From IMG/VR virus record IMGVR_UViG_3300032322_000182, positions 1-31,269 of that record: a stretch of DNA of 31,269 nucleotides; one strand, given 5' to 3'. The position numbers and the translations under genes were made by a program. How positions within the stretch are numbered: position 1 is the stretch's first letter; each line of letters opens with the position of its first letter. The DNA comes from a virus. Below the pieces are notes generated by a model. That model saw only the letters and a program-made list of their open reading frames with translations, was not told where the DNA came from and searched no databases. Below are positions 1-31,269 of the stretch, in pieces.

Positions 1-1
1 A

Positions 2-460
2 TACATAGGCAGACTAGCAATACCATACATAACACCATCAGGTGTAGTTGATATTAGATTCAGAGCAATAGGTAATGCTGACCCAAAGTATATGGGCATG
101 CCAGGTGCTAAGACCAGCATGTTCAATGCACAAGTAGTTCTTACTGCATCAGATTATATCTGTGTAACAGAAGGAGAAATAGATTGCATTACAGTTAGTG
201 TCAAGACTAACCATCCAGCCGTAGGTATTCCAGGGGCCAACAATTGGAAACCGTTTTACTCTAAGATATTAGATGACTTTGATACAGTAATTGTATTAGC
301 AGATGGTGATACAGCAGGTATGGATTTTGGCAAGAAGGTTAGCCGAGAGTTAGGTAATGTTAATATAGTGCAGATGCCAGAAGGGCATGATGTAAACAGC
401 ATAGTAATGCTAGAGGGGGCAGAGTTTATTAATGAGCGAATCCGAAAATGCATTTCTTAA
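2..460 (+). CDS. DNA primase, TOPRIM domain (5' truncated)
   Basis: The reading frame is open from the window edge to the stop at 458-460, so this is the C-terminal part of a longer protein (152 residues visible). It shows the TOPRIM signature: the acidic motif TEGEID (visible residues 56-61) after a beta strand, and the metal-binding motif LADGDTAG (residues 99-106), with the KYMGMPG stretch typical of phage DnaG/T7 gp4-type primase cores before it. By family knowledge it makes RNA primers for lagging-strand synthesis. The protein ends shortly after the TOPRIM fold, so no helicase domain is fused at the C-terminus; a separate helicase would lie outside the window. Any zinc-binding domain lies upstream of position 1. 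An ATG at 92 is internal to the domain and is not taken as the start. Confidence 0.85.
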   Translation, partial: YIGRLAIPYITPSGVVDIRFRAIGNADPKYMGMPGAKTSMFNAQVVLTASDYICVTEGEIDCITVSVKTNHPAVGIPGANNWKPFYSKILDDFDTVIVLADGDTAGMDFGKKVSRELGNVNIVQMPEGHDVNSIVMLEGAEFINERIRKCIS

Positions 461-746
461 TAACGGTGAAGATGTATGGGAGTTTATTAAAGAACATCCT
501 AGATACATAGGCATACCAATCTCCAACAGCAAAGGATTAGATATCCTTAATGCGTTAAGAGATGTATGGATGGCAAATAAAACAGACCCACAAAAAGCAA
601 ACAGCATGTTAACAATGCTGGCAGCAGTGTTGGTATCGTCAGAAGCAGGGCACGGAGATGAGATTGTAGAAGAAGTGTTAGTACAAGAAGCAATGATGGA
701 CTTTGAAGAACAGGCTAAGGAGATACTTAATGAAAGACCTGAATAA
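432..746 (+). CDS. hypothetical acidic protein, 104 aa
   Basis: This starts inside the end of the primase gene (29-base overlap) and runs in another frame. I do not recognise a family. The protein is acidic, predicted helical, with a short central alanine/valine-rich helix and a Glu-rich C-terminal half. It has no cysteines, no signal peptide and no obvious membrane segment. The overlap with the primase and with the next gene (starting at 730) places it in one rightward operon, which suggests but does not prove a replication or nucleotide-metabolism role. Confidence 0.6.
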   Translation: MSESENAFLNNGEDVWEFIKEHPRYIGIPISNSKGLDILNALRDVWMANKTDPQKANSMLTMLAAVLVSSEAGHGDEIVEEVLVQEAMMDFEEQAKEILNERPE

Positions 747-1020
747 TTTTGAAGATATATTAAATGAACTGCGTGTAATTATGATACGTAAACATCAAGA
801 CTACGGCCCTTTTAACATAGCCAATGCTCCAGGTGGTGCAATGAATGGACTGCTTGTGCGTATGCACGACAAGATGGCACGATTAGAAAACCTTTACTAC
901 AAAAGTAGCGACACGCCCAACTATGAAAGTATTGAAGATACCTTTATTGACTTAGCAAACTATGCAATAATCGGACTATTGGTGCAAAGGCGACAATGGG
1001 AAGGCGTAGCAGAGGGATAA
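730..1020 (+). CDS. DUF1599 / MazG-like nucleotide-metabolism protein
   Basis: A 96-residue protein resembling the DUF1599 family (also described as a nucleotide-modification-associated domain), related to all-alpha NTP pyrophosphohydrolases. The visible signature is KHQDYG near residue 20, then RMHDKMARLENL and ESIEDTFIDLANYAII toward the C-terminus, which are the metal-binding-type helices of the fold. I chose ATG 730 rather than 703 because AAGGAG at 717-722 sits 7 bases before it and it gives the normal family N-terminus. It overlaps the upstream gene by 17 bases. Family members occur in phages next to DNA synthesis genes and are thought to control or modify nucleotides; the substrate cannot be read from the sequence. 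Confidence 0.7.
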   Translation: MKDLNNFEDILNELRVIMIRKHQDYGPFNIANAPGGAMNGLLVRMHDKMARLENLYYKSSDTPNYESIEDTFIDLANYAIIGLLVQRRQWEGVAEG

Positions 1021-1021
1021 C

Positions 1022-1669
1022 GTGGACTACTTAGAAGAGTATGAGCAGATGGTTGTGGCTATTGCTGCCGAATACCAGCGCAAATACCCTATGACTGACC
1101 AGCAAGACATACAGCAGGTGCTGTGGATATGGTTTGTTAGTCACCCACAAAAGTATAAAGAGTGGTCAGCACTGCCAAGAAAAGACAAGGACAAACTCAT
1201 AGCCAAGTCTCTTCGCAATAAAGCAATTACTTATTGTGAACGCGAAAAGGCACGGACGGTTGGCTATGAGTTGCTTGACCTGTACTACTACGATGCATCT
1301 GTTATCGAAGCGTTCTTACCATCAATCATTGCTGAGTCGTATGAGATTCCAACCAAAATTAAAGACCTTAACTTTAAGTTTAATAAGTCAGAGGCTGCTA
1401 ATGATGGCAACAACTGGCTGGTACTTAGGTCTGATATTGCAGCAGCATATTATAAACTGTCAGAAGCAAAGCAGTTTATCCTCAAGGTTAGATTTACAGT
1501 AGATAATCCTGAGTGGAGTGAGACAGCCAAAGAGTTGGATACAACACCAGATGGTGCACGGATGAAAGTCCAAAGAACTATTGCATCTTTAATTAGAAAC
1601 TTAGGCGGATGGAAACCACAGCCTGATGATGATTTAGTAGAGGCAGATGATGACGAACGAGGAGAATGA
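1022..1669 (+). CDS. sigma-70-like / ECF-type transcription factor
   Basis: A 215-residue protein starting with GTG one base after the previous stop, with AGAGGG about 5 bases upstream. The C-terminal third (about residues 145-195) has the sigma region 4 pattern: a helix ending in LKVRF, then a helix-turn-helix of the form WSETAKELDTTPDGARMKVQRT followed by a leucine-rich helix. The N-terminal part (DQQDIQQVLWIWFV) resembles a sigma region 2 helix but diverges. The C-terminal tail is acidic. Proteins of this kind recur in actinobacterial phages and probably redirect host RNA polymerase to phage promoters. It is a good candidate regulator for the leftward late operon. Sigma activity itself is inferred. 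Confidence 0.65.
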   Translation: MDYLEEYEQMVVAIAAEYQRKYPMTDQQDIQQVLWIWFVSHPQKYKEWSALPRKDKDKLIAKSLRNKAITYCEREKARTVGYELLDLYYYDASVIEAFLPSIIAESYEIPTKIKDLNFKFNKSEAANDGNNWLVLRSDIAAAYYKLSEAKQFILKVRFTVDNPEWSETAKELDTTPDGARMKVQRTIASLIRNLGGWKPQPDDDLVEADDDERGE

Positions 1670-1895
1670 TGTTGCTAAGGAAATCAGAGAGTTACTACAC
1701 CCAACGGATTACTCACGTGCTATGGACTTGCGAGGAGAATCTATTGGAGATGTTTGCGTATGTGGAGGGGATGTATTTCATGCGCTTGTTGCATTTGACC
1801 AAGGTGAAATATGCTTTTATTTCCTTGATGGAGAGTGCGTTAACTGTGGGTCTATGGTCACACTCCCTCACCCAACGAACCAGGAGTTTGACTAA
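1647..1895 (+). CDS. small zinc-ribbon protein
   Basis: An 82-residue protein with two cysteine knuckles, CVCGG near residue 37 and CVNCGS near residue 64, separated by a beta-rich stretch. This is the spacing of a single zinc ribbon. It overlaps the end of the sigma-like gene by 23 bases; ATG 1647 and ATG 1650 are both possible starts with only a weak GAGG upstream. The open frame starting at 1666 has a nearby AGGAG but gives a low-complexity product without the cysteine pattern, so I treat it as a shadow. Function is unknown; nucleic-acid or protein binding is likely from the fold. Confidence 0.65.
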   Translation: MMTNEENDVAKEIRELLHPTDYSRAMDLRGESIGDVCVCGGDVFHALVAFDQGEICFYFLDGECVNCGSMVTLPHPTNQEFD

Positions 1896-2056
1896 TGCCA
1901 CTGTTTGATTTTAAATGTCATTGTTGTTCAGATGTAATTGAAGTAACGGAAAATATACCGCCAGCCTGCACAACTTGTGGTGAAACTATGCAGCGTATAT
2001 GGTCAGCACCAGCCATTAAGTTTAATGGAACAGGCTTCTACTCAACAGGAGGATAG
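1895..2056 (+). CDS. FmdB-type zinc-ribbon mini-protein
   Basis: A 53-residue gene. It begins with ATG overlapping the previous stop (TAATG), with CAGGAG at 1881-1886 placed 8 bases upstream. The protein starts MPLFDFKCHCC and has a second knuckle CTTCG near residue 28, then RIWSAPAIKFNGTGFYST. This is the FmdB/CxxC_CxxC_SSSS zinc-ribbon layout, whose members typically end in a phenylalanine-glycine-serine/threonine-glycine-phenylalanine-tyrosine motif as here. Function of the family is not settled; regulatory roles have been proposed. The gene ends directly before the WhiB start at 2057. Confidence 0.85.
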   Translation: MPLFDFKCHCCSDVIEVTENIPPACTTCGETMQRIWSAPAIKFNGTGFYSTGG

Positions 2057-2323
2057 ATGGAATACCCAGATTGGCAAGGCACGCCTAACTGCAGAAGTGT
2101 AGAGTCAGAGGAGTTCTTTGTACCAGATGGTAGTTCTACATATAGAGAAGTTAAGATGCTTAAAAAGATTTGCAGCAATTGTGAAATCAAACAACAGTGT
2201 TTAGATTATTCACTTAAGCATGCAGTCTTTGGATTTTGGGGTGGCACTACAGAGTATGAACGTAAACTAATAAGAAAAAAACTTAAGATTACAGCCAAGC
2301 CACTATACTTAGGATACCCATGA
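2057..2323 (+). CDS. WhiB-family Fe-S transcription factor
   Basis: An 88-residue protein with the complete WhiB signature: four cysteines at 12, 39, 42 and 48 for a 4Fe-4S cluster, then the turn GFWGGTTEYER (residues 59-69), then a basic C-terminal helix for DNA contact. AGGAGG lies 4 bases before the ATG, which directly follows the FmdB-like gene. WhiB proteins bind the host primary sigma factor and act as redox-sensitive regulators. Phage homologues are known; the mycobacteriophage TM4 version represses a host whiB gene and can block superinfection. Here the neighbours suggest either host takeover or control of phage promoters. The family identification is firm and also fixes the host phylum as Actinobacteria. 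Confidence 0.93.
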   Translation: MEYPDWQGTPNCRSVESEEFFVPDGSSTYREVKMLKKICSNCEIKQQCLDYSLKHAVFGFWGGTTEYERKLIRKKLKITAKPLYLGYP

Positions 2324-2694
2324 GCAAACTATCAGACTTCGACTTAGACCTAGCAAAGGGACAAGAAGGAGAAGGGTTAGTAGAACAACTACTAACAGGT
2401 GGCAAAACAGTAGAAGTTAAAACAGATTTGAAATGGAAAGATACTGGCAACCTATACATCGAAACAGTTTGCTGGTCACACAACAACGAGAATTGGTATC
2501 TATCAGGATTGTCCAGTACTAAAGCAGAATACTGGGCTTTCGTATTGGAGGGGGCAACCCTGTTAGTACCAACGGAGGTACTCAAGCAAGTAGTAACGGT
2601 TCGGGGAAGAGCCATTACTTGCAACATACCTCCCAACCCTAGTAAGGGCTACCTTATTAAGGTTGAAGACATACTTTCTGCCCTGCAGAAATAG
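2320..2694 (+). CDS. PD-(D/E)XK nuclease-like protein
   Basis: A 124-residue protein overlapping the WhiB stop by ATGA. It has the layout of a minimal restriction-nuclease fold: a helix with conserved acidic residues (KGQEGEGL, residues 13-20), a beta hairpin carrying the catalytic-type motif VEVKTD (E32-x-K34), and then GNLYIE (residues 43-48). Small phage proteins of this type serve as Holliday-junction resolvases, recombination nucleases or host-DNA degrading enzymes; which of these applies cannot be told from sequence. It is the last gene of the rightward operon, ending 6 bases before a strong hairpin terminator. Confidence 0.65.
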   Translation: MSKLSDFDLDLAKGQEGEGLVEQLLTGGKTVEVKTDLKWKDTGNLYIETVCWSHNNENWYLSGLSSTKAEYWAFVLEGATLLVPTEVLKQVVTVRGRAITCNIPPNPSKGYLIKVEDILSALQK

Positions 2695-2740
2695 AAAAAA
2701 CCCCCAGCGCTGGTGTCTACATACCAGAACTGGGGGTTTA
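2695..2740. terminator. bidirectional intrinsic terminator
   Basis: CCCCCAG at 2701-2707 pairs with CTGGGGG at 2730-2736, and a second stem CTGGT (2710-2714) with ACCAG (2723-2727) stacks inside around an 8-base loop. Read leftward the stem is followed by six T residues (complement of 2695-2700), a strong terminator for the late operon. Read rightward it is followed only by TTTA, weaker, but it lies directly after the last rightward gene. It therefore separates two convergent operons. Read leftward, a shorter GGGG/CCCC hairpin (2753-2765) precedes it. Confidence 0.85.
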
Positions 2741-2777
2741 CTGTCTCTATGGGGCTGCTAGACCCCTTAAATCGGTA

Positions 2778-2972
2778 CTACTTTGAGCCTACTCCGTACT
2801 CATCTTCTGTCTTATCTAGCGCTTTAGCCAGTGGACCAGCCATAGAAGCCACGGCAATTGAAATTGCTGGCTCCAAACCTAGTTCATTGCCTGCTAGGAA
2901 GGTTAGGAATGATACAAGTACACCACGTAGGTATGACTTTAATACTGCCTTTTGCTTCTTGTTTAGTTTCAT
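2778..2972 (-). CDS. small holin-like membrane protein
   Basis: A 64-residue protein overlapping the peptidase stop by ATGA. It has a basic N-terminus (KLNKKQKAVLKSYLR), two hydrophobic helices separated by a short NELGLEP turn (about residues 16-27 and 35-47), and a C-terminal tail ending YGVGSK. This resembles small class-II-type holins next to endolysins in actinobacterial phages. It is the last gene of the late operon. Holin function is inferred from size, hydrophobicity and position; the second membrane-associated protein at 3433-3639 is an alternative or a partner such as an antiholin. Confidence 0.55.
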   Translation of the reverse strand: MKLNKKQKAVLKSYLRGVLVSFLTFLAGNELGLEPAISIAVASMAGPLAKALDKTEDEYGVGSK

Positions 2973-3436
2973 TTCTTCTCTTTCTTTTTAGGTAGTGGCT
3001 TTAGTTTAGAGGCTGCTAATCTGGCTTGGTCAGCAGTCTTATACACTGGTTTGTTTAACCATGGAAACCATGAAGATGTGTCATTGCCACAGTTATCTTT
3101 AATTGATATATGTAAATGTTTATTGTGTGGATTACTACCAGTGTATGGCTTGTCGCCTCTACCTGGTATCCATATCTGACCCTTAAAGATTAGATACTTA
3201 ACACGCTTGTCCTTCTTTAACTCCTCATAGATTTCAACGCAATCAATGTTACGTGCTGGGTCATGAGTTAAATCAACAGCAAGTCCCGTGTTATGGTCGC
3301 TGTTGGGGTTCTGTTCCAGATGTGCTTTCGACGGCAGAAGTCCATCGGATACTTTCGTACGAGATGGCGCTATCGCTGTGGCTTGTCGAAGGACAGCAAT
3401 AGCGGCAGGTGTGGCTTTCTTGACAACAGGCTTCAT
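2969..3436 (-). CDS. endolysin, M15-type peptidase
   Basis: A 155-residue protein with the zinc peptidase M15 (VanY/D-Ala-D-Ala carboxypeptidase-like) motif SDHNTGLAVD (H48, D55) and the second metal site HNKHLHIS (H107/H109). The fold fills most of the protein. A lysine-rich C-terminal tail (KLKPLPKKKEKK) could bind the cell surface; no separate cell-wall-binding domain is visible. No signal peptide is seen, so export would depend on a holin. It lies between two small putative membrane proteins with short overlaps, a typical lysis cassette at the end of the late operon. It would cleave peptidoglycan cross-links or stem peptides. Confidence 0.85.
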   Translation of the reverse strand: MKPVVKKATPAAIAVLRQATAIAPSRTKVSDGLLPSKAHLEQNPNSDHNTGLAVDLTHDPARNIDCVEIYEELKKDKRVKYLIFKGQIWIPGRGDKPYTGSNPHNKHLHISIKDNCGNDTSSWFPWLNKPVYKTADQARLAASKLKPLPKKKEKK

Positions 3437-3639
3437 TCATTTCTTCCCTTATGCAACATCATCTGATATAAAATTTCTACTTTTTCTTCTAATCTCATGA
3501 CAGAATCTTTAAGGCTTGACCCACTATTGGGCTTGAGTTCATTGAGATAATGCTTAACTAGCCAGCGTACCGCTGCGGTAAAGCCACCTACAATTGTCAT
3601 TACAGCAACAGCAACGGTTGCATAGTCTTGTGCTTGCAT
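3433..3639 (-). CDS. holin-like protein with one membrane helix and a coiled coil
   Basis: A 68-residue protein: one N-terminal hydrophobic segment (about residues 7-27, AVAVMTIVGGFTAAVRWLV), then a basic segment and a predicted coiled coil (SVMRLEEKVEILYQM). This N-in/C-coil design is common beside endolysins of actinobacterial phages, where it is often annotated as holin or as a lysis accessory membrane protein. It starts at the base where the minor tail gene ends and overlaps the peptidase start by 4 bases. Which of the two small membrane proteins forms the lethal hole is unknown. Confidence 0.6.
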   Translation of the reverse strand: MQAQDYATVAVAVMTIVGGFTAAVRWLVKHYLNELKPNSGSSLKDSVMRLEEKVEILYQMMLHKGRNE

Positions 3640-5636
3640 TACACAGTCCTTATCGTGATATCAATGATTCCACCATAACCATTAAAGCCACGGTCAGGTG
3701 GAGTGAGTCGAGTAAATGAGACTTGCTCGATGAGTGCTTGGCGAGATTCACCCGTAGTTAAATCTTGCCATGTAACAACGTCACCGTTTTGTTCGACAGA
3801 TTCTAATTGTGTGATTCTGTCAAATGCTCTTCCGTCATATCCTGTCATAACATTATATTTATCTGTCTCTACGTCATAGCAATAGACGGGAAACTTTATA
3901 ATTCTTTGTCGTGGTGTAGCAATGTAAGCCTTTGCCTGATAGCCCTTCATAATAGGACCCTTACTTGCATCAGTGCCATCACGAAACAATAAAAACTTAT
4001 AGGCTAAATACTCCTGTGCTTCCTGTGGGTTAGATGTAGTTACCTCAACTGGTGGTACAGATGCAGAGTAGGCAACAACATCATACTCAGTGCCATCAGC
4101 AGTAACTGTTTCTAAAGTCATGGACCCAAACTCATAATCTCCACGTGCAATAAGACGCTTAAAGTTTTTTGGTTCAAGTGTATTGTATCTAATATAACCA
4201 GTAGTTAGATAACCATTAGTTACTAATTCTGTGGCTGATTCTAAATAGATTGCACCATCTGTTACTTTACGAGCCGTTGAAAAAGCAAGACGATTGGTAG
4301 TACCAAGAAATGCTACACCTGTTGTGTAATGCTCTGTTGTTTGTTGAATTTGTAAGTCGTTTGCATAAGCAAAACGCAATGGTTCTACTTCTGTTCCTAA
4401 ATCAAGGCGGATAAGTCCGCCATCTAAAGCACCTATGCCTGATGCTGCCCAAACAAATCTATCTCTGCCAGCAAAGTCATAAACTGGCTGTGTTGTTTCA
4501 ACAATAAGTGGACCATAATTAATTGAACCATCTTGGTCATTGACAGTTGCAACTCGAATACCTTTATTAGTTCCAATCATCATGTAACCTAAGTAGTAAT
4601 ACAACTTTTCTACAATTTCACCAGCAGGTAGTTCTGCTGCAACTACTGCAGATGTAAGGGTAGGCATTACACCACTAGTATTTAATGTGTACTTTTGGAT
4701 AGTAGAATAAATACCAGAATGTCCAGCGGTATAAATAGCAGGACCAGATGCAGCCACAGATGTATAGTGATAGTTGGTGTTAGGATTTGTATATACTGGT
4801 GTAGGTAATGCCGATGCTACAGTAGATACTTCATAAACAGAATTGTTAATACATAAAACAATACGGTCTTTAATAAACTCCATAGTTGCATAAACAATTA
4901 CACCAGTAGCAGTAAACATAAGTGTTTCATCTGCAGTACTAGCCGATGAACCAGTTAATGGCTTTTTAAACATATGTATTTTGTTTGAGCCACCTTGGAC
5001 TTTATTAGTTACCCAGTATGCATTAACCCCATCATCGCAGATTGCATATACTTTTTCATCTGTTCCGCCAGTGTAGTCAATATAATGTGTAACTGTACCA
5101 TTAGCCGAAATTTTGTCTACATCAAACTCATCATGTAATAACACACCATTAGTATTAGACCATTGAATAGACCGTACATGTTGGTTAACATGCTGATGGT
5201 CTGTACCTGTAATTTCACCAGTAGTTACATGTGTATTAACTACACTTTTAAGTAAGGTTACTTGCCCTTGCTCAAATACATTTACCCCTTGACTATCTGC
5301 AAAGCGATACTGCGCTGGAGTATTAGATGCTGCTTGTGCTGGGTCAAAAAATGTTATGCCATCTCCACCATGAAAAGACATCTGACTTCTAATCCACCAG
5401 CCAGTAAGCGATTGCTCACCTGGCTCTGTTTGATTGTCAAATTGTTCTTTACGGAACGGTGCAGTTTGGCGAATGTATGGACGATTGTCGCTAATAGCGT
5501 AGATAAATGGCATGCCACCAATAGCAACATCATAGGCTATGTCTGTATTCTGCCAGATAGCAGAAGTAGCAACAACACCAACATCGACAGCAATGGCTCG
5601 CGTTGCACGACCTTCGGTAATATCACGATTAGCCAC
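3639..5636 (-). CDS. minor tail protein with propeller-like repeats
   Basis: A 665-residue protein. The N-terminal 120 residues (with GGMPFIYAISDNRPY, RQTAPFRKEQFDNQ and SLTGWWIRSQMSFHGG) resemble minor tail proteins of actinobacterial phages. The middle (about residues 125-450) holds recurring beta blades with aromatic-rich strands (VYAICDDGVNAYWVTN, DRIVLCINNSVYEVS, RDRFVWAASG) suggesting a beta propeller. The C-terminal 200 residues are beta-rich. In podoviruses the tail nozzle also carries a propeller, so this could be the nozzle, but I see no direct match. It directly follows the glycosyltransferase and may be read from its promoter. Confidence 0.65.
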   Translation of the reverse strand: MANRDITEGRATRAIAVDVGVVATSAIWQNTDIAYDVAIGGMPFIYAISDNRPYIRQTAPFRKEQFDNQTEPGEQSLTGWWIRSQMSFHGGDGITFFDPAQAASNTPAQYRFADSQGVNVFEQGQVTLLKSVVNTHVTTGEITGTDHQHVNQHVRSIQWSNTNGVLLHDEFDVDKISANGTVTHYIDYTGGTDEKVYAICDDGVNAYWVTNKVQGGSNKIHMFKKPLTGSSASTADETLMFTATGVIVYATMEFIKDRIVLCINNSVYEVSTVASALPTPVYTNPNTNYHYTSVAASGPAIYTAGHSGIYSTIQKYTLNTSGVMPTLTSAVVAAELPAGEIVEKLYYYLGYMMIGTNKGIRVATVNDQDGSINYGPLIVETTQPVYDFAGRDRFVWAASGIGALDGGLIRLDLGTEVEPLRFAYANDLQIQQTTEHYTTGVAFLGTTNRLAFSTARKVTDGAIYLESATELVTNGYLTTGYIRYNTLEPKNFKRLIARGDYEFGSMTLETVTADGTEYDVVAYSASVPPVEVTTSNPQEAQEYLAYKFLLFRDGTDASKGPIMKGYQAKAYIATPRQRIIKFPVYCYDVETDKYNVMTGYDGRAFDRITQLESVEQNGDVVTWQDLTTGESRQALIEQVSFTRLTPPDRGFNGYGGIIDITIRTV

Positions 5637-5650
5637 TTAGACTCCTAGTT

Positions 5651-6367
5651 TTATTGTTGGTTAAGTTTGTTCTTTAAATGTTCATGCGCCCAGTACAGTG
5701 CGTAATACCCATAATCAAGGCTAAAGCGTTTTATATGTTTTACTAGTGCACCAGTGTGTGCATATAGCGGAATACCTGCTGCTTGCATCTTGCGGAAAAA
5801 AACAATGTCTTCGCCTACATACTTGTCGCCAATGTTTTCTTGCTCAGCAAACATTGACTGGTCTGGAAACTTCTCACGCATAGGTGCAATAATTGATTTA
5901 TGCATAAGAACAAAACCAAACCCTGCACTGTCTACCTTAATTAGTTCGTTATCTGGTAGTGGATGTACATGCTGGATACTAAACTCATCTACATCATAGA
6001 ACAATGCAGGGTATGGCTTAGCCAATGTGCCTTCATTTTCTTTAGATATAAAGTAAGTACCACTAACTACTGGTCTGTTAATTTTGTCAGCAGCATCCCA
6101 AATCTTTGTGACTACCTCCATATTGACTACAATATCTGAGTCAATCCATAGAAGCCAGTCACTTTTAATCTGGTCAGCCCAGTAGTCAAACAAAACTTGA
6201 CGTTGTCTGCCAATCTGATTACCTTGTACTCGCATACTGTGTGTAATCTGAATACCATTGGCAGGAGCCTGGAGGGCGATGGAAACCATACCCTCTGTGA
6301 ACTTGCCATCAGTATTGCCGTTGTCACACCAGCCTAGTGCTACTGTTCCCTTGTTTACTTTACTCAT
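5651..6367 (-). CDS. GT-A type glycosyltransferase
   Basis: A 238-residue protein with a nucleotide-sugar glycosyltransferase core. The metal-binding DXD motif is in LLWIDSDIVV (D76, D78). Downstream are the acceptor-side acidic pair GEDIVFF (E186, D187) and histidines at 204 and 211, the usual third metal ligand region. No signal peptide or membrane helix is visible, so it is cytoplasmic. AAGGGG lies about 5 bases before the ATG. It sits between fibre genes and a minor tail gene and has a promoter and an upstream terminator of its own. Likely targets are virion tail or capsid proteins; modification of host surface or DNA is also possible. Donor and acceptor cannot be told. Confidence 0.8.
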   Translation of the reverse strand: MSKVNKGTVALGWCDNGNTDGKFTEGMVSIALQAPANGIQITHSMRVQGNQIGRQRQVLFDYWADQIKSDWLLWIDSDIVVNMEVVTKIWDAADKINRPVVSGTYFISKENEGTLAKPYPALFYDVDEFSIQHVHPLPDNELIKVDSAGFGFVLMHKSIIAPMREKFPDQSMFAEQENIGDKYVGEDIVFFRKMQAAGIPLYAHTGALVKHIKRFSLDYGYYALYWAHEHLKNKLNQQ

Positions 6368-6397
6368 TGTGTCCCCTTATTTTATGGCAAGGTTGCC

Positions 6398-6425
6398 TAT
6401 ATACTATTATGGCACACCTTGTCAA
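6398..6425 (-). promoter_or_regulatory. sigma-70-type promoter before glycosyltransferase
   Basis: Read on the minus strand, TTGACA (6425-6420) matches the -35 consensus fully. After 16 bases comes TATATA (6403-6398), a fair -10 element. The glycosyltransferase ATG follows 30 bases later. It is the only near-consensus promoter I found inside the leftward operon. Confidence 0.6.
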
Positions 6426-6431
6426 GTAAGC

Positions 6432-6463
6432 AAAAATTAGTGAGCAGTTTTAATCCGTGCTCA
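6432..6463 (-). terminator. weak intrinsic terminator after fibre genes
   Basis: Read leftward, TGAGCA (6463-6458) and TGCTCA (6446-6441) form a 6-bp stem with an 11-base loop, followed after 4 bases by five T residues (6436-6432). It lies between the stop of the MAHF protein gene and the glycosyltransferase promoter. The short stem makes partial readthrough likely. Confidence 0.45.
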
Positions 6464-6473
6464 GGGATAATTG

Positions 6474-6716
6474 TTATTCTGTTGGTTCTTCTACTACTGG
6501 TTCTGGAGATACAAACACATCATTATCTGCATCGTAAGTATCGCCAAGTCCAGCAAATTTCCCACGGATGTTAGAGTTGTATGATGTTTTAACCCAAGTG
6601 CCACCAAGATTATCTAGCAGCCATTGGTATCCCTCATCACCGTTTGGGTCATTGTTGTCTGTAACAAGAACATTGATTACTTTGTTATTATTATCTAGTT
6701 GTGCAAAATGTGCCAT
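6474..6716 (-). CDS. conserved MAHFAQLD-type virion-associated protein
   Basis: An 80-residue protein beginning MAHFAQLDNNNKVINVLVT, with a central WVKTSYNSNIRGKFAGLGDTYD and an acidic proline-containing tail. Proteins with this N-terminus and the TSYN...IR..AG.G.TYD core are widespread in marine and freshwater phages, including cyanophages, usually near fibre genes; their function is not established. It starts at the last base of the glycine-rich gene stop (TAATG). No enzymatic motif is visible. A role as a small fibre-associated or tail structural protein is an inference from position. Confidence 0.7.
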   Translation of the reverse strand: MAHFAQLDNNNKVINVLVTDNNDPNGDEGYQWLLDNLGGTWVKTSYNSNIRGKFAGLGDTYDADNDVFVSPEPVVEEPTE

Positions 6717-7507
6717 TATGAATAATACCTCACTATTACGATTCCACTTCCACCATTACCACCTGCAAATGCAGATGTGTTACTTGCACCAGCACCACCT
6801 CCGCCGCTTCCAGTGTTTGCAGTTGCAGCACCACCCGTGCCGTTATCATCTAGGTTACCCGTGCCACCACCTGAAGCACCTCTTGTTGGGTTTGTTCCAC
6901 CGCCGCCGCCACCGCCGCAGAATCCTTCTATTCCAACACCCGCTGCTGACCACGGAACTACGTTATTAGAGTTAGTAGCCGCTGCGCCTCCAGAACCGCC
7001 GACTGTGCCACGCGCACCAGGATTTGAATTACCGTTGGTAGCAGAACCACCCATTCCTCCGCCACCACCACCGTTAGGTTGTGTACCTGATGTGAATCCA
7101 CCACCGCCGCACGCGCCATCATTTGGCGGTGCAGTATTACCTCCGCCACCACCTCCACCAACAGCAGTAATGATTGCTCCAAAAGATGTAGTAACACCAG
7201 TAGTTCCTACAGTGCCACTAGTTGTTCCCCCAGCACCACCTGCTCCAATTGTTACTGTTACAGAAGCACCTGGAGTAACTGAAACCCAACGGCGATAATA
7301 TGCACCGCCTCCGCCTCCACCGCAACCGCCAGCAGTTGCTTGTCGTCCACCGCCACCTCCGCCACCACCTGCAATAGCGACCTCAACAGAACGCACATTT
7401 GAAGGAACAGTAAAAGTTCCAGATGATGTAAATGTTTGAGTGTTTAATGTTGCAGTGCCTGGAAATGTTGAACCAGCACTAGGTTCTGGAAATACTGAGA
7501 TACCCAT
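6716..7507 (-). CDS. glycine-rich tail adhesin-like protein
   Basis: A 263-residue protein. After a short N-terminal linker it has a beta region (QTFTSSGTFTVPSNVRSVEV), then long runs of glycine from about residue 70 to 250, in patches such as GGGGGGGG alternating with small polar residues, ending SGIVIVRYYS. This is the glycine-rich domain of phage tail adhesins, in which poly-glycine stretches can form a polyglycine-II helical bundle that presents variable loops at the fibre tip. It probably contacts the host receptor. It lies among the fibre genes with one-base overlaps on both sides. The GC-rich glycine codons raise local GC content. Confidence 0.75.
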   Translation of the reverse strand: MGISVFPEPSAGSTFPGTATLNTQTFTSSGTFTVPSNVRSVEVAIAGGGGGGGGRQATAGGCGGGGGGAYYRRWVSVTPGASVTVTIGAGGAGGTTSGTVGTTGVTTSFGAIITAVGGGGGGGNTAPPNDGACGGGGFTSGTQPNGGGGGGMGGSATNGNSNPGARGTVGGSGGAAATNSNNVVPWSAAGVGIEGFCGGGGGGGTNPTRGASGGGTGNLDDNGTGGAATANTGSGGGGAGASNTSAFAGGNGGSGIVIVRYYS

Positions 7508-7809
7508 TACGCTATCTCCACTCCGCTAACGTGAAAGTCAACTGCTGTTGTTGATGCACTACCAGCAATTACCTGTGTTGCAGGCACTACTTGCTTCAAG
7601 TCAAAAAATGCAGACGAGTTAGCAGCAATAGATACGCTACCTAAAAAGTCAATAGCATTGATAGTCATTGATGCAGTTACTGCAGATGTTGTTGGGTTGC
7701 AGATAACTATGTTAGTTACCACTGCTGTTGTCCCAGCAGGTGTTGTGTATAGGGTTGTGCTTGTTGTTGCTGCTGCTGTTCTAGCCAGCACTTTACTTAC
7801 TGTAGCCAT
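7507..7809 (-). CDS. small beta-rich structural protein
   Basis: A 100-residue protein rich in Thr, Ala, Ser and Val with alternating beta-strand patterns (TTLYTTPAGTTAVVTNIVICN, then ASMTINAIDFLGSVSIAANS). It looks like a single beta-sandwich domain such as a fibre knob, decoration or chaperone-like accessory. There are no catalytic motifs. It starts after a 22-base gap and its stop overlaps the glycine-rich adhesin start. Sequences of this type are common near fibre genes of environmental phages; a structural role is inferred. Confidence 0.6.
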   Translation of the reverse strand: MATVSKVLARTAAATTSTTLYTTPAGTTAVVTNIVICNPTTSAVTASMTINAIDFLGSVSIAANSSAFFDLKQVVPATQVIAGSASTTAVDFHVSGVEIA

Positions 7810-7831
7810 TAGTTACTACCTTTCGTAGTTG

Positions 7832-8092
7832 TTAGGATAATAAAAGTTTTGCTTGTTCTTCTGTGATTCCTAGTTGTGCTAGGAGTGCAGCCTTAGCCTC
7901 AGCCTTGACTGCTTCTTCATCAATTGCAATATGTAAATCAATTGCATTTTGCAATTCTGTTTCAGTAATATCTGAATTTTCTGCTGGTAAAATAATTTTA
8001 TTATTAGGGTCAGTAAAGTTTGCAACTAACCCTTTACTTCCTAATTCATTATCAAGTTGCCGAAGATTTATATTCTTTGATGTTGTTGCCAT
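7832..8092 (-). CDS. conserved hypothetical fibre-region protein
   Basis: An 86-residue protein: MATTSKNINLRQLDNELGSKGL at the N-terminus, a short loop with DPNNKIILPAENSDITETELQ, then an acidic/alanine-rich helix. I recognise the pattern as recurrent in tail-fibre regions of environmental phages but know no function. It overlaps the preceding 190-residue fibre gene by one base. The amphipathic C-terminal helix could mediate trimerisation with a fibre. Confidence 0.55.
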   Translation of the reverse strand: MATTSKNINLRQLDNELGSKGLVANFTDPNNKIILPAENSDITETELQNAIDLHIAIDEEAVKAEAKAALLAQLGITEEQAKLLLS

Positions 8093-8664
8093 TATGACCC
8101 CATATCCATAACTATAATTGAACGATTATTAAAAGACGGAGTTCCAGCACCAGATGCTTTGTATTTTGCTGTAAATGTATTGCTTCCTGCTGTAAGCCCT
8201 GTTAATAATGTGACAGCAGATGCTCTCATACCATCATCAGATGAATAAACCATACGGTTATATACAGCCCTTGTGTCAGCAGCAGATAATGTTGTAGCAC
8301 CAGTAACCGCAAAACTCATAAAGCCATAAGCGCCCGAAGATGAATTTTGTTGCATAAAAGTAGTTACTATTACTAATGCTTTTGTTCCAGTAGTAAGTGT
8401 AACCGCTGGTCCTGGAGTACTTAAATCAGTATAACTTGATGATGTTGTACTTTCATTTGTTGTAATTTCATTAGTTCCAGATGCTGGAGATGCAGCAACC
8501 GCTGCCCACTTAAGACCAGTTGCTGTTGCAGAGTCAGCAGTAAGAACTTGGTTGTTAGTACCAACACCTAGACGAGCAGGGGTTGATGCAGCAGTTGCTG
8601 CATATATGTCACCCTTGGCTGTAAGCAATCCATCAATATTTGCTACATCTCTACTGCGTGTCAT
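8092..8664 (-). CDS. tail fibre protein, short
   Basis: A 190-residue protein. The first 55 residues (MTRSRDVANIDGLLTAKGDIYAA...LGVGTNNQVLTAD..TGLKW) are a common phage fibre N-terminal/shaft motif that also occurs at the end of the long repeat fibre (KGDLLVGTGTN). The rest is a beta-rich distal domain (SSSGAYGFMSFAVTG..., SNTFTAKYKASG) likely to be a receptor-binding or C1q/TNF-like knob. It is translationally coupled to a 40-residue gene upstream (TAATG). Confidence 0.65.
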   Translation of the reverse strand: MTRSRDVANIDGLLTAKGDIYAATAASTPARLGVGTNNQVLTADSATATGLKWAAVAASPASGTNEITTNESTTSSSYTDLSTPGPAVTLTTGTKALVIVTTFMQQNSSSGAYGFMSFAVTGATTLSAADTRAVYNRMVYSSDDGMRASAVTLLTGLTAGSNTFTAKYKASGAGTPSFNNRSIIVMDMGS

Positions 8665-8786
8665 TAGTTGCTACCTTCTTCTAGTTGTTTATCATAAGTT
8701 GATTTTAGCATTGAGGTAAATTCCCCGTTGCCTCGGTCGATAGTTACATAAACTTCATTGTCTAGTGTCCACTCTCTTACTGTCAT
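8664..8786 (-). CDS. mini-protein between fibre genes, 40 aa
   Basis: A 40-residue open frame, easily missed by length cutoffs. Its ATG overlaps the stop of the 451-residue fibre (ATGA) and its stop overlaps the start of the 190-residue fibre (TAATG), which strongly suggests that it is translated. The protein begins MTVREWTLDNEVYVTIDRG and is mildly acidic, with no membrane segment. Function is unknown; it could be a fibre-assembly helper. Confidence 0.65.
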   Translation of the reverse strand: MTVREWTLDNEVYVTIDRGNGEFTSMLKSTYDKQLEEGSN

Positions 8787-10138
8787 AGTTCTGCGCTCCA
8801 TCCAATATATGAACTTGTATTGTTAGCAATTAAATCAAAAGGTCTAAACTGGGTAAGACCACTTGAAACAATGGCTGAACCAGTAGCCCAATAACGGCTG
8901 CTATAACTGCTATCTGTTCCTACAGATAAGTCCGTAACTGTCCAAGTCGAGCCATAATCTTGAAGTGATAAACCAGTCCACTCAACGGCTGTGGGAGATA
9001 CTCGCATATTTGTAGCAAATGGCATACCAATTCTTGCTACTGTTGTGCTAGATGCAAAGCCTTTACCAAATACAGTTAAAGACTTGTCCGCTGTCATTCT
9101 ATAGTAATACCTTTGACAAGCGGCTAATTCTCCTTGGATTGTTCCACCAGTACGGCTAAAAGCAGTGGCAACTAACCCAAGTTCTAACTGAATACCTGTC
9201 ACCTCATAGTAATCATTAGCCCCAGCAGTTCCTGTTGGAACATTTTGGAATTGTAAAGCAAGTTCGGTTGAATTTGTTGGAACAGTTCCAGTAAAAGTAA
9301 ATCGCTGCCAAGTAGTTGTAAGCGTTGCTGTTACTGAACCAACCATATTTGGATTTGTGTAGCCTGCATTAACATTTTGGTCCGTGCCTGTGCCGTTCCA
9401 TAAATAAAGATTTAGCGCGTTACTTGTTGCAGAATAGTTAGCACCTGCGCGAGCATAAAAGGATACTGTTACGGCTTTTCCACTAAAAGGAATTGAGTTG
9501 ATAGTTTCTATCGAGTTTGCAACATACATTGTGCCTGTTCCTGTTTGTCCAGAGTTACGCTGAACTCTCGCGCAATATTGGATGTTAGGTAGGTTTGTAG
9601 TATCATTTGTTGCTTGTCGGCTTACTGTAGATGCTTGACTTGCAGCAGTTAAAATGCTCAATCTGTCCGCAGTATAAGCAATAGTAGAAGCAGCAACAGC
9701 CACAGATGTACCGCGTTGCCATACATCGAAACCGCCATTTATAACAGCATTTTTCCCAGCAAGAAAAGCATTAGCAGTCTGAAAGAACTTATTATCAGCC
9801 TCTGCAATTGTGTAAGTATTGGCTACAGAAAAAGCATTGACTGTTGTAACGGTTGCAATGTCTCCAGCAACAAGTGCTGTTATACCAGTAATAGATGTGC
9901 CATTGGTTGCTGTGTAATCAGAGCCTCGTACTTGTAGTACGCCGTTAATAAAGAATTGTTCCTGCCCTGGAGTGTAGGCAAGTGTAGTAGATGAGTCGCT
10001 GCTACCAGTTAGTGATGTCTCACCACCTGATGCAGTCTTTACCCAAGTAGTAATACTTGAGGAAATTGCTGCTGCTCCTTGCGCTCCTAGTCCAGCAACG
10101 GTATCCCAAGAGGTTCCGTTATATCTTTTTACCGCCAT
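8783..10138 (-). CDS. tail fibre / receptor-binding protein
   Basis: A 451-residue protein. The N-terminal part (MAVKRYNGTSWDTVAGLG, then VKTASGGETSLTG and QEQFFINGVLQVRGSDYT) is a fibre attachment/linker region. From about residue 132, KNAVINGGFDVWQRGTS and TADRL mark a carbohydrate-binding-module-like beta sandwich common in phage tail fibres, ending near ELGLVATAFSRT. The C-terminal 115 residues (from CQRYYYRM) are a separate receptor-tip domain with many aromatic and serine residues. It probably binds a host surface glycan. It is coupled by single-base overlap to the long repeat fibre upstream. Confidence 0.75.
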   Translation of the reverse strand: MAVKRYNGTSWDTVAGLGAQGAAAISSSITTWVKTASGGETSLTGSSDSSTTLAYTPGQEQFFINGVLQVRGSDYTATNGTSITGITALVAGDIATVTTVNAFSVANTYTIAEADNKFFQTANAFLAGKNAVINGGFDVWQRGTSVAVAASTIAYTADRLSILTAASQASTVSRQATNDTTNLPNIQYCARVQRNSGQTGTGTMYVANSIETINSIPFSGKAVTVSFYARAGANYSATSNALNLYLWNGTGTDQNVNAGYTNPNMVGSVTATLTTTWQRFTFTGTVPTNSTELALQFQNVPTGTAGANDYYEVTGIQLELGLVATAFSRTGGTIQGELAACQRYYYRMTADKSLTVFGKGFASSTTVARIGMPFATNMRVSPTAVEWTGLSLQDYGSTWTVTDLSVGTDSSYSSRYWATGSAIVSSGLTQFRPFDLIANNTSSYIGWSAEL

Positions 10139-11757
10139 TAGTATGCCTCCATAATTACCATAGTGCGTAGGTCAGGGTCTCCATCTACAGATTCATCAAT
10201 CCATACATCGCCTGTTTCTGGAGATGAAGGAGTTGTTGTTCCAACAAAGATTTTTTTTCCTGGGTCAGCATCTGTTACTGTAATTGGTGAAACAACAATA
10301 GTTCCTGCGGTACCTGTATTTGTACCCATTCCATCGAAGTCGATGTAGTCATATGTTGCAGGTGCACCACCATCAATTTTGACTTGGCTTCCTCCTGATG
10401 GTGCAGCAATCCACTGTAACCCAGTAGAGGTTGAACTTGCTACTGATAGTAAATAACCGTTAGTTGCTGCTACTGTTAGTTGGTCAAAAGTGTTAGTTCC
10501 TGTTCCAACCAGTAAGTCACCTTTAGCATCAAATGATGCGGCGACTGCGGCTGCAGCAGAGGCTGCACTAGCAGCAGCGCTAGTTGCTGATGTTGCTGCA
10601 GAAGTTGCTGATGTGGCTGCACTTGATGCACTTGTTGCAGCAGCACTTGCACTTGATGCAGATGCTGTTGCTGAGTTAGCAGAAGATGTTGCGCTAGCAG
10701 CAGCACTTGTCGCACTAGTTGCAGCAGCAGTAGCAGAGTTGGCAGATGATGTTGCATAACCTGCAATTGTTGCTACTGAGTTAGCAGCAGTGGTCGCACT
10801 CGCTGCTGCAGATGTGGCTGATGTAGCAGCGGCTGTTGCACTTGCTGCAGAACTAGTTGCACTTGTTGCCGCTGCTGTGGCAGAGGCTGCTGCTGAAGTA
10901 GCACTGGTCGCTGCTGCTGTCGCAGAACTTGCTGATGTTGTTGCGGATGCTGCTGATGCAATTGCTGATGTTTCTGAACTTCCTGCAGATGTAGCAGCAG
11001 ATGTTGCGCTAGTGGCTGCAGATGCAGCACTAGTTGCTGCTGCAGTTGCTGAGCCTAGAATGCTATCCACATAATCCTTAGGAGTAGCAGATGATGCTGA
11101 CATACCTGCAGAAGATAGACCAGTAATAACTGGTGAGCCAGAGATAGTTGGGCTAGTTAAAGTCTTGTTAGTTAAAGTCTGTACTGCTGTAGCAATAACT
11201 ACTGTGCCTGTTGTGTTAGGAATTGTGATTGTGTTGTCCTGTGTAGGGTCTACTACTGTAAGTGTAGTTTCATAGGCATCAGCAGTTGCACCTTCAAAAA
11301 CAATGCTTGCATCTACACCAGCACCTGAAATGCTAGGGTTGGTAATTGTAGGGCTTGTAAGGGTTTTGTTGGTTAGTGTCTGGGTATCTGTAGTACCCAC
11401 CACAGCCCCTGTAGCCCCGTGCACACCTGTTGTAGACTCAATGTGAACATTAGACTCACGGTAGTCACGACCAATTGCCATGTGGCGAACAACCGCACCA
11501 GCAGAGTGGGCTTGAGCAGAAGAGCCATCTATAGCACGGGTAATAGTAAAGGTGTTGGTAGATACCGCCGTAGCATCTACAATTTCTTCGAGTGCTGTAT
11601 CTGGGTCAATAACCAAAGTAAAGGTTGTGCCACCCGAAATGGTTGCACCACCAAGGAGCGAAGGCCCAGACTGAACAACAATCGTTGTTGCACCAGCAGT
11701 AACCGCGCTAGTCAGCGTAGATTGCTGAGAGCGTGAGGAGTAATTTCTAGTTGTCAT
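10138..11757 (-). CDS. long tail fibre with Ala/Ser/Thr repeat shaft
   Basis: A 539-residue protein. The N-terminal 110 residues are beta-rich with IDPDTALEEIVDATAV and a TRAIDGSSAQAHSAG turn. Two copies of QTLTNKTLTSPTI (near residues 125 and 193) are typical phage-fibre segments. Residues about 235-408 are almost only Ala, Ser and Thr in short alternating units (AATSATSA), predicted to form a long trimeric helical or fibrous shaft. After it come KGDLLVGTGTN and a C-terminal acidic region. It lies first among the fibre genes, next to the adaptor-like gene. Confidence 0.75.
   Translation of the reverse strand: MTTRNYSSRSQQSTLTSAVTAGATTIVVQSGPSLLGGATISGGTTFTLVIDPDTALEEIVDATAVSTNTFTITRAIDGSSAQAHSAGAVVRHMAIGRDYRESNVHIESTTGVHGATGAVVGTTDTQTLTNKTLTSPTITNPSISGAGVDASIVFEGATADAYETTLTVVDPTQDNTITIPNTTGTVVIATAVQTLTNKTLTSPTISGSPVITGLSSAGMSASSATPKDYVDSILGSATAAATSAASAATSATSAATSAGSSETSAIASAASATTSASSATAAATSATSAAASATAAATSATSSAASATAAATSATSAAASATTAANSVATIAGYATSSANSATAAATSATSAAASATSSANSATASASSASAAATSASSAATSATSAATSATSAAASAASAAAAVAASFDAKGDLLVGTGTNTFDQLTVAATNGYLLSVASSTSTGLQWIAAPSGGSQVKIDGGAPATYDYIDFDGMGTNTGTAGTIVVSPITVTDADPGKKIFVGTTTPSSPETGDVWIDESVDGDPDLRTMVIMEAY
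10530..11055 (-). repeat. coding repeat for Ala/Ser/Thr shaft
   Basis: About 525 bases of imperfect GCA/ACA/TCA-rich tandem repeats encode the low-complexity shaft of the long fibre. The unit length is irregular. Such repeats can expand or contract by slippage or recombination and change fibre length. Confidence 0.7.
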
Positions 11758-11765
11758 TTATATTC

Positions 11766-12686
11766 CTATCGGCTGTAGTGAACTCTTGTTGGGTACTGAG
11801 TTAATTGCTTTTGTTTTTCTTCATTAAGACGCTGTTGAAATAGTCCAAAGATTTGACGCACTGCTGTATTGGATGCACCAAACGGACGCTTAGAGTCAAT
11901 CTCATCAGCCTGTGGGCTGTATTGAGCAGCACGGGCTGGGTCAAGATAAGACAGTAATCTGTAGGCTGCGCCTAAAATAATTACATCTTTAACTGTATTT
12001 GATAATCCAGTTTGTGTAGCAAAATCTTGTGAGTTGCTTGTAAATACTGCTGGGTGTGTAGCATACATAGCCTTAACAGTTCTACCAGGAATAATAACAT
12101 CATGAATAGTTACAGTTTGTGAACCGCTACCCCAGGTTGCACTATCAGCCAATGGGTCAAAGGTCCATCTGCGAACTCTAATCCATTCTTTTGTTGGACC
12201 AATATCCTGCCATGACATTGTAAGAATATTCTCTATGTTTAAATCTTGAAACTCATAAGTTGTTACTGCTGCATTGTAAACAAATGATGTTTGTTTAACT
12301 GCATAGATAGCAGAACCAACTGCTTCAATAGTATCGTTAATAGCCTTCTTAATAACATAGCGCGGGAAAATAGGTGAGATAGTAACCTTTACATCCGCAG
12401 CATGGGTAGCAGCATCTGTTCCCAAATAACCTCGCCCATAAGGGGCGACTGTTGCTGTATTGCCAACACGGTCAAATGAATCAACCCACATTAATTCTTC
12501 ATCAATTTCAACTATACCTTTTCCTACATTGCTAGTGTCTCCAAGAGACAAGATTGTAGGCGCAGTACTTGGTGAAGTTAAAGTACTAACCGCAGTTCTA
12601 AGATAAGTAGAGCGGTCCTGTTGGTATGTGTAACCCGATAGATTGATAAGTACTTCATCAATCATCTGTGTTAATGTTGTTGTCAT
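11766..12686 (-). CDS. putative head-tail adaptor protein
   Basis: A 306-residue protein beginning MTTTLTQMIDEVLINLSGYTYQ. The N-terminal half contains a beta domain (EIDEELMWVDSFDRVGNTATVAPYGRGYLG) and the C-terminal half is helical (VKDVIILGAAYRLLSYLDPARAAQYS). The layout, size and position between capsid and fibre genes fit an adaptor such as the gp11-like tail tubular A of podoviruses, but I see no decisive motif. It ends 8 bases before the long fibre gene. A general neck/tail structural role is more certain than the exact position in the virion. Confidence 0.5.
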   Translation of the reverse strand: MTTTLTQMIDEVLINLSGYTYQQDRSTYLRTAVSTLTSPSTAPTILSLGDTSNVGKGIVEIDEELMWVDSFDRVGNTATVAPYGRGYLGTDAATHAADVKVTISPIFPRYVIKKAINDTIEAVGSAIYAVKQTSFVYNAAVTTYEFQDLNIENILTMSWQDIGPTKEWIRVRRWTFDPLADSATWGSGSQTVTIHDVIIPGRTVKAMYATHPAVFTSNSQDFATQTGLSNTVKDVIILGAAYRLLSYLDPARAAQYSPQADEIDSKRPFGASNTAVRQIFGLFQQRLNEEKQKQLTQYPTRVHYSR

Positions 12687-12958
12687 AGGTTTATGCTCCT
12701 CAATGCAACAACTGCTGACAGTCCAGTAGTTCCCGCTAGTTCGTTACAGATAGCGTTAAGCATTTTGTATTCATTGGGTTGACGATTAGCACTGGCTTTA
12801 ATGTTTAGTGCTGCTATGATTCCTAAGCCGCTAGTGTCAGCATAATTATTTGCTGCACCTTGTTCGGACTGGTATGCATCTGGTGTTGGGTATGTTCCAC
12901 CGTTTGCAAGACGATTTAACTCGTCAGCAAATGTGCTACCTGCTACTCCTGTTGCCAT
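12683..12958 (-). CDS. hypothetical structural protein, 91 aa
   Basis: A 91-residue protein starting MATGVAGSTFADELNRLANGGTYP, with a central NYADTSGLGIIAALN and a helical C-terminus. It is near neutral, unlike the basic proteins encoded just upstream. It overlaps the adaptor-like gene by ATGA. I do not recognise a defined family; similar small proteins occur beside neck genes in environmental phages. A virion or assembly role is inferred from the operon. Confidence 0.55.
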   Translation of the reverse strand: MATGVAGSTFADELNRLANGGTYPTPDAYQSEQGAANNYADTSGLGIIAALNIKASANRQPNEYKMLNAICNELAGTTGLSAVVALRSINL

Positions 12959-13194
12959 TATCTAAACCTCGCAGCCTTCTTTGCTATTGACTTTGGTTGT
13001 TTTACAAACTGTTTACCCTTTGCGTTGCCAGCAGCCTTTGCCTTATTGGTTGCTGCTTTTTCAGCAGGACTTAATGCAGCCCATGCTGCTGCTGGTAAAT
13101 ATCTTTTCTTGCCTTTAGATGGCTTACCATCAGAAGTTTTCCACTTCTGTGCAGTCCACTTTTTAAGTGACTGTTGTGACTTAGCAAGAGCCAT
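12958..13194 (-). CDS. very basic mini-protein, 78 aa
   Basis: A 78-residue protein dominated by Lys, Ala and Arg (SQQSLKKWTAQKWKT, SKGKKRYLP, KAAGNAKGKQFVKQPK), ending KKAARFR. It looks like a recurrent small phage protein whose SLKKWT and YLP...A..LSPAEKAAT...A..KGKQFV pattern I recognise without an established function. The charge suggests nucleic-acid binding. It is the last of six adjacent small basic genes and overlaps the next gene by TAATG. Confidence 0.65.
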   Translation of the reverse strand: MALAKSQQSLKKWTAQKWKTSDGKPSKGKKRYLPAAAWAALSPAEKAATNKAKAAGNAKGKQFVKQPKSIAKKAARFR

Positions 13195-13382
13195 TACTTG
13201 TATCCTCCGCCTGCCTTCTTGTACTGAACTGCAAGCAACTGTGCTTTACGAGCAGACCATTCTCCAGGGTCTCCGCCTTTAGAGCCAGCCTTAATCTTCT
13301 TAAACAATGCAGCACGCATACCTGGCTTGGTATAATTACCTGCAGCATTAACTTTAGATTTAGTTTTTTTCTTTGCTACCAT
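13194..13382 (-). CDS. basic mini-protein with GNYTKPGMR motif
   Basis: A 62-residue protein: a lysine-rich N-terminus, then NAAGNYTKPGMRAALFKKIKAGSKGG, then GEWSARKAQLLAVQYKKAGGGYK. The NYTKP..R..LF..IKAG.KGG..G.WSARKAQ.LA..YK pattern is highly conserved among uncharacterised proteins of environmental phages and some bacteria. The two basic helices suggest DNA binding. The start codon overlaps the previous gene by 7 bases. Function is unknown. Confidence 0.65.
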   Translation of the reverse strand: MVAKKKTKSKVNAAGNYTKPGMRAALFKKIKAGSKGGDPGEWSARKAQLLAVQYKKAGGGYK

Positions 13383-13633
13383 TTGACTTTATCCGCCCAG
13401 TAAGCCGCAGACATTTTGCCCTTGGCGATATTCTTAGCATGACGTGCTTTAAATGATGCCTGACGTTTTGTAGGCTGCCTGTCACCAGTAACACCCTGCT
13501 GACCAAAGCGAATAGTTTTGACCTTGTCTCCCTCTTTAGCCACAACTACGTGTGATTTTGTTGGATGATTTGGTGTGCGCTTAGGCTTGTTAAAGCCTGA
13601 CACTCCTGCTCGCTTTAGTCTAGGGTCTGACAT
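13376..13633 (-). CDS. basic protein with RHAKNIAKGKMSAAYW motif
   Basis: An 85-residue protein with a proline/lysine-rich N-terminus (KPKRTPNHPTKSH), a beta hairpin (VKTIRFGQQGV) and a C-terminal conserved block FKARHAKNIAKGKMSAAYW ending DKVKW. This pattern recurs in phages of aquatic bacteria, including cyanophages, as an uncharacterised virion-region protein. It starts in TAATG overlap with a 54-residue basic gene. DNA or scaffold binding is possible; nothing catalytic is visible. Confidence 0.65.
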   Translation of the reverse strand: MSDPRLKRAGVSGFNKPKRTPNHPTKSHVVVAKEGDKVKTIRFGQQGVTGDRQPTKRQASFKARHAKNIAKGKMSAAYWADKVKW

Positions 13634-13797
13634 TATCCTTTAACCTTCTTTAAACGTGGATTCTTTTTCTTAGCAGCAGCGCTAGCCTTACGAGTAGATG
13701 ATGCAAGAATTGCACCTGCTGCTTCCATAGATACATTAGACTTTTTAGCAATCTTTTTTTGGACTGCTTTAAATCCAGGATTTTTTTTAGTCTTCAT
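13633..13797 (-). CDS. lysine-rich mini-protein, 54 aa
   Basis: A 54-residue gene below usual length cutoffs, exactly filling the gap between two basic genes. The protein begins MKTKKNPGFKAVQKKIAKK, contains a helical SMEAAGAILASSTRKASAAAK segment, and ends in a basic tail KKKNPRLKKVKG. I count 15 Lys and 2 Arg in 54 residues. Its stop overlaps the next start (TAATG). The conserved PGFKAVQ..IAKK pattern supports a real gene; function is unknown but DNA binding is plausible. Confidence 0.75.
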   Translation of the reverse strand: MKTKKNPGFKAVQKKIAKKSNVSMEAAGAILASSTRKASAAAKKKNPRLKKVKG

Positions 13798-13799
13798 AG

Positions 13800-14072
13800 T
13801 TATCCTCTTTTGTATTTACCTTTTGAGTCAAACTTATCTGAACGTGTACCAGAAGTACCTTTTAAAATTGCTGCTGCAACTTCTGCTAATTGCTTATCCC
13901 AGTTTTTATCTGAGGCATTAGCATTTGCTTTTGCGCTAGAGGCATTTGCGGGACCGCGCTGTTGATAATCCTGTGAAGCGTTGACGCTAGTACCTAGTGC
14001 TGTAGGAATGTCGCGAACCTCACGGGCTACCGTTTTGACTCGCTTAATAACTCCTCTAACAGGGTTTGCCAT
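13800..14072 (-). CDS. basic hypothetical protein, 90 aa
   Basis: A 90-residue protein starting MANPVRGVIKRVKTVAREVRD, then a low-complexity Asn/Ala/Ser-rich middle, a helix NWDKQLAEVAAAILKG, and a charged C-terminus SDKFDSKGKYKRG. Net charge is clearly positive. It starts directly after the stop of the 63-residue lysine-rich gene. No family recognised. It probably belongs to the same virion-associated basic group. Confidence 0.6.
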   Translation of the reverse strand: MANPVRGVIKRVKTVAREVRDIPTALGTSVNASQDYQQRGPANASSAKANANASDKNWDKQLAEVAAAILKGTSGTRSDKFDSKGKYKRG

Positions 14073-14264
14073 TTACTTCTTCTTGCCCATCTTCTTCATA
14101 ACCATCTTCTTTGCTGTTTTCTTAACAGCCTTTTTCTTCATACCCTTTTTCATTTCCATCATCTTTTCAGACTTAGATTCCATCTTTTCGCCAGCGGCAT
14201 ATGCCTTGGCTGCCTTCTTACCTGCAGGTGTGTATGGAAACTTCTTATCTCCGACCATTGGCAT
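14073..14264 (-). CDS. lysine/methionine-rich mini-protein, 63 aa
   Basis: A 63-residue protein with 22 lysines by count and many methionines. The N-terminus MPMVGDKKFPYTPAGKKAAK is a recognisable conserved phage motif; the C-terminal half is nearly all Lys, Met, Ala and Glu (VKKTAKKMVMKKMGKKK). It resembles a histone-tail-like DNA-binding peptide. It overlaps the preceding gene by one base. Whether it is packaged in the capsid or acts in infected cells is not known. Confidence 0.65.
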   Translation of the reverse strand: MPMVGDKKFPYTPAGKKAAKAYAAGEKMESKSEKMMEMKKGMKKKAVKKTAKKMVMKKMGKKK

Positions 14265-14584
14265 TATATTTGTCCTATCTCTTTCATTACCGCTACGGTT
14301 GATTTGTTTACTTTATTTGCATCAGGCATTGTGTTCGAGTTGTATGGCTTGCCTAATACTTCGGAAGCCTTTTCGGCTTCACGAATCTTTTGTATTGATG
14401 TACCGCCAGGTTGTATACCCTGTGCTCTAGCGTCATTGTAAGCATTTAGTTCTTGGTTAAACACTCTCTGTGGTCTTTGACGACGAGAGTCAGCATCACC
14501 TGTACCTAGTTCAAGGGTCATAACCTTGCATCCAAAGCATCCTTCTACATATTCAGGATGTGTCTGTATTTGATGTAGGCTCAT
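14264..14584 (-). CDS. conserved virion-region protein with CFGCK motif
   Basis: A 106-residue protein. The N-terminus has a cysteine pair in EGCFGCKVMTLELGTGDA, followed by an arginine-rich segment and helical segments with ELNAYNDARAQGIQPGGT. Proteins with this CxxCK...L.TGDA start and the ARAQGIQP motif are widespread next to capsid genes in actinobacterial phages and remain uncharacterised. It overlaps the preceding gene by ATGA (4 bases). Confidence 0.65.
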   Translation of the reverse strand: MSLHQIQTHPEYVEGCFGCKVMTLELGTGDADSRRQRPQRVFNQELNAYNDARAQGIQPGGTSIQKIREAEKASEVLGKPYNSNTMPDANKVNKSTVAVMKEIGQI

Positions 14585-14853
14585 ACTTCCGTAAAGTTTG
14601 CTTCCGTTACTCCCACACCGCCAGCAATAAGGGCTGCCTTAGTGGCATCATCTACTGTGTGGTTGTAACCACCACGATAGACAACAGGATATTCAGGTAA
14701 ATCAGAATCAAGTGGATAACGAATTTGTTGATACTGTCCATTAGTATTTAATACAATAGATATACCACGGTCTAACTTGTAAAACTCAAACAGTCTATGC
14801 ATACCTGCAGGACCTTCTTCAACTATTGGTGTTTTAAATAACCAGTTAGACAT
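14581..14853 (-). CDS. hypothetical protein downstream of capsid, 90 aa
   Basis: A 90-residue protein (MSNWLFKTPIVEEGPAG...) with a beta-rich first half (GISIVLNTNGQYQQIRYP), a YRGGYNH turn and a helical C-terminus (DATKAALIAGGVGVTEANF). AAAGGAGG just upstream is a strong ribosome binding site. It follows the major capsid gene after a 63-base gap containing a stable hairpin. It may be a decoration or head-completion protein by position; the sequence itself gives no proof. Confidence 0.55.
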   Translation of the reverse strand: MSNWLFKTPIVEEGPAGMHRLFEFYKLDRGISIVLNTNGQYQQIRYPLDSDLPEYPVVYRGGYNHTVDDATKAALIAGGVGVTEANFTEV

Positions 14854-14881
14854 TCATCCTCCTTTAGTGGACTCACCATAA

Positions 14882-14899
14882 GGCTGGGTTGCCCCAGCC
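14882..14899 (-). other. hairpin with GCAA loop after the capsid gene
   Basis: On the minus-strand transcript GGCTGGG and CCCAGCC form a 7-bp stem closed by a GCAA (GNRA) loop. No T-run follows, so it is not a classical terminator; an mRNA 3'-end stabiliser, processing site or attenuator for the capsid message is possible. Confidence 0.5.
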
Positions 14900-14916
14900 C
14901 TACAGTCAATTAACTA

Positions 14917-16119
14917 CTACTTAGCAGCGATTGATGAACCTGATGTGATTCGGAATAGTGCCTCATCACGGTAAACTGCAAAGCCAAGTACGCCGTACCA
15001 ACCCATTGGGCGGAAGCGCATCAACTTATCAGTTACGTTACCAATAACTACGTGTGGTTCTTCTGCTACGGCTTCCGCCATTGCCTGTGCACCACAAACG
15101 ATTGTGTCAAAGACACGTGTTACTGGAGTTACAGTTACTGTTGCTCCAACTGTTACTGCTGCAGTGTTTGCTGTATCAACTGTAATAGTTGTTGTTGAAC
15201 CACTTGTTGCAATAGCAGTAATCTTTGCAGCAGATGCAATACCTGTTGCAGCAATTTTGTCGCCAACTTCGGCGCGAGATGCAATAACAGATGATGATGC
15301 AACACCAATAGTAAATCCTGCTGATGTTCCCGCTACTGTTGCTGTTGTTGTTGCCAATGCTGACTGGTCTGCACCTGTCTTAGCATTGAACAAACGTGAT
15401 GACTCTACGAAGAACGCGCCTTCGTACTCACCAATTTCTCCAGCCCAAATCTTGCTTGAATTTTCAGCAGACTGTGAGTTTGGATAGCGCCATCCCAGGT
15501 CGCCTGTTTCGGCACGAAGGTCGTGTGAAACTTCTGGGTGAATACCTGTCCAGTATGCATTTCCGCGACGGCCCTTAGCCTTGTTAGAACGCAACTTTGC
15601 TACAGCACGACGAAGGTCTGCTGAATCAAGAGTATCTGCTGCATCAATTGTTGCAGTAGATGTTGCATTACCTGCAAAGATGTTGTTTGTACCTGAGCGT
15701 AGAGTTGTCATTGCAACCTTGTCGATAGAATCTGCAAGGTTATATGCAATAATGTTAGCAATTGCTGGGTCTACATCTGCAAGTGAGAAGAGTTCCAATG
15801 CGCGAGTTACTAGAACTGCGTTACCGTACTCATTAAGTGTTACTGTGACAGAGGTTGGTGTTGTCAGTGCTACTGCATCTGGGTCAACTGTCTCTGTTAG
15901 TGTTCCTGTTACTGCATCAAGGTCAACGTACTTCTGTAGAACTACTGTTGAACCTGGGATTGCTTGACGTGCAGGACGCTTATCTGCGACAGAACGAATT
16001 AGGGGTTCTGAACGGAGAGCGAACTCTAGAAGGCGGTCATACGCCTTCTGTACGAGGCCTGCACCGCCAACTGTACCACCGAACGAACCGCTCGAGGTAT
16101 CTGTAAATGCGTTAGGCAT
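14917..16119 (-). CDS. major capsid protein, N4-gp56 type
   Basis: A 400-residue protein matching the N4-gp56/P22-like branch of HK97-fold capsid proteins. Visible features are the N-terminal helix LVQKAYDRLLEFALRSEPLIR, the turn RPARQAIPGSTVVLQKY, the strand NEYGNAVLVTR, the helix NIIAYNLADSIDKVAMTTL, the strand NAYWTGIHPEVSHDLR and the end RPMGWYGVLGFAVYRDEALFRIT. AAGGAG (16130-16135) precedes ATG by 10 bases. Residues about 248-333 are an extra Ala/Thr/Val-rich beta region interrupting the normal path between ESSRLF and VFDTIVCGAQA. The gene follows the scaffold gene directly. Confidence 0.88.
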   Translation of the reverse strand: MPNAFTDTSSGSFGGTVGGAGLVQKAYDRLLEFALRSEPLIRSVADKRPARQAIPGSTVVLQKYVDLDAVTGTLTETVDPDAVALTTPTSVTVTLNEYGNAVLVTRALELFSLADVDPAIANIIAYNLADSIDKVAMTTLRSGTNNIFAGNATSTATIDAADTLDSADLRRAVAKLRSNKAKGRRGNAYWTGIHPEVSHDLRAETGDLGWRYPNSQSAENSSKIWAGEIGEYEGAFFVESSRLFNAKTGADQSALATTTATVAGTSAGFTIGVASSSVIASRAEVGDKIAATGIASAAKITAIATSGSTTTITVDTANTAAVTVGATVTVTPVTRVFDTIVCGAQAMAEAVAEEPHVVIGNVTDKLMRFRPMGWYGVLGFAVYRDEALFRITSGSSIAAK

Positions 16120-16151
16120 GTTTTTTAGTCTCCTTGACTATGAACGGATAA

Positions 16152-16625
16152 TTATTGTTGTGATTGAAGAAAAGCAATAAAATCTTCAGCGCTCTCAAAA
16201 TTGCCATTTAGTCGAGCGTTCATATCATTTGCTTTATCTGGCGAAATACCCTGCTGCGTCACAATATCTTGCTGGCGCAATGCCGCAAGATTGACTTCAT
16301 CATTATTAGATTTCGGCTCATATCCAATTAAATCTCCATTGTCAGATAGCCAATTATTAATTGACTCTTCATTAACTTCGGATATATCTTTTAGAATTAA
16401 CCGTGCTGCTTTGGTATTTACGCCCTTCTTTTCTAGGACTTCCTTAAGTGTCGCCTCACGCTGCGCCTTAGAGAATATCTCAAGTTGCTCAGTAAGTTCC
16501 TTAATACGTTTTTCATCTGCACGCTTGGCTTTGCGTAACTTTTTAAGTAAGTCACTACCATCCAATGGTGCTTCTGTTTCTGTATCTAGGTCGTCATCTT
16601 CTTCATCCCAGTAGTTGTTGCTCAT
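16152..16625 (-). CDS. capsid scaffolding protein
   Basis: A 157-residue acidic, largely helical protein: acidic N-terminus (NNYWDEEDDDLDTE), a predicted coiled coil (about residues 26-65, LLKKLRKAKRADEKRIKELTEQL) and a helical C-terminal part with QGISPDKANDMNARLNG. This composition and its position immediately before the major capsid gene are typical for phage scaffolding proteins, which guide prohead assembly and are then removed or cleaved. A protease candidate is encoded upstream at 25494-26066. No sequence motif is unique to scaffold proteins, so the call rests on position and composition. Confidence 0.75.
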   Translation of the reverse strand: MSNNYWDEEDDDLDTETEAPLDGSDLLKKLRKAKRADEKRIKELTEQLEIFSKAQREATLKEVLEKKGVNTKAARLILKDISEVNEESINNWLSDNGDLIGYEPKSNNDEVNLAALRQQDIVTQQGISPDKANDMNARLNGNFESAEDFIAFLQSQQ

Positions 16626-16744
16626 AGCAACCCACCCTTCTATTCGTTGTTAGTTCGCAGGCCACAGTTCAGTTCGGGGAAACTGGCTGGCTCCTACTAT
16701 CGGTCTAATACACTGCATGGGGCCGATAGGTCCATGTCAGGAAT
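16626..16744 (-). promoter_or_regulatory. structured leader upstream of scaffold/capsid genes
   Basis: A 119-base gap in an otherwise tightly overlapping operon. CTATCGG (16697-16703) and CCGATAG (16723-16729) form a 7-bp inverted repeat with a 19-base loop, and CAGTT (16670-16674) with AACTG (16681-16685) a short hairpin. No near-consensus -35/-10 pair or T-run is seen. It could hold a promoter for another sigma factor, an RNA processing site or a translational control element for the most highly expressed genes. Confidence 0.4.
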
Positions 16745-17977
16745 TTAAAATGCGCTTCGGTTTTGTGAAGCCAGGCTCTTACTGCCTGCTATACCAGAGG
16801 AAGCCTTAAAGCGAGAAGCCTCTTCTTCAATTAATTTTTCTTGTTGTGTTAAAGCCTTACCGCTTTTACGCAGTACTACATCTTCAGCAAAACCTTGTGT
16901 ATAAGCAGGACCACCTTGAGAAGATATCTCACTAAGGAAAGAACCACGCGGCAAAGCCTGTGCAATATAGCGATATCCAGCCTGTGCTGCAGCCTTGTCA
17001 ATACCAAACTCAGCAAGTGATAAGGCTGATGTAAGTGATGTTGTTAAGCCTTGTGCTACAGCAGAGCCACCAATTTCAGCAGCAGTTACTTTTTGCTGCA
17101 ACTTAGGTAGATTTTCTGTAGGATTTAAAAAGTAAGAAACTAAATCATTATCGTTAATGTTGTAAAAAGACTTAAGAGTATTGCGAGTAAATGGGTCAGA
17201 GTTTTGAACTCTAGTTACTGCTAGGTCAATACGGTCTTTAAACTCAACAGCAGAAATATCTGCGGCAATAAAGTCAGCAAACTTTTTATAGTTATCTTGA
17301 CGATTGTTACTTACCATGTTGCCCAAACCATAGGCTTTAAGTGTCCGAGCATAGGAGTTTTCAAGGTTAATATACTCAGCCTCAGATAAAGCATTTAAAC
17401 CCTGTTTAATACGGGTAAAGTTACCAGCAAAACGATTTGCGTAAGCACCACCAGGATTAGTCTTTAGTTTAATTAATGCTTCTGCTGATGTAAGGCCTTG
17501 TGTCATATAACCTGAGATTTCTCCAGCAAGTTCTTCAAGACCATAAGACCTAAACAAATCTGTAAGCATTGCAAAAGCATCACGTGTAGCGTCACTAATT
17601 TCTTTTGGTTGGTTTGCAGTAGTTGTGCTAGTAGTAGAACCATCAGTTCCTTCAACATCACTGCCATCATCACTGTCAGCACCGCTAACTCTAGAACCTT
17701 TGTTCATAAGAACAACTTTTCCAGTGTTGGGGTCTACATAAGCAGACTTAGTTGTTGATGTTGCACGAATTTCTGCTGCTGTTTTAAGAGCATTTTGAAA
17801 AGCATCACGCTGTGCCTGCGTTTTACCTCGTGAATCTTTTTTTGTATAATAAGAATCATCTGTTGCTGCTGTAGGTGCAACAGCACGCATTTCTTGCGCT
17901 TTGGTTTGCTCATCTACAGTAGAAAAAGATGCTGGAATATTAATGCCATCTGGCATATCTCTGTCTAGTCTCGCCAT
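16745..17977 (-). CDS. putative internal/ejection protein, 410 aa
   Basis: A 410-residue protein. The N-terminal 120 residues are polar and low-complexity with an Asp/Ser/Thr-rich linker (about residues 100-122). The rest is helical (RDAFAMLTDLFRSYGLEELAGEISGYM, then NGRDNYKK-like polar helices), ending with a basic SKSLASQNRSAF tail. No catalytic motif or membrane segment is clear. It starts at the stop of the 571-residue gene (TAATG) and is the third member of a group of large proteins between portal-side genes and scaffold. By analogy with podoviral core proteins it may be carried inside the virion. Confidence 0.5.
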   Translation of the reverse strand: MARLDRDMPDGINIPASFSTVDEQTKAQEMRAVAPTAATDDSYYTKKDSRGKTQAQRDAFQNALKTAAEIRATSTTKSAYVDPNTGKVVLMNKGSRVSGADSDDGSDVEGTDGSTTSTTTANQPKEISDATRDAFAMLTDLFRSYGLEELAGEISGYMTQGLTSAEALIKLKTNPGGAYANRFAGNFTRIKQGLNALSEAEYINLENSYARTLKAYGLGNMVSNNRQDNYKKFADFIAADISAVEFKDRIDLAVTRVQNSDPFTRNTLKSFYNINDNDLVSYFLNPTENLPKLQQKVTAAEIGGSAVAQGLTTSLTSALSLAEFGIDKAAAQAGYRYIAQALPRGSFLSEISSQGGPAYTQGFAEDVVLRKSGKALTQQEKLIEEEASRFKASSGIAGSKSLASQNRSAF

Positions 17978-19692
17978 TAGCCCATGAATCCAAACGACTT
18001 AAGTATGGTGTTAGCAAAATCAGCAGCAGTATTACGTGCTTCATCTGTTTGCCGCCATAGTGGGTTTGCTTGCATTTGTCTTGAAAACTCTGCAGTACTC
18101 ATTAGTCCGCCATCTCTAGTAAGTGCCATCTGTACATCTTTGTCATTGAAAGCATCAGTAATTGGAATACCTAGTTTTCTTGACTTAATTAATGCATACT
18201 GGTCAGCAATGTCTTTAACATTTCCACCGTTAGTAATATGGTCCTTAAGATTGCCATACATAGTTAGTGCATTAAGACGTAAACGTTCTGTTTGTTTTTG
18301 TATAGCATCTTTCTCTGTACCACCAGCAATAACAAAAGCAAGTGCTTCTCCTGCTGTTAGTGGTTGTCCATACTCTGCTCCAGCCTTTTGCAAGGCTGCT
18401 ATCTGTATAGCAACTTGACTGCCTTTAGCAGACTTAAGTAATGCTCCTGCGTCTGTACCCTCAAGGGCTTTAATAACAATAGCGTTCTGAGAGTTCTGGC
18501 GTTCTGCTGCAGTAAAGGCTGCGCCCTTACGAGTAGACTTAGTTATCTTTCCAGTTGAATCACGGGTTGTAACAGTTTCAACAGCAGACTTTTTTTCCCG
18601 CTCATTAATATCTTTAAAGTATGCTTCTTTTTCTTCTTGTGTTGCTGGTCTACCTATAGCATCAATTAAGTAATCATTGATTTCAGTATAAGCATCGCCT
18701 GCTGTAGTAAGAATTATATCTGTATCTTTAAAGGTTCCAGCCTTACTTGCTGGCAATCCTGTTCCAGCCCCGCCCTTAGCAGAGTTAAACCAAGAAGAAA
18801 AAGGAACTTGCTTAGCACCTTCAATTTGAATTTTAGTTGCAGCATCAAATGTATATTTAGCAATTAAATTATCAAGACCAAACAACCAGTCGTCTTGTTC
18901 TAGTTGTTTTTTTGTAATCCAGGTACGATTAACTAATTCTCTTTTTAAAGCATCTAGTTGTCCAGGCTGTGAATAGTTCTTAAGAAAAGCCTCACGTGCT
19001 GAAATAATACTTTTATACTGGTTAATAGTTGTTGAGCCATCAGCGTTTTTTGTATCAACAAAATAGATACGCTCTCCATTAAGAATAACATTACCAGAAG
19101 ATTCAATTGCATAACCCTTAAGTCTGTCTTCTGCTACATCTATAACACCGCCATCTTCAAGAGGTGCTGGTGTTTCTACAGTTTTATTTTCAGGTCGAAT
19201 TATTCCCTTGGGTGCTGGCGGTAATGGTTTAACTTTTGCACCTGCATTTTTAGCAGCAGTCTGAGCATCATATGCAGCCTGTACTGCTGCTTCATACTGA
19301 GCCATACCACGTGAAGGAATAAGTGCTTCTGCTTTTTTAAGGTCAGTAAGTGATTTCTCATATGCATCAAGAGCGCCTTGCGCACCCTTTTGCTTTTCGC
19401 TTGTACCTTTAGCGCGGTTAAGTTCTAAGCGTGCAGCGTTTTTTGCATCTTGTGCTCGCTTATATGCAAGAGAAGCAGCATCATATTGTTTCTTAATAGC
19501 ATTAAAATCTTTTATATTAAAGTTACGTATACTGCCTGGTTTTGCATCATTCTTTTCTTTACTATCTAAAGCAAGTAAATACTTTTGTTCTAAACCACCA
19601 CGCCCCGCAGTACCATTAAGGATGTCATAGGTACGGCGTGCTTCTTCTGAAGCATCAAAGAAGGCTTTTTCTAAACCTTTAATGTCAGCCAT
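17977..19692 (-). CDS. putative internal virion protein with coiled coils, 571 aa
   Basis: A 571-residue protein with a long charged helical N-terminus (about residues 1-160: alternating Lys/Ala/Glu, with AYKRAQDAKNAARLELNRAK and a KAEALI segment) predicted to form coiled coils. The middle contains a small beta domain (GNVILNGERIYFVDTKNADGS), and the C-terminal half is again helical, with a DITDAFND-like acidic turn. No enzymatic motif recognised. It overlaps by one base with the 1703-residue gene and the 410-residue gene, so the three are co-translated. An internal core or ejection role is inferred. Confidence 0.5.
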   Translation of the reverse strand: MADIKGLEKAFFDASEEARRTYDILNGTAGRGGLEQKYLLALDSKEKNDAKPGSIRNFNIKDFNAIKKQYDAASLAYKRAQDAKNAARLELNRAKGTSEKQKGAQGALDAYEKSLTDLKKAEALIPSRGMAQYEAAVQAAYDAQTAAKNAGAKVKPLPPAPKGIIRPENKTVETPAPLEDGGVIDVAEDRLKGYAIESSGNVILNGERIYFVDTKNADGSTTINQYKSIISAREAFLKNYSQPGQLDALKRELVNRTWITKKQLEQDDWLFGLDNLIAKYTFDAATKIQIEGAKQVPFSSWFNSAKGGAGTGLPASKAGTFKDTDIILTTAGDAYTEINDYLIDAIGRPATQEEKEAYFKDINEREKKSAVETVTTRDSTGKITKSTRKGAAFTAAERQNSQNAIVIKALEGTDAGALLKSAKGSQVAIQIAALQKAGAEYGQPLTAGEALAFVIAGGTEKDAIQKQTERLRLNALTMYGNLKDHITNGGNVKDIADQYALIKSRKLGIPITDAFNDKDVQMALTRDGGLMSTAEFSRQMQANPLWRQTDEARNTAADFANTILKSFGFMG

Positions 19693-22600
19693 TACTTTAA
19701 CTCCTTATATACATAGTATGATTCGCGTGAATAAAATCCAAGTATTGATTTAAATATTGCACGGTTGGCTTCTGTTACATATAAGTCGCCTACCATTAAT
19801 TCGTTTAGATTAGCCTCTATTTGTTCTTTTCTTTCTCGCTTAAGTTGTGCAATGTTTTCAACATTCTTTAACTCTGGGTCAGTAGAGAAAGCAACAAACT
19901 CTCGTACCATCTTAATTGCCATCATTAATTTCTGGCGTGTGGCTGGTCTAACATCAGTATTAGGGTTTGAAATTAATTGCTCAAGACTATTAAGCATTAC
20001 AGATTCATTACCAATTTCATTACCAGAACCAATAAGTTCTGAGTTAAGCAATGGGTTGTTAGCCTTTAATGCAGCACGTTGCTGCTCTGCTGCTTTAATA
20101 ACATTGGCTCGTAGTTCTGGGTCTGACAAATTGCTAAGAATATCTTTTTGCTGACGAGCAATGTCATAATACTTTTGCTTATCCTCTGCTACCTGTATAT
20201 CTGTGTAGTAGTCTTCAAGACTCTTGCTTTCAATAAGGCCTGCTGCTTTAATCCAGTTATAAGTACCAGCATTAAAGTCACCAATCTGTGGTGCAAAAAT
20301 GTAGGCAACCTCACCATAAGTCTTAATTAAGTCAGCGTTTTTAATGCCCCAGTTCTTTAACTTATCTGTGTTCTTAATAAGAACGCTAGTCTGCTTATCC
20401 TCACGGGCAACTGTATAGATAAGTTTGCCTGGATTCTTACCAATGTATGTAGCAAGTGCTACCTCGTATGGGTCCGAAATGTCTCCATTATTAACAGCAG
20501 TTATGCCATTAAGAATGTCAAAGAACTCTGAGCGCAAAGTAGTAATACCAGTGTCTTTAATATAGTCAGGGATTCCTACAGACTCCATAGTTGTAGGTGC
20601 AACTGGCGATAACAAACCTAGGAAGTGGCGCATAAACAATACGTTATGTGCTGAGATACGAATGTTCTTTAGGTATTCAGACTTCTCTTCATCTGTAGCA
20701 TTTGCTGTAATACCTATTCCGTTGGCTGCATTGTAGGCAATAGCCTGCTGTGCAGCGGTTACTTCTTGTCTAGACTTTTCATCAAATCCCAACATACCCC
20801 AGACACGCTGTAAAGATGAAGGAACAACAGCGCGGAATATATCAACATTGTCACCAATGTTACCTAGTGCAAAAGTATCAATGCTTTCACCTAGTTGCTG
20901 TGAGTATGGCTGTATTGCACCACCAACAAATGGAATTTTTCCTGGAACTACACCAAGGATATTCTTTACAGCAATAACTCCTAGTCCTGCAATAGGACCA
21001 GACAAGGTAGGAAGACCAGCATCCTGCGAGAATGATGGGTTAACCATTCTTAGTTTAAATGTAAACTCATTAAACAATGGCTGGCTGTATCCAGTATTAC
21101 CTGTTAGCGCACGAAACGCACCATCTGTAGCCTTGTAGATAATGTTATCCATAGGCATTACTACATATGGCTCACCTTCGGCATCGTTAAAGATAGCGCC
21201 ACTTGATTCAAGTCCTACGTTAACTAAACGCAAACGATACAACGTGCGTGGTGCTACATCCTTTAAACGATAGATACGGCGATAGAAATCCTCAGTTGCT
21301 CTATAGTAACGACCAACAGTACGCGCACTAAATGCAAAGTTAGAACGTATCTTTGGGTTATCAGCAAACTTTAGAATAGTATCTGCTGCTTCACGCACCG
21401 CTAATTCAGTAAAACGCTTTTCGGCTATAGCCTTATACTTGTCTTCAACAGCATCAATCTGTTTTTGAGTAGCACCAGCAAAAGGACCCATCTCACGTGC
21501 TACCTGTTGACGAACAAACTCTTTTTCAATACCAGCATACTTTCTGCGCAATTGTGCATATGTAACCATAACTGCTGGTTGACGGAATAAACCAGTTACT
21601 TGTTGGTCCATCCAGTCCATCATAGTATTTCCGTAGCGTCTAAATACAGACTCTACATCAAAGTCACCAAAGGCTATTTCAGTATTGATAGGTCCACTAA
21701 TACGGAATCCTTGGCTAGCCTCTTGAAATTCATCTAAAGGAATACGTGCAACTGCTGCGTTCCAAGTAGGAGTGCGACCAGATTCTGCACTCATCTTAAC
21801 TAGTTGCCCGTAACTATTCTTAACTACATCTAATAATCCCTGATTAAACTTGTTAGCATCACCATGGAATGTTTCATACATATCAGTAAACATACGGAAT
21901 AACTGACCACGGGCAATTTGCTCATCATCTAGTCCACGACCACGGGCTTGAACTGTGTAGGCTGTGCGTTCTAAAAATGCACCAACAGATAGATTGTCTT
22001 GAATCTGCCAAGTATTAGTTAACGGTTCAAATTTAAAACCAATTTTTTCCATACCAGCATCAAGTGCTAGTTCCATCATTTCTTTACCAGTGCGTGGGTC
22101 TACCTCGCCTGGCTTTAATGCATTGTATCTAAAAAATATTTCTGCTGGGTTAAGTGTAACTTCATCGGTTAATTTGGCCTTGTTACCAGCCATCATCTTA
22201 AACCATTTTTCAAAGTGCGCTAATGCAACTTCGCGTTCTGTTAGCATAGCCGTATCAATAGTACGGGTTCCTTTACCCATCTTAATACCTAATGCATCAA
22301 AAGCCATATCAAGCATAGATGGTGTAATAACTGATGCAACAATCTCCTCGCCATAGCGACCAGAGATACCACTGCTAGCAACAAGAGAAGCAGCCATTGA
22401 GTTAAGTGAATCAGGTGAATGTACAAAGGCTTGCATTAAATAACCAGCAGTTTCAGGGTCAACATAACGACCATACATTTGTGAAACAGCAGCAGATATT
22501 GCTTGACGTTTTTCTAAACTTGTTAAAAGAACAACATCAACTTCTAAGTCATCTGCTTTGTTTTGTAAAATTGTTTGTCTATCTAAAATTGACAGTGCTT

Positions 22601-24803
22601 CTTCGTGTGAGTAGCGCGGTTGTTTACCCATACGCATAGGTAAATCTGCGCGTGGCGCAAACTTTAAAGTTTTTTGAATACTGCGACGAATAGGACCACT
22701 AGCAGACTTAGAACCAGTAGCAGCACGGGACATATTTCCTAGTCTTAATCCTTCTAACGATGCAAATTTGCGCAAATCTTTAGTAGGAGCAGACAATAAA
22801 TACATAGTTGCTTCATCAATAGCAGAACGAACACCTAAACGTGGGAACAAGGTTAAGATAGACCATGCATCAACTAGTCTTTTTGAAAAATTACCCTGTG
22901 TTGCTCCACCAATTGCAGTAATAATGTTTTTCTTAGATTTAATTTCCCATACAGTTGACCCGATTGTGTCATAAGGTAGTGGGCCAATAGCCCATGTAGT
23001 CTGATAAGGCTGCAATGGACCTTCAGTATTAACAAAAAATCCTGATTCAGATTCACGAACAGTATTTGCTGGTGCAAACTTAACATGGTCTGGGTTAATT
23101 GCTAGGTCGCGCTTAGTAGCAAAGCCCGCTTTATCACCATACTTGTCCTGTAGTGTCTTAAGAATTAAATCTTCACCCTTAACACTGCCACCTAGTCCCA
23201 TTGAGTACATAGTTGCAGCATCTAGATTACGCAAAATAACTACTTGCTCATCAGCAGTTGAGTCTAAAAAGCGAACAGTTAACGCTTGAGCCATATCTTT
23301 TGGCAAAATCTGACGAGCACGGGCTGTAAAGTTAGAAGCAGTATCAATAGCATTAACACCAACTCGTACTTCTAGTCCTTGTGGCGAACGTGCCGCTAAA
23401 CGACCAATTCTTTTCCAACCCTTAATTTCTTCATTAGCCTTTAATACTACGGACATGTCAGAGTTAGGGTTAACTAAACGCTGTAGTGAATCTTCTGCAT
23501 TAAGAAATGCAGCACTAATTGGTTCAAGAGCAGCATTTCTTTCAGCGGCATTACGAGACATGTTATTAAAAACATTGTCAAGTGAACGTGTTAGTGCATC
23601 TGAAAATAAACGAGTTTGACGTGCTACTACTACGCCATTGCGCATGTAAGTTAAACCATCAACTCGTCCTGCTAGCAATAGATTTAAATTTCCAGCGTTT
23701 TCAAAGTATGCTTGTGCTGATGCAGCATCAAATACTTCTCCGTCAACTAAAGCCTTAATTGCACTTTGGTCGTTATACCCAGGAAAGTTTTTTGCAATTT
23801 CATCTAGTGCAATTGACTTTGCACCTGGAGTTCCACTTGAGTCTTTTACCTTTTTAAGTGCAGGTCCTAATCCATCTTGCCATAATGAATAAACTAATGG
23901 ATTTTTAAATGTATCTGCAACAGCCTTTTCTACTGAAACACCATTGTTAATTGCCTCAGTAAGTGATGTAGCAATACGCTCACCTTTAGTTACACCCTTA
24001 CTTAGTCCACCTGTCATCCAGGTAAGTGGGTCTACAGCAAGTTGATAAATAAAATCTATAACACCAGATACGTTTTTTGTTTTACCGCTTACACCACTTG
24101 ATGGTGGCTTGCGGTCAAGCATACGAGCAATATCTCGCCCTGGAGAAATCTGTGCATACTTTACGCCATCTAATACTTCTTGAAAAGCCTCTGGTTCATC
24201 GTATGCTCTTTTAATTGAGTTAAGAAGATTAGCGTCTACTTTACCAAAGTCTTGAACAATCTCGCCAGGAGTTTTACCTGCAAGTAATCCTTTAGCAACC
24301 ATAACATCAAACTCACCAAAGTAACTGGTCGCTTCCGCCAAAGCCTTGTCATCATATTGATTCTTTCCGTCCCATGCATCTGTCCATGTTTTCATTGAAA
24401 ACAAATCTTCGCCCTGTGCAACCTGTCGTGCAATTTTATAAGGTTGATTAATTAAGCGATTATACTGCCCACCTAGTTTAAATAAACCAATTAATGGTGA
24501 TGCAACTATTGTTCCGATAGTTTTAGCAACACCAAATAAACGGTCTGACACATCAGGTGCATCCTGCATGTAGTCAGCATCTTTAAACATAAACTTTAGT
24601 TGGTCTTGAAATTGAGGCTCTAAACGGTTGTATTCTTTACGAGCCATTTCTGTACCAAGTTTAACTAGTTCACGATGCTTTTTAATCGTGTAACTCATCT
24701 GCTCTATTTGGTTTTTTTCTACGCCAGTTAGGTTTGCAGTTTTTGCAGCAGCATAAATATTAGGTGATACTTCAGCAACAATCGGTTTAATGTACTGGGC
24801 CAT
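19692..24803 (-). CDS. giant putative internal virion / ejection protein, 1703 aa
   Basis: The largest gene of the window. The protein is mostly helical and polar, with two more hydrophobic stretches (about residues 93-108, TIGTIVASPLIGLF, and 1268-1290, GPIAGLGVIAVKNILGVVPG) that might insert in membranes. I found no lysozyme or transglycosylase motif and no clear RNA-polymerase motif of the N4 type. Size and the two companion genes resemble the internal core proteins of podoviruses, which exit first and build a trans-envelope DNA channel. Against a tape-measure protein are its position before the capsid genes and the lack of long regular heptads. Function is inferred only. Confidence 0.5.
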   Translation of the reverse strand: MAQYIKPIVAEVSPNIYAAAKTANLTGVEKNQIEQMSYTIKKHRELVKLGTEMARKEYNRLEPQFQDQLKFMFKDADYMQDAPDVSDRLFGVAKTIGTIVASPLIGLFKLGGQYNRLINQPYKIARQVAQGEDLFSMKTWTDAWDGKNQYDDKALAEATSYFGEFDVMVAKGLLAGKTPGEIVQDFGKVDANLLNSIKRAYDEPEAFQEVLDGVKYAQISPGRDIARMLDRKPPSSGVSGKTKNVSGVIDFIYQLAVDPLTWMTGGLSKGVTKGERIATSLTEAINNGVSVEKAVADTFKNPLVYSLWQDGLGPALKKVKDSSGTPGAKSIALDEIAKNFPGYNDQSAIKALVDGEVFDAASAQAYFENAGNLNLLLAGRVDGLTYMRNGVVVARQTRLFSDALTRSLDNVFNNMSRNAAERNAALEPISAAFLNAEDSLQRLVNPNSDMSVVLKANEEIKGWKRIGRLAARSPQGLEVRVGVNAIDTASNFTARARQILPKDMAQALTVRFLDSTADEQVVILRNLDAATMYSMGLGGSVKGEDLILKTLQDKYGDKAGFATKRDLAINPDHVKFAPANTVRESESGFFVNTEGPLQPYQTTWAIGPLPYDTIGSTVWEIKSKKNIITAIGGATQGNFSKRLVDAWSILTLFPRLGVRSAIDEATMYLLSAPTKDLRKFASLEGLRLGNMSRAATGSKSASGPIRRSIQKTLKFAPRADLPMRMGKQPRYSHEEALSILDRQTILQNKADDLEVDVVLLTSLEKRQAISAAVSQMYGRYVDPETAGYLMQAFVHSPDSLNSMAASLVASSGISGRYGEEIVASVITPSMLDMAFDALGIKMGKGTRTIDTAMLTEREVALAHFEKWFKMMAGNKAKLTDEVTLNPAEIFFRYNALKPGEVDPRTGKEMMELALDAGMEKIGFKFEPLTNTWQIQDNLSVGAFLERTAYTVQARGRGLDDEQIARGQLFRMFTDMYETFHGDANKFNQGLLDVVKNSYGQLVKMSAESGRTPTWNAAVARIPLDEFQEASQGFRISGPINTEIAFGDFDVESVFRRYGNTMMDWMDQQVTGLFRQPAVMVTYAQLRRKYAGIEKEFVRQQVAREMGPFAGATQKQIDAVEDKYKAIAEKRFTELAVREAADTILKFADNPKIRSNFAFSARTVGRYYRATEDFYRRIYRLKDVAPRTLYRLRLVNVGLESSGAIFNDAEGEPYVVMPMDNIIYKATDGAFRALTGNTGYSQPLFNEFTFKLRMVNPSFSQDAGLPTLSGPIAGLGVIAVKNILGVVPGKIPFVGGAIQPYSQQLGESIDTFALGNIGDNVDIFRAVVPSSLQRVWGMLGFDEKSRQEVTAAQQAIAYNAANGIGITANATDEEKSEYLKNIRISAHNVLFMRHFLGLLSPVAPTTMESVGIPDYIKDTGITTLRSEFFDILNGITAVNNGDISDPYEVALATYIGKNPGKLIYTVAREDKQTSVLIKNTDKLKNWGIKNADLIKTYGEVAYIFAPQIGDFNAGTYNWIKAAGLIESKSLEDYYTDIQVAEDKQKYYDIARQQKDILSNLSDPELRANVIKAAEQQRAALKANNPLLNSELIGSGNEIGNESVMLNSLEQLISNPNTDVRPATRQKLMMAIKMVREFVAFSTDPELKNVENIAQLKRERKEQIEANLNELMVGDLYVTEANRAIFKSILGFYSRESYYVYKELK

Positions 24804-25234
24804 TAAAAGTCTCTATCAAGAATTGTTCTGTAAATTAACTCTGCATCTCCTGATGAATCAAACTGTGCTAAATACTTTAAAGTGTCAATAAGTGTTGGTG
24901 TTTCATTAGGCAAACCACGCATTGCCTCTGAACCTGGACCAGGACCCATGTCAATGCCAGATGTAATTGGTTCATCAGGACGCATAGTTGGTGCACCTAA
25001 AGGTGTTGGCATTTGCACTTGAGGCATCTGTGGCATTGAAGCGCCTTGCATAGGAGCACTTGTCTGTTGCTCCATAGTTGCTTGACCTTCTCCGTATGGC
25101 AAGCCAGCAATGTATCTAGCAGGTTGTGTAGCACGGCCTGATTGACCTGCACCACCAGTTGCTGAAACATTTGCTGGATTATTTTGAGGGGCTGTTGGAC
25201 GATACCCACCACGATTTTCTGGGGCAGTTGTCAT
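24803..25234 (-). CDS. Pro/Gln/Met-rich low-complexity protein, 143 aa
   Basis: A 143-residue protein. The first 105 residues are disordered and rich in Pro, Gln, Gly, Ala and Met (PTAPQNNPANVS, MPQMPQVQMPTPLG). The last 35 residues form a likely helix (TLIDTLKYLAQFDSSGDAELIYRTIL). GGAGG lies about 9 bases before the ATG, which overlaps the preceding gene by ATGA. The design of a disordered tether with a short ordered end could suit a linker or chaperone for the giant protein encoded next. No family recognised. Confidence 0.5.
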   Translation of the reverse strand: MTTAPENRGGYRPTAPQNNPANVSATGGAGQSGRATQPARYIAGLPYGEGQATMEQQTSAPMQGASMPQMPQVQMPTPLGAPTMRPDEPITSGIDMGPGPGSEAMRGLPNETPTLIDTLKYLAQFDSSGDAELIYRTILDRDF

Positions 25235-25497
25235 TCTTCATCCTCCTCTTCTTCAACGGTTTCATGTTTAGTGCCAAGTACTTCACTGTTATACTCTTGT
25301 GCCATCTTCATCATCCCATACGCGTTCCATGGTGTCATGGCTTCGCTAACTTCTGTGTGTAAATATCGGGTCCCTTCGTAGTCTGCCCACTCGGTTATCA
25401 TTAACCAGTTGGTGCAGATAAACTCAGTCCCCTTCGTATCTTCTTCAAGAAGAATTTTTAATGCTTCTTCTACTTTATTTCTAAACTCTTTACTCAT
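25231..25497 (-). CDS. conserved hypothetical protein, 88 aa
   Basis: An 88-residue protein starting MSKEFRNKVEEALKILLEE. I chose ATG 25497 because it overlaps the Ntn-hydrolase stop (ATGA) and starts an amphipathic helix; the longer frame from 25548 would overlap that gene by 55 bases and has no ribosome binding site. The core has a beta strand GTEFICTNWLMITEWADYEG and RYLHTEVSEAMTPWNAYGMMKMA, a pattern I recognise from actinobacterial phages without known function. The C-terminus is strongly acidic (EEEEDEE). Confidence 0.6.
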   Translation of the reverse strand: MSKEFRNKVEEALKILLEEDTKGTEFICTNWLMITEWADYEGTRYLHTEVSEAMTPWNAYGMMKMAQEYNSEVLGTKHETVEEEEDEE

Positions 25498-26066
25498 TTT
25501 GCGTTTTGTATCTTTACTACAATTGGCTCGCCAGTATGTATATCCCAACGAGATGCAATTTTAATTGCCATTCTAATATCTACTTCCGCCAATTTTGGCG
25601 TAGTTTGTTTTCTAGAATTAGCAAAGGCCTCAATAGCACCGAGAGCAATATCAGCACCACTGCCAGAACAGTAGATACCACGAACATCGCGGTCCCAAGA
25701 ATAGTCTTCAAAGATAGGATAAATAACTCCGCGAACGACGACAAGAAATTGCGAATCATGTGCTGCTGCATCCCCATCTTCTTTCATGTCATAACCAGAA
25801 TCAATAAACAATTTACGCATTGCTGGTATAAAAGTCTGTGTCATAAATACATCTAAGTCATCAGTAGCCCGTGGCTTAGGTGCTTTCCATCCAAACTGCA
25901 AAATGTTAGAACCACGACTAGCACCAGAACCTGCAATTAAAATTCCGTTGTTTTCAATAATCTTATGTGTTGCTAGTTCCATAAAGCGACCATCATCACC
26001 AGAAGAACGAGAGTCACAGCCAACGGCTGCCCAACCATTTCCCTGAATTGCTACAAGCGTTGTCAT
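25494..26066 (-). CDS. proteasome-beta/HslV-like Ntn hydrolase
   Basis: A 190-residue protein with the hallmarks of proteasome beta subunits. After Met1, Thr2-Thr3 would be exposed by Met removal; counting Thr2 as 1, an Asp is at 17 (in GCDSRSS, the canonical D17) and a Lys at 34 (ATHKI, close to the canonical K33). Further family features are GILIAGSGASRG, the strand-turn GIYCSGSGADIALGAIEAF and the end SRWDIHTGEPIVVKI. AAGGAGGG at 26071-26078 is a strong ribosome binding site. No HslU/ATPase partner is encoded here. Its place between portal and scaffold genes is where phages encode the prohead protease, so it may process scaffold or capsid proteins; attack on host proteins is an alternative. 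Confidence 0.8.
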   Translation of the reverse strand: MTTLVAIQGNGWAAVGCDSRSSGDDGRFMELATHKIIENNGILIAGSGASRGSNILQFGWKAPKPRATDDLDVFMTQTFIPAMRKLFIDSGYDMKEDGDAAAHDSQFLVVVRGVIYPIFEDYSWDRDVRGIYCSGSGADIALGAIEAFANSRKQTTPKLAEVDIRMAIKIASRWDIHTGEPIVVKIQNAK

Positions 26067-26081
26067 TGTCCCCTCCTTAAG

Positions 26082-27824
26082 TTAGCGTCGCGTAACTGTC
26101 CTTGCTGATGCTGATGCTTCTCCACCTGATGTTAAACTTGCTAAAAGACTTTGTAGTTGTGGTGGTTGCTGTGGTTCTAAAGAAGCGCCTCCTGCTGGCG
26201 CGGCGGGAACAGGGGACGGTTGCTCAACCTGTGCACCAGCAGGAGGTAATTCTGGTGCAAAGACTTCTTCAACAGCATCCTCTACTGGAATACCACGTTG
26301 ACGAGCCTTAATAACTCCAGCAATTTTCTTAACAATGGCTGACGGGTCCCCACCTTGCACAGCCATTTGTGGAATGGCTTGTGTGTATGCTTGTAAAGAA
26401 CTAACCAGTGCTTTACGCATATTTTCTATTTCAATCTTTTCTTGTTCTTGCGTTACGTTAATACCAAATGGTAGTTCACGCATTGCTAGGTCTGTAGAGA
26501 TTAATCCACCACCTAATGCTTGCAACATAAAGATAAGTCCCTGTGCTGGGTTAAGACCAGCAAGCATGCCGTATCTAACATCGGCAGTAAAGTCACTCTT
26601 AATATCTTTGCCTGGCTTGTAGGTAAGGCTGTAAGGAGAACCTGCATCTACGCCACGGATTGTCTTTTCAAAATCAAAAAACTTTTCATCTACTTCAAAA
26701 CATACAGAAATAACATCTCGTAATGCAGAAGCAAAAATAGCCTGAGCAGATTTAACCTGTGTATCAAAGCCACCCATAAGTGCTTGAACACCTTGACCAG
26801 TAATAATGGAAGCATCAATGTTTCCAGTACGTCCCTCTGGGTAACGTGTTCCTGTTCGTAGTTCCTGCTGTAACAAAGCCTGCTCAGTAAATGCACCAGG
26901 TGGAATGTTAAGGTCTACGCGTCTTACACCTGCTGGGTTTGCTGTGCGAATAATTGCATCGCCACCCAGTTCAAGTTCTGTTACATCTGTTGGTAGAACA
27001 ATTGGAGCCTGTACTGACTTCTCTGCTGCTTCCATCGCAAGTAATGCGAATCTGTTACGAAGCAACTGAATACCTAATACATCATCAAACTGTCCACGCA
27101 TCTCACCATCAACTGATGGACGCTTAGCAACAACAACCATCATCTTACCAAGCGGGTTAACCGCCTTAGATAAAATTAAATTGTTTTTTTCTGGAACAAA
27201 CAACATAGATTGTTCTGCATCGTAATAACGGATTATCTCTAGTTGAGCGTTAAGGTCTCCCTTGTACATTTCTGGACCAAGAAGTTCTCTTGCATACTCA
27301 GGAAACTCTGAAGCAAGTTCCCCAACGCTTAAGTAATAACGCTTAGCAAAGGCAATACAGCGTCCGTAGCGGTCAAATTCTGGGTAAGCCCCCACTGGAT
27401 TTTCTACGCGGATACGCGGTAGCCCTGCTTCTTCGTCTAATTCAATAATGAAAGGGACGAAACCAAATGTGATGTACATGTCTGCGCCTGTGTACATCTG
27501 TACTTGTAAATCTGAGTTAGCAAAATAATTAGTAGCAATACGGGTACGTGTGTCTGCAAACTTGCGAGCACGGTCGTTTGCTTGGTTAGCAGCAGAACAG
27601 TTAACAGATGGCAATGGAGCCATTACCTCTGATAGGTCACGGGCTACAATGTCAATAAAGTTAGCAACTACGTTAGCGTCAACACCCTGCGGAAAGAAGT
27701 CTGGGTAAACACTTGCTATCTGTCCTTTACGGACAGCAAGAACATCTTGCTGGCGTGCATCACGCTCTGCAGCACGGTCTTTAAGAGATGCAACCCGTGC
27801 TGAAATCTGCTCTATCGAAAGCAT
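26082..27824 (-). CDS. portal protein
   Basis: A 580-residue protein. The N-terminal half carries the portal-type helical wing (VDANVVANFIDIVARDLSEVM) and strands GFVPFIIELDEEAGLPRIRVENPVGAYPEFDRYGRC, followed by helices characteristic of the clip/stem region (LGIQLLRNRFALLAMEAAEKSVQAPIVL). The C-terminal 60 residues are a Pro/Ala/Gln-rich disordered tail. A TAGGAAA site that overlaps the terminase stop lies 4-5 bases before the ATG. It forms the dodecameric DNA gateway at one capsid vertex and docks the terminase. Position directly after the large terminase supports the call. Confidence 0.82.
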   Translation of the reverse strand: MLSIEQISARVASLKDRAAERDARQQDVLAVRKGQIASVYPDFFPQGVDANVVANFIDIVARDLSEVMAPLPSVNCSAANQANDRARKFADTRTRIATNYFANSDLQVQMYTGADMYITFGFVPFIIELDEEAGLPRIRVENPVGAYPEFDRYGRCIAFAKRYYLSVGELASEFPEYARELLGPEMYKGDLNAQLEIIRYYDAEQSMLFVPEKNNLILSKAVNPLGKMMVVVAKRPSVDGEMRGQFDDVLGIQLLRNRFALLAMEAAEKSVQAPIVLPTDVTELELGGDAIIRTANPAGVRRVDLNIPPGAFTEQALLQQELRTGTRYPEGRTGNIDASIITGQGVQALMGGFDTQVKSAQAIFASALRDVISVCFEVDEKFFDFEKTIRGVDAGSPYSLTYKPGKDIKSDFTADVRYGMLAGLNPAQGLIFMLQALGGGLISTDLAMRELPFGINVTQEQEKIEIENMRKALVSSLQAYTQAIPQMAVQGGDPSAIVKKIAGVIKARQRGIPVEDAVEEVFAPELPPAGAQVEQPSPVPAAPAGGASLEPQQPPQLQSLLASLTSGGEASASARTVTRR

Positions 27825-27831
27825 TTATTTC

Positions 27832-29718
27832 CTATCCGTATTGATGATTCCACATTTCAGATGCGGCATCATCTAGATTAATTGATGTACGTTTATGTTG
27901 TTGCGCTCTAGTAGCCCAACGATTGTTGGCGTACCTAGCGATATTGCTATTTTGCTGCATAAACTCACGGGCACGGATAACCGCAAACCATAAAGCCATA
28001 ACAGTATCTGTCTTACCTCTGGTGTCAGGCTTCCAAGTAATTAACTGTTGGACTAATGCCTTCATACCTTCTGAGTTTTCAGTACTAGGTAATTCTATAA
28101 TGTTGTTCTTTTGGAACTTACCTTCGCGAGTAGTGCCAAAGAGTGTTGACATAGATGCCACACCGAAGTTTGTGTCCCATTTGTTTTTTCCTGTAAAGTG
28201 AGAATTAAGCCGTACGCCGTGTGAAGAGAGCCATGTTCGTAGTTCTTCGTCAAGAGAGTAGGCTTTTTGGTGAGCGTTAATTTCAACGCGGAACTCTTGC
28301 GGTCTATACCGAAGCGTAAAATCTTCAATGGCTTGCCTAATCTTTTGTGGCGTAGGGTCTGGCATATTCAAACATTCCAGAACATAAATCTTTCCATCAG
28401 TCCTGTTATAGGTGATAGCCACAAATGCAGCGTTACCCGCCATAGCGGGGTCAAAGCCCACAATAGTGTAACCCTCAACTTGAGGTGGATGTCCCGTTGC
28501 ACCTGGCTTTAATGGACCACGCTTACGCATGCCGTTAATAGAACCTTGCACCAGTTCAGGTGGAAAGATAGAGTCTTCAGTTACATCTTCTTGTTGATAA
28601 ACAAGCGCCCATGTTGCTGGGGTTACTTCGCTTCTACGCTTGAAAAGCGTTTCGCCATCCCACTTAGGGTATAACCCTTCTTCATTAGGTGGGGTATCTT
28701 CATCCCCGTCCCAGGGTGTATCACTTGCAGGCCAGAGAGTTGTCCAGTCTTCTGGCTTATCGCTGTAGTCAAGAACTGCTGGCATACCCATATATGTAAA
28801 GGGTGACTTGCCACCAGACCAATGCTTAGGGTCGCGGAGTTCTTTGTAAAAATCAGATGGGGCGATACGGGTTCCTACTACCAGTAACTTACCGTTTTTG
28901 CCCAGACGGGTAATAACTTCCTTTTGCAGCCAGTTAATCTGCTTCTCATGTTCGTGAGCGTTAGAGGTAGTTATGCAGTCATCTAGGATAATCAAGTCGG
29001 CACGTGCGCCGTAAATCTGACCACCCATACCCAGTGCCTGAATTGTTGGGTCTTTTTCACTTGAGTTTCTCGCATCACTCCCAAGGTAGACTGTGTCAAC
29101 TCGCCAAGTGTCTGAGTCCTCTTTCCAGCCCCCTTCTGGTCCAAAAGTTGTTTGTAACTTTAGCCAGCGCGGGTGGGATAATCTCTGCTTGATTGCGTAC
29201 ACGAACTCGCGTGCTTTAACAAGGGTCTTCGAAACCACAATAATGCGGACATTCGGATTGAGAGCGATGCGATAAGTTGCGTAGTTAACCGTAATGACGG
29301 TTGATTTGGCGTGCTCAGGGGGAACGTTTAAAAGTAGGCGGTTCCGATTGCCTGGCTCGTAAATCATATTAGGGTGCAGCCACGAAGGCTCGCGTCCCTC
29401 TAATAGGTCAATCCAATCTAGATGATGTGGAAAAACCCGTTGGTCCAAAAACATCTCAGAAAACTGAGGAAAGGTAATATCTTCACGGGCTACGCCCATG
29501 GCTTTTAATGAACGCTCTTTAGCGTTTTCCTTTGCCTCGGCTAGGGCGGTAGCAAAGGCTGGGTCTCTTAGACACCAGATACGAACAGTGTCTGGCTTTT
29601 TGCCATTTTGTTCCATAGCCCTATGCACAGACATACCTTCAGAAACCAGCGCCAAAACTTTGGCTTTAGCCTCTGCCGCCATAGCGGTACGAGGGTTATT
29701 AGTTTTCTGAAAAGTCAC
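27832..29718 (-). CDS. terminase large subunit with N-terminal HTH
   Basis: A 628-residue protein starting with GTG. Residues about 15-62 form a helix-turn-helix-like domain (LVSEGMSVHRAMEQNGKKPDTVRIW) resembling small-terminase DNA-binding domains. The ATPase follows: Walker-A-like PPEHAKST (133-140) and Walker B LIILDD (242-247) with a downstream VVGTR motif (280-284). The nuclease domain has acidic residues D423 (VGFDPA), E479 (VEIN) and D571 (KTDTV). It cuts and packages phage DNA into proheads. It is the first gene of the late operon; no separate small terminase gene is visible here. Confidence 0.92.
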   Translation of the reverse strand: MTFQKTNNPRTAMAAEAKAKVLALVSEGMSVHRAMEQNGKKPDTVRIWCLRDPAFATALAEAKENAKERSLKAMGVAREDITFPQFSEMFLDQRVFPHHLDWIDLLEGREPSWLHPNMIYEPGNRNRLLLNVPPEHAKSTVITVNYATYRIALNPNVRIIVVSKTLVKAREFVYAIKQRLSHPRWLKLQTTFGPEGGWKEDSDTWRVDTVYLGSDARNSSEKDPTIQALGMGGQIYGARADLIILDDCITTSNAHEHEKQINWLQKEVITRLGKNGKLLVVGTRIAPSDFYKELRDPKHWSGGKSPFTYMGMPAVLDYSDKPEDWTTLWPASDTPWDGDEDTPPNEEGLYPKWDGETLFKRRSEVTPATWALVYQQEDVTEDSIFPPELVQGSINGMRKRGPLKPGATGHPPQVEGYTIVGFDPAMAGNAAFVAITYNRTDGKIYVLECLNMPDPTPQKIRQAIEDFTLRYRPQEFRVEINAHQKAYSLDEELRTWLSSHGVRLNSHFTGKNKWDTNFGVASMSTLFGTTREGKFQKNNIIELPSTENSEGMKALVQQLITWKPDTRGKTDTVMALWFAVIRAREFMQQNSNIARYANNRWATRAQQHKRTSINLDDAASEMWNHQYG

Positions 29719-29782
29719 GTAACTGTCCCATCTGCATATAGTACAGACCAGTTAGTAACGGATAGTAGATACAGTCTGTAAC

Positions 29783-29803
29783 GCAAGTTCCTGAAGAACT
29801 TGC
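29783..29803. repeat. 8-bp stem hairpin upstream of terminase
   Basis: GCAAGTTC (29783-29790) and GAACTTGC (29796-29803) are perfect inverted repeats around CTGAA. It lies about 65 bases upstream of the late operon start and could sit in its 5' leader or be an operator. No T-run flanks it. Confidence 0.6.
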
Positions 29804-30024
29804 TTAGGTAGTAAAAGAAATAGTCTCTATATAGTATTAACCCGTTCAAACAGCCATTCCGAACGGTGCAAAGGCAAAAATCTTTTTATTTAATTAAAAC
29901 AGTTAAGTAACAGCCTAAACAGGGCATAGGGGACTGTACGGGAAAATCTTTATGGGAGATACAGTATATCTTACAGCCGTAGTTTAATCACTCTAGGGTC
30001 AGAACCAGAGTACAGACAGACAGA

Positions 30025-30048
30025 TACAGGTTGACCTGTACTGTACAG
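30025..30048. promoter_or_regulatory. operator-like double palindrome
   Basis: TACAGGT (30025-30031) and ACCTGTA (30034-30040) are perfect 7-base inverted repeats with a 2-base spacer. The next bases form the 8-base palindrome CTGTACAG (30041-30048). A GTACAGAC motif occurs at 29741, 30010 and 30043. A related TACAGTCTGTA lies at 29770-29780. This looks like a binding-site cluster for a dimeric regulator. Confidence 0.5.
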
Positions 30049-30198
30049 ACTGAGTGTAGACAGAGACTAGTCTGCGGCTCGATAGACAAGACTACCTCGC
30101 CCCTGTTTTATTAAACTGAAATAGTTACAGCCTTGGCAATGGCTGACAAACCCTCACCTCTGCTACCGTAGCCAAGGGTCGCACCGAAGGCTGTCCGC

Positions 30199-30212
30199 CC
30201 GCGCAAGCGCGG
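30199..30212. repeat. inverted repeat CCGCGC-AA-GCGCGG
   Basis: Perfect 6-base arms with a 2-base AA centre, at the start of the GC-rich part of the control region. Confidence 0.6.
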
Positions 30213-30229
30213 TCTCGCCTGTCGCAATC

Positions 30230-30259
30230 GAAGGCATAGCCCTATGGTCTATTGCCTTC
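30230..30259. repeat. 10-bp imperfect hairpin (GAAGGCATAG)
   Basis: GAAGGCATAG (30230-30239) pairs with CTA-TGCCTTC (30249-30259) with a single bulged T and a 9-base loop. GAAGGC and GCCTTC also recur nearby (30186 and about 30353). Confidence 0.55.
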
Positions 30260-30429
30260 TCATGCTGACATGCACTCAGCCCTCATCTCTCGCCAGTCTG
30301 TCGGCGCGTCCAAGGCCGCGCTACGCCATCCTCAGGCTCGTGCTCCTGCGATGCCTTCATCATACTCCGTCGTCAAATCGTTCCCTGCTCTGCCTATTCG
30401 GCAAAGCAAAGCGGTCACGATTGCTCTCA

Positions 30430-30445
30430 GCGTGGTAAACCACGC
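30430..30445. repeat. inverted repeat GCGTGGT-AA-ACCACGC
   Basis: Perfect 7-base arms with a 2-base AA centre, about 165 bases before the first early gene. Confidence 0.65.
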
Positions 30446-30477
30446 ATCTGGCCTGTCTGAAGCGCCCGCAAGCGTGC

Positions 30478-30491
30478 GCCTGCTCGCAGGC
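30478..30491. repeat. inverted repeat GCCTGC-TC-GCAGGC
   Basis: Perfect 6-base arms with a 2-base centre, in the same array of GC-rich palindromes. Confidence 0.55.
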
Positions 30492-30516
30492 TCGCAGTCC
30501 AGCCATGCCCCGCATC

Positions 30517-30532
30517 CAGCGCAATTGCGCTG
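30517..30532. repeat. 16-base perfect palindrome
   Basis: CAGCGCAATTGCGCTG reads the same on both strands, about 70 bases before the first early gene. It could be an operator for early transcription or part of an origin. Confidence 0.7.
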
Positions 30533-30602
30533 TCTGATTGACTTAGGAGTATTTCTTGCGGCGTTTCCACAACGGGTGGAGACGGAAAAGAAAGGAACGA
30601 CA

Positions 30603-30758
30603 ATGCACACAATAAGAAACATAGTGCTACAAGACACACAATGCCAATGGTGTGGCGACTATGCGGTTATCGAGTGCACAACATGTGACCACATGGAATG
30701 TGACACATGCGGTGCAGGCGGATACTGCGACTGTATAGGAGGACAAACAAATGAGTGA
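30603..30758 (+). CDS. cysteine-rich early protein, 51 aa
   Basis: The first gene of the rightward operon. AAGGA (30592-30596) lies 6 bases before ATG 30603. The frame is open further upstream to 30252, but that extension is low-complexity and lacks a ribosome binding site, so 30603 is chosen. The 51-residue protein has cysteines at 14, 17, 25, 28, 33, 36, 42 and 44 in CxxC pairs plus a terminal CxC, enough for two zinc sites in a cross-brace-like arrangement. Small early zinc proteins of phages often bind host proteins; the function here is unknown. Confidence 0.72.
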   Translation: MHTIRNIVLQDTQCQWCGDYAVIECTTCDHMECDTCGAGGYCDCIGGQTNE

Positions 30759-31140
30759 CGAACTAACTGTCTCCAACCCATGTTACCAGTGCATGATTCA
30801 AATGGAACTATGTGTGGACTGCCAAGACCTGCGTGATTCACGGGCGACTAACATCGCCCATGAGATAGTAGATGAGGCAAACCTCATCTACCCTGCACAG
30901 TGGCACAGTATAACTGAGCCATCAGGCCACGATTGGGTTAGCCCTACTACGAGAGTAGAACCGTACTTCGTATACGCTACCCAAACATGGGAAGATACCC
31001 GTGAGGAATTTATGGAACCTATCACCAACCTATCCGATAGGTTCTTTGAACTGGTTATGGACTTAGGTCCACATGAGATGGTCTGTCAAGACTGTCGAAT
31101 GGTGTGTAACAAGCACGCTGTATGTCCTAGTTGTAACTAA
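30751..31140 (+). CDS. early protein with N- and C-terminal zinc knuckles, 129 aa
   Basis: AGGAGG (30737-30742) is 8 bases before the ATG, which overlaps the previous gene by 8 bases. Of 129 residues, the N-terminus carries CYQC and CVDC (residues about 11-24) and the C-terminus CQDC, C and CPSC (about 111-128), so two separated zinc-binding ends flank an acidic helical middle with aromatic residues (RVEPYFVYATQTWEDTREEF). No family recognised. Early position suggests a host-interaction or regulatory role. Confidence 0.72.
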   Translation: MSDELTVSNPCYQCMIQMELCVDCQDLRDSRATNIAHEIVDEANLIYPAQWHSITEPSGHDWVSPTTRVEPYFVYATQTWEDTREEFMEPITNLSDRFFELVMDLGPHEMVCQDCRMVCNKHAVCPSCN

Positions 31141-31148
31141 CAAACCAA

Positions 31149-31185
31149 GCAGACCTGCTCTGAACAAGTGCAGGAGCAGGTCTGC
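31149..31185 (+). other. 12-bp stem hairpin between early genes
   Basis: GCAGACCTGCTC (31149-31160) pairs perfectly with GAGCAGGTCTGC (31174-31185) around a 13-base loop, 9 bases after the preceding stop. No T-run follows, so it is not a classical terminator; it may be an attenuator, an RNase-processing site or an operator. Confidence 0.65.
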
Positions 31186-31217
31186 ACAACAACACTACCA
31201 ACAGAAAAGGAAACAAA

Positions 31218-31269
31218 ATGAACACAGTCACATTCAAGAACAGCGTTATCAAGAATGTTGTTGACCGCA
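31218..31269 (+). CDS. early gene start, cut by window edge
   Basis: AAGGA (31207-31211) is 6 bases before ATG 31218. Seventeen residues are visible (MNTVTFKNSVIKNVVDR) before the window ends. The fragment is too short to assign. It continues the rightward operon. Confidence 0.6.
   Translation, partial: MNTVTFKNSVIKNVVDR

Follow-up and report, generated by a model that had tools for sequence, protein, structure and literature searches.

What a proteasome-like Ntn hydrolase does for a phage that encodes it directly after its portal gene is the question raised by the window, the 31,269-nucleotide stretch of viral DNA analysed here (IMG/VR record IMGVR_UViG_3300032322_000182, positions 1 to 31,269). 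A first-pass annotation placed the gene in the prohead-protease position and proposed that it serves either capsid maturation or proteolysis inside the host without an ATPase partner. The reading preferred here, with a probability of about 0.6, is that it encodes an exchangeable, probably ATP-independent predicted peptidase barrel which acts in the infected cell and not in capsid maturation. No function is known for phage proteasome homologues; the family of the window phage provides a tractable context for them in hosts that are the most abundant freshwater actinobacteria.

The Ntn gene lies at 25494..26066 as first annotated and can now be assigned to the minus strand, which had not been given. 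It encodes 190 aa and carries a type A allele. Its ATG start codon (26064–26066) has an AAGGAGG ribosome site close 5′ and is separated by a 15 bp gap from the stop of the portal gene (26082..27824, minus; phrog_104, E=6.5e-29), the left flank of the exchangeable slot. Its stop overlaps the start of orf88 (25231..25497, minus) in an ATGA, an arrangement also seen in relatives. orf88 begins at 25497 and encodes a small protein of 88 aa with an acidic tail; it accompanies A and C alleles, and is missing with B alleles and in some of A. The right flank of the slot is the Pro-rich orf143 (24803..25234, minus), which is retained with and without the Ntn gene.

The head genes further along the minus strand encode a scaffold-like protein (16152..16625; phrog_7813), which has weak head-scaffold matches and is common to Ntn-plus and Ntn-minus phages, and the major capsid protein (MCP; 14917..16119; phrog_1357, E=1.1e-75). 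The earlier statement that the Ntn gene lies between the portal and scaffold genes is accurate as to order, but the scaffold gene is ~9 kb away with five genes between. The same interval holds, at 19692–24803, a 1703-aa protein for which Pfam gave nothing above cut-off, a candidate internal or ejection protein. Relatives and Streptomyces phages likewise have a large, fast-diverging protein at this place.

The catalytic residues of a proteasome-type enzyme are present. Residue 2 (codon 26061..26063, minus), which would become the catalytic Thr1 once Met is removed, is Thr in 266/267 full-length homologue ORFs and Ser in the other, and residue 18 is Asp in 266/267. In a 21-member alignment reaching down to 22% identity, M1, D18, K35, G135, and G137 are invariant. 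Asp18 (26013..26015, minus) corresponds to proteasome Asp17 and Lys35 (25962..25964, minus) to proteasome Lys33, while Gly135-Ser136-Gly137 (25656..25664, minus) forms the GSG/Ser129 motif. The first-pass annotation had listed a Thr nucleophile at the expected N-terminus, Asp17, a Lys near position 33, and a motif of which GSG is part; each was found, with the Lys as the equivalent of Lys33/34.

Family-level searches agree with these residues. All 21 aligned members match PHROG 1040 (peptidase HslV family), the window protein with E=7.6e-20, and the family profile matches solved structures of HslV (7.5e-16), BPH (4.5e-13), and the 20S beta subunit (4.5e-9). The PHROG and HslV values place the assignment to the Ntn family beyond chance. 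As a single sequence the protein scores 20.0 bits with Pfam Proteasome, under the 22.4 gathering cut-off, and 15.7 bits with the NCBIfam HslV equivalog, for which the cut-off is 137. The comparison with HslV and 20S beta structures suggested earlier was run on an AlphaFold2 (AF2) model (pLDDT 85.6, pTM 0.83), which confidently adopts the proteasome-type Ntn fold of two beta sheets between helix layers. Foldseek against the PDB returned 1041 matches at E<=0.001, headed by BPH (5ovs, E=2.6e-11) with HslV next. VIA-align (Z 18–19.6) placed residue 2 of the model on residue 1 of active 20S beta, BPH, and HslV chains. Helices 50–58 and 71–89 are N-terminal to the GSG region, and residues 98–103, several of them acidic, are modelled at low confidence. 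A dN/dS of ~0.07 against relatives of low divergence indicates that the gene is under strong purifying selection.

Judged by sequence and model, the Ntn protein is a proteasome homologue of the HslV/BPH-like kind (group I, PMC8665760) with an intact active site and no propeptide, and the original call of a proteasome-like Ntn hydrolase stands on fold, catalytic residues, and family. Narrower assignments were rejected. It is not strictly a 20S beta subunit, as it falls under the Pfam cut-off and HslV and BPH are nearer; nor is it a canonical HslV, being far under the equivalog score, with no HslU-type AAA_2 domain in ten Ntn-bearing phage records. PPH membership was rejected as PPH have ~140 residues without helix H2, while the window protein has 190 aa and a helix 2. 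Proteasome homologues also include the ligase connectase (PMC8665760), and the protein could in principle perform ligase, transpeptidase, or other connectase-like Ntn chemistry instead of proteolysis. This is very improbable, as HslV and BPH are closest by both sequence and fold and the model lacks the connectase signature, a helical segment inserted between strands 3 and 4.

By portal and MCP, the closest phage records are OX376640 and OX376641, two unannotated 39-kb genomes. They are those of the Planktophila phages LanE43AprE7 and AprF5, which were isolated with Ca. Planktophila as host (PMC10202952). E7 and F5, cultured on Ca. Planktophila LanE-43, have a divergent Ntn copy, 27–28% identical to that of the window with portals 72–74% identical. 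The next-nearest are Streptomyces phages of the Beephvirinae (portal 44%, MCP ~55% identical). Hundreds of viral contigs are related to the window phage, and scans of bacterial-genome contigs with the Ntn alignment and with the portal gave no matches. Plasmid-borne Ntn relatives occur in Rhizobium, Sinorhizobium, Mesorhizobium, Paraburkholderia, Streptomyces, and Bacillus. A literature search found no paper naming the Ntn gene in relatives of the window phage.

Gene order was the ground for suspecting a prohead threonine protease, which would assemble in the procapsid and remove scaffold or trim the MCP. A protease of this kind would be expected beside portal, scaffold, or MCP genes, and the Ntn gene adjoins the portal gene, with the scaffold 9 kb off. 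It follows the portal in 248/274 fetched ORFs of the window phage family, so that the post-portal slot is favoured in this family, although fetching with both Ntn and portal queries biases and duplicates the count. The first-pass annotation also saw no canonical prohead protease, and this was confirmed: Peptidase_S78 is absent from six Ntn-less contigs, from the Ntn-plus contigs tested, and from both Streptomyces phages. That absence lends some support to a prohead role, and also fits a phage that needs no such protease.

Presence and absence of the gene speak against the prohead role. Phages that share their capsid genes should keep a prohead protease or replace it by another, and for the Ntn gene neither was found. 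Among 152 portal-bearing loci, the Ntn gene is next in 102 and no Ntn is next in 43; in the latter, whose portals are 84–88% identical, the slot holds a single ORF of 83–89 aa instead. Sister phages without the Ntn gene have portals 86–89% identical to that of the window, and in six Ntn-less genomes the full-length MCPs are 77–84% and the scaffolds 63–71% identical to those of the window. The scaffold and MCP values fall in the range of Ntn-plus genomes (MCP 63–90%, scaffold 58–90%), and gene maps show a late gene order otherwise broadly alike in both groups. A sensitive whole-record profile search, with positive controls detected in 9/9, found no Ntn in nine sister contigs (30–41 kb, some Ntn-less contigs possibly being incomplete) or in the Streptomyces phages Immanuel3 and FlowerPower. 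A Pfam scan of the 46 ORFs of one Ntn-less genome, G003, found no protease family, and coverage of prohead protease families other than S78 extended to some of the records. As these sisters have closely similar head genes and no recognised substitute protease, the capsid type of the window phage appears, from these genome comparisons, to be made without the Ntn gene.

MCP N-termini start at the same conserved segment in Ntn-plus phages, Ntn-less phages, and Streptomyces relatives, and the window MCP has no N-terminal extension relative to its Ntn-less relatives. Nothing in this shared start points to an N-terminal domain that could be removed, an argument made at the level of sequence. The MCP structure model has a pLDDT of 38, and the MCP profile found no solved relative.

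Relocation of the gene is further evidence against capsid maturation. At 12 loci a B-type Ntn heads the early (replication) gene cluster, ahead of PD-(D/E)XK exonuclease, WhiB, and DnaB-like genes, and beyond the endolysin/holin genes where the contig includes these. The early-cluster copies are 85–89% identical to portal-slot copies and lie within the B type on the Ntn tree (support 81/93, not a starred branch). One tip labelled as a portal copy in the tree run, L172, is identical to an early copy and its position is uncertain. The early-slot contigs are <15 kb, with their own portal slot out of view. A strong terminator-like hairpin of 12–13 pairs lies 5′ of the early-cluster Ntn in 3/3 loci examined; sigma-70-like sites were not enriched.

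In phages of other hosts, all nine annotated homologues inspected lie outside the head module. In Arthrobacter phage Pitbull and Psychrobacter phage D'Alembert the gene directly after the portal is annotated as a capsid/head maturation protease, and the Ntn gene is elsewhere. On presence and absence, relocation, and this co-occurrence, the prohead-protease role was rejected and is regarded as highly unlikely. The 'prohead-protease position' of the first-pass annotation, once compared with neighbouring actinophages, is better described as an exchangeable post-portal slot, and its suggestion of a use in capsid maturation finds no support.

A protease encoded among late head genes could instead be virion-associated or co-ejected, processing the 1703-aa neighbour or acting on the host just after entry. 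Gene order makes late co-transcription with the portal and the giant protein likely. However, Ntn-less phages retain a homologous giant protein (about 20–55% identical), and the usual packaging route would not be open to copies in the early operon. This alternative is therefore improbable, although less so than a prohead role.

The preferred reading of an exchangeable enzyme acting in the infected cell draws on the pattern of its alleles. In L093–L098 the portals are 98% identical and the Ntn proteins just 69–70%. Conversely, in L030–L043 the portals are 76–79% identical to that of the window and the Ntn proteins 91–93%, a sequence pattern pointing to recent Ntn transfer between divergent phages into the same slot. 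When five allele types and absence are placed on the portal tree, 12 label changes are needed compared with a minimum of 5, and the portal lineage of the window is nested with eleven Ntn-less representatives. Ntn alleles exchanged at the slot are 28–70% identical between related phages. From these comparisons the Ntn gene is an exchangeable cassette, with divergent alleles swapped or lost at the post-portal slot.

Frequent exchange of divergent alleles at one slot would also suit a counter-defence factor that destroys or inhibits an antiphage protein of the host, or acts as a competitor of the host proteasome system, with allele swaps reflecting an arms race. Placement in an early operon and the high gene flux in cultured relatives (PMC10202952) are consistent with such a role. 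However, the within-type dN/dS is low (~0.07), which is not what fast adaptive change within alleles would leave. As a dedicated function, counter-defence is rather unlikely.

The more general proposal of a peptidase in the infected cell can be set out as a mechanism. After Met removal, the subunits would assemble into a double-ring barrel by analogy with BPH and HslV. The expectation that the enzyme has no ATPase partner was borne out as far as the phage itself is concerned: no HslU-type AAA_2 domain was found in 10 Ntn-bearing phage records, with controls found in 14/14 genomes. The barrel may cut peptides or loosely folded proteins, with no AAA+ unfoldase dedicated to it. In the window phage the Ntn protein is probably translated off the late head transcript, while in the relocated variant it is probably expressed early, at the head of the early gene cluster; both timings derive from gene order and hairpins. 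Its likely job would be proteolysis that aids the phage in the infected cell, through turnover of host proteins or their neutralisation, and we infer that the enzyme is most likely used to break down host proteins or in counter-defence. A more specific version, in which the unfoldase-free barrel is an exchangeable counter-defence or host-takeover protease whose alleles are swapped after the portal and which is also deployable from an early operon, is put forward tentatively.

The family itself is already catalogued as PHROG 1040, and can be compared with the AAH and PPH (PMC8665760). PHROG 1040 members, such as Geobacillus virus E3 gp65, Tenacibaculum phage pT24, and Pumpernickel 135, have the same catalytic residues as the window protein. 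Of the known members, those inspected have replication, nucleotide-metabolism, or accessory genes around them, whereas the window Ntn is in a head operon. The main survey reported phage copies (PPH, AAH) and found the genomic context of the proteasome homologues uninformative (PMC8665760). What is new here is a conserved actinophage lineage, including the cultured Planktophila phages E7 and F5, with a defined slot, gene-minus sisters, and allele swapping.

AAH are group I and HslV/BPH-like, as is the window protein, and the spread of its plasmid-borne relatives is much like that of AAH. On this taxonomic basis AAH membership is plausible. The 2021 survey found no actinobacteria-specific phage with an AAH (PMC8665760), and the window phage family would fill this gap if its Ntn is one. 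BPH (5ovs/5ovt/5ovu) resembles the window protein in having no propeptide and an elongated loop after helix 2 (residues 98–103 of the window protein), and is a 14-mer with no known unfoldase (PMC5777263). The two are about 18% identical; BPH is bacterial and its tetradecamer experimental, whereas the window protein is known by sequence and model. HslV (ClpQ) is the best sequence match to the window family among solved structures. Prohead proteases (S78 and similar) share the post-portal position but belong to another fold family; the window Ntn has no S78 match and is dispensable in sister phages. The locus corrects the tempting but wrong step from gene position to prohead protease, and its natural gene-plus and gene-minus sister genomes and fixed-slot swaps allow comparison.

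Three minor observations were made in the relatives. In L303 the Ntn gene is split into two frames (1002–1547), representing a pseudogene or a sequencing error. The 83–89 aa slot protein of Ntn-less phages (L130:11737–11988 and similar) has a basic start and an acidic end. The MCP encoded at 14917–16119 in the window occurs in two lengths in the phage family, ~400 and 315–317 aa, a difference that apparently reflects an ~85-aa insertion at residues about 245–335 and does not track Ntn presence.
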